Assembly (NCBI RefSeq): GCF_905120355.1
Contig: NZ_CAJHOB010000003.1
Span: 124,001 to 188,000 of the forward strand
Length of the DNA stretch: 64,000 nucleotides
DNA from: Azonexus hydrophilus
GTDB lineage: Bacteria > Pseudomonadota > Gammaproteobacteria > Burkholderiales > Rhodocyclaceae
Reading direction: 5' to 3'
In this document: positions 1 to 64,000 of the stretch, piece after piece
Numbering within the stretch: the first letter of the stretch is position 1
How the letters are laid out: every line of letters starts with the position of its first letter
The notes under the pieces: generated by a model
The model's database searches: none
Told to the model about the DNA's origin: nothing
Seen by the model: the letters and a program-made list of their open reading frames with translations, nothing else
Program-made: the position numbers and the translations under genes

Positions 1-2075
1 CCATCGGGCGTCACCCCGGCATGCACGGTTCTGATCCCAAGGGCTGCCGCCACCCAGGCCGCCACAGCCGGCGCATCGCCGGTCAGCAGCACGACCTCCT
101 TACCGTACGCCCGCAAGCGATCGATCAAGCCACGAGCTTCCGGCCGCAACTCATCGCCGATGCGGAACAACGCCAGCGCCCCGGCCGCATCGGCCAGCAG
201 CACCACCGTATCACCGCTTTCCAGCCAGGCCTCCGCCGCTGGCGGCAGCTGTTGCCCTGATTCGGCAAGGGCGTAGGCCGGACGGCCGATGCGGTACATC
301 TGGCCGGCAATCTCGCCGGCAATCCCCTGACCCGGCACACTGACCGCTTCACTCACCGGCGGCAGATCCACTCCCGCCTGCGCCGTGCGCAAGGCCTGCG
401 CCAGCGGATGCTCAGACGCCTGCTCCAACGCTGCCGCCAGCGCCAGACAGCGTTCGCGCGACACATCGGTGCGCAGACAGAGCACATCGATCAGCCGCAT
501 CTGGCCGCTGGTCAAGGTGCCGGTTTTGTCGAACACGAAGTGAGTGGCCCGCGCCAGGGTCTCAATCGCATGTCCACGCGTCACCAGCAAACCATCGCGC
601 GCCAAAGAACCCGCAGCAACCGTCAGGGCAATCGGCGTCGCCAGCGACAGGGCACAGGGGCAGGTCACCACCAGCACCGACACGGTAATCCACAATGCCT
701 TGGACGGATCCACCAGATACCAGCCGAGCGCCGTACCGGCTGCCACCAGCAGCAGAACCGCAACAAAATAAGCGGCAATGCGGTCAGCCAGCTCGACGAT
801 GCGCGGCTTCTCCATCGCCGCGCGTTCCATCAGAGCGATGATGGCAGACAAGCGCGTCGCCTCGCCCACCTGCTCGACGCGCACCACCAGCGGACTCTCG
901 GCATTGATCGTGCCGCCGGTCACGGCATCTCCGGGCAGCTTCGCCACGGGGCGGCTTTCGCCCGTCAGCAGCGACTCATCGGCCGAGCTGCTGCCTTCGA
1001 CCACCACCCCATCCACCGGAATGATTTCACCGGGACGCACCAGAACGTGATTACCCACCGCCAGATCCGCCACCAGCACCTGTTCCGTTTCACGCGCCTG
1101 CGGGAATTGCGCCAGTTTTTGCGCAAAGGCGGGCAGCAGTTTGGTCAGCGCCTCGGTCACGCTCAGGGCTTTCTGGCGTGCCGTCATTTCTAGATAACGC
1201 CCGCCAAGCAGGAAAAACACAAACATGGTGACCGAATCGAAATAGACTTCGCCGCCGCCCTGCACGGTTGCCCAGCAACTGGCGACAAAGGCACCGCCCA
1301 CCCCCAAGGCCACCGGCACATCCATCCCCACCCGCCACAGCTTGAGGTCACGCCAGGCATTGCGGAAAAACGGCGCCGATGAATAGAACACCACCAGCAC
1401 GGTCAGCACTAGGCTAGCCCAGCGCATCAGGGTTTCAATATCGACGCTCATCTCGCCGTTGGCGATATACACCGGGTAGGCGTACATCATCACCTGCATC
1501 ATGCCGAAACCGGCCACCCACAGGCGCCACATGGCCTGCCGCCGTTCCTTGCGGGTGATCTCCTCGTTACGCGCCGCATCATAGGGATAGGCCCGGTAAC
1601 CAATGGCCGCCACCGCCTGCAGAATGGCCGACAGCCTGATCTGCCGCTCATCCCAGCGCACCCGCGCCCGCCGCGTGGTGTAATTGATATCGACCGCCAC
1701 CACCCCCGGCAACTTGCCGATGTGCTGCTCGTTCAGCCAGATACAGGCCGAGCAGGTGATGCCTTCAAGCAGCAGCGAAGCCTCGCGCTCATGCTCGCCG
1801 AGCGCCTTGACAAAGCTCTTCTGGAATTCAGCATGATCGAACAGGGCGACCTGATCGAGGATGGCGGGTAGCGCATCGCGCGGCGACTCCGGCAGGGCAT
1901 CGCGGCTGCGGTAATAATCCGCCAGACCGTTGTCGACGATCGACTGCGCCACCGCCTGACAGCCCAGGCAACACATCGTCTGCGGCACATCGTTGATGGT
2001 GACCGCCAGATCGACATCCGCAGGAATCGGCAAGCCGCAGTGGTAACAGGAAGCGTCGGAAGTAGCGTCAGTCAT
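1..2075 (-). CDS. ccoI: Heavy-metal (copper) translocating P1B-type ATPase, CcoI/FixI type, 3' end outside window
   Basis: Membrane ATPase that moves copper across the inner membrane; the FixI/CcoI group supplies copper for cbb3 oxidase assembly. The start is the ATG at 2075-2073. The N-terminus carries the FixI-type cysteine cluster (CYHCGLPIP, then CCLGCQAVA). A heavy-metal-associated domain follows with GITCSACIW (Cys108, Cys111). Then come the CPC transmembrane metal site (Cys472-Pro473-Cys474), the phosphorylation motif DKTGT (Asp516) and an SEHPLA motif. About 691 codons are present. The C-terminal part, including the hinge GDGxND motif, lies beyond base 1. The ccoNOP genes are not in the window, so the cbb3 link rests on family resemblance of the N-terminus. 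A generic CopA-type exporter is less likely because of the HCGLPIP/CCLGCQ head. Confidence 0.9.
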
Positions 2076-2132
2076 GCAAATAAAAAAGGCACCGAAGTGC
2101 CTTCAAGAACCAGGACAGCGTCCGAGTATAGT

Positions 2133-2900
2133 TTATTTGGTCCCCATGCGGATGGCACCGTCCAGACGGATCACCTCGCCATTCAGGTAAGCGTTCTCCG
2201 CAATATGGCGCACCAGCGCGGCATATTCAGCCGGCTTGCCCATGCGCACCGGGAAGGGAACCATCTTGTTGAGCGAATCCTGCACTTCCGGCGGCATGCC
2301 CAGCAGCATCGGGGTTTCCATGATACCCGGGGCAATCGTCATGCAGCGGATGCCGCTGCGCGCCAACTCGCGCGCCACCGGCAGGGTCAGGGCAACGATG
2401 CCACCCTTCGATGCGGCATAGGCGGCCTGACCCAGTTGCCCTTCATAAGCAGCAACCGACGCAGTATTGATGATGACGCCGCGCTCGCCATTGGCATCCG
2501 GTTCGTTCTTCTGCATCTCGGCAGCCGCCAGGCGCAGCATATTGAAGGTGCCCACCAGATTGATGTTGATGACCTTGGCGAAGCTATCCAAGCGATGTGG
2601 GCCTTCCTTGCCCACCACTTTTTCGGCCGGCGCCACACCGGCGCAATTCACCAGGCCATGAATTCCCCCCAGCGCGCTGATCGCGGTCTGGATCGCCTGC
2701 GTCGCCGAGGCCTCGTTGGTCACGTCCGTGGCGACAAACTTTGCCGCCGCACCCAGTTCGGCCGCCATGGCCTCACCGGCGGCCTGATTGACATCGGCCA
2801 GCAACACCTTGGCCCCGGCAGCGACCAGGCCGCGCGCCGTTTCCGCGCCCAGGCCGGAACCCCCACCCGTCACCACAAAAACCTTGTCTTTCAACTGCAT
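2133..2900 (-). CDS. SDR-family 3-hydroxyacyl-CoA dehydrogenase-like oxidoreductase
   Basis: NAD(P)-dependent short-chain dehydrogenase of 255 residues, resembling the type II 3-hydroxyacyl-CoA dehydrogenase (HSD17B10-like) branch used in fatty-acid or branched-chain acyl-CoA oxidation. It has the Rossmann motif TGGGSGLG near residue 12, NCAG near residue 90 and the catalytic YAASKGG (Tyr-x3-Lys) after a conserved Ser. The start was placed at MQLKDKVF, 12 codons inside a longer frame, because AGGAG lies a few bases upstream of that ATG. It follows the copper ATPase on the same strand with a gap of under 60 bases but has no evident functional link to it. The exact substrate cannot be read from sequence. 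Confidence 0.88.
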
Positions 2901-3097
2901 GCTTATTCTCCTGAGTTGTTTTTTAACTACTTGCACGCCCCACGCCCCAGACGGTAGCGTATGGACACCAGCACAATCTTAACCGCCCCGGCATTTGAAA
3001 CCAAGACAACGATTGCCCCGCCAGCATGCGCTGCAGCCGGATACAGAATGTCACATAGCGACAGCGGGTAAGGTACCGCGCAAGTGGCGCAGTCCCT

Positions 3098-3103
3098 TAT
3101 AAT
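3098..3103 (+). promoter_or_regulatory. -10 hexamer candidate for maeB
   Basis: A perfect TATAAT lies about 77 bases before the maeB start, in the divergent gap after the SDR gene. No good -35 hexamer is visible at 17 bases upstream, so an activator may be needed. This is a sequence match only. Confidence 0.4.
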
Positions 3104-3179
3104 TATGGCCCGCTGCATGCCGATTTCGATCGCCGCAGCCAGTTTTCAGCCCTTCCAACCTGTCTGCCAAGGAATTTTC

Positions 3180-5456
3180 GTGGAAAAGGATCTGCGCGAC
3201 GCCGCGCTTGAATATCACCGCTTGCCCAACCCCGGCAAAATTGCCGTACAACCGACCAAAGGTCTCACCAACCAGCGTGATCTGGCCCTCGCTTACTCGC
3301 CCGGCGTTGCCGCCCCTTGCGAAGCGATCGTCGCCAATCCGGCCTGCGCTGCCGATTACACCTCGCGTGGCAATCTGGTCGGCGTCATCACCAACGGTAC
3401 CGCTGTTCTCGGCCTCGGCAACATCGGCCCGCTCGCCTCGAAGCCGGTCATGGAAGGCAAGGGCTGCCTGTTCAAGAAATTCGCCGGGATCGACGTGTTC
3501 GACATCGAACTCGCCGAAAACGACCCGGACAAGCTGATCGACATGATCGCCGCGCTCGAACCGACACTCGGCGGCATCAATCTGGAAGACATCAAGGCGC
3601 CAGAATGCTTCTACATCGAGCAGAAGCTGAAGGAGCGGATGAACATCCCCGTCTTCCACGATGACCAGCACGGCACCGCCATCATTTCCGCTGCCGCCAT
3701 GCTCAATGGCCTGAAAGTCGTCGGCAAGAAAATCGACGAAATCAAGGTCGTCTGCTCCGGCGCCGGCGCCGCCGCCATTTCCTGCCTCAACCTGTGGTGC
3801 GATTTCGGCGTCAAGCGTGAAAACATCACCGTCTGCGATTCCAAGGGCGTCATTTACGTCGGCCGTCCGGGCGGCATGGACGAAACCAAGGCCCGTTACG
3901 CCCAGGACACCGACAAGCGCACCCTGGCCGATGCCATGGTCGGCGCCGACGTGTTCCTTGGCCTGTCCACCGCCGGAGTCGTCAGCCAGGCCATGGTCAA
4001 GACCATGGCCGCCAAGCCGATGATCTTCGCGCTGGCCAACCCGACCCCGGAAATCATGCCGGAACTGGTCAAGGAAGTCTGCCCGGACGCCATCATCGCC
4101 ACCGGCCGTTCCGACTACGTGAACCAGGTCAACAACGTGCTCTGCTTCCCCTTCATCTTCCGTGGCGCCCTCGATGTCGGCGCCACCCGCATCACGGAAG
4201 AAATGAAGCGCGCTTCCGTACGTGCCATCGCCGAAATGGCCGAAGTCGAAGTCACCGACGAAGTCGCCATGGCCTACCCTGGCCAGACCCTCTCCTTCGG
4301 CCCGGAATACCTGATTCCGAAACCCTTCGACCCGCGCCTGATCGTCAAGATCGCCCCCGCCGTCGCCCAGGCAGCCATGGATTCTGGCGTCGCCACCCGC
4401 CCCATCACCGACTGGGTGGCCTATCGCGCCAAGCTGTCCGAATTCGTCTATCACACCGGCGTCGGCATGCGCGCCATCTTCCAGGCGGCCCGGCAGGCAC
4501 AAGGCAAACGCATCATCTACACCGAAGGGGAAGAAGAACGCGTCCTGCGTGGCATCCAGGTGGTGATTGAAGAAAAATTCGCCCGCCCCATCCTGATCGG
4601 CCGCCGCGACATCATCGAACGTCGCCTCCAGAAAGCCGGCCTGCGCATCCGCCCGGACATCGATTTCGACATCGTCAACCCGGAAAGCGACGAACGCTAC
4701 CGCGAATGCTGGACGGCCTACCACAAACTCATGGTGCGCCGTGGCATCACCCCGGCGCTGGCCAAGGAAGCCCTGCGCCGCAAGCCGACGGTGATCGGTG
4801 CCATGCTGCTCAAACTGGGTTACGCCGACGGCATGATCTGCGGCATGACCGGCCAGTACAGTCACCACCTCGGCGTCGTCAGCCAGGTGATCGGCAAGCG
4901 TCCCGGCGTCAACACCATTGCCGCGATGAACTACCTGATGCTGCCCGGTCGCTCCCTGTTCCTCTGCGACACCCATGTCAATGAAAACCCGAGTGCCCAG
5001 GAAATCGCCGAAATGACCCTGATGGCCGCAGAGCAGGTCAAACGCTTCGGCAGCCAACCCAAAATCGCCCTGCTCTCGCATTCCAACTTCGGCTCTGCCA
5101 GCTCGGAATCGGCACGCAAGATGAGCATGGCCGCTGGCCTCATTTCCGCCATGTCGGCCGGCGAACTCGAGGTCGATGGCGAAATGCACGGCGATTCGGC
5201 ACTCAACGAAGCCATCCGCCGCCAGGCCAATCCCGATTGCGCACTCAAGGGTGAAGCCAACCTGCTGGTCATGCCCAACATCGACGCCGCCAACATCTCC
5301 TACAACCTCTTGAAGATGACCAGCGGCGAAGGCGTCACCATCGGCCCCATCCTGCTTGGCATGGCCCGCCCGGTGCACGTCCTGACCTCCACCGCCACCG
5401 TGCGCCGCCTGATCAACATGACGGCACTGGCCGTCGTGGAATCGATGGAACGCTGA
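3180..5456 (+). CDS. maeB: NADP-dependent malic enzyme with C-terminal phosphotransacetylase-like domain
   Basis: Oxidative decarboxylation of malate to pyruvate, giving NADPH during growth on C4 acids or acetate. The protein is 758 residues, the usual size of the MaeB hybrid enzyme. The N-terminal half is the malic enzyme ([11 protein letters not shown], the metal-site region FHDDQHGTA and the nucleotide-binding CSGAGAAAI). From about residue 430 it is a phosphate acetyl/butyryltransferase-like domain, which in this family is regulatory and not a proven transacetylase. The GTG at 3180 ([13 protein letters not shown]) was chosen because AAGGA precedes it and family members begin here; upstream in-frame ATGs add a non-homologous leader. 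It converges on mpl, with a group II intron between them. Confidence 0.95.
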
Positions 5457-5515
5457 ACAGCGCACAGCAGCAACGATCGGCATAGGGGGCAGCCATTATA
5501 GGCTGCGCCCCTGCC

Positions 5516-5549
5516 ACACCACCCGGCATGCGGGTCCGCACCGGGCGGT
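5516..5549 (-). ncRNA. Group II intron domain V
   Basis: A 34-base hairpin with domain V architecture. An outer CCCGG/CCGGG stem and an inner TGCG/CGCA stem are capped by a four-base GACC loop, with a two-base TG bulge on the 3' side. It lies just after the maturase stop, where domain V must be. It is followed within about 10 bases by a second hairpin (GGGGCGCAGCC / GGCTGCCCC), the likely domain VI. Confidence 0.8.
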
Positions 5550-5563
5550 TCGAGAAGTTGAGG

Positions 5564-6931
5564 TCATGAGAGACGCTGCACCCTGAGTCGATCAAAGTAG
5601 GCGATGGTCAGTACCGTTTTCAGTAGCCGGTCGGCATTACGCCAATAGCTACGGGCATTTCCAGCCACCCGACGCGCCACAGTTTCTGACGCACCCAGCG
5701 CTTTCAATTCCCGATACATCGTCGTCCCACGCTTCCAGTGCTTGAGTTGGATGGCCCGCAGTCGGTGTCGCATCCACTCGTCCAGCGTACGCCAGACCGT
5801 GGGCGTCTGCGATAACCGAAAGTACGCTTTCCACCCCAGCACATAGGGGCGCAGATTTTCGACGACTTCCGCCATGCTGCGACCGCCTGAGCGTCGGGTC
5901 AGTTGTCTGATCCGCTGCTTGTAGGCCGCCATCGGCTTCGCCGCCACCTTGCATTTGATCTCGCCTTTCGGCGCCACCCAGAAACTGAAGCCAAGAAACT
6001 TGCGTCCGAATGCACTCGCTACCGCACTTTTGGCCTCATTGACCGTCAGGTGCAGCTTGGCGTACATCCTCCGCAGCAGCGCCATCACCCGCTCACCAGC
6101 CTTCTTGCTGCGAACATACACATTCGCATCATCCGCGTAGCGCACGAAGCAATGACCCCGGCGTTCCAGTTCCTTGTCCACTTCATCCAGCAAGACATTC
6201 GCCAGTAACGGCGACAGTGGTCCGCCTTGCGGCGTCCCCTGATACCGCGACACGACAACGCCATCCTGCATGATCCCGCTGTTCAGATACGCCCGGATCA
6301 GCCGGAGGATTCCAGCGTCTCCGATTCGTTTCTGGAGGCGACTCATCAGGATGTCGTGATTGACCCGATCAAAGAATTTCTCCAGATCCACATCGACCAC
6401 GATTCGGCGTCCCGACTGGACGTAGGCTTGCGCACGAACCACCGCTTCCTGCGCACTACGACCCGGTCGGAATCCGAAGCTGTACTCGCTGAACGTCGGG
6501 TCCAGCAGCGGCTGCAAGACTTGCAGCAGCGCTTGCTGGATCAGTCGATCCGTCACCGTCGGGATGCCCAGCTCACGCTCACCACCCTCCGGTTTCGGAA
6601 TCGTCACCCGCCGTACCGGACTCGGTCGGTACGTCCCCTGCAATAGCTGCTCACGGATAGCCGGCCACGCCGTTTGCAGATAGCGGGCTGTCTCGGGAAT
6701 ATCCCGGCCATCCACGCCAGCCGCACCTTTGTTGGCCCGCACCCGTTTCCACGCCTGTTGCAGGTTCTCCCTCGTCAGCGCTGCCAACAGCAACGCTGAC
6801 CCTGTGTCTCCCGTTTCACATCGCGGGCGTGTCGCTTCGTCGCTGGTGCTTGCACGCACGGCTTCACCGTCCGCTACCGGCACCCGCCCCGGTTGCCCAG
6901 GCATCTGACGCAAAGCTTCACGCATCAACAT
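5564..6931 (-). CDS. ltrA: Group II intron-encoded reverse transcriptase/maturase
   Basis: Splices the host intron and copies it into DNA during retrohoming. There are 455 residues from the chosen start MLMREALRQ. An in-frame ATG 16 codons upstream is possible, but GAGGAGGAG lies a little upstream of the chosen one. Reverse transcriptase motifs are intact: IPKPEGGERELGIPTV, YSFGFRPGRSAQEAV, the QGTPQGGPLSPLLANV block and the catalytic YADD in FVRYADDANVYV. The X/maturase domain follows (GWKAYFRLSQTP). The protein ends soon after it and lacks an HNH endonuclease domain, so integration probably uses single-stranded target DNA, for instance at replication forks. No frameshift or stop is visible, so the element may be active. 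Confidence 0.93.
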   Translation of the reverse strand: MLMREALRQMPGQPGRVPVADGEAVRASTSDEATRPRCETGDTGSALLLAALTRENLQQAWKRVRANKGAAGVDGRDIPETARYLQTAWPAIREQLLQGTYRPSPVRRVTIPKPEGGERELGIPTVTDRLIQQALLQVLQPLLDPTFSEYSFGFRPGRSAQEAVVRAQAYVQSGRRIVVDVDLEKFFDRVNHDILMSRLQKRIGDAGILRLIRAYLNSGIMQDGVVVSRYQGTPQGGPLSPLLANVLLDEVDKELERRGHCFVRYADDANVYVRSKKAGERVMALLRRMYAKLHLTVNEAKSAVASAFGRKFLGFSFWVAPKGEIKCKVAAKPMAAYKQRIRQLTRRSGGRSMAEVVENLRPYVLGWKAYFRLSQTPTVWRTLDEWMRHRLRAIQLKHWKRGTTMYRELKALGASETVARRVAGNARSYWRNADRLLKTVLTIAYFDRLRVQRLS

Positions 6932-7317
6932 GGCGCAAAAACACTCCTCCTCGTTTGGCCCTTCGCCCCATACCGGCAACTACTACGGCCGCTGCTGACT
7001 TCTCGCTCCGCTTCACCGCGTCGCCCTTTCAGGCACAAGGCGAGATCTCCCCAGGTAAGAACGCACTCCTTCTCTGCACAACCGCCGGATCTACGCCACT
7101 TCGCCTTGATCACCAGAGCTTCGCGCTTACTTGCCCGCTCGCCCTGCTCGGTAGCGCCTTCTATCCGGTTCTTGTCCATCGGCTCGCAGATTACGATCCA
7201 CGCTTCCTCCCCACACTCGGTCACCCTCATGCAGTTGCGCTTCACTTCGTTCGCTGTGATCAACTTACGACGGGACTTCCACCCGCAGGAGTGCGCCCAT
7301 GCTGGGCGCACGAGCAC

Positions 7318-7347
7318 AAAAAAACCGCCGGCCACGGCGGTTTTTTT
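7318..7347 (-). terminator. Bidirectional Rho-independent terminator after mpl
   Basis: The stem CCGCCG / CGGCGG with loop GCCA is flanked by an A-run on one side and seven T on the other, so it can work on both strands. It lies 34 bases after the mpl stop. The group II intron begins about seven bases past its poly-T on the mpl sense strand. Confidence 0.9.
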
Positions 7348-7380
7348 ACGTCCCGGCGTAGCGCGCCGGTAAAACTGAAA

Positions 7381-8727
7381 TCAAGCGCTGAGTGCCGCCA
7401 GCAATTTCTCATGCACCCCGCCAAAACCGCCGTTGCTCATCACCAGCACATGGTCGCCGGGACGGGCCTGGGCAGCAATGGCGGTAACCAGTGCATCCAG
7501 GTCGGCATGCACCTGCGCCTTGGCGCCGAGGGGGGCGAGGGTGGCGGCGGCATCCCAGTCGAGGCCGCCGCTGTAGCAGAAGGCCAGATCGGCGTCGGCC
7601 AGGCTGGCCGGCAGTTGCGCCTTCATCGTGCCCAGCTTCATGGTGTTGGAACGTGGCTCGAACACCGCCAGGATGCGCGCGCTGCCCACCTTGCGCCGCA
7701 GCCCGGCCAGGGTGGTGGCGAGCGCCGTCGGGTGATGCGCGAAATCATCGTACACCGTCACGCCAGCGGCTTCGCCGCGCGTTTCCAGGCGTCGTTTGAC
7801 GTTGGCGAAACGCGACAGTGCCGCCAGGCCATGCGTAAAACCGACCCCGACGTGGCGGGCCGCCAGCAGTGCTGCACAGGCATTGGCGCGGTTATGTTCG
7901 CCAGTGAGCGCCCACTGACAGCGACCAATCTCGCCCGCTGGCCCGTGCAGGACCAGCTCGCCGCTGGCATCGTCGCCGCTCACCCGGTAACCGCCCGCAT
8001 GGTTGAAGCGCTCCACCGGCGTCCAGCAGGCCCGTGCCAGCACCCGCTCCAGCGCCGCCTCGTTGCCGTTGCTGACGATCAGGCCGCTGGCCGGCAAAGT
8101 CCGCACAAGATGATGGAACTGCGTTTCGATGGCCGCCAGGTCAGCAAAGATGTCGGCGTGGTCGAACTCCAGATTGTTCAGCACCAGCGTGCGTGGATGG
8201 TAGTGGATGAACTTGGAGCGCTTGTCACAGAAGGCCGTGTCGTATTCGTCAGCTTCGATGACGAAGAACGGGGTGTCGCCGAGACGCGCCGAGACACCAA
8301 AGTTTTTCGGCACGCCGCCGATGAGGAAACCGGGCGCCATGCCGGCCTCTTCGAGTATCCAGGCGAGCATGGCGCTGGTGGTGGTCTTGCCGTGCGTGCC
8401 GGCAACCCCGAGCACCCAGCGCCCGCGCAGGACGTTCTCGGCCAGCCACTGCGGCCCGGACACATAGGGCAGCCCCTGATCCAGAATCGCCTCCAGCAAC
8501 GGATTGCCGCGCGAAATGGCATTGCCGATCACGAACACATCCGGCTGCACTGCAGTTTGCCCAGCGTCGTAGCCTTGCGTCAGAGCAATGCCCGCCTGCT
8601 GCAGCTGCTCGCTCATCGGCGGATAGACATTGGCATCGCAGCCGCTGACGCGGTGCCCTGCTGCCACGGCCAGTTGTGCCAGGCCGCCCATGAAAGTGCC
8701 GCAGATGCCGAGGATGTGAATGTGCAT
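7381..8727 (-). CDS. mpl: UDP-N-acetylmuramate:L-alanyl-gamma-D-glutamyl-meso-diaminopimelate ligase
   Basis: Murein-peptide recycling enzyme that joins recovered tripeptide to UDP-MurNAc, feeding it back into peptidoglycan synthesis in the cytoplasm. It has 448 residues, the family size. The N-terminus MHIHILGICGTFMGG is the Mpl Rossmann start. The Mur ligase P-loop is GTHGKTTT (residues 110-117). IEADEYDTAF and the NNLEFDHADIF segment are the conserved central region, and EPRSNTMK marks the C-terminal domain. The start at 8727 was chosen on the family N-terminus; a longer frame upstream overlaps the divergent gene. It has its own terminator. Confidence 0.96.
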   Translation of the reverse strand: MHIHILGICGTFMGGLAQLAVAAGHRVSGCDANVYPPMSEQLQQAGIALTQGYDAGQTAVQPDVFVIGNAISRGNPLLEAILDQGLPYVSGPQWLAENVLRGRWVLGVAGTHGKTTTSAMLAWILEEAGMAPGFLIGGVPKNFGVSARLGDTPFFVIEADEYDTAFCDKRSKFIHYHPRTLVLNNLEFDHADIFADLAAIETQFHHLVRTLPASGLIVSNGNEAALERVLARACWTPVERFNHAGGYRVSGDDASGELVLHGPAGEIGRCQWALTGEHNRANACAALLAARHVGVGFTHGLAALSRFANVKRRLETRGEAAGVTVYDDFAHHPTALATTLAGLRRKVGSARILAVFEPRSNTMKLGTMKAQLPASLADADLAFCYSGGLDWDAAATLAPLGAKAQVHADLDALVTAIAAQARPGDHVLVMSNGGFGGVHEKLLAALSA

Positions 8728-8785
8728 GACGTTGGCTGTGGTTAGAATGGGCGGCATTCTACCTGAGCTCCCCGCATCTTCCGCC

Positions 8786-9421
8786 ATGGCCCGCCACGAC
8801 AGCCCCCGCAAACCGTCCCTTGCCCCTGGCAGCACACGCACCGGCATTGCTGCCGCTGCCGCACGCCTGATGGCCGAAGACGGCATCACCGATTACCAGC
8901 AGGCAAAGAAGAAGGCGCTGCGCCAGCTGGGTCTGCCGGAACACACGGCCCTGCCCGACAACAGCGAGATCGACGACGAACTGCGCGCTTACCGCGCCCT
9001 CTACCAGGCGGCGGAGCATCCGGCCATCCTCGCCGCGATGCGGCGCTCCGCCCTGCAGCTGATGGAATTCCTCGCCGCCTTCAGGCCCTATCTGACGGGC
9101 TCGGTGCTCGATGGCACGGCGGGCGAATACAGCCAGATCGATCTGCTGCTGTTTGCCGACAGCGCCAAGGAAGTGGAAATCTTTCTCCTCAACCACGGCA
9201 TCGACGTCCAGCACGCCAACCCGCGTCATGACAAGGTCGAAGCGGTATTGCAGATCGCCACCGACAGCGCCGATGCCAACCTGGTCATACTCGCCCCGCA
9301 GCTGGAACGCGTCAGTTTCAAGCAACGCGACGGCCGCCCGCGCGCGCGCATTCGCAGCGACGAACTGCGTGCCCTGCTGCACACCACAGCAGCGGCGCAC
9401 TCCGCCGCGCAAGACCCCTGA
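8786..9421 (+). CDS. Nucleotidyltransferase-like protein, divergent from mpl
   Basis: A 211-residue protein of unknown role. The middle segment YLTGSVLDGTAGEYSQIDLLLF has the look of a minimal nucleotidyltransferase fold: a GS motif followed by an acidic IDLLLF strand. The second catalytic acid is not obvious. The N-terminal third is a basic helical region containing DYQQAKKKALRQLG. Similar proteins sit next to mpl in related bacteria and are sometimes labelled as a Mur ligase, a name this sequence does not support. The start ATG at 8786 gives MARHDSPRK. The divergent gap to mpl is only 58 bases, so the two genes may share control. Function unknown. Confidence 0.75.
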   Translation: MARHDSPRKPSLAPGSTRTGIAAAAARLMAEDGITDYQQAKKKALRQLGLPEHTALPDNSEIDDELRAYRALYQAAEHPAILAAMRRSALQLMEFLAAFRPYLTGSVLDGTAGEYSQIDLLLFADSAKEVEIFLLNHGIDVQHANPRHDKVEAVLQIATDSADANLVILAPQLERVSFKQRDGRPRARIRSDELRALLHTTAAAHSAAQDP

Positions 9422-9466
9422 TACACTTGCCTCCGGCACAGACATCCCGATAAAACAGAGTTCGCC

Positions 9467-10288
9467 ATGAAGATCCTGATCGTCGAAGACAACGCCTCGA
9501 TGCGCTCACTGCTCTCCACGCTGTTCAAGAGTCAGGGCCATACCGTTGTCGGTGAACTGGACAACGGCAACAGCGTGCTCGATGACATCCACCGCCTGCG
9601 GCCACAGGTAGTCTGCCTGGACTACCACCTGCCGGGAAAGAACGGTCTGGCGCTGCTCAAGGAAATAAGCACTGACTATCCGGATATCGACGTCGTCTTC
9701 ATGACCGGGTCCGAGGACGGCGAGATCGAAAAGCTGGCCGCCGATGCCGGTGCTGCAGGGTTCCTGCGCAAGCCTTTCGGACAAAAGCAGATCATCGATG
9801 AATTGCAACAAATCAGCGCCCTGCGCCAGCAAGCCATGGCGACCGAAAGCACTGCCGGCAACGCGGCCGCCACAGCAGCCGTAACGGCAAAGCAAGTACC
9901 CGCCGCCAGCTGCGGCCGCAAAGCCTCCCGTACCGCCGTACTGGTAGACGACAATAGCTCGATCCGCCTGCTGCTCAAGGGTATTCTGGTCGACTATGGT
10001 CTCGATGTCGTCGGCCAGGCCGCCAACGGCGAAGAGGCCATTCATGCCGCCGAAGCGCATCAGCCCAGCGTCCTTTTCCTCGACGTGAACATGCCCATCC
10101 TCTCCGGCCTGGAAGCGCTGCCGCGGATTCGCGCCGCCAGCCCACACACAGCTGTCGTCATGGTCACCGGCAACGCCACGCGCGAACTGGTGCAGCAGGC
10201 AGCCGGCCTAGGAGCCTGTGGCTATGTCGTCAAGCCGGTGCGACCGGCGTATGTGCAGAACTTCCTGAACAAGCTTTTCAAGCGCTGA
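9467..10288 (+). CDS. Response regulator with two receiver domains and no output domain
   Basis: A 273-residue protein made of two CheY-like receiver domains. The first (residues 1-120) has phosphoacceptor Asp52 in VCLDYHLPGKNG and conserved RKPF. The second (about 155-273) has the acidic pair DD at 161-162, Asp206 in LFLDVNMPILSG and VVKPV near the end. An Ala/Thr-rich linker joins them. No DNA-binding, GGDEF or enzyme domain is present, so signals probably pass by protein contact. The next gene, 12 bases downstream, encodes an HDOD protein and is the likely partner. No histidine kinase is nearby. Confidence 0.92.
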   Translation: MKILIVEDNASMRSLLSTLFKSQGHTVVGELDNGNSVLDDIHRLRPQVVCLDYHLPGKNGLALLKEISTDYPDIDVVFMTGSEDGEIEKLAADAGAAGFLRKPFGQKQIIDELQQISALRQQAMATESTAGNAAATAAVTAKQVPAASCGRKASRTAVLVDDNSSIRLLLKGILVDYGLDVVGQAANGEEAIHAAEAHQPSVLFLDVNMPILSGLEALPRIRAASPHTAVVMVTGNATRELVQQAAGLGACGYVVKPVRPAYVQNFLNKLFKR

Positions 10289-10300
10289 GTCCGCACCACC

Positions 10301-11170
10301 ATGAGCCTGCTGATCGACTATCCCTTCCCCAGCGCCACGGCCTGGGTCGACCATTTTGCCGGTATCGAACTCCCCATCCTGCGCCTGACCGCCAACCGCC
10401 TGGCGGAATTGCGCGACACCGCCAACAACATCAATACCCGCGCCCTGGCACAGATCGTGGTGCACGACCCGCTGATGACGTTGCGCCTGTTCCGCACCAT
10501 GAAAGCCAACCGCTCGGCACGGCAAGTCGTGGACATCACCACCGTCGAGCGCATCCTGGTGATGATAGGTACCGAGCGTTTTTTCAGCAGCTGCCAGGAC
10601 CTGCCCATCATCGAGCACCAATTGAAGGCCCATCCGAAAGCCATGCTCGGTTTGCTCAAAAGCGTCGCCCGCAGCCGTCAGGCCAGCATCTGGGCACGCG
10701 ACTGGGCCTTGCTGCGCCAGAACAAGAGCTACGAGGAAATCGCCCTCGCCGCCCTGCTGCACGAATTTGTCGAAATCCTGATGTACTGCTTCGCGCCCAA
10801 TCTGGCCATCCAGGCCCGCGAACGGTTGCAGGCGCAGCCGGGATTACGCAGCCGGGCGGTACAGGAAAGTGTTTTTGGCGCTCCGCTCGCCGACATCATG
10901 AGTGGCCTGGTCGAACGCTGGGGGCTGCCGGAACTGTTGCTGACGCTACTCGACCCGAAAGATGCCGAAATCACCAACGCGCGCTACGTCAACCTGGCGC
11001 TGAATCTTGCCCGGCACACCGCCAGTGGCTGGAACGACCCTGCCCTGCCGGACGATCTGCACGCCATCCAGGAACTGCTTTTCCTCGGCCGCAGCCACCT
11101 GCTGGAGCGCCTGGGCGCGCCGGAAGAGATGGTGCAGGCAGCCCGCCAGGCTGAAATTGAAACGCCCTGA
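10301..11170 (+). CDS. HDOD domain protein
   Basis: A 289-residue HDOD-family protein; such proteins are HD-related but usually lack phosphohydrolase metal ligands and act in signalling. The N-terminal segment PILRLTANRLAELRDTANNINTRALAQIVVHDPLMTLRLF is a characteristic HDOD opening, and LAALLHEFVEILMYCFAPNLA is the equivalent of the degenerate HD helix. It starts 12 bases after the double-receiver regulator, so the two are likely co-transcribed, and the receiver protein may control it. A second, separate HDOD gene is present near 57.3 kb. Confidence 0.88.
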   Translation: MSLLIDYPFPSATAWVDHFAGIELPILRLTANRLAELRDTANNINTRALAQIVVHDPLMTLRLFRTMKANRSARQVVDITTVERILVMIGTERFFSSCQDLPIIEHQLKAHPKAMLGLLKSVARSRQASIWARDWALLRQNKSYEEIALAALLHEFVEILMYCFAPNLAIQARERLQAQPGLRSRAVQESVFGAPLADIMSGLVERWGLPELLLTLLDPKDAEITNARYVNLALNLARHTASGWNDPALPDDLHAIQELLFLGRSHLLERLGAPEEMVQAARQAEIETP

Positions 11171-11204
11171 AATCCATCGTTCGCACCACCCACACGTCGT
11201 TACC

Positions 11205-11900
11205 ATGCACGCACTCCCCCATCTTTCCCCGCTCGACTGGCTGGCGCTGGTGACTTTCTTTGCCTGCTGGGGCGGTTATGCCTGGTTTTCCGAACACAGC
11301 CGTGGCGGCGCCCATGGCCTCAACAGCACCACCCAGCACTACCGCCTGCTCTGGGCCTATCGTCTGCTGGAGCGTGACATCCGCGTGGCCGATTCCACCC
11401 TGATCGGGAATCTGGTCACCAGCGTCTCCTTTTACGCCAACACCACCATCTACATCATCGCCGGCCTGATCGCCGCACTCGGCGCCGCTGATCAGTTGCT
11501 CGGCCTGGCCGCCGACCTGCCCTTTTCGGCGCTGGGCAACAAGGAACTGCTGGAAATCAAGCTGATGCTGGTGCTGGGTTCCTTTGTCTTCGCCTATTTC
11601 AAATTCACCTGGTCGCTACGCCAGTTCAACCTGCTGTCCATCCTGGTCGGCGCCGCACCGCAAGGCACCGCCGGGGCGCCGGAAATCGACAGCTACGCCC
11701 GCCGCCTGGCTGGCGCTAACAGTCTGGCCGGCGACGATTTCAACCGCGGCATCCGCGCCTACTATTTCGGTCTAGCGGCCGCAGTCTGGCTGCTCAATCC
11801 CTTGATCTGTGCGCTCGCCTCACTGGCCATCCTGGTCGTCCTCTACCGCCGCGACTACCGCTCACCGGCGCTGGCCGCCCTGCGTCAGGACGGCACCTAA
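11205..11900 (+). CDS. DUF599 family membrane protein
   Basis: A 231-residue inner-membrane protein of unknown function. Hydrophobic segments lie near residues 8-25, 78-100, 118-140 and 185-220, the DUF599 layout. It includes TLIGNLVTSVSFYANTTIYIIAGLIAALGA and NRGIRAYYFGLAAAVWLLNP. The start ATG at 11205 (MHALPHLSPLDW) was taken because the upstream in-frame stretch overlaps the HDOD gene and has no membrane-protein character. It may be the third gene of the REC-HDOD transcription unit. Confidence 0.85.
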   Translation: MHALPHLSPLDWLALVTFFACWGGYAWFSEHSRGGAHGLNSTTQHYRLLWAYRLLERDIRVADSTLIGNLVTSVSFYANTTIYIIAGLIAALGAADQLLGLAADLPFSALGNKELLEIKLMLVLGSFVFAYFKFTWSLRQFNLLSILVGAAPQGTAGAPEIDSYARRLAGANSLAGDDFNRGIRAYYFGLAAAVWLLNPLICALASLAILVVLYRRDYRSPALAALRQDGT

Positions 11901-11907
11901 GCCGCCT

Positions 11908-12264
11908 TCAGCGGCTTGGCCGCGACCACATCCAGGCGAGCACCACCACGCTGATCACGGCGGGCAGATAGCGCCAGCCGTCGGACAAATACCACCCACT
12001 ACCGACACTGCTGACGGCCAGCATCGCGGTGGCCAGCCATTTGGCCAGCAACGGAATGGCGCCACGTTCGCGCCAGGCGATGATCAGCGGGCCAAAGGTC
12101 GGATGGGCCAGCAGCTTTTCTTCCCATTCCGGATGCGAGCGCCCGAAAAAATACGCCGCGAGAATCAGAAAAGGGGTGGTCGGCATGATGGGCAGAAACA
12201 CCCCGACCAGCCCAAGCGCCACGGACAAGGCGCCGAGCGCACGATAGACCGGCTTCTTCATCAT
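11908..12264 (-). CDS. DUF454/YbaN family membrane protein
   Basis: A small inner-membrane protein of 118-119 residues from MMKKPVYRALG. Hydrophobic segments and the signature GLVGVFLPIMPTTPFLILAAYFFGRSHPEWEEKLL identify DUF454 (YbaN). Function is unknown in the family. It converges with the DUF599 gene, with only seven bases between stops. The start could be either of two adjacent ATGs (12264 or 12261). Confidence 0.85.
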   Translation of the reverse strand: MMKKPVYRALGALSVALGLVGVFLPIMPTTPFLILAAYFFGRSHPEWEEKLLAHPTFGPLIIAWRERGAIPLLAKWLATAMLAVSSVGSGWYLSDGWRYLPAVISVVVLAWMWSRPSR

Positions 12265-12364
12265 CGCCGTCCCCGCCACGCAGGGTGGCCGGAGAGGCAG
12301 ATCAGTTCGGACAGACACATCAGCATCAACACTCCCGGACGATTTCGTTCACTCGCTGACGGAC

Positions 12365-13267
12365 TCAGCGCATTTCCCAGTAACTGGCACGGCCGTAATT
12401 GTCGCGCAAGAGGTCGATAAACAGGCGTACTCGCAACGGCAGGTGGCGGCGTTGTGGAAAAACCGCATAAATCCCCATCGGTGGCGCCTGCCAGGCATCG
12501 AGCACGGTCGTCAGGCGGCCTTCGCCGAGATCCCCCCCGACTTCCCACAATGAGCGCCAGGCCAGGCCACGCCCGGCCAGGGCCCATTCGTGCAGGACCG
12601 CACCATCGTTACAGGAAAAGCTGCCGGTGACTTTGCGCGTCTGCAATTCGCCCCGCTCCGGATCACGAAAAATCCAGCCCCGCTGCGGCCCCAACGCCAG
12701 GCAGTTATGCGCTGTCAGGTCCTCCGGCGTGTGCGGCACACCATGCGCGACCAGATAGGACGGGCTGGCCACCACCACTCGGCGCATTTCCCCCAGACGC
12801 ACACTGACCAGGCTGGAATCGGTCAGTTCGCCAATGCGGATGGCGCAGTCGATGTTTTCGTTGATGAGGTCCACCAGGCGATCCGACAAATCGAGATTGA
12901 CCGTCACTTCCGGATGCTGCTGCATGAAATCAGCCACCAGCGGCGCCACATGACGCAGTCCGAAACCGGCCGGCGCCGACACCCGCAGATGCCCGCTGGC
13001 CCGCGCACCGCCCAGAGATACCGCAGCCTCGGCATTGGCCAGTTCGGTCAGCAAACGCTGGCAATCCTCAAAAAAAGCCTGCCCCTCGGAGGTCAGCGTC
13101 AATTGCCGCGTCGTGCGGTGCACGAGGCGGACGCCTAGGCGGCTTTCCAGCGCATCAAGCCGCCGCCCGATCATCGCCGGCGTCACACCTTCACCGCGCG
13201 CCGCCGCCGACAGGCTGCCGCGCTGGGCGGCGGCAACGAAAGCGGTCATCTGTTTGAAAATATCCAT
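12365..13267 (-). CDS. LysR-family transcriptional regulator
   Basis: A 300-residue LysR-type regulator. The N-terminal winged helix (residues 1-60: MDIFKQMTAFVAAAQRGSLSAAAR) is followed by a LysR substrate-binding domain (about 90-295). It is transcribed divergently from malate synthase across a 170-base gap, the usual arrangement of a LysR regulator and its target, so control of aceB is a fair inference. The effector is unknown. The 'ARGEGVTPAMIGRRLDALE' recognition helix belongs to the large AaeR/DmlR-like group, in which most members have no known ligand. Confidence 0.9.
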   Translation of the reverse strand: MDIFKQMTAFVAAAQRGSLSAAARGEGVTPAMIGRRLDALESRLGVRLVHRTTRQLTLTSEGQAFFEDCQRLLTELANAEAAVSLGGARASGHLRVSAPAGFGLRHVAPLVADFMQQHPEVTVNLDLSDRLVDLINENIDCAIRIGELTDSSLVSVRLGEMRRVVVASPSYLVAHGVPHTPEDLTAHNCLALGPQRGWIFRDPERGELQTRKVTGSFSCNDGAVLHEWALAGRGLAWRSLWEVGGDLGEGRLTTVLDAWQAPPMGIYAVFPQRRHLPLRVRLFIDLLRDNYGRASYWEMR

Positions 13268-13314
13268 GGCTGATTCGATACTTTAGGTACAAGATAAATT
13301 GCACAAAGCGCAGC

Positions 13315-13343
13315 TTATCAGCTTATTCGATACACAATATACT
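13315..13343 (+). promoter_or_regulatory. aceB promoter
   Basis: TTATCA (13315-13320), a 17-base spacer and TATACT (13338-13343) make a reasonable sigma-70 promoter for malate synthase. Transcription would start near 13350, giving a leader of about 88 bases before the aceB ATG. Confidence 0.5.
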
Positions 13344-13356
13344 CTTATACAAGAGT
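13341..13356. promoter_or_regulatory. Palindrome at the predicted aceB start point (operator candidate)
   Basis: ACTCTT-ATAC-AAGAGT is a six-base inverted repeat with a four-base centre, placed on the end of the -10 hexamer and the predicted transcription start. A protein bound here would block transcription. The divergent LysR protein or an unlinked glyoxylate-cycle regulator are candidates. Confidence 0.45.
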
Positions 13357-13437
13357 CAAGCAGCCGCCACTCTGCACTACTGGCGCCGCCCTCACCGCTA
13401 ACCCGTTTAACGCACCCATCGATCTGAAAGGAACACC

Positions 13438-15036
13438 ATGAGTCTCAACCTGCCACAAGGCATGCAAATCACCGCCCCGATCAAGCCTGAATGGGAAGCC
13501 ATCCTGAGCACCGAAGCGCTCGAATTCGTCGCCAAACTGCACCGCGCCTTCGAAGCCCGCCGTCAGGAACTGCTGAAGGCCCGCATCGAGCGCCAGGCCC
13601 GCATCGACGCCGGCGAAATGCCGGACTTCCTGCCGGAAACGAAGCACATCCGCGAAGGTGACTGGAAGGTTGCGCCAGTGCCGGCCGCGCTGCAATGCCG
13701 TCGCGTCGAAATCACCGGCCCGGTCGAAGCCAAGATGATCATCAACGCCTTCAACTCGGGCGCTGACTCCTACATGACCGACTTCGAGGATTCCAACAGC
13801 CCGAACTGGGACAACCAAATCCAGGGCCAGGTGAACCTGTACAAGGCCATCCGCCGCGAACTGTCGTTCAAGAACGAAGCCGGCAAGGAATACAAACTGA
13901 ATGACAAGATCGCCACGCTGCAGATCCGTCCGCGCGGCTGGCACCTCGACGAGAAGCACGTGACCGTTGACGGCCAACGCGTCGGCGGCGGCATTTTCGA
14001 TTTTGCTCTGGTCTTCTTCCACAACGCCAAAGAACAGATCGCCCGTGGCGCCGGCCCCTTCTACTACCTGCCGAAGATGGAATCCCATCTGGAAGCCCGC
14101 CTGTGGAACGACATCTTCGTGATGGCGCAGGACCACGTCGGCCTGCCGCAAGGCACCATCAAGGCCACCGTGCTGGTCGAAACCATCCTCGCCACCTTCG
14201 AGATGGAAGAAATCCTGTATGAGCTGCGCAACCACTCCGCCGGCCTGAACGCCGGTCGCTGGGACTACATCTTCTCGTGCATCAAGAAGTTCAAGAAGAA
14301 CAAGGATTTTTGCCTGGCCCAGCGCGGCGCCATCACCATGGAAGTGCCCTTCATGCGCTCCTACGCCCTGGCGCTGGTGCAGGCCTGCCACAAGCGCGGC
14401 GCCCCGGCGATGGGCGGCATGTCGGCCCTGATCCCGATCAAGAACGACCCGGTCGCCAACGAAAAGGCGCTGGCCGGCATCCGCCACGACAAGACCCGCG
14501 ACGCCAACGACGGCTTCGACGGCGGCTGGGTGGCCCACCCGGGCCTGGTGCCGATCGCCATGGAAGAGTTCGTCAAGGTGCTGGGCGACAAGCCGAACCA
14601 GTTCGAGAAGCAGGTGGAAGGCAAGTTCGGCCCCGAACAATGGCTCGACTTCCGCCCGACCACCCCGATCACCGAAGCCGGCCTGCGCAACAACATCAAC
14701 GTCGGCATCCACTATCTGGGTAGCTGGCTGGCCGGCAACGGCTGCGTGCCCATCCACAACCTGATGGAAGACGCCGCCACCGCCGAAATCTCCCGCTCGC
14801 AAGTGTGGCAGTGGGTGGTGTCGCCCAAGGGCATCCTCGACGACGGCCGCAAGGTCACCGTTGAAATGGTCCGCCCGATGATCGCCGAAGAACTGGCCAA
14901 GGTGAAAGCCACCGTCGCGGCGCAAGGCGAAGACACCGCGACCTACGACCAGGCCGCCGAAATCTTCGACCGCATGTCGCTGACCCCGGACTATCCGGAA
15001 TTCCTGACCCTGCCGTTGTACGAAGCCATGGCCTGA
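13438..15036 (+). CDS. aceB: Malate synthase A
   Basis: Condenses glyoxylate with acetyl-CoA to malate in the glyoxylate shunt. It has 532 residues, the length of the A-type enzyme (the G type is about 720). Conserved features visible include FNSGADSYMTDFEDSNSP, LQIRPRGWHLDE, VLVETILATFEMEEILYELRNHSAGLNAGRWDY and MGGMSALIPIK. GAAAGGAA precedes the ATG. It is divergent from a LysR regulator and followed by an lrgA/lrgB-type pair on the same strand. Isocitrate lyase is not in the window. Confidence 0.97.
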   Translation: MSLNLPQGMQITAPIKPEWEAILSTEALEFVAKLHRAFEARRQELLKARIERQARIDAGEMPDFLPETKHIREGDWKVAPVPAALQCRRVEITGPVEAKMIINAFNSGADSYMTDFEDSNSPNWDNQIQGQVNLYKAIRRELSFKNEAGKEYKLNDKIATLQIRPRGWHLDEKHVTVDGQRVGGGIFDFALVFFHNAKEQIARGAGPFYYLPKMESHLEARLWNDIFVMAQDHVGLPQGTIKATVLVETILATFEMEEILYELRNHSAGLNAGRWDYIFSCIKKFKKNKDFCLAQRGAITMEVPFMRSYALALVQACHKRGAPAMGGMSALIPIKNDPVANEKALAGIRHDKTRDANDGFDGGWVAHPGLVPIAMEEFVKVLGDKPNQFEKQVEGKFGPEQWLDFRPTTPITEAGLRNNINVGIHYLGSWLAGNGCVPIHNLMEDAATAEISRSQVWQWVVSPKGILDDGRKVTVEMVRPMIAEELAKVKATVAAQGEDTATYDQAAEIFDRMSLTPDYPEFLTLPLYEAMA

Positions 15037-15149
15037 TCCGGCCAACCACTCCGGGTCCGGTGCTGCACATACAAGTGCGACAACGGACCCGGCACACTGT
15101 TCAGGCCAGGTCTGCCACGGCAACCAGGCCTTTTTCTTCCTTGCCCGCC

Positions 15150-15500
15150 ATGCTCCCCGCCCTGACTCTTCTGCTCGTCTGCCAGCTGCTCGGTGAAATC
15201 GTCATCCGTGCCTTGGGCCTGCCCGTCCCCGGCCCGGTGCTGGGCATGTTTTTCCTCTTCCTTTTCTTGCTGCTACGCGATGGCCCCAGCACGGAATTGC
15301 GCACGACAGCGCAAGCCCTGCTGCAACACCTGTCGCTGCTATTCGTTCCCGCCGGCACCGGGGTCGTGCTTTACCTGCGTCTGATTCAGGAAGAATGGCT
15401 GGCAATCAGCGTCGCCCTGTGTGTCAGCACACTGCTGGCCATGCTGGTCAGCGCCGCAGTCATGCGCCTGGCCCAGCGCCCGCAGGAGGAAACCCCATGA
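15150..15500 (+). CDS. CidA/LrgA family membrane protein
   Basis: A 116-residue holin-like membrane protein with four hydrophobic segments. LGLPVPGPVLGMFFLFLFLLL is the LrgA/CidA signature region. The start MLPALTLLLVCQ was taken as the family N-terminus. Its stop overlaps the start of the LrgB-type gene (ATGA), so the two are translationally coupled. LrgAB/CidAB are linked to autolysis control in Gram-positives. In Bacillus the related PftAB pair moves pyruvate, which would fit its place after malate synthase. The role here is unproven. Confidence 0.88.
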   Translation: MLPALTLLLVCQLLGEIVIRALGLPVPGPVLGMFFLFLFLLLRDGPSTELRTTAQALLQHLSLLFVPAGTGVVLYLRLIQEEWLAISVALCVSTLLAMLVSAAVMRLAQRPQEETP

Positions 15501-16219
15501 CGCCCGCCCCCCTGAACGAATTGTGGGTTTATCTCGCCACCTCGCCGCTGCTCGGTCTGACCCTCACCCTGCTGGCCTACCAGGCGGCACACCATATCTA
15601 TCAGCGTAGCGGCCAGCATCCGCTCGCCAACCCGGTACTCATTGCCGTCGCCATTCTGGGCAGTCTGCTGTGGCTGAGCGATACCGCGTATGAAACCTAT
15701 TTTGCCGGCGCCCAGTTCGTACATTTCCTGCTTGGCCCGGCCACCGTCGCCCTGGCTGTGCCGCTATACACCCACTTCCGCCAGGTGCGCCGGCTGCTCG
15801 GCCCGCTCACTCTGGCCCTGCTCGCCGGCAGCAGTGTCGCCATCGTCAGCGCCGTCCTGATTGCCCGTGCGCTCGGTGCCAGTGCCGTCATCCAGGCGTC
15901 GCTGGCCCCCAAGTCGGTCACCACGCCCATTGCCATGGGCATTGCAGAAAAGATCGGCGGCCTGCCGTCGCTGACGGCGGTTCTGGTGATTTTTACCGGC
16001 ATTCTCGGGGCCGCGCTCGGCCCCGCCCTGTTGCGGCGTGCCGGCCTCAGGGATCCGGCTGGCAACGGTTTTGCGATGGGCATCGCGGCGCACGGCGTCG
16101 GCACCGCCCGCGCCTTTCAGCTCAACGAACAGAGCGGCGCCTTCGCCGCCCTGGCCATGGGACTGAACGGTTTGTTCACTGCCGTCCTGCTGCCTGCGGT
16201 CGCCCACTGGCTGCTGTAG
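15497..16219 (+). CDS. LrgB family membrane protein
   Basis: A 240-residue polytopic membrane protein of the LrgB/CidB family, with about seven hydrophobic segments. The conserved core ASLAPKSVTTPIAMGIAEKIGGLPSL and the glycine-rich AMGIAAHGVGTARAFQ are both present. It overlaps the LrgA-type gene by four bases. The pair lies about 110 bases behind aceB, so partial co-transcription is possible. No LytS/LytR regulators are nearby. Confidence 0.9.
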   Translation: MTPAPLNELWVYLATSPLLGLTLTLLAYQAAHHIYQRSGQHPLANPVLIAVAILGSLLWLSDTAYETYFAGAQFVHFLLGPATVALAVPLYTHFRQVRRLLGPLTLALLAGSSVAIVSAVLIARALGASAVIQASLAPKSVTTPIAMGIAEKIGGLPSLTAVLVIFTGILGAALGPALLRRAGLRDPAGNGFAMGIAAHGVGTARAFQLNEQSGAFAALAMGLNGLFTAVLLPAVAHWLL

Positions 16220-16228
16220 ACAACGGGA

Positions 16229-16555
16229 CTAAAGGCGGATGATGTCGTTATCCAGCAGCCCCGTCTCAAAGCCGCCCTGCTGCCGGATTTCCTTGCGCCG
16301 CATCATCTTTTCCTGCACCTGCGGCGGCAGCTCGGTAAACAGGATCAGGTTCTTCTTGATCAGCAATTCGATGGTGTCTTCCAGGGCACGCACGAATTCG
16401 CGGTCGAGGGCATTGAGTTCATTCTGCCGCCAGCGCTCATGAATGAACTGCAGCACATCGGGGTTGTCCGCCTGGACCCGCTCCTGCGCCGCACCACACG
16501 GGGCGGGTTGTAAGTCGCAGATATTTCCCTGTGCATCGCGTGCGGCATACAGCAT
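16229..16555 (-). CDS. Small conserved hypothetical protein
   Basis: A 108-residue soluble protein that I do not recognise. It starts at MLYAARDAQGNICDLQPAPCG, preceded by a GGGGG-rich ribosome site. The first 25 residues resemble a short beta-hairpin with two cysteines. The rest is helical and charged (NELNALDREFVRALEDTIELLIKKNLILFTELPPQVQEKM). Proteins with this look are sometimes labelled 'tryptophan synthase beta-like', a name the length does not support. It converges with the LrgB gene, with nine bases between stops. Confidence 0.7.
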   Translation of the reverse strand: MLYAARDAQGNICDLQPAPCGAAQERVQADNPDVLQFIHERWRQNELNALDREFVRALEDTIELLIKKNLILFTELPPQVQEKMMRRKEIRQQGGFETGLLDNDIIRL

Positions 16556-16664
16556 GTTTTCCCCCTGGTACGTGTGAGTTGGCATCAATGACGCGGCCAG
16601 TCTGCCGGAGCACGACCAAGCGCGCAACTGCCCGGAAGGACAGGCCGGCGGTAGCAAAGCAGCG

Positions 16665-17705
16665 TCAGTAGTTACGCACCGGCGCCTTGACCGGCATTTT
16701 TGCCCGACCGTGGAAGGTTGCCGGCGGCACCGGCGCGCCGCCCTTGAGTTTGCCGGCCTCCTGGCCAACGATACGGGCCGACTGCTGGCTGGGCTGCTGC
16801 CGCTGCGCCGTGATCTCCAGCGTCGTTGCCCGCTGCAGTGTTGGCCGGTCCATCTGCTCACGCACGATCCGCACCCGCTCGGCAGCGATACGGCGGTCGA
16901 TCGCGTCGGTCGAATGCTGTCGCTCGCTCAGGGTCTTGCGCATCGCCAGCAAGGCTTCCAGCTCCGGACTCATGTTCAGCGAGCGTTGCGGCTGCCCCCA
17001 TTTCTCTTTGGGCTGATTGACTGCCGCCTGAAAACTTTCCGGGTCACTGACAGCGCGCGCGATATCCATCCGGTTGTTGCGCATCGCCCATTCCAGTGCC
17101 CCATCGCCCCAATCATTGCGGGCATCGACCCGCGCTCCGCGCTCGAGCAGGCGCTTGGCCAGCTCCCCGTGACCTTCGTACACCGCCATCATCAACACGC
17201 TGGAGCCATTGGTACTCTGGGCATTCACATCCGCCCCTTGTGCCAGCAGGTAATCAACCACCTCCTTGTGACCACCGAACACCGCGTAATGCAGCGGCGA
17301 CCACTGCCGCGGCGCGCTGTTGATGCGCGCCCCGCGCTCCACCAGCCAGCGCACGGCAGCCATCTGTCCGCGCCAGGCCGCCAGGGTCAAGGCGGTTTCA
17401 CCATTGCTGTTGCGCAGATCAAGATCAGCACCGCGCGAAATGAACAGACGCATCAGTTCGAGATTTCCCTCCCAGGCACCAATCATCACACCGGAGCCGA
17501 TCCGGCTGCCGAGGAAATCGGGCGGCAGGCCGGCATCGAGCCAGGCGGTCGCGAGTTTGACATCGCCCAGTTCCATTTGCGTGCTGAAGGTGACCGGGTC
17601 GGGCAGTTTCACCACGCCGCCCTCCCAGGGCGCGGCCCAGGCCGGGCAGACGAGCGCCATCACGATTATCATGACGGCCTTGACGGCTTTGCTCCGTACG
17701 TTCAT
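16665..17705 (-). CDS. Exported ankyrin-repeat protein
   Basis: A 346-residue protein with an N-terminal signal peptide (MNVRSKAVKAVMIIVMALVCPAWA) and roughly five ankyrin repeats between about residues 50 and 200. Repeat signatures include GETALTLAAWRGQMAAVRWLVERGA, WSPLHYAVFGGHKEVVDYLLAQGADVNAQ and SVLMMAVYEGHGELAKRLLERGA. The C-terminal part is basic and helical with no known domain. The second of two close ATGs was chosen because AAAGGA lies seven bases before it. It is presumably a periplasmic protein-binding scaffold. Its partner is unknown. Confidence 0.82.
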   Translation of the reverse strand: MNVRSKAVKAVMIIVMALVCPAWAAPWEGGVVKLPDPVTFSTQMELGDVKLATAWLDAGLPPDFLGSRIGSGVMIGAWEGNLELMRLFISRGADLDLRNSNGETALTLAAWRGQMAAVRWLVERGARINSAPRQWSPLHYAVFGGHKEVVDYLLAQGADVNAQSTNGSSVLMMAVYEGHGELAKRLLERGARVDARNDWGDGALEWAMRNNRMDIARAVSDPESFQAAVNQPKEKWGQPQRSLNMSPELEALLAMRKTLSERQHSTDAIDRRIAAERVRIVREQMDRPTLQRATTLEITAQRQQPSQQSARIVGQEAGKLKGGAPVPPATFHGRAKMPVKAPVRNY

Positions 17706-17766
17706 CGACATCCTTTCTTGCTCATTCCTCACGTGCGCTTCCTCCTGCTACCGCGCCCATTCTCTC

Positions 17767-18312
17767 ATGCCGCACCCGCTGCCCCGCTTTGACTTGCCGC
17801 AACGCAGCCGACTACCGCTGGCGCTGATGCTCTCCCTGCTGGCCCACGCCCTGGCACTCGTCGCGCCTAGTCTGTTGCGGCCACCGGCAGCTCCCGCCAA
17901 GGCGCCGCCACTGCACGCCCAGTTGCGGCCACAGGTTGTGGCAACGCCCAGCGTACCCGAACTGGAATTACCGCCCGAGCCACCGCCCACCCCGGCACCC
18001 AGCCCCCCACCCAAGAAAGCTGCACCTCCTGCCGCAAAAACCTGGACGCAGAGCGTGCGTGACCAACTGGTGCAGCAGCAGAACAGCGGTCTGTTCTACC
18101 CCGCCGAAGCCATCGCGCAAGGACTGGAGGGCGAGGTTCTGGTGTATTTCATTGTCGACACCCAGGGCAACATTGCCGCCGCCCGGGTCGAGGAAAGCAG
18201 CGGCCAGCCCCTGCTCGACGACGCCGCGGTGCGTGCCGTGCGCCGCTTGCGCAGCCTGCCCGGCGACGCACCGCAGGAAGCGCTGCTGCCGGTACGTTTC
18301 CGCTTACGCTGA
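17767..18312 (+). CDS. TonB-like energy transducer protein
   Basis: A 181-residue TonB-family protein. The N-terminal membrane anchor (residues 18-40, LPLALMLSLLAHALALVAPSLL) is followed by a proline-rich periplasmic linker (about 60-105, with PPEPPPTPAPSPPP). The TonB C-terminal domain is YPAEAIAQGLEGEVLVYFIVDTQGNIAAARVEESSG. It would couple the proton gradient to outer-membrane receptors, but ExbB/ExbD and a receptor are not nearby, so the partner is unknown. Its end overlaps the murI end by nine bases on opposite strands. Confidence 0.88.
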   Translation: MPHPLPRFDLPQRSRLPLALMLSLLAHALALVAPSLLRPPAAPAKAPPLHAQLRPQVVATPSVPELELPPEPPPTPAPSPPPKKAAPPAAKTWTQSVRDQLVQQQNSGLFYPAEAIAQGLEGEVLVYFIVDTQGNIAAARVEESSGQPLLDDAAVRAVRRLRSLPGDAPQEALLPVRFRLR

Positions 18313-19131
18313 ATATTCCGGCAAAGCCTGCGGCGACCAGAAAATGAGCGGCAGCGGCGCCCCCCACAGGCGTTCGATTTTTTCTGCCAGCGTCGCCGGC
18401 TCAACGCTGGCCCCGGCCAGCAGGCGGCTGTGGCCACCGCCGGCGCAGTGCTCGGCCTGCAGGCGGCGCGTCAATTGCCGCGCCACGGCTTCGCCGGTAT
18501 CGACCAGACGGGTTTCCGGCGGTAGGCGCCGGGCAATTTCCGCGCTGGCCCAGGGATAGTGGGTACACCCCAGCACCACGGTATCGACCTGCAATGCCGC
18601 CAGGGGCGTGACATAGCGATCAAGCAAGGCGGCCACCCGGGCAGAGGCCGGCCCATCGTTTTCGATCGCATCGGCCAGACCGGTACAGGCCTGACCAAAG
18701 ACCTCCCGGCCTTGTCCGTAGGTGCCCAGCAAACGCTGAAAGCGCTCACTCTCCAGGGTTCGCTGCGTGGCGAGCACGCCGATCCGCCCATTGCGGCTGG
18801 ACTCCGCCGCCGGTTTGACGCCCGGCTCGAGCGCGATCACCGGTACCGAAACAGCGGCGCGAATCGCCTCGGCAGCGACCGCGCTGGCCGTATTACAGGC
18901 AATCACCAACGCCTTGGCGCCGGCCCGCTGCAGCGACTGAGCAATCGCCACACACCGCTCGCGCAGAAATTCCGCCGGCCGCTCGCCATAGGGAAAATAG
19001 CGCGTATCCGCGAAATAAAAGAAATCCTCGTCCGGCAGTTGAGCGCGCAGGGCACGCAAAACCGTCAGACCGCCAAAACCGGAATCGAAAACGGCCACCG
19101 GCGAGTGCAGCGCATGGCTGGAAAAATTCAA
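18304..19131 (-). CDS. murI: Glutamate racemase
   Basis: Makes D-glutamate for peptidoglycan. It has 275 residues. The catalytic cysteine pair is intact (Cys79 in VIACNTAS and Cys189 in VLGCTHYP), and the N-terminal FDSGFGGLTVL with Asp16 is present. A 35-base gap separates it from the small PsiF-type gene upstream on the same strand. Confidence 0.96.
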   Translation of the reverse strand: MNFSSHALHSPVAVFDSGFGGLTVLRALRAQLPDEDFFYFADTRYFPYGERPAEFLRERCVAIAQSLQRAGAKALVIACNTASAVAAEAIRAAVSVPVIALEPGVKPAAESSRNGRIGVLATQRTLESERFQRLLGTYGQGREVFGQACTGLADAIENDGPASARVAALLDRYVTPLAALQVDTVVLGCTHYPWASAEIARRLPPETRLVDTGEAVARQLTRRLQAEHCAGGGHSRLLAGASVEPATLAEKIERLWGAPLPLIFWSPQALPEYSA

Positions 19132-19166
19132 CTACACCCTCCCCGGCAACCGATGCGGCACGCCGC

Positions 19167-19412
19167 TTACTGCGTGGCCTGACACTTCTTCACGAAGGAG
19201 TTTTTTGCCGCACCGGCCAGTGGCTTGCCGTTCTTGTCGATGGCCTGCGCCTCACAGGCCTCGCGCTGACATTTCTTCATGAACGAGCTTTTGGCGGCAC
19301 CCGCCAGCGGCTTGCCATTTTTATCCACGGCCTGCGCCGCACACTGATTGGCAGCCAGCACGGAGCCATTGGCAAACAGGGCTACGGCAAGCAGGGCAAG
19401 AATTTTCTTCAT
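19167..19412 (-). CDS. PsiF-repeat exported small protein
   Basis: An 81-residue protein with a signal peptide (cleavage near VLAANQCAAQ). It has two near-identical units of about 27 residues, each of the form C-x-AQA-DKNGKPLAGAAK-SF-KKCQ. This matches the PsiF repeat, named from a phosphate-starvation-induced E. coli gene. Function is unknown. The paired cysteines suggest disulfides in the periplasm. An ATG with GAGAACGACC upstream gives the start. Confidence 0.85.
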   Translation of the reverse strand: MKKILALLAVALFANGSVLAANQCAAQAVDKNGKPLAGAAKSSFMKKCQREACEAQAIDKNGKPLAGAAKNSFVKKCQATQ

Positions 19413-19437
19413 GGTCGTTCTCCGTCAATCTGCGGGT

Positions 19438-19461
19438 AAAAAGGGCCCCGAGTGGGGGCCC
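19438..19461 (-). terminator. Rho-independent terminator of icd
   Basis: The minus-strand stem GGGCCCC / GGGGCCC with a five-base loop, followed by TTTTT, lies 25 bases past the icd stop. It separates icd from the PsiF-type gene. Confidence 0.85.
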
Positions 19462-19485
19462 CATTCTACGCCTGACACATCCGTT

Positions 19486-20727
<1,242 letters not shown>

Positions 20728-21019
20728 GGCAACTCCTTTGTTGATTTTTTGTGCAGGGAGGAGGTCGTGCAGCGCTCCCCCCAACCTGTGGCCGTTTGTC
20801 TCCGCCGGCCAACGTGAAACATTATGGGGAAATATTGCAACAAAGGAAATGCGCCAGCACAAATCGGCAGCGGCACAGCGGCAGGAACCTTTTCCCCGTT
20901 GCCATCTCGAATTCATGCGGCAGGTCTGGCACGAGTTCGCTGCACGCAAGCAATGAACGGGCACGACGCCTGAAGACTGCCCCGGACCCGACAATGACAC
21001 TGGCTGGAACGGCACACCA

Positions 21020-21844
21020 ATGAATGACGACGCACCTCAATCCAAAACCACGCCGAGCTGGCGCAAGCCGCCCCCGTCGCCTTTGCTGAAAGGCACGGCA
21101 GAGAAGATCCTGCACCTGCAGCGCTGGACGGAACGCCTGTTTTCCTTCCGCCTCAGCCGCCCGGCCGCCTTCCGTTTCCAACCCGGCCAATTCGCCCGCC
21201 TGGGGCTTGACGGCCCGCTGGGCAGCACCATCTGGCGCCCCTACTCAATGGTTTCTGCCGCCTACGACGAGCACCTGGATTTCTTCTCCATCCAGGTGCC
21301 GGACGGCGCCTTCACGTCACGCCTGGCCACCTGCAAGGTGGGTGACACGGTGTACGTGGAGAAAACGGCCTACGGCTATCTCACCACCAGCCGTTTCGTC
21401 GGCGGCAGCAATTTGTGGCTACTCGCCACCGGCACCGGCATCGCGCCCTTCCTCTCCATTCTGCGCGACCCGGCGGTGTGGGTGCAGTACGAGCATATCG
21501 TCCTCGCCTACAGCGTGCGCCAGGCCGCCGACCTCGCCTACCGCGATGAAATCGCCGCCCTGCCGCAGCACCCGCTGTGGGCGGAACAGGGACACAAGCT
21601 GCGCTTCGTTCCGATCATCACGCGGGAACAGTTGCCGGGCGCGTTGTCGCAACGTCTGGACCGCGCCATCACCGACGGCAGCCTGGAAACCGCAGCCCAA
21701 TTGGCGCTGGGCGACGATTCCCGCATCCTGCTCTGCGGTAATCCGCAAATGCTCGACGACGTCCGCGCCGCCCTCAGCGCTCGCGGCCTGCGCCCCGACC
21801 TCGGCCGCGCACCGGGACACTTTGCCAGCGAGAATTATTGGTAA
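21020..21844 (+). CDS. fpr: Ferredoxin/flavodoxin-NADP reductase
   Basis: A 274-residue FAD enzyme exchanging electrons between NADPH and ferredoxin or flavodoxin. The FAD-binding [17 protein letters not shown] (residues about 73-89), the pyridine-binding [17 protein letters not shown] and the C-terminal [11 protein letters not shown] (family ends in E-x-YW/W) are all visible. It is slightly longer than subfamily I Fpr at the N-terminus, with a proline-rich leader of about 20 residues. Confidence 0.92.
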
Positions 21845-21866
21845 CTACAGCCCGGCAAACGACAAA

Positions 21867-23186
21867 CTAAACGTTGCGCCACAACACCTTGGAGCGGCGC
21901 TGCCAGTTGTACATTTCCTTCTTCGCCGCCGGCAGCTCATCGACCGTCCCCAGCTTGAAGCCACGTTCGACGAACCAGTGTTCGGTGCGGGTGGTCAGCA
22001 CGAACAGGCGTTTGATGCCGGCCTGGCGGGCGCGGCGCAGGATACGCTTCATCAGCTGTTCGCCATAGCCCCATTCGCGGTGATCCGGATTGACGGCGAG
22101 ACAGGCGAGCTCGGCCTCTTCTTCGGAGTGCTGGTAAAGCGCGGCACAGCCGACAATGATGCCGTCGTGCAGCATGATGGAGAAACGTTCGATTTCCTGC
22201 TCCAGCAGTTCGCGCGGCCGATGCACCAGGATGCCTTCCTGCTCCATCGGTTCGATCAGGGCGATCAGGGCAGGAATATCGTCAGCCTTGGCCTCGCGCA
22301 TGTTTTCCAGCGATTCGCGGGTGACCACGGTGCCCACACCATCGTGGGTGAACAACTCGCGCAGCAGCGCCCCATCCTGCTCATAGCTGATCAGGTGCAC
22401 CCGCCCCACGCCGGCCCGGCTGGCGCGTACGGTACACGGCAGGTAACGGCGCATGTCGGGCGTCAGCCAGTCGGCCCCCGCCAGCAGCCGGGAGGCCTCG
22501 TCGGCGGTCAGCTCATCGAGCAGTTCCCCCTTCTTGTCGGTCACGCCGGTGCTGTCGGTGAGATAGACCAGTTTGTCAGCCTTGAGGGCAACCGCCACGG
22601 CCTCAGCCACTTCTTCCATCTGCAGATTGAAGATTTCGCCTGTCAGCGACGGCCCTTCGCAGTTGAGCAACACAATGTTGCCCAGACCCAGCTGGGCGAT
22701 GATGCCCTCGGCGTCCACCTTGCGCACCTTGCCGGCGTACTGCATGTCGATGCCGTCGAGCACGCCAATCGGCTGGCCGTTGATGAAGTTGCCACCGATG
22801 ACGCGGATCCGGCTGTTGGCCATCGGCGTATTCGGCAAGCCTTGCGACAGCAGGGCCTCGATCTTGAGGAACACGCTGCCGACCGCATCAAGCACGCAGG
22901 TCAGGCTTTCCGCGTCGGTCACCCGGTAGCCGCGATGGTAATTCGATTCGATGCCTTTCTCGCGCAGTGCCTCCTCGATCTGCGGCCGCGCACCATGCAC
23001 CAGCACCAGCCGGATGCCCAGGCTGACCAGCAAGTTGGCATCGTAAGCCAGTGTCTTGATGAACTCGCTGGCAATGGCCTTGCCGCCGAAGGCCAGGACG
23101 AAGGTCTTGCCGCGAAAAGCGTTGATGTAGGGCGTCACCTCGCGAAACCAGGTGACGAAGTGTTGATCGTAGGGCGTGTCGCTCAT
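21867..23186 (-). CDS. argA: N-acetylglutamate synthase (AAK-GNAT type)
   Basis: First step of arginine synthesis. It has 439 residues, with an N-terminal amino-acid-kinase-like domain (FVLAFGGKAIAS, LVLVHGARPQIEEAL) that binds arginine for feedback control. A C-terminal GNAT acetyltransferase domain (ELACLAVNPDHREWGYGEQLMKRILR) follows. The start MSDTPYDQHFVTWFRE agrees with the family; longer in-frame sequence overlaps the gap to pap. argB lies elsewhere in the window (45.2 kb), so arginine genes are scattered. Confidence 0.95.
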   Translation of the reverse strand: MSDTPYDQHFVTWFREVTPYINAFRGKTFVLAFGGKAIASEFIKTLAYDANLLVSLGIRLVLVHGARPQIEEALREKGIESNYHRGYRVTDAESLTCVLDAVGSVFLKIEALLSQGLPNTPMANSRIRVIGGNFINGQPIGVLDGIDMQYAGKVRKVDAEGIIAQLGLGNIVLLNCEGPSLTGEIFNLQMEEVAEAVAVALKADKLVYLTDSTGVTDKKGELLDELTADEASRLLAGADWLTPDMRRYLPCTVRASRAGVGRVHLISYEQDGALLRELFTHDGVGTVVTRESLENMREAKADDIPALIALIEPMEQEGILVHRPRELLEQEIERFSIMLHDGIIVGCAALYQHSEEEAELACLAVNPDHREWGYGEQLMKRILRRARQAGIKRLFVLTTRTEHWFVERGFKLGTVDELPAAKKEMYNWQRRSKVLWRNV

Positions 23187-23196
23187 TTCTCGCTGC

Positions 23197-24696
23197 TCAC
23201 TTGTTGCTGTCTTCTGCGTCGGCCAGGGCGGCCTCGATCCGCTCGCACACGGTGCGCAGCACCTTGATCCGGGCGAAGTTCTTGTCATTGGCTTCCACCA
23301 GCGTCCAAGGCGCGATGTCGGTGGAAGTTCGGTCAATCATGTCACACGCCGCAGTAAGATAGTCGTCCCACTTGTCGCGGTTGCGCCAGTCTTCGGCGGT
23401 GATCTTGAACCGCTTGAAATCGGTCTGCTCACGCTCCTTGAAGCGGCGCAGCTGTTCGTCGGCAGAAATCTGCAGCCAGAATTTGACCACCAGGGCGCCG
23501 TCGTCTTCCAGCTGATCCTCGAAATCGTTGATCTCGGCATAGGCGCGCAGCCAGTCTTCCTCCCGGCAATAGCCTTCGACCCGCTCAACCAGCACCCGCC
23601 CATACCAGGAGCGGTCGAAGATGGTGACCCGCCCGGTGCGCGGCACATGCCGCCAGAAGCGCCAGAGATAGGGCTGCGCCCGCTCTTCCTCGGTCGGTGC
23701 GGCAATGGGCACGATCTGGTAGTGACGGGCATCCATCGCCGCCGCCAGGCGCCGGATGCTGCCTCCCTTGCCGGCCGCATCGGAACCTTCGAACACCAGC
23801 ACCAGGGAATAACGGCTGGTGAAACGCGGCGCCCGCAGCAATTCTGCCAGGCGCGCCTGATAGCGTGCCAGCAGCCGCTCATACTCTTTCTTGCCCAGAC
23901 TCTGGCTGAGGTCGAGTTCGCCCAGTACGCTGCGTTTATCCACCGCATGATGCACCGGCGGCGCCACCGGCACCGGCGCGACCGGCTGCGACAAGCGCCG
24001 CTGCATGGCATCGCGGATCACCCGCCCGACCGTGAGCGAGCGATAGGCATCATCCGTGCCCTCGACGATGATCCAAGGCGCCTTGGCCGTATTGGTCACG
24101 CGCAGGACATGGCTCGCCGTCGTCTGCAACTGCTGGTAGGTTTTCTGCCGGGCGTAGATTTTCTTGCTCACGCGCCAGGCCGTCTGCGGATTGCTGGCCA
24201 GGAGTTTGAGGCGTTTTTTCTGTGCCTCGCGCGACAGGTGAAACCAGAATTTGAGGACCAGCGCCCCCTCATTCACCAGCATCGCTTCAAAACGGTTGAT
24301 TTCCTCCAGGCGCTCAGCCAGTTCTGCCCGCCCCATCTCGCCGCTGATCCGCTCGGAAATCGGTTGCGAATACCAGGAACCGGCAAAGATACCGATCTTG
24401 CCCTTGGGCGGCAGTGCCCGCCAGTAGCGCCACATGTAGGGCCGTTCGCGTTCCTCGTCGCTCGGCTCGGCAAACGCCAGGGTGGAGATGTGCCGGGGGT
24501 CCATCCACGAATACAGCAAATTGATGGTCTCGCCCTTGCCGCTGCCATCCACCCCCGACACCAGGATGACCACGGGAAACGCCTTCTGCGCCAGCACTTC
24601 GTACTGGATGTCGAGCAATTCGGCGCGCAGACGGGGCGCTTCCGTCTTGTACACATCCTTGTCGATGTGATGCCCGAGTTCTGCCGATTCAAACAT
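23197..24696 (-). CDS. pap: Polyphosphate:AMP phosphotransferase (two-domain PPK2, class II)
   Basis: Transfers phosphate from polyphosphate to AMP, giving ADP. It has 499 residues with two tandem PPK2 domains, the class II architecture. The first has VSGVDGSGKGETINLL near residue 45 and the second FEGSDAAGKGGSIRRL near residue 300, each a Walker A loop. Lid-type motifs are SWYSQPISERISG and SWYGRVLVERVEG. In characterised enzymes the second domain is catalytic. Its start overlaps the rsmE stop by eight bases, and argA follows within 11 bases, so these form one unit. Confidence 0.93.
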   Translation of the reverse strand: MFESAELGHHIDKDVYKTEAPRLRAELLDIQYEVLAQKAFPVVILVSGVDGSGKGETINLLYSWMDPRHISTLAFAEPSDEERERPYMWRYWRALPPKGKIGIFAGSWYSQPISERISGEMGRAELAERLEEINRFEAMLVNEGALVLKFWFHLSREAQKKRLKLLASNPQTAWRVSKKIYARQKTYQQLQTTASHVLRVTNTAKAPWIIVEGTDDAYRSLTVGRVIRDAMQRRLSQPVAPVPVAPPVHHAVDKRSVLGELDLSQSLGKKEYERLLARYQARLAELLRAPRFTSRYSLVLVFEGSDAAGKGGSIRRLAAAMDARHYQIVPIAAPTEEERAQPYLWRFWRHVPRTGRVTIFDRSWYGRVLVERVEGYCREEDWLRAYAEINDFEDQLEDDGALVVKFWLQISADEQLRRFKEREQTDFKRFKITAEDWRNRDKWDDYLTAACDMIDRTSTDIAPWTLVEANDKNFARIKVLRTVCERIEAALADAEDSNK

Positions 24697-25432
24697 CTTG
24701 CCCCCCCCAATCACCCCATAAGGCCTGCAAGGCGGCAATCGCCGCCAGCCCCGCCGTTTCCGTACGCAGCACGCGCGGCCCCAGCCGTACGGCCTGGAAC
24801 CCCACCTGCGTTGCCGCAATGATCTCCTGCGGATCGAGCCCGCCTTCGGCGCCGATCAGCAACTGAATGCTCGTCTGGCGCGGGATGGCATGCAGGCTGA
24901 CGGCGGCATCCGGTGCCAGCAGGAGGCGCAGACCTTCCGGCGCCGGTCGCGCCAGCCATTGATCGAGGCGCGACAGCGGCGCCACCAGCGGCACCTGATT
25001 GCGCCCGCACTGCTCGCACGCGGCGGCGGCCACCCCCTGCCAGTGCGCCACCCGCTTGCCGGCCCGCTCGCCGGCCAGTTTCAGGACGCTGCGCCGGCTC
25101 TCCACCGGCACGATAGCGCGCACCCCGAGTTCAACCGCCTTCTGGATGGTGAAATCCATTTTGTCGCCGGCCTGCAGGGATTGAATCAGCGTGATCGCCA
25201 GAGGCGATTCACATTCGACATCCTGCCACGCCCCCAGCTCGGCCCAGGCCCGCTCTTTTTCGATCCGCTGCAGCAGCGCCGGATATTCGCCCCCTCGCCC
25301 ATCAAACAACACGACGGGATCGCCCGGCCCCAGGCGCAGCACGCGCACGGCATGGCGCACCACCGGTGCCGGCAATTCAACCAGAGCCCCGGGCGCCAGG
25401 GCTTCTCGACAGTAGAAACGGGGAGCATTCAT
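24689..25432 (-). CDS. rsmE: 16S rRNA m3U1498 methyltransferase
   Basis: A SPOUT-class methyltransferase that modifies U1498 of 16S rRNA. The 247 residues from MNAPRFYCREALAPG include the N-terminal PUA-like domain (VRHAVRVLRLGPGDPVVLFDG). The SPOUT knot is LIGAEGGLDPQEI followed by VRLGPRVLRTETA. It overlaps pap by eight bases. Confidence 0.94.
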   Translation of the reverse strand: MNAPRFYCREALAPGALVELPAPVVRHAVRVLRLGPGDPVVLFDGRGGEYPALLQRIEKERAWAELGAWQDVECESPLAITLIQSLQAGDKMDFTIQKAVELGVRAIVPVESRRSVLKLAGERAGKRVAHWQGVAAAACEQCGRNQVPLVAPLSRLDQWLARPAPEGLRLLLAPDAAVSLHAIPRQTSIQLLIGAEGGLDPQEIIAATQVGFQAVRLGPRVLRTETAGLAAIAALQALWGDWGGQDV

Positions 25433-25508
25433 CCTGCTATTATGCGGCAGCACTCAGCACAGCGCGCAGCAAAACATCGCAAACACGTCCGGCAAAAGGA
25501 GACACGAG

Positions 25509-26066
25509 ATGGCCGCCCTGCATCCCCCGATCTGTGATTTTGGCGCCGCCGCCTCCGATTTCTCGCTCCCCGGCGTGGACGGCAAACACTGGACGCTGGC
25601 CGATTGCCGCGGCCCCAGGGGATTGCTGGTGATGTTCATCTGCAATCACTGCCCCTATGTGCAGGCCGTGATCACGCGCATCATCCGCGATTGCCGCGAA
25701 CTGGCCGAGCTGGGCATCGGCAGCGTGGCCATCATGAGCAATGACAGCGCGGCCTACCCGGCCGACAGCTTTGCCAACATGCAACGCTGGTCGCAGGAAC
25801 TGGCCTTCCCCTTTCCCTACCTGCTCGATGCCGACCAGAGCGTGGCCCGCGCCTATGGGGCCGTGTGCACCCCGGACTTCTTTGGCTACAACGCCGACCT
25901 GAAACTGCAATACCGTGGCCGCCTCGATGCTTCCGGGATGCAACCCGCCGCCGCAGATGCCCGCCGCGATCTGTTCCTTGCCCTGCGCGATATTGCCGCA
26001 CACGGCCGCGGCCCCGAAACGCAGCAGCCTTCGATCGGCTGCTCGATCAAATGGCGCAAAGTCTGA
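25509..26066 (+). CDS. Thioredoxin-fold peroxiredoxin-like protein
   Basis: A 185-residue AhpC/TSA-like protein. The opening FGAAASDFSLPGVDGKHWTLADCRGPRGLLVMFICNHCPYVQAV is typical of the cytoplasmic 'thioredoxin family protein' group, with a Cys-Asn-His-Cys CXXC. AAAGGAGAC precedes the ATG. It is probably a thiol-disulfide or peroxide-reducing enzyme; the partner is unknown. It is transcribed in the same direction as the PAS-GGDEF-EAL gene 77 bases downstream. Confidence 0.85.
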   Translation: MAALHPPICDFGAAASDFSLPGVDGKHWTLADCRGPRGLLVMFICNHCPYVQAVITRIIRDCRELAELGIGSVAIMSNDSAAYPADSFANMQRWSQELAFPFPYLLDADQSVARAYGAVCTPDFFGYNADLKLQYRGRLDASGMQPAAADARRDLFLALRDIAAHGRGPETQQPSIGCSIKWRKV

Positions 26067-26143
26067 TCTGACACAATGTTTCACCCCCCACTTTCCGCTA
26101 TGATCCGCCCCTGTCCGCCACGCCTGTCGCCACCGCCGCACCC

Positions 26144-28621
26144 ATGACACCACCGCTGCACAGCCCCGATACGCTCCGCCTGCATCTGGCTTACCTGCAG
26201 GCGGTCGTCGCCAGCATGGCCCAGGGCATCAGCGTGTTCGACCAGAATCTTCGCCTGCGGGTCTGGAACAGCCGGTTCATCGAGGTGCTCGACCTGCCGC
26301 CAGAAATCGTGGTTGAGGGCGTCAGTTTTGCGGATTTGATCCGCGTTCCGGCAGAGCGCGGCGAATATGGCCCCGGCGACCCCGAAGACTACATCCGCGA
26401 AATCTGTGCGCTGGCACGCCAGTTCCTGCCACACCGTTTCGAACGCGCCCGCCCCGGCGGTCGCACGCACCTGGTGCACGGTGAGCCACTCGTCCTCGAC
26501 GGACAACTCGCGGGCTTCATCACCACCTACACCGACATCAGCGAACAGAAGGCCGCCACGGTGGCGCTGCAGGCGCAACACGAATTGCTGGAAGCCGTGA
26601 TCGAATCGGTCCCCTGCGGCATTTCGATGTTCGACAAGGATTTCCGCCTGCAGATTGCCAACACCCGCTTTCGTCAGCTGCTCGACATCCCGGACGAATT
26701 CTTCACCGGCTCGCCCCCGACCCTGGGCGATTTCTATCGCTTCAATGCCGAACGTGGCGAATATGGCCCCGGCGATCCGCAAACCATCGTGCACCACATG
26801 CTCCAGCGCGCCCAGCAGCATGCACCGCACCATTTCGAACGCACCCGCCCCAATGGCCAGACCCTCGATGTCCGTGGCCGCCCGATGGCCGATGGCGGGC
26901 TGGTCACCATCTACACCGACATCTCCGACCGCGTCGCCAGTGCGGAAAAGGAAAAGCTGGCCCAGGTAGTCTTCAACCACACCCCGGCCGGGATTTTCGT
27001 CACCGACGAAGCTTTCGCCATCATTTCCGCCAACCCGTCCGCCTCGGCCATGACGGGCTATCCGCTGGAACAGTTGCCCAACGCCCAGGTATTCAATTTC
27101 ATCGACAGCACCGCGTCCTGGCAGCAGCACGAGTTGCATACCGCGCTCAAGCTACACCGTGCCTGGCGGGGCGAAATCAGCATCCGCCGACACAATGGCT
27201 CGACCTTCCCGGCCAGCCTGCGCATCAAGCAGGTGGAAGACCAGATCAGTGGTCTGGCGCACCGCTATATCTGGATTTTCGCCGACATCACCGAACGCAA
27301 GGAAAGCGAAGCGCGGATGCAGCACATCGCGCAGCACGATCCGCTCACCGGCCTGCCCAACCGCCTGGCCCTGCTCACCCGCCTTGGCCAGTTGCTACCG
27401 GAGGCACGGCGGCATAGCTGGCGAATCGGCATCATGTTTATCGACCTGGACCGCTTCAAGACCATTAACGACACCCTGGGGCATCAGGTCGGAGACCAGT
27501 TGCTGCGCGAAGTCGCCACCCGACTCAGCACGGTCACCCGCGAAACCGATTTCGTCGCCCGCCTGGGCGGTGACGAGTTCGTCATCGTCCTGCCCGGCAT
27601 TACGTCCCCCGCCGATGCCGCCCTCGTCGCCAGCAAGGTGGTCAACAGCCTGAGCACGCCGATCATGGCGGAAGAGCACGAACTGCACACCAGCCCCTCG
27701 ATCGGCATCAGCCTCTTCCCCGATGACGGTGGCGACAGCCATGATGTGCTGAAGAACGCCGATACCGCGATGTATCACGCCAAATCGGCCGGCCGCAACA
27801 ATTACCAGTTCTTTGCCCCGAACATGAACCAGGTCGCCCTGGAACGCATGGATATCGAGCGCAAGCTGCGCCGCGCCATCAGCAACCAGGAATTCGCCCT
27901 GCAGTTTCAGCCCCAGTTCGACACTACCAGCGGCATGCCGACCGGCGTCGAAGCCTTGCTGCGCTGGCACCATCCGGTCGACGGCGTCATTGCCCCCGAC
28001 CGTTTCATCCCAATTGCCGAGGAAACCGGCTTGATCGTCGAAATCGGCGACTGGGTACTGCACACCGCCTGCCGCGAGGTCAAACGCTGGATCGACCATG
28101 GTCTGGCGCCGCTGCGCATCGCCATCAACGTATCCGCCCGCCAGTTACGGCGCCGCGACTTCTGCGAAATCGTCGCCGGTGTCCTTGCCGAATCCGGCCT
28201 GCCGCCCGAACTCCTCGAACTGGAAATCACCGAAAGCTCGGTGATGGAAAATCCCGAGGAGGCCACCCTGATTCTCACCCGCCTCGGCCGCATGGGCATC
28301 AATCTGGCGATCGACGATTTCGGTACCGGCTACTCTTCTCTCGCCTATCTCAAACTGTTCCCCATCGACCGGCTGAAGATCGACCGCTCCTTCGTGCGCG
28401 ACATCGAGCAGGATCTGAACGACCGTGCCATCGCATTCGGCACCATTGCCCTTGCTCATTCACTCGGTCTCAAGGTGATTGCCGAAGGCGTGGAAACCGA
28501 CGACCAACTGGAATTGCTGCGCAGCAACGGTTGCGACGAAGTACAAGGCTACCTGTTCAGCAAACCCCTGCACGGCCCCGCTGCTTTCAGCTTCCTGCAC
28601 ACACACCGGCCAGGCGGGTAA
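26144..28621 (+). CDS. PAS-GGDEF-EAL cyclic-di-GMP enzyme
   Basis: An 825-residue protein predicted to make and degrade cyclic di-GMP. There are two PAS-7-type repeats near residues 15-125 and 145-260; each contains AERGEYGPGDP and ends in YTDIS. A third PAS domain spans about 275-390 (YIWIFADITERKESEARM). It has a GGDEF domain with the intact active site GGDEF (475-479) and an EAL domain with EAL at 603-605, including NDRAIAFGTIALAHSLGLKVIAEGVE. It lacks transmembrane segments, so it senses a cytosolic signal. Which activity dominates cannot be read from sequence. Confidence 0.95.
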   Translation: MTPPLHSPDTLRLHLAYLQAVVASMAQGISVFDQNLRLRVWNSRFIEVLDLPPEIVVEGVSFADLIRVPAERGEYGPGDPEDYIREICALARQFLPHRFERARPGGRTHLVHGEPLVLDGQLAGFITTYTDISEQKAATVALQAQHELLEAVIESVPCGISMFDKDFRLQIANTRFRQLLDIPDEFFTGSPPTLGDFYRFNAERGEYGPGDPQTIVHHMLQRAQQHAPHHFERTRPNGQTLDVRGRPMADGGLVTIYTDISDRVASAEKEKLAQVVFNHTPAGIFVTDEAFAIISANPSASAMTGYPLEQLPNAQVFNFIDSTASWQQHELHTALKLHRAWRGEISIRRHNGSTFPASLRIKQVEDQISGLAHRYIWIFADITERKESEARMQHIAQHDPLTGLPNRLALLTRLGQLLPEARRHSWRIGIMFIDLDRFKTINDTLGHQVGDQLLREVATRLSTVTRETDFVARLGGDEFVIVLPGITSPADAALVASKVVNSLSTPIMAEEHELHTSPSIGISLFPDDGGDSHDVLKNADTAMYHAKSAGRNNYQFFAPNMNQVALERMDIERKLRRAISNQEFALQFQPQFDTTSGMPTGVEALLRWHHPVDGVIAPDRFIPIAEETGLIVEIGDWVLHTACREVKRWIDHGLAPLRIAINVSARQLRRRDFCEIVAGVLAESGLPPELLELEITESSVMENPEEATLILTRLGRMGINLAIDDFGTGYSSLAYLKLFPIDRLKIDRSFVRDIEQDLNDRAIAFGTIALAHSLGLKVIAEGVETDDQLELLRSNGCDEVQGYLFSKPLHGPAAFSFLHTHRPGG

Positions 28622-28651
28622 AATCCGCGCTTTCCGTTTCTGGAGGCTGCC

Positions 28652-29671
28652 ATGGCACGCCCGACCCTATCTCGTTATCTCGTCGAAGAACATCGCTGTG
28701 CCGGTTGCGTCCCGGCGGACCTCAACTTCCTGATCAAGATCGTCGCCCGCGCCTGCCTGCACATTTCGGTCGCGATCGGCAAAGGGGGCCTGGGCGATGT
28801 GTTGGGTGAGGCCGGCAGCGATAATGTACAAGGCGAAGCACAGAAGAAACTGGATGTGCTGTCCAATGAAATCCTGCTCGAAGCCAACGAATGGGGGGGG
28901 TATCTTGCCGCCATGGCCTCCGAAGAGATGGAACTGCCGCACCTGGTGCCCAACCGTTTCCCCAAAGGCAAGTACCTGCTTACCTTCGATCCGCTGGACG
29001 GCTCGTCGAACATCGACGTCAACGTCTCGATCGGCACCATCTTTTCGGTTCTGAAATGCCCGGACAACGCCGACCTATCCACCCCGGAAGCCGCTCGCCA
29101 GGCATTCCTGCAGCCCGGCACGGCACAGGTCGCCGCCGGTTATGCGCTATACGGCCCAACCACCCTGCTGGTCCTGAGCGTCGGCCGTGGGGTCGCCATG
29201 TTCACCCTGGATCGCGAACACGGCCAGTTCCTGCTCACCCAGGAAAATGTGCAGATCCCGGTGCAGACCAAGGAATTCGCCATCAACATGTCCAATCAGC
29301 GTTTCTGGGAAGCCCCGGTGCAGCGCTACGTCAGTGAAATGCTGGCCGGCAAGGAAGGTCCGCTGGGCAAGGATTACAACATGCGCTGGGTGGCATCGAT
29401 GGTGTCGGACGTACATCGCATCATGACCCGCGGCGGCATCTTCATGTATCCGATGGATGAAAAGGTGCGCACCCAGGGCGGCAAATTGCGCCTGATGTAC
29501 GAAGCCAACCCGATGGCCTTTCTCGTCGAACAGGCTGGCGGCGCTGCCACCACCGGCCGCCAGCGCATCCTCGACATCGCACCGCAGGACCTGCACCAGC
29601 GGGTACCGGTCATCCTCGGCTCACGCGAGGAAGTCGAACGCGTGACCGGCTATCACCAGGGCGCAGCCTGA
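28652..29671 (+). CDS. fbp: Fructose-1,6-bisphosphatase, class I
   Basis: Gluconeogenic phosphatase of 339 residues. The metal-binding signature [20 protein letters not shown] is intact, as is [19 protein letters not shown] near the C-terminus. TGGAGG precedes the ATG. It is followed by tkt and gap on the same strand, a carbon-metabolism cluster similar to cbb clusters. No RuBisCO or phosphoribulokinase is in the window, so it most likely serves gluconeogenesis. Confidence 0.96.
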
Positions 29672-29713
29672 ACCACACCCTGGCTTGCCTGGCGTTGCGA
29701 ATGATCCAGGTCA

Positions 29714-29750
29714 GTTGGCAGCCACACATACGTTGTGTTTTGCTGCCAAC
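29714..29750. repeat. Inverted repeat between fbp and tkt
   Basis: GTTGGCAGC (29714-29722) and GCTGCCAAC (29742-29750) form a perfect nine-base inverted repeat. The 19-base centre contains a further ACACA / TTGTGT pairing. It could be a hairpin ending the fbp transcript without a long T-run, or a regulator site ahead of tkt, which starts 60 bases on. The rest of the 138-base gap is AT-richer, with GATAAT-like hexamers but no clear promoter. Confidence 0.5.
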
Positions 29751-29809
29751 CTATCCAATCGCTGCCTTTTGACGGATAATTTTGCCTTTTTACACGCCGG
29801 ATTTGCATC

Positions 29810-31813
29810 ATGAGCGTTTGCCTTCCCCCAAAATTCACCCCGCTGACCAATGCCATCCGGGCACTCGCCATGGATGCCGTGCAGCAGGCCAACTCCGGCC
29901 ACCCCGGCGCCCCGATGGGCATGGCGGAAATCGCCGAAGTCCTGTGGCGTCGCCATCTGCGCCATAATCCGGCCAATCCGGCGTGGCCCGACCGCGACCG
30001 CTTCGTGCTGTCGAACGGCCACGGCTCGATGCTGATCTACGCACTGCTGCACCTGACCGGCTACGATGTCAGCATCGACGACCTGAAGAACTTCCGCCAG
30101 CTCCACGCCAGGACCCCGGGGCACCCGGAATACGGCTACACGCCGGGCGTCGAGACGACCACCGGGCCGCTCGGTCAGGGCATCACCAACGCTGTCGGCT
30201 TCGCGCTGGCCGAGAAGGTGCTGGCCGCCGAGTTCAACCGTCCCGGCCACAGCATCGTCGACCACTACACCTACACCTTCCTTGGTGACGGCTGCCTGAT
30301 GGAAGGCGTCTCCCACGAAGCCTGCTCGCTCGCTGGCACGCTCGGCCTGGGCAAGCTGATCGCCTTCTGGGACGATAACGGCATTTCCATCGACGGCCAC
30401 GTCGAAGGCTGGTTCACCGATGACACGCCGAAACGCTTCGAAGCCTACGGCTGGCACGTCATTGCCAATGTAGACGGGCACGATGCCGAGGCCATCGAGA
30501 AGGCACTGATCGCCGCCCGTGCCGAAACTGGCAAACCCAGCCTGATCTGCTGCAAGACCATCATCGGTGCCGGCTCACCAGGCAAACAGGGCAGCCACGA
30601 CTGCCACGGCGCACCGCTGGGCAAGGATGAAATCGCCGCCGCCCGCGCCTACATCGGCTGGAACCATCCACCGTTCGAAATCCCGGACGATGTCTATGCT
30701 GCCTGGAACGGCAAGGTCCGCGGTGCCGCCTTCGAGGAAAACTGGCAGCGCCGTTTCGCCAAGTACCAGGCCGAATTCCCCGAACTGGCCGCCGAATTCG
30801 AACGCCGCGTGCTCAAGGGCGAACTGCCGGCCACCTGGGAGGCCACCAAGGCGGCCTACCTGCAGGCCTGCCGCGACAAGGCCGAGAACATCGCCACCCG
30901 CAAGGCCTCGCAAAACGCCATCGCCGCGCTGGTTCCGGCCGTGCCGGAAATCTTCGGTGGCTCGGCTGACCTGGCCGGCTCCAACCTGACCTTCGTCAAG
31001 GGCAGCAAGGGCGTCACCCGCACCGAAGGCGGCAACTACTGCTACTACGGCGTGCGCGAGTTCGGCATGACCGCGATCGCCAACGGCATCGCGCTGCACG
31101 GCGGCCTGATTCCCTACACCGCCACCTTCCTCGTCTTCTCCGATTACGCCCGCAACGGCATCCGCATGGCGGCGCTGATGAAGCAGCGCCAGATCATGGT
31201 CTATACCCATGACTCCATCGGCCTCGGCGAAGACGGCCCGACGCACCAGCCGGTCGAGCACATCCCATCGATGCGCATCATCCCGAATCTGGATGTCTGG
31301 CGCCCGGCCGACGCGACGGAAACCGCCATCGCCTGGATTTCGGCGGTCGACCGTAAAAACGGCCCAAGCCTGCTCGCCCTGTCGCGCCAGAACCTGCCGA
31401 CCGTGACGCAAAACGTCACCGACAGCGACATCGCCAAGGGCGGCTACGTGCTGGCCGAAAACGCCGATGCGCAGATCACGCTGATCGCCACTGGTTCCGA
31501 AGTCAAGCTGGCGCTCGACGCCCAGGCCGCACTGGCCGGCGAAGGCATTGCCGCGCGCGTCGTCTCGATGCCCTGCACCAATGTCTTCGACCGCCAGAGC
31601 GACGACTACAAGGCGGCAGTACTCGGCGCCTGCAAGAAGCGCATCGCCATCGAAGCGGCGCATCCGGATTTCTGGCGCAAATACGTCGGCCTGCATGGCG
31701 CCGTGATCGGCATCGACCGCTTCGGCGAATCGGCACCGGCCGGCCAGTTGTTCGACCTATTCGGCTTCACCGTCGGCAACGTCGTCGCCACGGCGAAAAG
31801 CCTGTTGTCCTGA
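29810..31813 (+). CDS. tkt: Transketolase
   Basis: Thiamine-diphosphate enzyme moving two-carbon units in the pentose phosphate pathway. It has 667 residues. Signatures: [47 protein letters not shown], the ThDP/Mg motif [13 protein letters not shown], and the pyrimidine domain with [18 protein letters not shown]. gap follows after 35 bases. Confidence 0.96.
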
Positions 31814-31848
31814 TTTCAATCCATCCAACGCAGAGAGGAACTAGATCC

Positions 31849-32877
<1,029 letters not shown>

Positions 32878-32900
32878 ACCACAGCATCCACTCCGCACAC

Positions 32901-32926
32901 ACGCCCCGTGCAGACGGGGCGTTTTA
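32901..32926 (+). terminator. Rho-independent terminator after gap
   Basis: The stem ACGCCCCGT / ACGGGGCGT with loop GCAG, followed by TTTT, lies 24 bases after the gap stop. Confidence 0.85.
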
Positions 32927-33039
32927 CCATCTCCGGCGTACCTCCGCCGCTTCTCACAGGAAACGATCATGGCCAAAGCCTGTTTACCCTGCCGTCCGCC
33001 CGACTCCCTCCATTTTTTTATCTATTGAAAGAAACCTCC

Positions 33040-34437
<1,398 letters not shown>

Positions 34438-34457
34438 CCCACCCCACACGCTGAACG

Positions 34458-34485
34458 AGGCCTTCATAATGAAGGCCTTTTTTGT
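34458..34485 (+). terminator. Rho-independent terminator after aspA
   Basis: The stem AGGCCTTCA / TGAAGGCCT with a three-base loop, followed by six T, lies about 20 bases after the aspA stop. Confidence 0.88.
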
Positions 34486-34555
34486 GACCGCCATCACCCG
34501 GCAGACCGCAGAAATGGCCTGCTTTCATTTACAATACAAGGTTTTGGAGAATCCC

Positions 34556-34807
34556 ATGCCGATTTACGAATATCGCTGCGCGGCCTGCGGTGCTCACCAG
34601 GAACACCTGCAGAAAATGAGCGACGCCGCCCTCACCATCTGCCCGCAATGCGGCGCGGAGGCTTATAGCAAACAGCTTTCTGCTGCCGGTTTCCAGCTGA
34701 AAGGCAATGGCTGGTACGCCACCGATTTCAAGGGTGGCAGCAAACCGCCCGCTGCCCCGCCCTGCCAGACCGGCGAAGGTAGCTGCTCTTCCTGCCCGGC
34801 CTCCTGA
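34556..34807 (+). CDS. FmdB-family zinc ribbon protein
   Basis: An 83-residue regulatory-type protein of the FmdB family. The N-terminus MPIYEYRCAACGAHQE and the paired CxxC knuckles (CAAC, CPQC) form a zinc ribbon. The tail is rich in Gly, Pro and Ser with further cysteines (CQTGEGSCSSCPAS). Function is unknown in most bacteria. The start was chosen on the family opening MPIYEY. It leads the operon with DUF502 and aspS, four bases before the next gene. Confidence 0.9.
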   Translation: MPIYEYRCAACGAHQEHLQKMSDAALTICPQCGAEAYSKQLSAAGFQLKGNGWYATDFKGGSKPPAAPPCQTGEGSCSSCPAS

Positions 34808-34811
34808 GGCC

Positions 34812-35432
34812 ATGTTCAAGCGCTACTTCCTCACCGGGCTGCTGATCTGGGTTCCTCTGGTCATCACTTTCTGGGTGCTGTCGCTCATCATCGACACCCT
34901 GGATCAATCGTTGCGCCTGTTGCCCAACGCAGTGCATCCCAAAAACATGCTGGGCTTTGCCCTGCCCGGTGTCGGCGCGCTCTTGACCCTGGCGATGATT
35001 TTTCTTACCGGGCTGCTGGCAACCAATTTCATCGGCCAGAAACTGGTGGACTGGTGGGACAAGCTGCTCTCGCGCATCCCCGTGGTCAATTCGCTGTACA
35101 AGGCCATCAAGCAGGTTTCCGACACGCTGCTGGCCCCCAACGGCAATGCCTTTCGCAAGGCGCTGCTGATTGAATATCCCCGCCGCGATGCATGGACCAT
35201 CGCCTTCCTTACTGGCGGCCCGCCGGGTGGCGACATCGGCAACCATCTGCGCGGCGAGTTTCTCAGCGTGTACGTGCCGACCACCCCCAACCCGACCTCC
35301 GGCTTCTTCCTCATGCTGCCGCGTGCCGACGTAGTCGAGCTCGACATGAGTGTCGATGAGGCGCTGAAATACATCATCTCCATGGGTGTTGTGGCTCCAC
35401 CGCCGCGCCCCGAACTCAAAACTCCTTCCTGA
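34812..35432 (+). CDS. DUF502 family membrane protein
   Basis: A 206-residue inner-membrane protein with two hydrophobic segments (residues about 5-27 and 52-74). The DUF502 signature SRIPVVNSLYKAIKQVSDTLL and the VYVPTTPNPTSGFFLMLPRADV block are present. Function is unknown. The gene is regularly found directly before aspS in betaproteobacteria, as here (15 bases). Confidence 0.9.
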   Translation: MFKRYFLTGLLIWVPLVITFWVLSLIIDTLDQSLRLLPNAVHPKNMLGFALPGVGALLTLAMIFLTGLLATNFIGQKLVDWWDKLLSRIPVVNSLYKAIKQVSDTLLAPNGNAFRKALLIEYPRRDAWTIAFLTGGPPGGDIGNHLRGEFLSVYVPTTPNPTSGFFLMLPRADVVELDMSVDEALKYIISMGVVAPPPRPELKTPS

Positions 35433-35447
35433 ACCCACGGAATTCCC

Positions 35448-37244
35448 ATGCGCACCCATTACTGCGGACAACTCAACGCTTCCCTCGACGGCCAGATGGT
35501 CACCCTGTGTGGCTGGGCCCACCGTCGTCGCGACCACGGCGGCGTCATCTTCATCGACCTGCGTGACCGCGACGGCCTGGCCCAGATCGTCTGCGACCCG
35601 GACCGCGCCGACGCCTTCACCATTGCCGAATCAGTGCGCAACGAGTTCTGCCTGAAGATCACCGGCAAGGTGCGCCCGCGCCCAGCCGGCACCACCAACG
35701 CCAACCTGGCATCCGGCGAGATCGAAGTGCTCTGCCATGAGATCGAAGTGCTCAACCCGTCGGTCACGCCTCCGTTCCAGCTCGATGACGAAAACCTGTC
35801 GGAAAACGTCCGCCTGACGCACCGCGTCATCGACCTGCGCCGGCCGCAGATGCAGAACAACCTGATGCTGCGCTACAAGACGGCGCGGGCCTTCCGCCGC
35901 TTCCTCGACGACAACGGCTTCATCGACATCGAAACGCCGATGCTGACCAAATCGACGCCGGAAGGCGCCCGCGATTACCTGGTGCCGTCGCGCGTGCATG
36001 ACGGCCAGTTCTTCGCCCTGCCGCAATCGCCGCAGCTGTTCAAGCAGCTGCTGATGGTGGCCGGCTTCGATCGCTACTACCAGATCACCAAGTGTTTCCG
36101 CGATGAAGACCTGCGCGCCGACCGCCAGCCGGAATTCACCCAGGTCGATATCGAAACCTCGTTCATGAGTGAAGCCGAGATCACGGCCCTGATGGAACAA
36201 CTGATCCGCCGCGTGTTCAAGGAAGCGATCGACGTCGAGCTGCCGGAATTCCCGCGCATGACCTACGCCGAAGCCATGCGCCGCTTCGGCTCCGACAAGC
36301 CGGACCTGCGCGTCACCCTGGAGCTGGTCGATGTCGCCGACGCCTTCAAGGACGTCGCCTTCAAGGTCTTCGCCAGCATCGCCAACAGCGAAGGCGGCCG
36401 TATCGCCGCCATGCGCATCCCCGGCGGCGCCTCGCTGACCCGCGGCGAAATCGACGAATACACCAAGTTTGTCGGCATCTACGGCGCCAAGGGCCTGGCC
36501 TACATCAAGGTCAATGACGTCACCCAGATCAACGAGACCGGCCTGCAGTCGCCCATCGTCAAGAATCTGTCGGAAGCTTCGCTCAAGACCGTACTCGAAC
36601 GCACCGGCGCCCAGTCCGGCGACCTGATCTTCTTCGGCGCCGACAAGGCCAAGATCGTCAGCGATGCCTTGGGCGCGCTGCGCATCAAGATCGGCCACGA
36701 AAAGGGCTACGTCACCGGCGCCAAGTGGGCGCCGCTGTGGGTCATCGACTTCCCGATGTTCGAATACGACGACGAGTCCAAGCGCTGGACCGCCTGCCAC
36801 CACCCCTTCACCAGCCCGAAGGACGAGCATCTCGAATTCCTGGCGACCGATCCGGGCAAGTGCCTGGCCAAGGCCTACGACCTGGCGTTGAACGGCTGGG
36901 AGCTAGGCGGTGGCTCGGTGCGTATCCACCGCGCCGACGTGCAGGAAAAGGTCTTCGCCGCGCTCAACATCGGCCCGGAAGAGCAACAGGCCAAGTTCGG
37001 CTTCCTGCTCGACGCGCTCAAGTACGGCGCCCCGCCGCACGGTGGCCTGGCCTTCGGTCTGGACCGCATCGTCACCATGATGACCGGCGCCGAGTCGATC
37101 CGCGACGTGATCGCCTTCCCGAAGACGCAGCGCGCCCAGTGTCTGCTCACCGACGCCCCCTCGCCGGTCGATGAAAAGCAGTTGCGCGAACTGCATATCC
37201 GTCTGCGCCAGAAGGCTGACCCGGCCGCCGGCAAGCCCGTCTGA
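35448..37244 (+). CDS. aspS: Aspartyl-tRNA synthetase
   Basis: Class II synthetase of 598 residues. The N-terminal anticodon-binding OB fold ([26 protein letters not shown]), motif 2 ([20 protein letters not shown]), the bacterial GAD insertion (about 290-420) and motif 3 ([13 protein letters not shown]) are all in place. Betaproteobacterial enzymes may be non-discriminating and charge tRNA-Asn as well; this cannot be settled from this window. Confidence 0.97.
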
Positions 37245-37270
37245 ACCCACCCGCCGGCTCCGGTCCGCAA

Positions 37271-37627
37271 ATGCGCCAGTGGTCACGCCTGCTGTTTATC
37301 GTCCTGCTGACGATAGGCAGTGCGCTGGCCTTCTGGAGCACGGGCAACGACCGCGACGGCGTTCACGTCAGCCAACTGCCGGCGGAAGCACGCCATACCC
37401 TCGCCCTGATCAAACAGGGCGGGCCTTTTCCTTACTCGCGCGACGGCATCATCTTCAACAATTTTGAAAAGCGGCTACCGCTGCAACCGCGCGGCTATTA
37501 CCGTGAATACACCGTAAAAACGCCCGGCCGCCGGGATCGCGGCCCACGCCGCATCATTGCCGGCAAGGCCGCCGAGTATTACTACACGGAAGACCACTAC
37601 GCTTCCTTTCGCCGCATCCGCGAATAA
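37271..37627 (+). CDS. Exported guanyl-specific ribonuclease (RNase Sa/barnase family)
   Basis: A 118-residue microbial ribonuclease. An N-terminal hydrophobic segment (residues 5-22) exports or anchors it. The catalytic core closely resembles RNase Sa: PFPYSRDGIIFNNFEKRLP, YYREYTVKTPG, RGPRRIIAG and YYTEDHYASFRRI. Glu79, Arg90/Arg94 and His109 sit with the spacing of Glu54, Arg65/Arg69 and His85 of RNase Sa, so the active site looks intact. The next gene encodes a barstar-type inhibitor, which would protect the cytoplasm. It starts 26 bases after aspS, in the same operon. Confidence 0.92.
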   Translation: MRQWSRLLFIVLLTIGSALAFWSTGNDRDGVHVSQLPAEARHTLALIKQGGPFPYSRDGIIFNNFEKRLPLQPRGYYREYTVKTPGRRDRGPRRIIAGKAAEYYYTEDHYASFRRIRE

Positions 37628-37648
37628 AGGGAGGCTCGCGAGCGCACC

Positions 37649-38014
37649 ATGTCTGATCTTCTCCGTAATGGCGTTTTCCCCCTCCCGGCCACCCTGCCGG
37701 CAGAGTGCCACTGCCTTGACCTCAGCGGCAGCCACACACCAAGCGAACTCCTGCAGCGCATCGGTACCGCCCTCGGCTTCCCGGAGTGGTACGACGCCAA
37801 TTTCGATGCCTTGTTCGACTGTCTGATCGATGCGGCAAACATCGACTGCCTTGCCTTGACCGGACTTGAAGCTTTCGCTGCCGCGCAGGCCGAGGCATTT
37901 AGCACGCTGCATCTGGTCCTGGCCGCCGTCTGCGACGTACGCGGCGAACTCGGGCAACCGGTCTGTTTCTATCTTGCCGGCCTGAGTGAAGGCCGCACAC
38001 ATGCCGGTGGATGA
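37649..38014 (+). CDS. Barstar-family ribonuclease inhibitor
   Basis: A 121-residue barstar-like protein. The segment GFPEWYDANFDALFDCLID matches the barstar helix that blocks the RNase active site, with Asp53 and Asp57 in the places of barstar Asp35 and Asp39. Unlike most barstars it has about 20 extra residues at the N-terminus and four cysteines. It lies 21 bases after the RNase gene, and its stop overlaps the nudB start, so it is co-expressed with both. Confidence 0.9.
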   Translation: MSDLLRNGVFPLPATLPAECHCLDLSGSHTPSELLQRIGTALGFPEWYDANFDALFDCLIDAANIDCLALTGLEAFAAAQAEAFSTLHLVLAAVCDVRGELGQPVCFYLAGLSEGRTHAGG

Positions 38015-38478
38015 TGCCGGCCTACAAACAGCCTCGCTCGGTTCTGGTCGTCATCCACACCCTGGCGGGCGAAGTGCTACTCCTGGAACGCGCCCGCCAC
38101 CCAGGTTTCTGGCAATCGGTCACCGGTAGCCGGGAAAACGGCGAAAGCGCCCGCACCACCGCCTGGCGCGAAGTACGCGAGGAAACCGGGCTGGACTTTC
38201 CGCCCATGGCCTTGCAGGACTGGCACATTGAAAACACCTTCAGCCTGCACCCGGCCTGGCGCCATCGTTACGCACCGGACGTCACGCACAACTGCGAACG
38301 GGTCTTTGCCCTGCCCCTGCCTGAACGTCTTCCCGTGCGTCTCGCCCCGGAAGAACACCGTGCCTACGCCTGGCTTTCCTGGCAGGAGGCTGCGGCACGC
38401 TGTTTCTCCTGGAGCAATCGCGACGCGATCCTGCTTCTGGAGAAACAGCTTCAGACTCAACGCACGCAGTCGACGTAA
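38011..38478 (+). CDS. nudB: Dihydroneopterin triphosphate diphosphatase (Nudix)
   Basis: A Nudix hydrolase removing pyrophosphate from dihydroneopterin triphosphate in folate synthesis. It has 155 residues. The Nudix box begins at GSRENGESARTTAWREV and carries REVREETG. The C-terminal LSWQEAAARCFSWSNRDAI is typical of NudB. It overlaps the barstar stop by four bases and ends 22 bases inside the convergent decarboxylase. Confidence 0.88.
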   Translation: MMPAYKQPRSVLVVIHTLAGEVLLLERARHPGFWQSVTGSRENGESARTTAWREVREETGLDFPPMALQDWHIENTFSLHPAWRHRYAPDVTHNCERVFALPLPERLPVRLAPEEHRAYAWLSWQEAAARCFSWSNRDAILLLEKQLQTQRTQST

Positions 38479-40682
38479 TACTCGCCGTCTTCGCGCTTGA
38501 CGAGCCCGTGGATGTCGGTCTCGAAGCCGGGGAAACGGGCGTTGAAATCACGCGCGAACTTGAGGTAGCGAACAATCGTGGCATTGAAACGCTCGCCCGG
38601 AATCAGCAGCGGGATACCCGGCGGATAGGGCGTCAGCAGCACCGAGGTAATGCGTCCTTCCAGTTCGTCCAGGCGCACCCGCTCGATTTCGCGGTGTGCC
38701 ATGCGGGCAAAGGCATCCGCCGGACGCATCGCCGGCACCATGTCCGACAGGTACATCTCGGTAGTCAGCCGGGCCACGTCGTTTTCCTTGTACACCGCGT
38801 GAATCTGCTTGCACAGGTCTTTCAGGCCCATGCGCTCGTAGCGCGGGTTTTTTTGCACGAACTCGGGCAGCACCTTCCACAGCGGCTGATTCTTGTCGTA
38901 GTCGTCCTTGAACTGCTGCAGTGCGGTGACCAGCGTGTTCCAGCGCCCCTTGGTGATGCCGATGGTGAACATGATGAAGAAGCTGTACAGGCCGCACTTC
39001 TCGACGATGACCCCGTGCTCGGCCAGATACTTGGTGACGATCGCCGCCGGAATGCCGCGCTCGCCGAAATCGCCATCGACATCCAGCCCCGGGGTGATGA
39101 TGGTGGCCTTGATCGGGTCGAGCATGTTGAAGCCATCGGCCAGCTTGCCGAAGCCGTGCCAGCGGTGGCCGGGCTTGAGCATCCAGGCATCGCGTTCCTC
39201 GATCCCTTCTTCCGACAGATCATCCGGCCCCCAGACCTTGAACCACCAGTCGGTGCCCCACTCCTCATCCACCTTGCGCATGGCGCGGCGGAAATCCAGT
39301 GCTTCGGCAATCGATTCCTCGACCAGTGCGGTGCCGCCCGGCGCCTCCATCATCGCCGCCGCCACATCGCACGAGGCGATGATGGAATACTGCGGCGAAG
39401 TGGACGTATGCATCAGGTAGGCTTCATTGAACGCATCGCGGTCAAGCTGTCGCCCCTCGCAATCCTGCACCAGAATCTGCGACGCCTGCGACAGTCCGGC
39501 CAGCAATTTGTGCGTGGACTGGGTGGCGAAGATCATTGATTCCTTGCAGCGCTGCCGGTCGGCGCCAATGGCGTGGTAATCGCCATAAAAGTCGTGGAAA
39601 GCCGCGTGCGGCAGCCACGCTTCGTCGAAGTGCAGGGTGTCGATGCGGCCATCGAGCATTTCCTTGATGTCCTCGACGTTGTAGAGCACGCCGTCGTAGG
39701 TGGACTGGGTGATCGTCAGCACGCGCGGCTTGGCCGATTTGTCTTCGATGAAGGGATTGGCGTCGATTTTCTTCTGGATGCTTTCCCAGGCGAACTCGCT
39801 TTTCGGAATCGGGCCGATGATGCCGAAGTTGTTGCGCGTCGGCATCAGAAAAACGGGAATCGCCCCGGTCATGATGATCGAGTGCAGGATCGATTTGTGG
39901 CAGTTACGATCCACCACCACGATATCACCTGGCGCCACGGTCGAATGCCAGACGATCTTGTTCGAGGTCGAGGTGCCGTTGGTGACGAAGTAGAGGTGGT
40001 CACAATTGAAGATGCGCGCCGCATTGCGCTCGGAAGCCGCAACCGGCCCGGTGTGATCGAGCAACTGCCCCAGCTCTTCCACCGCATTGCAGACATCGGC
40101 GCGCAACATGTTCTCGCCGAAGAACTGATGGAACATCTGGCCGACAGGCGACTTCAGGAACGCGACGCCGCCGGAGTGGCCGGGACAGTGCCAGGAGTAG
40201 GAGCCGTCCGCCGCATACTGGGTCAACGCCCGGAAGAAGGGAGGCGGCAGCGAATCGACGTAGGCCGTCGCTTCGCGCTTGATGCTGCGGGCGATGAACT
40301 CCGGCGTATCCTCGTGCATGTGGATGAAACCGTGCAGTTCGCGCAGGATGTCGTTCGGAATGTGGCGCGAGGTGCGCGTCTCGCCGTGCAGGAAAATCGG
40401 AATCTCCGCATTCTTGCGGCGAATTTCCATTACGAAAGCACGCAGTTCGGCCAGGGTTTCTTCCGGCTCGAGCGCCAGCTCCTCGTCGTCGATCGACAGG
40501 ATGAAGGCGGAGGCCCGACTCTGCTGCTGGGCAAACGAAGTCAGATCACCATAGCTGGTCACCCCCAGCACTTCCAGCCCTTCTTTCTGAATCGCTTCCG
40601 CCAGGGCACGGATGCCAAGCCCGGAAGCATTCTCGGAGCGAAAATCTTCATCAATGATGATGACAGGAAAGTGAAAGCGCAT
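38457..40682 (-). CDS. Orn/Lys/Arg decarboxylase (PLP-dependent, inducible type)
   Basis: Large fold-type I PLP enzyme decarboxylating arginine, lysine or ornithine. It has 741 residues, the size of CadA/AdiA/SpeF enzymes. The N-terminal wing domain (residues 1-125) is receiver-like. The PLP lysine is Lys392 in TQSTHKLLAGLSQ, preceded by FDEAWLPHAAFHDFYG. LLTPYPPGIPLLIPGE is at the C-terminus. Substrate cannot be fixed from sequence. No cognate antiporter lies beside it, which argues against a simple acid-resistance pair. Its 3' end overlaps nudB. Confidence 0.92.
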   Translation of the reverse strand: MRFHFPVIIIDEDFRSENASGLGIRALAEAIQKEGLEVLGVTSYGDLTSFAQQQSRASAFILSIDDEELALEPEETLAELRAFVMEIRRKNAEIPIFLHGETRTSRHIPNDILRELHGFIHMHEDTPEFIARSIKREATAYVDSLPPPFFRALTQYAADGSYSWHCPGHSGGVAFLKSPVGQMFHQFFGENMLRADVCNAVEELGQLLDHTGPVAASERNAARIFNCDHLYFVTNGTSTSNKIVWHSTVAPGDIVVVDRNCHKSILHSIIMTGAIPVFLMPTRNNFGIIGPIPKSEFAWESIQKKIDANPFIEDKSAKPRVLTITQSTYDGVLYNVEDIKEMLDGRIDTLHFDEAWLPHAAFHDFYGDYHAIGADRQRCKESMIFATQSTHKLLAGLSQASQILVQDCEGRQLDRDAFNEAYLMHTSTSPQYSIIASCDVAAAMMEAPGGTALVEESIAEALDFRRAMRKVDEEWGTDWWFKVWGPDDLSEEGIEERDAWMLKPGHRWHGFGKLADGFNMLDPIKATIITPGLDVDGDFGERGIPAAIVTKYLAEHGVIVEKCGLYSFFIMFTIGITKGRWNTLVTALQQFKDDYDKNQPLWKVLPEFVQKNPRYERMGLKDLCKQIHAVYKENDVARLTTEMYLSDMVPAMRPADAFARMAHREIERVRLDELEGRITSVLLTPYPPGIPLLIPGERFNATIVRYLKFARDFNARFPGFETDIHGLVKREDGEYYVDCVR

Positions 40683-40752
40683 GCGATACCCCTGAAAGGC
40701 GGCGACCCGCCGCGGCGGGTCGAATATGGATGAAGAAAGTTACCGGAACAGG

Positions 40753-41319
40753 TCAGATTTTAGGCAGTGTCACGCCTACCTGCCCCTGATATTTACCACC
40801 GCGATCCTTGTACGAGGTTTCGCAGATTTCATCGGACTCGAAGAACAGCACCTGAGCACAGCCTTCCCCGGCATAGATCTTGGCCGGCAGCGGCGTCGTG
40901 TTGGAGAACTCGAGCGTGACATAGCCCTCCCACTCTGGCTCGAACGGGGTGACGTTAACAATGATGCCGCAGCGCGCGTAGGTCGATTTGCCAAGGCAGA
41001 CCGTTAACACCGAACGCGGAATGCGGAAATATTCGACGGTCCGCGCCAGCGCGAAGGAGTTGGGCGGAATGATGCAGACATCGGACTCGATTTCGACAAA
41101 AGACTTGGGATCAAAAGCCTTGGGGTCCACCACGGTCGAATTGATGTTGGTAAACACCTTGAATTCGCGGGCACAGCGAATGTCGTAACCATAACTGGAA
41201 GTACCGTAGGACACGATTTTCTGGCCATCGACCGTGCGCACCAACTCCGGCTCGAACGGCTCGATCATGCCGTGCTCTGCCGCCATGCGGCGGATCCATT
41301 TGTCCGATTTAATCGCCAT
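40753..41319 (-). CDS. dcd: dCTP deaminase
   Basis: Converts dCTP to dUTP for thymidylate synthesis. The 188 residues from [13 protein letters not shown] match the family size. The core [34 protein letters not shown] and [14 protein letters not shown] are intact. Longer in-frame sequence upstream was rejected because the family starts here. It is divergent from waaC. Confidence 0.95.
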
Positions 41320-41405
41320 GCCCGAAGCCCATCCCACACCTGCAAAGAAAGCGGGGATTCTACGATAAATGCAGCCGGTGCGCGGGGCAAAAGCGGCCGC
41401 ATCGG

Positions 41406-41411
41406 TATAAT
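41406..41411 (+). promoter_or_regulatory. -10 hexamer candidate for waaC
   Basis: TATAAT lies 37 bases before the waaC start, in the divergent dcd-waaC gap. No good -35 hexamer is visible. Confidence 0.35.
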
Positions 41412-41447
41412 CGGCCGCTTGTCGAACATTCCGCACAACAGCTTCTC

Positions 41448-42413
41448 ATGCGCAAAATCCTGCTGGTCAAGATGTCCTCGATGGGCGATCTGGTGCACAA
41501 CCTGCCGCTGGTCAGCGACATTCTGGCGCATGACCCTGACGCCCAGATCGACTGGGTGGCGGAAGAAGCCTATGTACCGATTCCCAGCCTGCACCCCGGC
41601 GTCCGCCGGGTCATCCCGGTCGCCTGGCGGCGCTGGCGCAAGCAGCTGACGCAAGCCCGCACCTGGCGGGAAATGCATGCATTCAAGACGGCGGTTCAAG
41701 CCGAGCAGTACGACCTCATCCTCGACACGCAGGGGCTGTGGAAGAGCCTGGCCGTCGCCCGACTGGCACACGGCCGCATCGTCGGCGGCGATCGGCACAG
41801 CATCAAGGAAGGCGGTGTGGCGCGCTTTTACGATCAGACACTGCCAATTGCCTGGTCACGCCACGTCATCGACCGCTGCCGCGCTGTCGGCGCCGGCGCG
41901 CTCGGCTATGCCATCGATAGCCCGCCCCGCTTCAACATCCGGGCCGAACCGCTACAGGCCGACTGGCTGCCAAAGCAACCCTACGCCGTGCTGATGCAGG
42001 CGGCCAGCCGCCCAGAAAAATTATGGCCGCAGGCACACTGGCTGGCCCTCGGTCAGTATCTGGCCGGGCAGGGCATCGCTGCCGCCCTGCCCTGGGGCAA
42101 CGCCGAGGAAAAACAGCGCGCCGAACACCTCGCGGCACAATTACCGGGGGCGGTCGTACCGCCGTTGATGGGGCTGGATGTCGCCGCCCGTTTTCTCGTC
42201 GGCGCCCAGCTGGTGGTGGGACTGGATACCGGATTCACCCACTTCGCCGCCGCCCTGGCGCGTCCTACGGTCGGAATTTTCTGCGATTCCGATGGCGCCC
42301 AGGCCGCCGTTTATGGCGATGCCTACTGCAAGAGCTTCGGCCGCAAAGGCATGCCGCCGGATTACCCGACCATCCTTGCCGCCGTTCAGGCCGCCCTGGA
42401 GTCGGGCGCCTGA
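41448..42413 (+). CDS. waaC: Lipopolysaccharide heptosyltransferase I
   Basis: GT9 glycosyltransferase adding the first heptose to Kdo in the LPS inner core. It has 321 residues. The N-terminus MRKILLVKMSSMGDLVHNLPLVSDI and the acceptor-site segment WVAEEAYVPIP are typical of WaaC. QAASRPEKLWPQAHW and GLDTGFTHFAAALARPTVGIF form the ADP-heptose site. It is the only LPS-core gene in the window. Confidence 0.94.
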   Translation: MRKILLVKMSSMGDLVHNLPLVSDILAHDPDAQIDWVAEEAYVPIPSLHPGVRRVIPVAWRRWRKQLTQARTWREMHAFKTAVQAEQYDLILDTQGLWKSLAVARLAHGRIVGGDRHSIKEGGVARFYDQTLPIAWSRHVIDRCRAVGAGALGYAIDSPPRFNIRAEPLQADWLPKQPYAVLMQAASRPEKLWPQAHWLALGQYLAGQGIAAALPWGNAEEKQRAEHLAAQLPGAVVPPLMGLDVAARFLVGAQLVVGLDTGFTHFAAALARPTVGIFCDSDGAQAAVYGDAYCKSFGRKGMPPDYPTILAAVQAALESGA

Positions 42414-42431
42414 ACAGCGCCTGAACAGCAC

Positions 42432-43268
42432 CTAAGCGCAGGCCGATTCGCCTGGCGCGCAATCGACCTGGAACAGGCGGCCGTCCTCCAGACAAACCGC
42501 CGTCAGTTGCCGCCCCCACAGGCAGCCGGTATCAAGCGCCAGATGATTTTCCGTCTGGCGCAGCCCCAGGGCTGACCAGTGGCCGGTCACCAGGCGGTGA
42601 TCGGCGCTACGGCGCCCGGGCACGGCAAACCAGGGCAGGTAACCCGCCGGCGCACTGGCGGTTTCGCCCTTGCTGCGAAACTCCATCACCCCTTGCGCCG
42701 AGCAGAAACGCATCCGCGTCATGGCATTGACGATGCAGCGCACCCGCGCCCAGCCCTGCAAATCCTCCGACCACGCCGCCGGCTCGCTGCCCCACAGATG
42801 CGCCAGCAGCTCACGAAAATCCGCCCCGCGCAGCCCGGTTTCCACTTCCGCCGCCAACGCCCGCGCCTGTGCAACCGACCATTGCGGCAGCAGGCCGGCA
42901 TGCACCAGACAATCCCGCCCTTCGACATGGCACAGGGGCTGCGCGCGCAACCAGGTGAGTAAGTCCTCACGATCATCTGCTGTGAGAATTTCATCCAGGG
43001 TATGCTCGCTGCGGCGCGGCGCCGCCTGCCCCTGCATGGCACCGTAGGCGAGCATCAGCAGATAAAGGTCATGGTTGCCCAGCACCGTCACCGCTGCATT
43101 ACCCAGCCCACGGACAAAGCGCAGGGTCGCCAGAGACTGCGGGCCACGATTGACCAGGTCCCCGGTCAACCACAGGCGGTCGTACTGTGGATCAAAAGCG
43201 CAGACATCGAGCAACCGGCGCAGGCTGTCGTAACAGCCCTGGAGATCGCCAATTGCGTAAGTGCTCAC
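42432..43268 (-). CDS. apaH: Symmetrical bis(5'-nucleosyl)-tetraphosphatase
   Basis: Hydrolyses Ap4A to two ADP and, in E. coli, also decaps Np4-capped RNA. It has 278 residues. Metallophosphatase motifs are intact: GDLQGCYD, GDLVNRGPQS and GNHD. Its start directly abuts the glmS stop, suggesting coupled expression. Together with RppH elsewhere in the window, the genome encodes two 5'-cap or triphosphate-processing enzymes. Confidence 0.95.
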   Translation of the reverse strand: MSTYAIGDLQGCYDSLRRLLDVCAFDPQYDRLWLTGDLVNRGPQSLATLRFVRGLGNAAVTVLGNHDLYLLMLAYGAMQGQAAPRRSEHTLDEILTADDREDLLTWLRAQPLCHVEGRDCLVHAGLLPQWSVAQARALAAEVETGLRGADFRELLAHLWGSEPAAWSEDLQGWARVRCIVNAMTRMRFCSAQGVMEFRSKGETASAPAGYLPWFAVPGRRSADHRLVTGHWSALGLRQTENHLALDTGCLWGRQLTAVCLEDGRLFQVDCAPGESACA

Positions 43269-46073
<2,805 letters not shown>

Positions 46074-46077
46074 ACCG

Positions 46078-46719
46078 ATGTATGGCGAGCGCGTCTGGTT
46101 GTTCGACCTGGACAACACCCTGCACGACGCCTCGCCGCACATCTTTCCCCGCATCAACCAGGCCATGCGCGACTACATCGCGCACCACCTGGCACTCGAC
46201 AGCGCCAGCGCCGACCGCTTGCGTCAGGATTACTGGCACCGTTACGGCGCCACCCTGCTCGGCCTGACCCGGCATCACGCCATCGACCCGGCGCATTTCC
46301 TGCGCGAAACACATCGCTTTCCCGACCTCGAACGCCTGATTGCCTTCGAAAAACCAGTTCGCCACGCCCTGCAGCGCTTACCCGGGCGCAAACTGCTCTT
46401 CACCAACGCCCCGCTCGCCTACACCGAAACCGTGCTCGGGCTGACCGGCCTGGACAGCCTGTTCGCCGCCGTCTATAGCGTTGAAAGCCTCAACTTCCAA
46501 CCCAAACCCATGCTGGCTGCTTACCGCAGCCTACTGCGCGTCGAGCGTCTCTCCCCCAGACGCTGCATCATGGTCGAAGACAGCCTCGCCAACCTGGTCA
46601 CCGCCAAAACACTCGGCATGAAAACCGTCTGGGTGAGTACTGGCTTACGCGATTCTCCCAGTGTGGACGTCAAGGTCCGCTCGGTACGCGAATTGCCGCG
46701 TCACCTCAACCGGCTATAA
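46078..46719 (+). CDS. HAD-family hydrolase, pyrimidine 5'-nucleotidase type
   Basis: A 213-residue HAD phosphatase. Motif I is WLFDLDNTLHDAS (residues about 6-18), motif II LLFTNAPLAY and motif IV MVEDSLANL. The cap domain and overall look match the SDT1-like pyrimidine 5'-nucleotidase group. It follows argB by four bases, and slmA comes after, a conserved betaproteobacterial order. The substrate is unproven. Confidence 0.85.
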   Translation: MYGERVWLFDLDNTLHDASPHIFPRINQAMRDYIAHHLALDSASADRLRQDYWHRYGATLLGLTRHHAIDPAHFLRETHRFPDLERLIAFEKPVRHALQRLPGRKLLFTNAPLAYTETVLGLTGLDSLFAAVYSVESLNFQPKPMLAAYRSLLRVERLSPRRCIMVEDSLANLVTAKTLGMKTVWVSTGLRDSPSVDVKVRSVRELPRHLNRL

Positions 46720-46720
46720 T
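46693..46720 (+). promoter_or_regulatory. Promoter candidate for slmA inside the end of the HAD gene
   Basis: TTGCCG, a 16-base spacer and a perfect TATAAT overlap the last codons of the HAD gene, ending 46 bases before the slmA ATG. This would let slmA be transcribed independently of argB. Confidence 0.5.
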
Positions 46721-46766
46721 CGCGGCTGCTCTACAGCGCACAACAAAAACTCGAGGGACACGATTC

Positions 46767-47372
46767 ATGGCTAGCAAACCGGGCGAACGCCGCCTGCAGA
46801 TTCTGCACACCCTGGCTGAAATGCTGGAAACCCCGAAAGGGGAAAAAATCACCACTGCCGCCCTGGCTGGCCGCCTGGACTGTTCCGAGGCTGCGCTCTA
46901 TCGCCACTTCGCCAGCAAGGCGCAAATGTTCGAAGGGCTGATCGAGTTCATCGAGCACAGCCTGTTCGGCGTCATCAATCAGGTCACTGCCCAGGAAGAA
47001 AACGGCTTTCGCCAGCTCGAACTGATCCTCGGCCTGCTCCTGAGCTTTGCCCAGAAAAACCGCGGCATGACCCGGGTGCTGATCGGCGATGCCCTGGTCA
47101 ATGAAAACGAACGCCTGCAGACGCGTATCAACACACTCCTCGACAAGATCGAAGCGGCGCTCAAGCAGGCCTTGCGCATCGCCGCCACTCAGGAGCAGTT
47201 CCGGCCTGATGCCGATGTCAGCGCTCTGGCCAATTTGTTACGCTGTTACGCCGTTGGTCGCTGGGAGCAGTACGCCCGCTCCGCCTTCACGCGCGAACCC
47301 GCCGCGCAGTGGCCGCAGCAATGGCCGATGCTGTATTACGCCTGCCTGTCACAAATGGCGCGAGCAAACTGA
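46767..47372 (+). CDS. slmA: Nucleoid occlusion factor SlmA (TetR family)
   Basis: A DNA-binding protein that stops FtsZ assembly over the nucleoid. It has 201 residues. The N-terminal helix-turn-helix (TTAALAGRLDCSEAALYRHFASKAQMFEGLIEFIE) is almost the family signature, and the C-terminal half is the TetR-type dimer domain. SlmA normally binds a palindromic SBS site; I did not see a convincing copy in this window. Confidence 0.92.
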   Translation: MASKPGERRLQILHTLAEMLETPKGEKITTAALAGRLDCSEAALYRHFASKAQMFEGLIEFIEHSLFGVINQVTAQEENGFRQLELILGLLLSFAQKNRGMTRVLIGDALVNENERLQTRINTLLDKIEAALKQALRIAATQEQFRPDADVSALANLLRCYAVGRWEQYARSAFTREPAAQWPQQWPMLYYACLSQMARAN

Positions 47373-47382
47373 CGGCTGGGAC

Positions 47383-48222
47383 TCACATCCGCCCGAGCAG
47401 CACCTCGACCACGAAGCGGCTGCCAAAATAAGCCAGTATCAGCAGCGAAAAACCTGTCAGGGTCAGGCGCAGGGCACGTTTGCCGCGCCAGCCCCAGATA
47501 TGGCGACCACACAGCAGCACCGCAAAGATCAGCCAGGAAGCGATGGCAAAAAAGGTCTTGTGATCCAGGGTCAGGGGCTTGCCAAAAATCTGTTCGGAGA
47601 AGAACAGCCCGCTGCCCACGGCCAGCGTCAGCAGCAGGAAGCCCAGCATCAGCATGCGGAAGAGCAAGGTCTCCATCGCCATGAGCGACGGCAAACTGCC
47701 CAGGCTGCGCCGCACTACCCGGCGGTGCAGCATTTTTTCCGTGAAACCCATGAAAATGGCGTGCAGCGCCGCCAGGGTGAGCAGGCTGTAGGCGAGCATG
47801 GCGGCAAGGAAATGGAACTGGAAACCGATCGCCTCCGCATGCGCCACCAGATGCCCCTGCCGGAACAGCGCTGGCAGCACGGCACAGACCGCCGCCAACG
47901 GCAGCACCATGGGCTGCATGCCTTCCATGCGCGCCATGAAGCTTTCCAGCCAGTAAATCAGCACCGCCAGCCACATCATCAGCGACAAGGCGAGCGCAAA
48001 GGAAAAATACATGCCGCCCGCCCCGAGCAGGCTGGAGAGTACGGCGTAGGCATGGACGACGATCGCGCCGCCAATGACAGCCCGCTCCCAGACATGCATC
48101 GGGCAGGCGACACACTGCTCCTGCCGATCGCGCCAGCGGCTGTTCCAGAAATGGAAGCCGAGGACGGCGTAAAGCAAGGCAGCAAGGATATGCGGGGAAA
48201 GCTGAATTACAATATCGACCAT
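47383..48222 (-). CDS. CcsA/YpjD-like cytochrome c assembly membrane protein
   Basis: A 279-residue polytopic membrane protein with about eight hydrophobic segments. It belongs to the CcsA/YpjD group of heme-handling proteins (LDHKTFFAIASWLIFAVLLCGRHIWGWRGKRAL, with conserved histidines). Unlike full CcsA it lacks an obvious WWD heme-binding motif, as do the YpjD proteins found beside ffh. It is divergent from ffh over 29 bases. Its exact role is unknown. Confidence 0.85.
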   Translation of the reverse strand: MVDIVIQLSPHILAALLYAVLGFHFWNSRWRDRQEQCVACPMHVWERAVIGGAIVVHAYAVLSSLLGAGGMYFSFALALSLMMWLAVLIYWLESFMARMEGMQPMVLPLAAVCAVLPALFRQGHLVAHAEAIGFQFHFLAAMLAYSLLTLAALHAIFMGFTEKMLHRRVVRRSLGSLPSLMAMETLLFRMLMLGFLLLTLAVGSGLFFSEQIFGKPLTLDHKTFFAIASWLIFAVLLCGRHIWGWRGKRALRLTLTGFSLLILAYFGSRFVVEVLLGRM

Positions 48223-48251
48223 TCCGCAATTCTACTCGAAGCCCATCTGAC

Positions 48252-49628
48252 ATGCTCGACAACCTGACCACGCGCCTGGCCCGCGTCATGAAGACGCTCA
48301 AGGGCGAAGCCCGACTGACTGAATCCAACATCGCCGATGCCCTGCGCGAAGTGCGCATGGCGCTGCTTGAGGCCGACGTCGCCTTGCCGGTGGTCAAGGA
48401 TTTCATCGCCGCCGTCAAGGACAAGGCTGTCGGCCAGGAAGTCATTGGTTCGCTCAATCCGGGGCAAGCGCTGATCGGCGTCGTGCACGGCGAACTGACC
48501 CGCCTGATGGGCGATGCACACGAGGGCATCGACTTCAACACCCAACCTCCGGCCATCGTCCTCATGGCCGGCTTACAAGGGGCTGGCAAGACGACCACCG
48601 TCGGCAAACTGGGCAAGTTCCTCAAGGAAAACCACAAGAAAAAAGTGCTGGTCGTATCCTGCGACGTTTATCGCCCGGCCGCCATCGAACAGCTGAAATC
48701 CGTCGCCAGCCAGGCCGGCGTGGATTTCTTCCCGTCCAACACCGGCGAAAAGCCGGAAACGATTGCCGCCGCGGCCATCGACTGGGCCAAACGGCATTAC
48801 CACGATGTCTTGCTGATCGATACCGCCGGGCGACTGGCCATCGACGAAGCGATGATGGACGAGATCAAGCGTCTGCATGCCGCCACCCGTCCGATCGAAA
48901 CCCTGTTCGTAGTCGACGCCATGCTCGGCCAGGATGCGGTCAACACGGCCAAGGCCTTCAACGAAGCGCTGCCGCTGACCGGCATCGTCCTGACCAAACT
49001 GGATGGCGATGCGCGCGGCGGTGCCGCCCTATCGGTGCGCCACATCACCGGCAAGCCGATCAAGTTTGCCGGCGTTGGCGAAAAGCTCTCCGGCCTGGAA
49101 GCCTTCCACCCCGAGCGCATGGCCTCGCGCATTCTTGGCATGGGCGACGTCCTGTCGCTGATCGAAGAAGCCAGAAAGGGCATCGATGAAGAAAAGGCCC
49201 TGGCGTTCGCCAAAAAGCTGAAATCCGGCAAAAGTTTCGATCTCAACGACTTCAAGGCACAGATCGGCCAGATGCGCGCCATGGGCGGCCTGAGTTCGCT
49301 CATGGACAAATTGCCGGCGCAATTTGCACAAGCCGCCGGGCAACTGCCCGCCGGGGCCGAAAACAAAATGATCGGCCGCGTTGAAGGCATCATCAACTCG
49401 ATGACCCCGGCCGAACGCGCCAAACCGGAATTGATCAAGGCCAGCCGCAAGCGGCGCATCGCCACCGGGGCTGGCGTTCCGGTACAGGAAGTCAATCGTC
49501 TGCTCAATCAGTTCGAGCAGACACAAAAAATGATGAAGCAGTTCTCCAAGGGCGGCATGGGCAAGCTCATGCGCGGTATGAAGGGGATGCTGCCCGGCAT
49601 GGGGGGCATGGGCGGCTTCGGGCGTTAA
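48252..49628 (+). CDS. ffh: Signal recognition particle protein Ffh
   Basis: The GTPase subunit of SRP, delivering nascent membrane proteins to FtsY. It has 458 residues. The N domain is followed by the G domain (P-loop GLQGAGKTTTVGKL near residue 106, DTAGR, TKLDGDARGG). A methionine-rich M domain ends MGKLMRGMKGMLPGMGGMG and binds 4.5S RNA. The 4.5S RNA gene itself is not in the window. Confidence 0.97.
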   Translation: MLDNLTTRLARVMKTLKGEARLTESNIADALREVRMALLEADVALPVVKDFIAAVKDKAVGQEVIGSLNPGQALIGVVHGELTRLMGDAHEGIDFNTQPPAIVLMAGLQGAGKTTTVGKLGKFLKENHKKKVLVVSCDVYRPAAIEQLKSVASQAGVDFFPSNTGEKPETIAAAAIDWAKRHYHDVLLIDTAGRLAIDEAMMDEIKRLHAATRPIETLFVVDAMLGQDAVNTAKAFNEALPLTGIVLTKLDGDARGGAALSVRHITGKPIKFAGVGEKLSGLEAFHPERMASRILGMGDVLSLIEEARKGIDEEKALAFAKKLKSGKSFDLNDFKAQIGQMRAMGGLSSLMDKLPAQFAQAAGQLPAGAENKMIGRVEGIINSMTPAERAKPELIKASRKRRIATGAGVPVQEVNRLLNQFEQTQKMMKQFSKGGMGKLMRGMKGMLPGMGGMGGFGR

Positions 49629-49647
49629 CGCCGCGCCGCAGCCCCTG

Positions 49648-50280
49648 TCATTTACGGGCCAGTGCGGGCGGCGAACTGTACGCCCAGTGTCGCTCCCAGG
49701 CGCCACGGACCAGATTGGGATATTCCGGCCGCCCCAGGCTGCCGTTGTAACGTCCCAACGCGCGGTACAGATCGCCTTTTTCGATATCCAGATAATGGCG
49801 CAGGATGGTGCAGCCATAGCGCAGATTGGTGCGCATATCGAACAAGGAGTCGTCCGGCTGACCGATCACCTTCACCCAGAACGGCATCACCTGCATGTAG
49901 CCGCGTGCCCCGGCCGAGGACACGGCGTACTTACGAAAGCCTGACTCCACCTGAATCAATCCGAGCACCAGCTGCGGATCGAGGCCGGCGCGAGTGGCCT
50001 CGTAATGCACGCTACGCAGCAAATCGAGCCGGTACTCCCGGTCAGGGATGCGCTTTTCCAGGCGTGGCGACATGGCAGCCAGCCAGTCGGCGGCCTCCAG
50101 CGGCGACTTGAATGAGCTTACCGCCGGCCGGGCATCCGATACCGCCTTGTGCAGGGCAGCCCGTACGCTGGCGGCCAGTGGCTCATACTGTTGCGCCCCG
50201 GCCCAGACCGTCGCCGCGCAGAAAAAGAGCAGCAGGCCGCTCAGGCGGCGCACAGCCTGCCCTTCAGCCAATTGACGCAA
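49648..50280 (-). CDS. Lytic transglycosylase (SLT domain)
   Basis: A 210-residue periplasmic muramidase-like enzyme. A signal peptide (residues 1-28) precedes a soluble domain whose catalytic Glu112 lies in [30 protein letters not shown], the family 1 SLT signature. It overlaps the proS stop by 40 bases, so the start at 50280 is inside proS. A later start is possible but would remove the signal peptide. Confidence 0.9.
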
Positions 50281-51971
50281 TCAGCCGCTGCCAGCATGGT
50301 GGCTTCGGCATCACTACGCCCCTTGTATTCCACCTGCCCGCTGGCCAGACCGCGCTCACCGATGACCACGCGATGCGGCACACCGATCAACTCCATGTCG
50401 GCGAACATCACCCCCGGGCGTTCGTTGCGGTCATCGAGCACCACATCGATCCCGGCGCTGCGCAAATCGGCATACAACCGGTCTGCCGCCGCCTTGACCG
50501 CATCACTCTTGTGATAGCCCATCGGCACGACAGCTACCGCAAACGGAGCAATTGCCGGCGGCAAAACGATCCCGCGCTCATCATTACCCTGCTCGATCGC
50601 CGCGCCGACAATGCGTGAGACGCCGATGCCGTAGCAGCCCATTTCCATGATCTGTGATTTGCCGTTTTCGTCGAGAAAGGCACAGTTGAGCGCTTTGGCG
50701 TACTTACTACGCAGCTGGAAAATATGCCCGACTTCGATCCCGCGACAGATTTCCAGATGCCCCTTGCCGTCCGGCGACGGATCGCCGGCCACCACGTTGC
50801 GCAGGTCCGCAACTTCCGGCTCCGGCAGATCACGTCCGAAATTGACGCCAGCAAGATGAAATCCTGCCTCGTTGGCACCACACACGAAATCACTCATCGC
50901 CACCACGGCGCGATCGGCAATCACCTTCACCTTGCCGGCATCGACGCCAACCGGGCCGATATACCCGGGCACGCAGCCCAAGGCAGAACTGACTTCCTCA
51001 TCGCTGGCAAAGCGGAACGCTCCCAGTCCGGGCAACTTGCCCGCCTTGATTTCATTGAGCACATGGTCGCCGCGCAGCAACAGCAGCACGAAGGTTTTCT
51101 CGCCGCCGTCCGCTTCATTCACCACGGCAATCGCCTTGACGATACGTGACAAGTCGACTGCAAGCAGTTGCGCCACGTCCGGGCAGCTCGTTTTGCCGGG
51201 TGTCGCCACTTTTTGCAGCGCCTGCTGCGGCGCCGGTCGCGGAGTTGCCGGCGCAACAGCCTCGGCCAGCTCGACGTTAGCGGCGTAATCCGAGTCTGGA
51301 CAGAAGGCGATGGCATCCTCGCCTGAATCTGCCAGCACATGAAATTCATGCGAGCCATCACCGCCGATCGAGCCGGTATCGGCCGCCACCGCACGGAACT
51401 TCAAGCCCATGCGGGAGAAGATACGGCTGTAGGTGGCGTACATGTTGCCGTATTCGCGCACCAGATCGTCGTACGAGGCATGAAAGGAGTAGCCATCCTT
51501 CATCAGGAATTCGCGCCCGCGCATGACGCCAAAGCGCGGCCGGATTTCGTCACGGAACTTGCTCTGGATCTGATACAGGTGAAGTGGCAGCTGGCGGTAA
51601 CTTTTCACGTCACGGCGCACCACATCGGTGATGACTTCCTCGTGCGTCGGCCCGATCACGAAATCACGCTGGTGCCTGTCTTTGAAGCGCAGCAACTCCG
51701 GACCATAGGCCGGACCACGCCCGGATTCTTCCCACAATTCAAACGGCTGCACCGCCGGCATCAACAATTCCAGCGCACCCGCCGCGTTCATTTCTTCGCG
51801 CACGATATTTTCCACCTTGCGCAGAACCCGCAAGCCGAGGGGCATCCAGGTGTAAATCCCGGCTGCGGCGCGCTTGATGTAGCCAGCGCGCAGCATCAGT
51901 TTCTGGCTGACCACTTCGGCGTCAGCCGGCGCTTCCTTGAGGGTGGTGAAAAAAAACTGCGAGGTACGCAT
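50241..51971 (-). CDS. proS: Prolyl-tRNA synthetase, bacterial type
   Basis: Class II synthetase of 576 residues. [32 protein letters not shown] is the usual start. Motif 2 lies in [25 protein letters not shown], the editing (INS) domain spans about 230-400, and the C-terminal anticodon-binding domain has [11 protein letters not shown]. It is transcribed away from rppH, with a 130-base gap between starts. Confidence 0.97.
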
Positions 51972-52101
51972 GAAGAAAACCCTGAAAACTTGAAAACAGT
52001 GATTTTACACCGCCATCAGGCCGGAACACTGCCCCCCGCTTTGCATGCTCCGGCCCTTTGTGAAAGAATCGGGGCAACCCAATATTTTCAGCAGGTTTTC
52101 T

Positions 52102-52611
52102 ATGCTCGATCGCGAAGGCTTCCGCCCGAACGTCGGCATCATTCTATGCAACGCCAAAAACGAGGTTTTCTGGGGTAAACGCGTCCGCGAACATTCCTGG
52201 CAGTTTCCACAAGGCGGCATCAAGCGCGGGGAATCCCCCGAAGCCGCGATGTTCCGGGAACTGCATGAAGAGGTCGGACTGCTACCGGAACACGTCCGCG
52301 TCCTCGGACGAACCCGCGGCTGGCTGCGCTACGAAGTGCCCACACACTGGATCAAGCGCGAATGGCGCGGCTCCTACAAAGGCCAGAAGCAGATCTGGTT
52401 CCTCTTGCGCCTGACCGGGCGCGACAGTGACATCTGCCTGCGCGCCACCAGCAAGCCCGAGTTCGACGCCTGGCGCTGGCACGATTACTGGATTCCACTG
52501 GACTCCGTGATCGAGTTCAAACGCGGCGTCTATGAGCAGGCGCTCAGCGAGCTGGTGCGTTTTCTCGAACCGGGTCGTCAACGTGCGCCCAAAATCAAGG
52601 AAGAAAAATGA
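52102..52611 (+). CDS. rppH: RNA pyrophosphohydrolase
   Basis: Removes pyrophosphate from 5' ends of mRNA, which starts decay. The 169 residues open with [27 protein letters not shown], the RppH signature. The Nudix box spans about residues 37-59 ([14 protein letters not shown], then RELHEEVG). The C-terminus [17 protein letters not shown] is also typical. Its stop overlaps the next start by four bases. Confidence 0.95.
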
Positions 52612-53126
52612 GCACGCGCGCTGCACTGGCAGGTCTGGCCACATTGCTTTGCCTGACCGGCGCAACCCACGCCTACGATGAAGACGAAGACACCGGCCCC
52701 TGGCAGGAGAAGACCGTCACCCTGCCCAGCATGCCGGCCAGCGGCGCCTTGCAATCCTTTTACGTCAGCGCCGCCACCAGCAATACCTTCTTTGTCGACA
52801 CCGCCAGCCTGACGGTGGATGAAGACGGCGTCGTGCGTTACATCCTGGTGGTGGAAACAGCGGGCGGTGCGCGCAACACCACCTATGAAGGGATGCGCTG
52901 CGAGAGCCGCGAAAAACGCATCTATGCTACCGGCCGGCACAATGGTGAGTGGACCAAGTCACGTAACGACAGTTGGGAGAAAATTCGCGACATTCCGCCC
53001 AACCGTCAGCATGCGGCACTATTCCTCGACCATTTTTGTCCGGGCGGTATCATCGCCCGCAATCGTGAGATCGTGCTGGACAGCCTACGGCGCGGCCCGC
53101 GCAACCTGGACCGGATCATTTACTGA
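52608..53126 (+). CDS. CNP1-like family exported protein
   Basis: A 172-residue protein with a signal peptide (cleavage near THAYDEDED). The rest is a single CNP1-like domain: [61 protein letters not shown]. Function is unknown. The family is common in betaproteobacteria. It overlaps rppH by four bases, and coq7 follows after three. Confidence 0.82.
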
Positions 53127-53129
53127 ACC

Positions 53130-53753
53130 ATGCTGACCGACCGTCTGATCATCGAATTCGACCGCGCCCTGCGCACCCTTGCCGCTCCGGCACGCAGCAC
53201 ACGCGCCACACCAGGCCACGAATTACCGGAAGCCGCGCTCGATGACAGTCAGCGCCAAGAAGCAATCGGACTGATGCGGGTCAATCACTGCGGCGAGGTC
53301 TGCGCCCAGGCGCTCTACCAAGGCCAGGCACTGACCTCACGCCAACCGGCTGTCCGCGCCGCCCTGCAGCAAGCCGCAGACGAAGAAACCGAGCACCTGG
53401 CCTGGACCGAGCAACGCCTGCGCGAACTCGGGGGCCGCACCAGCCTCCTCAACCCGTTGTGGTACCTGGGCTCACTCAGTCTCGGCGTTGGCGCCGGCAT
53501 CCTCGGTGACCGCTGGAATCTTGGCTTTCTCTCGGCCACCGAGCGCCAGGTCGAGGCCCATTTACGCAGCCACCTTGAGCGCCTGCCTCGGGAAGACCAG
53601 CGCTCCCGCGCTATTGTGGAACAAATGCGCGAGGATGAAGCACGCCACGCCGACATGGCAGACGCTTACGGCGCGGCCTCACTGCCCGCCCCAGTCCAAG
53701 TGGCAATGCGCGCCATGGCCGGCATCATGACCCGGCTCGCCCACCACATTTAG
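53130..53753 (+). CDS. coq7: 2-nonaprenyl-3-methyl-6-methoxy-1,4-benzoquinol hydroxylase
   Basis: A carboxylate-bridged di-iron monooxygenase of ubiquinone synthesis. It has 207 residues. Two ferritin-like helix pairs carry the ligands: NHCGEVCAQALYQGQ and DEETEHLAW in the first half, RQVEAHLRSHLERLP and MREDEARHADMA in the second. An intact EETEH and an EARH support a functional di-iron centre. Confidence 0.93.
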   Translation: MLTDRLIIEFDRALRTLAAPARSTRATPGHELPEAALDDSQRQEAIGLMRVNHCGEVCAQALYQGQALTSRQPAVRAALQQAADEETEHLAWTEQRLRELGGRTSLLNPLWYLGSLSLGVGAGILGDRWNLGFLSATERQVEAHLRSHLERLPREDQRSRAIVEQMREDEARHADMADAYGAASLPAPVQVAMRAMAGIMTRLAHHI

Positions 53754-53757
53754 CGCT

Positions 53758-54192
53758 TCAGACTTCGCCTTCCTCGACAATGGAGAAGTCAGCGGTAATG
53801 GCCGCGGTCTCTCCCAGCATGATGGAAGCCGAGCAGTATTTTGTTTTCGACAATTCCACGGCACGCGCCACCGCCTCCGGCTTGAGCTTGTGCCCCGTCA
53901 CGCGATAGTGAAAGTGGATCTTGGTAAACACCTTGGGGTCTTCCGTCGCCCGCTCGGATGACAGACTCACCACGCAACCCGTGACCCTCTGGCGGCTCTT
54001 TTTCAGAATCATCACCACATCAAAAGCACTGCAGCCGCCAGCCCCCGCCAGCAGCAATTCCATCGGCCGCGGCCCCAGATTACGCCCACCCGCTTCCGGC
54101 GCACCATCCATCACCAGCGCATGACCACTCCCGGTTTCCGCCATGAAGGACATGCCAGCATCTACCCCCACCCAGCGCACCACACAATCCAT
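53758..54192 (-). CDS. OsmC family protein (YhfA-like)
   Basis: A 144-residue OsmC-fold protein. The peroxidatic-type Cys is in GAGGCSAFDVVMIL and the second in KTKYCSASIML, as in OsmC/Ohr proteins. The short N-terminus and PRPMELLLAGAGGCS point to the YhfA group, whose role is unknown. Start ATG at 54192, preceded by GAGGAGGCGAG. It converges with coq7, with four bases between stops. Confidence 0.9.
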   Translation of the reverse strand: MDCVVRWVGVDAGMSFMAETGSGHALVMDGAPEAGGRNLGPRPMELLLAGAGGCSAFDVVMILKKSRQRVTGCVVSLSSERATEDPKVFTKIHFHYRVTGHKLKPEAVARAVELSKTKYCSASIMLGETAAITADFSIVEEGEV

Positions 54193-54403
54193 CTCGCCTC
54201 CTCGCCACAAAATGCATGATTCTAAATGAGGAACACCACCACGCGAGCAGGCACGTCACCACAACGGCGGCCAAGTAACTGACGGACTGGACAATCACTG
54301 CTGCAGCGCAACAAACACTCCCCAAAGCACAGCCCCCCTGGCGCCCACCCAACTTATTGATCTATCCAATAATGATTTATCGAAACAAACATAATTCCTT
54401 TTT

Positions 54404-54416
54404 TATCAACAACTTT
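54404..54416 (+). promoter_or_regulatory. IHF-like site in AT-rich DNA
   Basis: TATCAA-CAAC-TTT matches the IHF consensus WATCAANNNNTTR except for the last base. It lies about 90 bases upstream of the candidate sRNA promoter, in AT-rich DNA. Confidence 0.35.
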
Positions 54417-54432
54417 TGATCCATATATCAAA
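54415..54432. promoter_or_regulatory. Inverted repeat TTTGAT-N6-ATCAAA
   Basis: A perfect six-base inverted repeat around CCATAT. It resembles FNR/CRP-family half-sites (TTGAT/ATCAA), but the spacer is six and not four, so classical FNR binding is unlikely. Confidence 0.35.
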
Positions 54433-54452
54433 CATATTCATACATCAACGAC

Positions 54453-54475
54453 AATATTGTGCGTCGCACAATATT
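54453..54475. promoter_or_regulatory. Perfect 11-bp inverted repeat upstream of the candidate sRNA promoter
   Basis: AATATTGTGCG and CGCACAATATT, separated by a single T, form a perfect palindrome of 23 bases. It ends two bases before the predicted -35 hexamer, where activators usually bind. It has no T-run after it, so a terminator is unlikely. The binding protein is unknown. Confidence 0.6.
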
Positions 54476-54477
54476 TC

Positions 54478-54506
54478 TTGCCCAGCACGCTCTTTTCCTG
54501 CACAAT
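54478..54506 (+). promoter_or_regulatory. Promoter of the candidate sRNA
   Basis: TTGCCC (54478-54483), a spacer of 17 and CACAAT (54501-54506) give a moderate sigma-70 promoter with predicted start near 54513. The -10 is imperfect, consistent with a need for an activator at the palindrome just upstream. Confidence 0.45.
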
Positions 54507-54512
54507 GGGAAC

Positions 54513-54621
54513 CGTTCGAGACGGAAGCACACAGGCAGCAACGCAACCGACTCGCAGATTGTCTCCTCCACCCTCCTCTTTTGGTGTGGATTTAACGCGG
54601 CTCACGAGCCGCGTTTTTTTT
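54513..54621 (+). ncRNA. Candidate small RNA with anti-Shine-Dalgarno-like C/U run
   Basis: A predicted transcript of about 110 nt from the promoter to a strong terminator. Its middle carries a C/U-rich run (54563-54580, CTCCTCCACCCTCCTCTT), which could pair with GGAGG ribosome sites in many mRNAs. An 8-T terminator gives the Hfq-type 3' end expected of a trans-acting sRNA. It could instead be an rplM leader attenuator, but rplM has its own near-consensus promoter 70 bases after the terminator. Existence and targets are inferred, not shown. Confidence 0.5.
54595..54621 (+). terminator. Strong Rho-independent terminator upstream of rplM
   Basis: The nine-base stem ACGCGGCTC / GAGCCGCGT with a two-base loop is followed by eight T. 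No protein gene lies before it on this strand for over 800 bases, so it must end a non-coding transcript. Confidence 0.9.
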
Positions 54622-54690
54622 GCCCTGAGCTCGCCCCCAGCAGTCAACAGCACACGCCTCTAGCCAGCACAACTTTTTTACCCGGCACGA

Positions 54691-54719
54691 TTGACATACC
54701 CCGACGCCGTCAGTAAAAT
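54691..54719 (+). promoter_or_regulatory. rplM-rpsI promoter
   Basis: Consensus TTGACA (54691-54696), a 17-base spacer and TAAAAT (54714-54719): the best sigma-70 promoter in the window, as expected for a ribosomal protein operon. The leader would be about 38 bases. Confidence 0.85.
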
Positions 54720-54763
54720 TCACGGCTTTCTCAAATCTGCGCCCATTTTTCAGGACGGCACAC

Positions 54764-55192
54764 ATGAAAACGTTTTCCGCGAAGCCACATGAGGTGAAGC
54801 GCGAGTGGTTTGTGGTAGACGCCACAGACAAAGTGCTCGGCCGCCTCGCCACCGAAATTGCCCGCCGCCTGCGTGGCAAGCACAAGGCCATTTACACTCC
54901 GCACGTTGATACCGGCGATTACATCGTCGTCACCAACGTCGACAAGATCACCGTTACCGGCAACAAAGCCGAAGACAAGAAGTACTACCGCCACTCCGGC
55001 TATCCCGGCGGTATCTACGAAACCAACTTCAAGAAATTGCAGCAGCGCTTCCCGGCCCGTACGCTGGAAGCCGCCGTCAAGGGCATGCTGCCGAAAGGTC
55101 CGCTGGGCTACGCCATGCTGAAAAAGCTTAAGTGCTACGCCGGCGACCAGCATCCGCACACCGCCCAGCAGCCGAAGGCTCTGGAAATCTAA
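54764..55192 (+). CDS. rplM: 50S ribosomal protein L13
   Basis: A large-subunit assembly protein of 142 residues. [41 protein letters not shown] and [17 protein letters not shown] are family signatures. It is co-transcribed with rpsI 12 bases downstream from a near-consensus promoter. Confidence 0.98.
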
Positions 55193-55204
55193 GGGGTTTT
55201 CATC

Positions 55205-55597
55205 ATGGCTGAAAGTTACTTCTACGGTACCGGCCGCCGCAAGAGCGCGGTGGCACGGGTTTTCATGAAACGCGGTTCCGGTGCCATCACCGTCAACGGC
55301 AAGCCGGTTGACGAGTTCTTCTCCCGTGAAACCGGTCGCATGATCGTGCGCCAGCCGCTGGCCTTGGTGGAACAGCTGGAAGGCTTCGACATCAAGGTTA
55401 ACGTCACCGGTGGCGGTGAATCCGGGCAAGCTGGCGCGGTGCGCCACGGCATCACCCGCGCCCTGATCGAATTTGATGCGGCACTGAAGCCGGCGCTGTC
55501 GAAGGCCGGTTTCGTTACCCGCGACGCACGCGAAGTGGAACGGAAAAAAGTCGGTTTCCACAAGGCCCGTCGCCGCAAGCAGTTCTCGAAGCGTTGA
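55205..55597 (+). CDS. rpsI: 30S ribosomal protein S9
   Basis: A 130-residue protein whose basic C-terminal tail ends RRKQFSKR, which reaches the P-site t[19 protein letters not shown] at the start and the [15 protein letters not shown] core are typical. A terminator follows 24 bases after the stop. Confidence 0.98.
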
Positions 55598-55620
55598 TTC
55601 GCCGCAGCAATTTGCCAGAA

Positions 55621-55647
55621 AAACCGCCTTTGGGCGGTTTTTTGTTT
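55621..55647 (+). terminator. Rho-independent terminator of rplM-rpsI
   Basis: The stem AAACCGCC / GGCGGTTT with loop TTTG, followed by TTTTT. Confidence 0.9.
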
Positions 55648-55696
55648 TTCCGCATCGCGTTATGATCGGAGCCCCACCGCTGCTCTCATCGAACGC

Positions 55697-56431
55697 ATGC
55701 CCTATCCCGCCATCAGCCTGCGCCTGAAACGCTTCCGCCATCGCTTTGGCATCACTGCACCGCGCGTCGTCGTACGCACCGCCTACCCCCGCCATATCAT
55801 CCTGGGTTTAGGCATTCTGGCGGCACTGCTCCTGGCCGCCGTTGTCTGGTCGCTCAACGAATACACCACCGGCAGCGGCCAGATCGGCGAACTGCAGCAG
55901 CGCCTGGCTCAACAACAAGAAGAGCTGGATTTATTGCGCGGATCGGTCGGCACCGGCAAGAACGCCGTCAATATCGAACGCGCCGCACAGCAACAACTAG
56001 TTGCCCGCATTGCCGCCCTGGAGGCCGAAAACGCTGCGCTGCGTGAAGACATGCTGATCTTTGAACGCCTGATTCCCGTGGTTGGCCAAGCTGCACAGGT
56101 GCGCGTCGAGAATTTCCGCGTTACCCAGGACAGTGCAGGCCCGAACCGTTACCGCTTCCGACTGCTGATCGCATTCCAACCTGCCCAGCGCGGCGATTTT
56201 TTCCGCGGCCGGTATCAGGTTACACTCGTCTACCGCAAGCCATCCGGAGAACGCGCAGAAATCCGCCACCCCTCCGAGCAGAACAACATCTTCGAAGTGC
56301 GCAATTTCCTGCGCCAGGAAGGCGTTATCGAACTTCCTGCCGATAGCACCCTACTGCACGCTCGCGCGCGCATCACCCGTGCCGGCAAGCTGGAGGCCGA
56401 ACAGGAAATCCCGTTCGAGAAAGACAGTTAA
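55697..56431 (+). CDS. DUF6776-type single-pass membrane coiled-coil protein
   Basis: A 244-residue protein of unknown function. One transmembrane segment (residues 34-54, IILGLGILAALLLAAVVWSL) is followed by a coiled coil (about 62-118, QQRLAQQQEELDLL, LVARIAALEAENAALREDMLIFERL). A beta-rich periplasmic domain (about 130-240) completes it. The layout resembles proteins that sit beside bactofilin genes. Bactofilin follows after 16 bases, so a role in anchoring or shape is plausible but unproven. Confidence 0.78.
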   Translation: MPYPAISLRLKRFRHRFGITAPRVVVRTAYPRHIILGLGILAALLLAAVVWSLNEYTTGSGQIGELQQRLAQQQEELDLLRGSVGTGKNAVNIERAAQQQLVARIAALEAENAALREDMLIFERLIPVVGQAAQVRVENFRVTQDSAGPNRYRFRLLIAFQPAQRGDFFRGRYQVTLVYRKPSGERAEIRHPSEQNNIFEVRNFLRQEGVIELPADSTLLHARARITRAGKLEAEQEIPFEKDS

Positions 56432-56447
56432 CACAAAAGGGAATCAG

Positions 56448-56849
56448 ATGTTTGGAAACAAGAGTAAAGCCCCCGCTCCGGGCCGCATAGACAGCCTGAT
56501 TGGTGCAGGCACCAGCATTGAGGGGACGGTCCGCTTCAGCGGCGGCCTGCGTGTTGACGGCGAAATCAAAGGGGCGGTTGAAGCAGTTCCCGGAAATGCG
56601 GCCACCCTTGTCGTCAGCGATCTGGCGCGCATCGAAGGGGCTGTTCACGTGTCACACCTCGTCCTCAACGGCACCATCTGCGGCCCGGTCAATGTTGACC
56701 AGACCCTGGAAATGCAGCCCAAGGCACGCATCATTGGCGACGTCTCCTATGCCAGTATCGAAATCCACCAGGGGGCTGTGATCGAAGGACGCCTGATCCA
56801 TACCAAGCCCCAAGCGGAACCAAATAGCGCGACAACAGACCAAGACTAG
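56448..56849 (+). CDS. Bactofilin family polymer-forming protein
   Basis: A 133-residue cytoskeletal protein. The beta-helix core ([27 protein letters not shown] through [10 protein letters not shown]) spans residues about 17-115, with flexible ends, as in bactofilins. An AAAAGGGA site precedes the ATG. It is paired with the upstream membrane coiled-coil gene and lies 38 bases before erpA. Confidence 0.92.
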
Positions 56850-56887
56850 TTTTTGCGATAATCCGACATACCCCAAGGAGATCACTC

Positions 56888-57235
56888 ATGAGCACTGCTG
56901 AAAACATTGACCCCTTCGTCTTTACCGACAATGCCGCCAACAAGGTCAAGGAACTGATCGAAGAAGAAGGTAACCCGGCGCTGAAATTACGCGTCTTCGT
57001 CACCGGCGGCGGCTGCTCCGGTTTTCAGTATGGGTTCACCTTCGACGAAGAAGTGGCGGAAGACGACACCACCATGGAAAAGAATGGTGTCCAACTGCTG
57101 ATCGACCCGATGAGCTACCAATATCTGGTCGGCGCCGAGATTGATTACACGGATGGTCTGGAAGGCTCCCAGTTCGTCATCCGCAACCCCAACGCCTCTT
57201 CAACCTGCGGCTGCGGTTCGTCCTTCTCGGTCTGA
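56888..57235 (+). CDS. erpA: Iron-sulfur cluster insertion protein ErpA
   Basis: An A-type carrier delivering Fe-S clusters to target enzymes. It has 115 residues. The three cluster cysteines are present: one in [13 protein letters not shown] and two in CGCGSSFSV at the end. AAGGAG precedes the ATG. Confidence 0.95.
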
Positions 57236-57324
57236 CAGGCAGCAGGCCGCACCCCACGCCACCAAGGTGACCCGCGCAAACGGGCCACTGGTGCATCAAC
57301 CTCCATCCAGCACACTCTCCGGGC

Positions 57325-58176
57325 ATGTACGCACAGAACAACATTCACTTCAGACTTCTTGAAGACATTGCCCGGGAGCTGTCAGGGGAAGTCAACTTCC
57401 CGACCAGCATGGACGCGGCGATGATGGTGCGCAACACGCTGAAGGACCATAACGTCACGCTCGACAAAGTCGTTCTCGCCGTCAGCATGGAGCCCCTGAT
57501 TGCCAGTAAATTGCTGCAACTGGCCAACTCGGTCACCTACAACCCGTCAGGCAAGATCATTTCCGATCTCGGAACTGCCGTACATCGCCTCGGTTTCGAT
57601 ACTGTACGTACGGTCTCTCTCGCCGTGGCCATGGACCAGATGCTGAAATCGCGCAACCTGGCCAAGTTCCAGGATCTGGCGCATCAGGTCTGGGCCCACT
57701 CGATTCACACCGCCGCAATTGCCCGCGTGCTCGCGCGCCGCCTCGGACGGGTCAGCCCCGACGACGCCATGATGGCTGGATTGGTGCACGATATCGGCAT
57801 TTTTTACCTTCTCTACCGGGCTTCAGAGTATCCGGAATACATTGAAAACCGCCCTGCTGTCATCGAAATGCTGCAAGGCTGGCATGAAGGCATCGGCGAA
57901 AGTCTGCTGCACGCCCTCGGCATTCCCGAGCGTATCTGCGACGCCGTGCGCGATCATGAGCATCTACGCCAAGTAGACACCCCATGCACCGTCCGCGACG
58001 TACTCTATTTCGCCAATCTTCTTGGCGGCGACGACAATCAATGGCGCACTCCCGAGCAAAACGATGAAAAAAGCCAGGCGCAACGTAGCGCCGACCGTGA
58101 ACGCTTCAAGGATCTGATCGCCGAAGCAGAGGAGGATATCGCCGCTGTGCGTGCCTCGCTGCATTTCCACGAATGA
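57325..58176 (+). CDS. HDOD domain protein
   Basis: A 283-residue HDOD signalling protein, distinct from the one at 10.3 kb. It has VVLAVSMEPLIASKLLQLANSVTYNP, RLGFDTVRTVSLAVAMDQM, the HSIHTAAIARVLARR segment and LVHDIGIFYLLYR, where His-Asp is kept. The HD pair leaves open a metal-dependent activity. The C-terminus is charged. Its stop overlaps the msrQ start by four bases. Confidence 0.88.
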   Translation: MYAQNNIHFRLLEDIARELSGEVNFPTSMDAAMMVRNTLKDHNVTLDKVVLAVSMEPLIASKLLQLANSVTYNPSGKIISDLGTAVHRLGFDTVRTVSLAVAMDQMLKSRNLAKFQDLAHQVWAHSIHTAAIARVLARRLGRVSPDDAMMAGLVHDIGIFYLLYRASEYPEYIENRPAVIEMLQGWHEGIGESLLHALGIPERICDAVRDHEHLRQVDTPCTVRDVLYFANLLGGDDNQWRTPEQNDEKSQAQRSADRERFKDLIAEAEEDIAAVRASLHFHE

Positions 58177-58832
58177 ACGCTGCCGCCACACCGCCGGTTG
58201 CACTGGCCAAATCGCTCGTTTTCATTTTCGGCCTGATTCCTGCGCTACTCCTGTGGTGGAATTTCCGCCATGACCTCCTCGGGGCCGACCCCATCGCCAC
58301 CGCACAACAGGAGAGCGGCCGCTGGGCACTCAATTTCCTGCTCCTCACCCTCTGCGTTTCGCCGCTGCGTACTCTGACCCAGCTGCATTGGCTACTGCGC
58401 CTGCGCCGCATGCTCGGCTTGTTTGCCTTTTTCTATGCCGCCTTGCACCTCTGGACATTCGCCGGACTGGACCATGCCTTTCGCGCCTACGACATGCTGC
58501 GCGCCATCGACCGGCAACCGTTGATCATTGCCGGCCTGGTAGCCCTCGTTCTCCTGCTGCCGCTGGCCGCGACCTCCAATCACTACGCCATAGCTCGCCT
58601 GGGAGGCCGCCGCTGGCAGGAATTACACCGTGCCATCTACCCCGCCGCCTTGCTTGCCTGTCAGCATTTCCTGGGCATGCGCGAACTTGCTGAGCTGCCC
58701 CTACCTCTGTCCTACAGCGTTTTCCTCGGCATCCTCTTGTGGTGGCGCATCCAGGAGCGGCGGCGCAAAGCACAGCCCCCGGCGCAAAGCGTAACCAAGC
58801 CGGTTCACTTCTATCGGCAAGAGCGCAAATAG
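58173..58832 (+). CDS. msrQ: MsrQ/YedZ heme-binding membrane subunit
   Basis: A six-helix membrane cytochrome b that feeds electrons from the quinone pool to periplasmic methionine sulfoxide reductase MsrP. It has 219 residues with five to six hydrophobic segments. Conserved histidines include that in FYAALHLWTF and the two in LHRAIYPAALLACQHFLGM. It is expected to follow msrP, but here it overlaps an HDOD gene, and no msrP is in the window. Confidence 0.9.
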   Translation: MNAAATPPVALAKSLVFIFGLIPALLLWWNFRHDLLGADPIATAQQESGRWALNFLLLTLCVSPLRTLTQLHWLLRLRRMLGLFAFFYAALHLWTFAGLDHAFRAYDMLRAIDRQPLIIAGLVALVLLLPLAATSNHYAIARLGGRRWQELHRAIYPAALLACQHFLGMRELAELPLPLSYSVFLGILLWWRIQERRRKAQPPAQSVTKPVHFYRQERK

Positions 58833-58927
58833 GGCCAAGCTCGGCTGCCACCTGGCTTGGGCGTGTATTATGCTAGGGGATTAAGCCGCCCCCGACTTCG
58901 TGGTGGCCCAGCGAACCGGATCACACA

Positions 58928-61900
58928 ATGCAAGCACGCACCCTCTTTTCCCCACGCAACCTTCTCGCCCTTTTGCTTGTTGGCGTCGCCGTAGCGTTGA
59001 GCCTCTTTCTCCAGTCCGGCGATAGGACTGACGGCCCACCCGAGCAGGAAGAAGACAGAAACGCAGCATTTACCATTCTGGAAGCCGCACATCGGGAATT
59101 TGACGGCGCTCCGGCCCTGGCGCTGTCATTCAGCCTGCCCCTTGATGCCCGCGCCCGCCCCGGTGAATTCATTCAGGTGCTGGAAATGCCGGCACGGCCC
59201 GAAGACCTCAAAAACACGAATGATGACGCGCCGTGGCACGATGAAGCGCAGGCACCTGCCGCCAGCGAAGTCAGCAGCGATGCCAAGGACACCCAGCTTG
59301 ACGGCGGCAAAACGGTGCCCGGGGCCTGGGTCGTCGGCGAAAACCCTCGCCTGCTGTTCTTCCCGGGCATCAAGCCGCAGACACGTTATCTGATCCGCAT
59401 CCAGGGCAACCTGGCCGCGCGCAACGGGAAAACCCTGGGTGCTGAACAACGTTACGCGATCCGTACCGCTGCGGTCACCCCGGCGTTTTACTTTGCCAGT
59501 CGCGGCATGGTCCTCCCCGCCGGACAAAATGGGGGGTTGCCGGTAACTACGGTGAATGTCCCGGAAGTGGATATCCAGTTCCTGAAGGTCAAGCCTGATT
59601 CACTCCCCGCCTTCCTCGACAAGGTCACACAAGGGAAATCAACGCCACGCACTGCGGATGAGGAAGAGTATTACGACGACTATGACCGTACCGATCTCAA
59701 AGGTGCAATCAACTCCTGGACGCTGGACCGCCTGCACACAATGACAACCAGTGTGTACGCCGGCCGCTTCAACACGGAACCCAAAGCCAACCGTCGTAGC
59801 GTCACCTTCATCCCGGTCGAAGACATTCCGGAACTACGTGAACCGGGCGTGTACATCGCCGTCATGACACAACCCAACCGTTTCCGCAGCGAGCAGCAAA
59901 CCACCTACTTCTACATCAGCGATCTGGGCCTGCATCTACGCGATCATGCGGCGGGCAGTGCCGACGCCTTTGTCAGCTCACTCGTTGACGGCAAAGCCGT
60001 ACGAGATGTGGACGTTTCCTGGCTGGACGCCGACGGCAAGGTTCTGGGGCAGGCCAGAACCGATGGCGATGGCCGGGCGGCATTTGCTGAACGTCCGCAC
60101 AACGCTCGCATCGTTATCGCCCGCAAGGGCGAACAACTTTCGCTGATCGCCCTCAAGGAACCCGCACTCGATCTCTCTGAATTCGATACAGCCGGGCTGG
60201 TCTCTTCTCCCATTCGCCTCTTCGCCTACAGCGGCCGTGATCTCTATCGCCCTGGCGAAAGCTTCGCCGTTTCTGTATTGGCTCGCGACACCGATGGCCA
60301 CCCGGTTCCGGCGCAACCGATCCAGGCCCTGCTGCGCCGACCGGATGGCAAGGCCCAATGGACCACCAACTGGTCGCCCAGCAAGGCATTCTCTGGCCAC
60401 TACCAGCAGCAGATCGATCTGCCCGCCGATGCCGCCACCGGCACCTGGCGCCTGGAACTGCGCGGCGACCCCGCTGCCAGACACGCCAGCAGCAGCCTGA
60501 ATTTCAATGTCGAGGAATTCCTTCCTGAGCGCATGAAGCTTGATCCCGGCCCCAGCAGCGGCACCCTGACTGCTGGGGCCAACTGGCAGCTGGCGGTTCA
60601 GGGCACTTACCTGTACGGCGCCCCCACCGCCGGCAACCGCCTGCTCGGCGTCGTCAACACCACCCCCAATCCGCAGGCACTCCCCGGCAAACTTCCCGGT
60701 TTCATTTTTGGCGACGCTGACGAAGCCACCGTGCGCCAGCGCCAGGAACTGGAAGAAATCGCCCTTGACGCGCAAGGCAAGGCACAACTGGAGGTTGACC
60801 TGTCCTCCCTGGACAACCGCCGCTCACCATTCACCGTCCGCGCCACACTCAGTTTGCTTGAAAGCGGTGGCCGCCCGGTCATCCGCAGCGTCGAGCGCAC
60901 CTGGTGGCCGGCTCCGGCACTGGTCGGCCTGCGCCCACTGTTCAAGGGCGAATATGCACGGGAAAACTCCAGCGTTGAATTTGAAGCCGTACTGGCCGAC
61001 GCACAAGGCAGGCTGCACGCAGCAAAAGCCCTACCCGTCCGCATTTTCCGAGAAAACCGCGACTGGTACTGGCGTTTCGACGATCAACGGGGCTGGCACT
61101 CCGGTTTTACTGAAACAGACGAACTGGTGGCCAGCAGCACGGTGGACATTCCCGCGGGCGGCCGCGGCAAACTACTGTTCCCCGTAAAACACGGCCGCTA
61201 CCGGGTGGAAGTCCTGAATCCGGAAACACAACTCGTCAGCCGTTACCGTTTCTACGCCGGCTGGTTTGCCAAGGATGACGAATCACAGGGCGTGCGCCCG
61301 GACCGGGTTGCGCTGAAATTCGACAAAGCCAACTACCGGGAAGGCGAAACCGCGCGCCTGACACTGACCCCGCCACATGCCGGCGAAGCCCTGATTACAG
61401 TTGAAGGCGACCGGCTGCTGTGGTCGAAACGCATCCAGGTCGGTAGCGGCGATACACGCATCGATCTGCCGATCGCTCCGGACTGGAAACGGCATGACCT
61501 CTACGTCACCGCCATGGTCCTGCGCCCGGGCAACAGCGGCAGCAAAATCACCCCAGCCCGCGCCCTGGGCATCGCTTATCTGCCCCTGAGCCGTGATGAG
61601 CGCAGGCTGACGGTCAGCCTCGATGCACCGAAAAAAATGGAACCGGACCGCCCGCTCAAGGTGAAGATCAAAGTCCCGGAAGCAAAAGGCCATCCGGCCA
61701 TGGTGACTCTCTCCGCGGTCGACTCCGGCATTCTCGGCATTACCGGGTTCAAAAGCCCGGACCCCTTCGCCTTCTTTTTTGCCAAGTTGCGCTACGGTCA
61801 GGATCTGTACGATGTCTACGGTCGCTTGATCGAAAAGATGGCCGGCCGGAAAGGCAAGCTGAAGTGGGGTGGAGACGCAGCACCGAGCGCCACCCGCAGC

Positions 61901-64000
61901 CTGCCGAAGAAAGTCCGCCTGGTGGACCTGTTCAGCGGTCCGGTCGCCCTCGATGCCAATGGCGAGGCCGAAATCAGCCTGCCCGTTCCCGATTTCAACG
62001 GCAAGCTGCGCCTGATGGCCGTCGCCAGCAGCGCCGGACGCTTCGGCATGCAGGAAACCGAGGTCACCATCGCCGCACCGCTGGTCGTGGAACTCGCCAC
62101 ACCGCGTTTCCTTTCGATCGGTGACGCTGCCCTGCTGGCGCTCGACGTGCACAATCTGGCAGGAAGCGCGCAGGAGATCAGCATCCAGGTCAGCAACACG
62201 GACGGCCTGCTGCTCCGCAACCCGACGCAAAAGGTCACGCTGCAGGATCAGGAAAAACGCATTCTCCGCATCCCGCTGGAAGCCGGTTCAGCACACGGCC
62301 TGACCGAGGTTCAGGTCCGCATCGACAGCCCACGCAGCACGCTGACACGCACGTTCCCGCTGCAGGTGCAAGCGCCGACGCCCCGGCAAACCCTGAGCCG
62401 TCGCTACATCATTGAACCCGGCGCCAGCCTTGACATCAGGGAAAGTGACCTGGGTGGCTTCCTGCCGCAGACTGCCAACGCCAATCTGACGCTTTCCGAC
62501 AAACCACCCATTGATGTCCGTAGCGCCGTCCGTGGCCTGCTCACCTATCCTTATGGCTGCGTCGAGCAAACCACCAGCACGGCCTATCCGCACCTCTTCA
62601 TTGATGAAGAGGCCGCCCGGAAATTCGACCTCAAAGTCTATAGTCCGGCCCAGCGGGCAGCCATGCTCGACACCTCGATTGCCCGCCTGGCCGGCATGCA
62701 GGCGCCTAACGGCGGCTTCAGCCTGTGGGGCAACCATGGCGAGTACGAATACTGGCTCTCCGCCTACGTCACCCATTTCCTGAACGACGCGCGCGAACAG
62801 GGCTTCGCCGTACCCGCGGAGATGGAGAAAAAAGCGCTCGAATTTCTGCTCAAGGGTCTGCAGGAAGGCGTCGCCACTCTGCCGCGTGGCCCTCTCCGCT
62901 ATAACCGCAACCGTACCTGGAGCGACTGGCGCTATGCCGGCTCCGGCCGCTTCGGTGTGCTCGCTTATGGCGCCTACGTGCTGGCACTGCATGGCCGCGC
63001 CCCGCTCGCCACTCTGCGCCAACTGGCTGAATCAAGTGAGCAGTCACACTCAGGACTAGCCCTGGTTCACCTGGGATTAGCCCTGAAACTGATGGGGGAC
63101 GAGCCCCGCAGCCAAGCCAGCATCGACGCCGCTTTGAAGAAACCACGCGACAACCGCTACTGGTGGGGAGATTACGGCAGCACCCTGCGTGACTCGGCAC
63201 TGATGTACGTCCTGCTCAAGAAGCACAAACTGGCACCGGAAGGACTCAACGCCCTGATCGACGTTGCCGCAGGCGAGCTGGAAAAAAACCGTTACCTCAG
63301 CACCCAGGAAAGGATGGCCGCTTTCCTGCTGGGACAGGACTTTGCCCGTAGCGACGGCAATGGCTGGCAAGCCAGCCTGATGCAGGGCAAGAGCAGCCAG
63401 ACCCTGAGTGGCAAAGGCATGCAATTCATGGCCATCGAAAATACGGCCCTGACGCGCGGCATCAAACTCACCAATAGCGACACCTCACGCCTGTTCGTTT
63501 CACTCGAATTAACCGGCAATCCAGCCAAGCCGCCCCCAATGCGCAGCGATGCTTTCGCCCTCAAGCGCAGCTGGTACACCGCTGACGGCAAGCCGCTTGG
63601 CGAGCGCCCCCTGCGCGTTGGGGAAAGCCTCCTGCTCCGACTGGAAGTGACAACCCATGGTGACTACGCCAACGCCATGATCGTGGACTACATTCCTGCC
63701 GGTATCGAGATCGAGAATACGAACATCATCCAGAGCGAGCAGAATGAACTGCGCATCGACAACATCTCCGTGAGCCACGCGATGCAGGACGCCCGAATCA
63801 AGCACGTCGAGTTCCGTGATGACCGCTTCGTAGTTGCCGCACGCCTGCCCCCCGGCACGACCCATTTCTTCTATCGGGCACGGGTGGTGACGCCAGGGCG
63901 TTTCATCGTCCCCCCCTCCTACGCCGAGGACATGTACCAACCGGCAATCTATGGCCTGAGCATGGAGAAGGAAAGCATCCGCATCAGCGATGGCGAGAAA
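58928..64000 (+). CDS. Bacterial alpha-2-macroglobulin (YfhM/YfaS-like), 3' end outside window
   Basis: A large periplasmic protease trap; 1691 codons are present and the stop lies beyond the window. An N-terminal hydrophobic anchor (residues 8-25, NLLALLLVGVAVALSLFL) has no lipobox cysteine, unlike E. coli YfhM. MG-type beta domains fill residues about 40-1000. The thioester motif CVEQ is intact (Cys1211, Gln1214 in YGCVEQTTSTAYPHLF), followed by the alpha-helical thioester domain with APNGGFSLWG and YVTHFL. The start ATG at 58928 has only a weak ribosome site. pbpC, the usual partner, would lie downstream. Confidence 0.93.
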   Translation, partial: MQARTLFSPRNLLALLLVGVAVALSLFLQSGDRTDGPPEQEEDRNAAFTILEAAHREFDGAPALALSFSLPLDARARPGEFIQVLEMPARPEDLKNTNDDAPWHDEAQAPAASEVSSDAKDTQLDGGKTVPGAWVVGENPRLLFFPGIKPQTRYLIRIQGNLAARNGKTLGAEQRYAIRTAAVTPAFYFASRGMVLPAGQNGGLPVTTVNVPEVDIQFLKVKPDSLPAFLDKVTQGKSTPRTADEEEYYDDYDRTDLKGAINSWTLDRLHTMTTSVYAGRFNTEPKANRRSVTFIPVEDIPELREPGVYIAVMTQPNRFRSEQQTTYFYISDLGLHLRDHAAGSADAFVSSLVDGKAVRDVDVSWLDADGKVLGQARTDGDGRAAFAERPHNARIVIARKGEQLSLIALKEPALDLSEFDTAGLVSSPIRLFAYSGRDLYRPGESFAVSVLARDTDGHPVPAQPIQALLRRPDGKAQWTTNWSPSKAFSGHYQQQIDLPADAATGTWRLELRGDPAARHASSSLNFNVEEFLPERMKLDPGPSSGTLTAGANWQLAVQGTYLYGAPTAGNRLLGVVNTTPNPQALPGKLPGFIFGDADEATVRQRQELEEIALDAQGKAQLEVDLSSLDNRRSPFTVRATLSLLESGGRPVIRSVERTWWPAPALVGLRPLFKGEYARENSSVEFEAVLADAQGRLHAAKALPVRIFRENRDWYWRFDDQRGWHSGFTETDELVASSTVDIPAGGRGKLLFPVKHGRYRVEVLNPETQLVSRYRFYAGWFAKDDESQGVRPDRVALKFDKANYREGETARLTLTPPHAGEALITVEGDRLLWSKRIQVGSGDTRIDLPIAPDWKRHDLYVTAMVLRPGNSGSKITPARALGIAYLPLSRDERRLTVSLDAPKKMEPDRPLKVKIKVPEAKGHPAMVTLSAVDSGILGITGFKSPDPFAFFFAKLRYGQDLYDVYGRLIEKMAGRKGKLKWGGDAAPSATRSLPKKVRLVDLFSGPVALDANGEAEISLPVPDFNGKLRLMAVASSAGRFGMQETEVTIAAPLVVELATPRFLSIGDAALLALDVHNLAGSAQEISIQVSNTDGLLLRNPTQKVTLQDQEKRILRIPLEAGSAHGLTEVQVRIDSPRSTLTRTFPLQVQAPTPRQTLSRRYIIEPGASLDIRESDLGGFLPQTANANLTLSDKPPIDVRSAVRGLLTYPYGCVEQTTSTAYPHLFIDEEAARKFDLKVYSPAQRAAMLDTSIARLAGMQAPNGGFSLWGNHGEYEYWLSAYVTHFLNDAREQGFAVPAEMEKKALEFLLKGLQEGVATLPRGPLRYNRNRTWSDWRYAGSGRFGVLAYGAYVLALHGRAPLATLRQLAESSEQSHSGLALVHLGLALKLMGDEPRSQASIDAALKKPRDNRYWWGDYGSTLRDSALMYVLLKKHKLAPEGLNALIDVAAGELEKNRYLSTQERMAAFLLGQDFARSDGNGWQASLMQGKSSQTLSGKGMQFMAIENTALTRGIKLTNSDTSRLFVSLELTGNPAKPPPMRSDAFALKRSWYTADGKPLGERPLRVGESLLLRLEVTTHGDYANAMIVDYIPAGIEIENTNIIQSEQNELRIDNISVSHAMQDARIKHVEFRDDRFVVAARLPPGTTHFFYRARVVTPGRFIVPPSYAEDMYQPAIYGLSMEKESIRISDGEK

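What the first reader, a model, noticed from the sequence alone, without database searches (positions are those of the whole stretch)
37271..38014. RNase Sa/barnase-like toxin and barstar-type inhibitor embedded in the aspS operon
The RNase keeps Glu79, Arg90/94 and His109 in register with RNase Sa and has an export segment; the barstar keeps the two Asp residues that plug the active site. The pair sits between an essential tRNA synthetase and nudB with overlaps or gaps under 30 bases. Such pairs usually act in defence, competition or nutrient use. Tying one to aspS is unexpected and hints at growth-linked expression or a role in the cell's own RNA handling.
Basis: partly seen in the sequence, partly recalled or inferred. 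Interest (0 to 1): 0.6.

Follow-up and report, generated by a model that had tools for sequence, protein, structure and literature searches.

The report
Exported RNase with barstar inhibitor
A small exported RNA-cutting enzyme and the inhibitor that keeps it from harming its own cell sit inside a housekeeping gene cluster, and this arrangement is a widely shared feature of beta-proteobacteria rather than a local oddity.

Summary
Window 37271-37627 encodes an RNase Sa-type guanyl-specific RNase (PF00545, E 3e-24) with an export segment and all catalytic residues; 37649-38014 encodes a barstar (PF01337, E 4.6e-13; its model matches barstar). The pair lies between aspS and nudB with gaps of 26 and 21 bases and a 4-base overlap. 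The RNase is in 159 of 199 genomes of the family and 116 of 300 of the order, nearly always once. None of these lacks a barstar, while 9 and 55 further genomes have barstar alone. A same-strand barstar lies just downstream in 117 of 120 fetched neighbourhoods; two of the three exceptions are catalytically dead copies. aspS and/or nudB flank the pair in 65 of 120, in 8 of 25 families, so the 'unexpected' link is a conserved setting. Best reading: an exported RNase, guarded in the cytosol by barstar and perhaps co-transcribed with aspS, that breaks down RNA in the envelope or outside. That task is inferred. A role in the cell's own RNA handling is disfavoured. It is a new member of a known kind, in a setting that our paper searches did not find described.

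The parts
35448..37244 (+). aspS, aspartyl-tRNA synthetase; upstream gene of the cluster
   Evidence: PF00152 E 9e-124, GAD and OB-fold domains
37271..37627 (+). exported guanyl-specific ribonuclease, RNase Sa type (N1/T1 family); predicted signal peptide about residues 1-20; catalytic Glu79, Arg90, Arg94, His109; guanine-site Asn64, Glu66
   Evidence: PF00545 E 3e-24; RNase Sa3/Sa2/Sa E about 1e-28; Foldseek RNase Sa; the six residues conserved in 117-120 of 120 loci, window included
37649..38014 (+). barstar-family inhibitor; no export segment seen by eye (cytoplasmic by inference); Asp35 and Asp39 equivalents present
   Evidence: PF01337 E 4.6e-13; AlphaFold pLDDT 90.5; Foldseek barstar
38011..38478 (+). 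nudB, dihydroneopterin triphosphate diphosphatase (folate pathway); overlaps the barstar gene by 4 bases
   Evidence: NF006961 equivalog 202.6 bits, cut-off 103
34707..35432 (+). DUF502 gene upstream of aspS, part of the conserved gene order; the true start may lie further in
   Evidence: PF04367 E 1e-36; found in 53 of 120 neighbourhoods

Best explanation
The pair is an exported guanyl-specific RNase and its cytoplasmic barstar safeguard. The RNase is made with a Sec signal peptide, moves to the periplasm (or beyond), and there cleaves RNA after G with Glu79 and His109 as acid-base pair and Arg90/Arg94 holding the phosphate. Barstar, translated from the next cistron, stays in the cytosol and plugs the active site of any RNase that folds before export. 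The physiological task most likely is breaking down RNA in the envelope or outside the cell (nucleotide, phosphate and debris turnover), the job that RNase I of the T2 family does in E. coli (recalled). Packing behind aspS most likely gives steady, growth-coupled expression. Shown by computation: fold family, intact active site, pairing with barstar, conserved gene order. Inferred: export, inhibition, co-transcription and task.
For: Fold and residues: RNase; barstar. PDB entry 1ay7 holds RNase Sa (chain A) and barstar (chain B). One-way dependence: both 159, RNase alone 0, barstar alone 9, neither 31 of 199 family genomes; 116, 0, 55, 129 of 300 order genomes. Same-strand barstar just downstream in 117 of 120 fetched neighbourhoods and in 79 of 80 named loci, the 80th (L264) ending about 100 bases past its RNase match. 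Natural control: the second copies L141 and L146 carry Ala for Glu79 and Tyr for His109 and have no barstar in their 10 kb. Export: hydrophobic N-terminal segment in 114 of 120; strict lipobox in 5 of 39 own-family loci; Cys97/Cys103 equivalents both in 29, neither in 91, one alone in 0 of 120. Resident gene: 55 of 60 genomes of the genus (40 of 41 good ones), nearly always one copy. RNase T2 in only 19 of 300 order genomes, together with this RNase in 3 against 7.3 expected (p 0.049). RNase-lacking family genomes are smaller: median 2.6 Mb (16 genomes, from the 20 of 40 that were listed) against 3.9 Mb (136 genomes), p 1e-5.
Against: No experiment. Barstar evolves fast (mean identity 0.36 over 49 loci, against 0.55 for the RNase and 0.76 for AspS), which also fits an arms race. 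The T2 and genome-size comparisons ignore shared ancestry, and the first is borderline. One intact-looking RNase (L151, barnase type) has no barstar in its 10 kb, although its genome G522 has two elsewhere. The window's own barstar is divergent (Asp where 116 of 117 have Gly31). A few plasmids carry relatives: 15 of 72,556 records, 6 of them conjugative. Terminator-like sites lie within the pair. Neither co-transcription nor signal cleavage was tested.
Confidence: 0.6

Rival explanations
1. Competition: the exported RNase is a toxin against neighbouring bacteria, and barstar is the immunity protein. Fast barstar divergence would reflect changing specificity.
For: One-way dependence of RNase on barstar; barstar far more divergent than the RNase (41% mean pairwise among 29 congeners); barnase and barstar domains are used in polymorphic toxin systems (PMC3482391, passages); a few relatives on conjugative plasmids.
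Against: A single small domain with no delivery module in the same protein; catalytic residues kept in 117-120 of 120; nearly always one copy, in the own family mostly in one place (aspS and/or nudB beside it in 38 of 40); some relatives carry a strict lipobox and so would be tethered; no match in the phage collection.
Confidence: 0.2
2. Action on the cell's own RNA: RNase and barstar act in the cytosol as a type II-like toxin-antitoxin or RNA-processing pair tuned through aspS.
For: Position 26 bases behind aspS; aspS and/or nudB beside the pair in 65 of 120 loci; tight spacing.
Against: Hydrophobic N-terminal segment in 114 of 120 and coupled cysteines in 29; no aspS or nudB beside the pair in 17 of 25 families, with varied neighbours where tested; in 5 of 26 aspS loci of RNase-lacking relatives the pair is gone and nudB follows aspS closely.
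Confidence: 0.08
3. The pair is a passenger in the aspS cluster with little present use (relaxed or decaying), in which barstar cannot be lost before the RNase.
For: High pN/pS for RNase (0.25-0.67) and barstar (0.33-0.99) in the 14 closest pairs printed, against 0.04-0.18 for AspS; of 26 aspS loci of RNase-lacking relatives 7 keep barstar alone and 5 have lost both with nudB close behind aspS; divergent window barstar.
Against: Catalytic residues kept in 117-120 of 120; 40 of 41 good congeners have the RNase; NudB has pN/pS 0.21-0.53 in the same pairs.
Confidence: 0.1

Closest known systems
RNase Sa, Sa2, Sa3 of Streptomyces (N1/T1 family, PF00545)
   Same: Same fold, 46-59% identity in the structural alignments, same catalytic and guanine-site residues; the 26 actinomycete loci examined also have barstar just downstream
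   Different: The window protein has no cysteine; RNase Sa has a disulfide (recalled). Here a beta-proteobacterial host and, in many relatives, an aspS-nudB setting, seen in 0 of those 26 actinomycete loci
Barnase and barstar of Bacillus amyloliquefaciens
   Same: Exported RNase with an intracellular inhibitor; the inhibitor keeps Asp35/Asp39 and the barstar fold
   Different: Barnase is a more distant branch of the family (E 0.05 or worse for barnase chains; TM(target) about 0.37-0.51), and PMC5021464 (abstract and passages) treats RNase and inhibitor in one operon as unlike barnase and binase
Balifase and its inhibitor YrdF, Bacillus licheniformis (PMC5021464)
   Same: RNase and barstar-type inhibitor genes in one operon (abstract and passages)
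   Different: That paper reports synthesis induced by phosphate starvation; here the pair sits behind a tRNA synthetase gene, and phosphate control was not tested
Tox-Barnase / Imm-Barstar of polymorphic toxin systems (PMC3482391)
   Same: Same toxin and immunity domains, toxin gene first and immunity gene second; the paper mentions widely distributed simple barnase-barstar pairs and lists beta-proteobacteria (passages)
   Different: No large delivery protein here; kept in one setting in most of the own family
RNase I of Escherichia coli (RNase T2 family)
   Same: Proposed analogue: periplasmic RNase that breaks down RNA outside the cytosol (recalled)
   Different: Different Pfam family; PF00445 in only 19 of 300 genomes of this order

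Membership tests
N1/T1 guanyl-specific ribonuclease (PF00545) | Profile match over the curated cut-off | tested here: met
   85.8 bits, cut-off 24
N1/T1 guanyl-specific ribonuclease (PF00545) | Catalytic Glu, two Arg, His and guanine-site Asn/Glu (roles recalled) | tested here: met
   Glu79, Arg90, Arg94, His109, Asn64, Glu66
N1/T1 guanyl-specific ribonuclease (PF00545) | Fold of RNase Sa | tested here: met
   Foldseek E 3e-12, rmsd 0.8 to RNase Sa2
N1/T1 guanyl-specific ribonuclease (PF00545) | Cleavage of RNA after G | not testable with these tools
   needs an enzyme assay
Barstar (PF01337) | Profile match over the curated cut-off and barstar fold | tested here: met
   49.4 bits, cut-off 23.4; top 29 Foldseek hits are barstars, best E 1e-3
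Barstar (PF01337) | Asp35 and Asp39 that enter the RNase active site | tested here: met
   both Asp in the window; Asp35 in 116 of 117; position 39 Asp in 101 and Glu in 16 of 117
Barstar (PF01337) | Tight inhibition of the cognate RNase | not testable with these tools
   complex not predicted; genomic dependence only
Polymorphic toxin system | Large secreted carrier with repeats or trafficking domains and exchangeable toxin tips | tested here: not met
   118-aa protein with one Pfam domain and an N-terminal hydrophobic segment
Type II toxin-antitoxin system | Both partners act in the cytosol | tested here: inconclusive
   export segment in the RNase speaks against it, by sequence only
Known anti-phage defence system | Match to PADLOC models | tested here: not met
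   0 families for both proteins at E 0.01

The most novel reading that the evidence does not exclude
Beta-proteobacteria have a core, growth-coupled envelope RNase: an RNase Sa-type enzyme written into the aspS-nudB cluster that takes the place of the largely missing RNase I, with cytosolic barstar as a built-in safeguard of its export. Expression would follow translation capacity instead of phosphate starvation as reported for Bacillus balifase and binase.
Probability: 0.3. Interest if true: 0.55.

Novelty: new member of a known kind. Interest (0 to 1): 0.4.

Why it matters
Barnase and barstar are textbook proteins known mainly from Gram-positive bacteria, and their relatives are often treated as tools of conflict. 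Here the pair looks like a resident gene pair of a large Gram-negative group, often in one place behind a tRNA synthetase gene. If confirmed it gives a simple system for asking what exported RNases do for their owners, how a lethal enzyme is passed safely through the cytosol, and whether it is expressed with the translation machinery.

Tried and rejected
Mobile or defence cassette: not favoured; no match in the phage collection, 15 of 72,556 plasmid records (6 conjugative, 2 mobilizable, 7 not; they include enterobacterial plasmids at E 3e-7), no PADLOC match, nearly always one copy.

aspS as a required partner: not supported; 55 of 120 neighbourhoods hold neither aspS nor nudB, and the flanking genes tested there include patatin, malic enzyme/PTA, a symporter, threonine synthase and others.

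Distance agreement as a test of vertical descent: weak. Spearman with AspS distance 0.19 for RNase, 0.18 for barstar, 0.39 for NudB, 0.27 for DUF502 over 49 loci; 5, 7, 0 and 1 of 500 permutations as high. A tree of 113 RNases (7 of 120 dropped as divergent or dead: L141, L146-L151) has few resolved forks (7 of 110 inner branches starred); the 'linked' label needs 13 changes against 36.5 in shuffles. So old shared descent of the setting is likely, not proven.

Phosphate control was not tested. Complex prediction was not possible: the structure tool takes single proteins. The paper searches were made; only pairs aspS with barstar (one paper, on a Bacillus proteome, listing only).

Rows dropped or partial sets: the 120 neighbourhoods are 40 of the own family (159 positive genomes; window included) and 80 of the 109 order matches outside it, picked by me from the lists. 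Locus L161 (10 bases, fetched by mistake) was dropped and a window segment used for the own genome. Loci L002-L012 of the class search were looked at only. 29 of the 40 RNase-lacking family genomes were given; 26 gave an aspS locus. In one search L159 was left out. 'order ok' tests presence of the four genes in the locus, not their spacing. Searches stopped with script errors after partial output; conservation counts come, export counts. The lipobox class is loose (19 of 120); one search is the strict count. Families are the unnamed codes.

Full report
WHAT IS THERE. Between aspS (35448-37244) and nudB (38011-38478) lie two ORFs on the + strand: 37271-37627 (118 aa) and 37649-38014 (121 aa). 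The spacings are 26 bases, 21 bases and a 4-base overlap. The first matches PF00545 (E 3e-24), the second PF01337 (E 4.6e-13); nudB meets its NCBIfam equivalog. By sequence the RNase is closest in the PDB to RNase Sa3, Sa2 and Sa (E about 1e-28), barnase chains being far weaker (E 0.05 or worse). Its model (pLDDT 85.5; first 30 residues 52-59) superposes on RNase Sa2 with rmsd 0.8. The barstar matches solved barstar only weakly by sequence (E 0.016), but its model (pLDDT 90.5) has barstars as its 29 best hits among solved structures, the best at E 1e-3.

ACTIVE SITE AND INTERFACE. Over 120 loci (window included) Asn64 is kept in 120, Glu66 in 117, Glu79 in 118, Arg90 in 119, Arg94 in 120, His109 in 118. 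Over 117 barstars position 35 is Asp in 116, position 39 Asp in 101 and Glu in 16; Pro27 and Asn33 are kept in all 117. The window's barstar has Asp where the other 116 have Gly31.

EXPORT. The window RNase begins MRQWSRLLFIVLLTIGSALA|F, a plausible Sec signal peptide. A hydrophobic N-terminal segment was found in 114 of 120 loci. A strict lipobox occurs in 5 of 39 own-family loci and 9 of 30 in the best-scoring own-family set, but in 0 of 30 loci of the window's genus, so tethering is a trait of some relatives only. Two cysteines at positions 97 and 103 occur together in 29 of 120 and singly in none, as expected of a disulfide formed outside the cytosol; the window protein has neither. The barstar shows no such segment by eye.

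HOW COMMON. The RNase is in the own genome once, in 55 of 60 genomes of the genus by protein search (40 of 41 good genomes), and by PF00545 in 159 of 199 of the family, 116 of 300 of the order and 12 of 274 of the class. It is nearly always a single copy. The nearest named relatives are Azonexus (73% identity) and Dechloromonas (64%); that the window is from Rhodocyclales is my inference.

ALWAYS WITH BARSTAR. In the family: both 159, RNase alone 0, barstar alone 9, neither 31 of 199. In the order: 116, 0, 55, 129 of 300. In fetched neighbourhoods barstar lies just downstream on the same strand in 117 of 120. The three exceptions are L141 and L146, second copies with Ala for Glu79 and Tyr for His109, and L151, a barnase-type RNase that looks intact; its genome (G522) has two barstars elsewhere. 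Among 80 named loci from Betaproteobacteria, Actinomycetes and a few other classes 79 have barstar downstream, and L264 ends about 100 bases past its RNase match. This one-way dependence is what an inhibitor that protects the producer predicts.

THE aspS LINK. aspS and/or nudB are beside the pair in 65 of 120 neighbourhoods, in 8 of 25 families (f1, f177, f182, f184, f195, f201, f209, f217). By my reading of the distances, 47 of 120 (26 of 40 in the own family) have aspS, RNase, barstar and nudB with nothing large between. In 9 own-family loci about 1.8 kb lies between aspS and RNase; two of these were tested and hold a response-regulator/TPR gene. All 30 fetched loci of the genus hold the four genes. 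Of 26 aspS loci in RNase-lacking relatives, 7 keep barstar between aspS and nudB, 5 have nudB within about 100 bases of aspS with the pair gone, and 14 show neither within reach, two of them cut by contig ends. Among the named loci 26 of 80 have the link, all in Betaproteobacteria or unplaced Pseudomonadota; 0 of 26 actinomycete loci have it. So the setting is shared by part of the Betaproteobacteria and was lost, or never formed, in others. Elsewhere the neighbours tested vary. A simple scan of 34600-38700 finds no + strand promoter-like site, and three + strand terminator-like sites inside the RNase and barstar genes, 7 in all against 4.0 in shuffles; co-transcription with aspS is therefore an inference from spacing.

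EVOLUTION. Over 49 loci with all five genes mean identities are AspS 0.76, DUF502 0.62, NudB 0.58, RNase 0.55, barstar 0.36. In the genus 29 barstars average 41% with each other and 33% with the window's. Fast change of the inhibitor fits a loosely constrained safeguard, a conflict, or relaxed selection. Genomes lacking the RNase are smaller (median 2.6 Mb, 16 genomes, against 3.9 Mb, 136 genomes; only 20 of the 40 RNase-lacking genomes were listed), uncorrected for shared ancestry.

TASK. I favour RNA breakdown in the envelope or outside. For: resident single gene, no delivery part in the protein, nearly invariant catalytic residues, and scarcity of the RNase I family (19 of 300), whose overlap with this RNase is below expectation though barely (3 against 7.3, p 0.049). 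Against: no direct evidence, fast barstar change, and a few plasmid-borne relatives (15 of 72,556 records, 6 conjugative). PMC5021464 (abstract and passages) reports that balifase synthesis in Bacillus licheniformis rises under phosphate starvation and treats RNase and inhibitor in one operon as a unique feature of balifase. PMC3482391 (passages) mentions simple barnase-barstar pairs and lists beta-proteobacteria. Eight searches listed no paper that I recognised as being on the aspS setting; only asked for it by name, and the library lacks most subscription journals.

VERDICT. The thing is a known kind of pair in a conserved setting that these searches did not find described. A function in the cell's own RNA handling is unlikely; growth-coupled expression is plausible and testable.

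Noticed in passing
L342:661-1497 (-): In one congener barstar and NudB form a single open reading frame (279 aa stop to stop), an apparent fusion; sequencing error not excluded.
   Followed up: partly
L141:4845-5696 (-) and L146:4642-5145 (+): Second RNase copies with Ala for Glu79 and Tyr for His109, lipoprotein-like N-termini and no barstar in their 10 kb: apparently dead members of an RNase fold that may have another job.
   Followed up: partly
L160:5349-7058 (-) and L172:5265-6974 (-): A response-regulator/TPR gene lies between aspS and the RNase; 9 own-family loci have a similar spacing, Pfam was run on these two only.
   Followed up: partly
window 38457-38478: nudB and the convergent Orn/Lys/Arg decarboxylase gene (38457-40682, - strand) overlap by 22 bases at their 3' ends.
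   Followed up: no
window 37649-38014: The window's barstar is one of the weakest PF01337 matches of the family (E 8.7e-13; most others 1e-15 or better) and has Asp in place of a Gly kept in the 116 other barstars aligned.
   Followed up: partly
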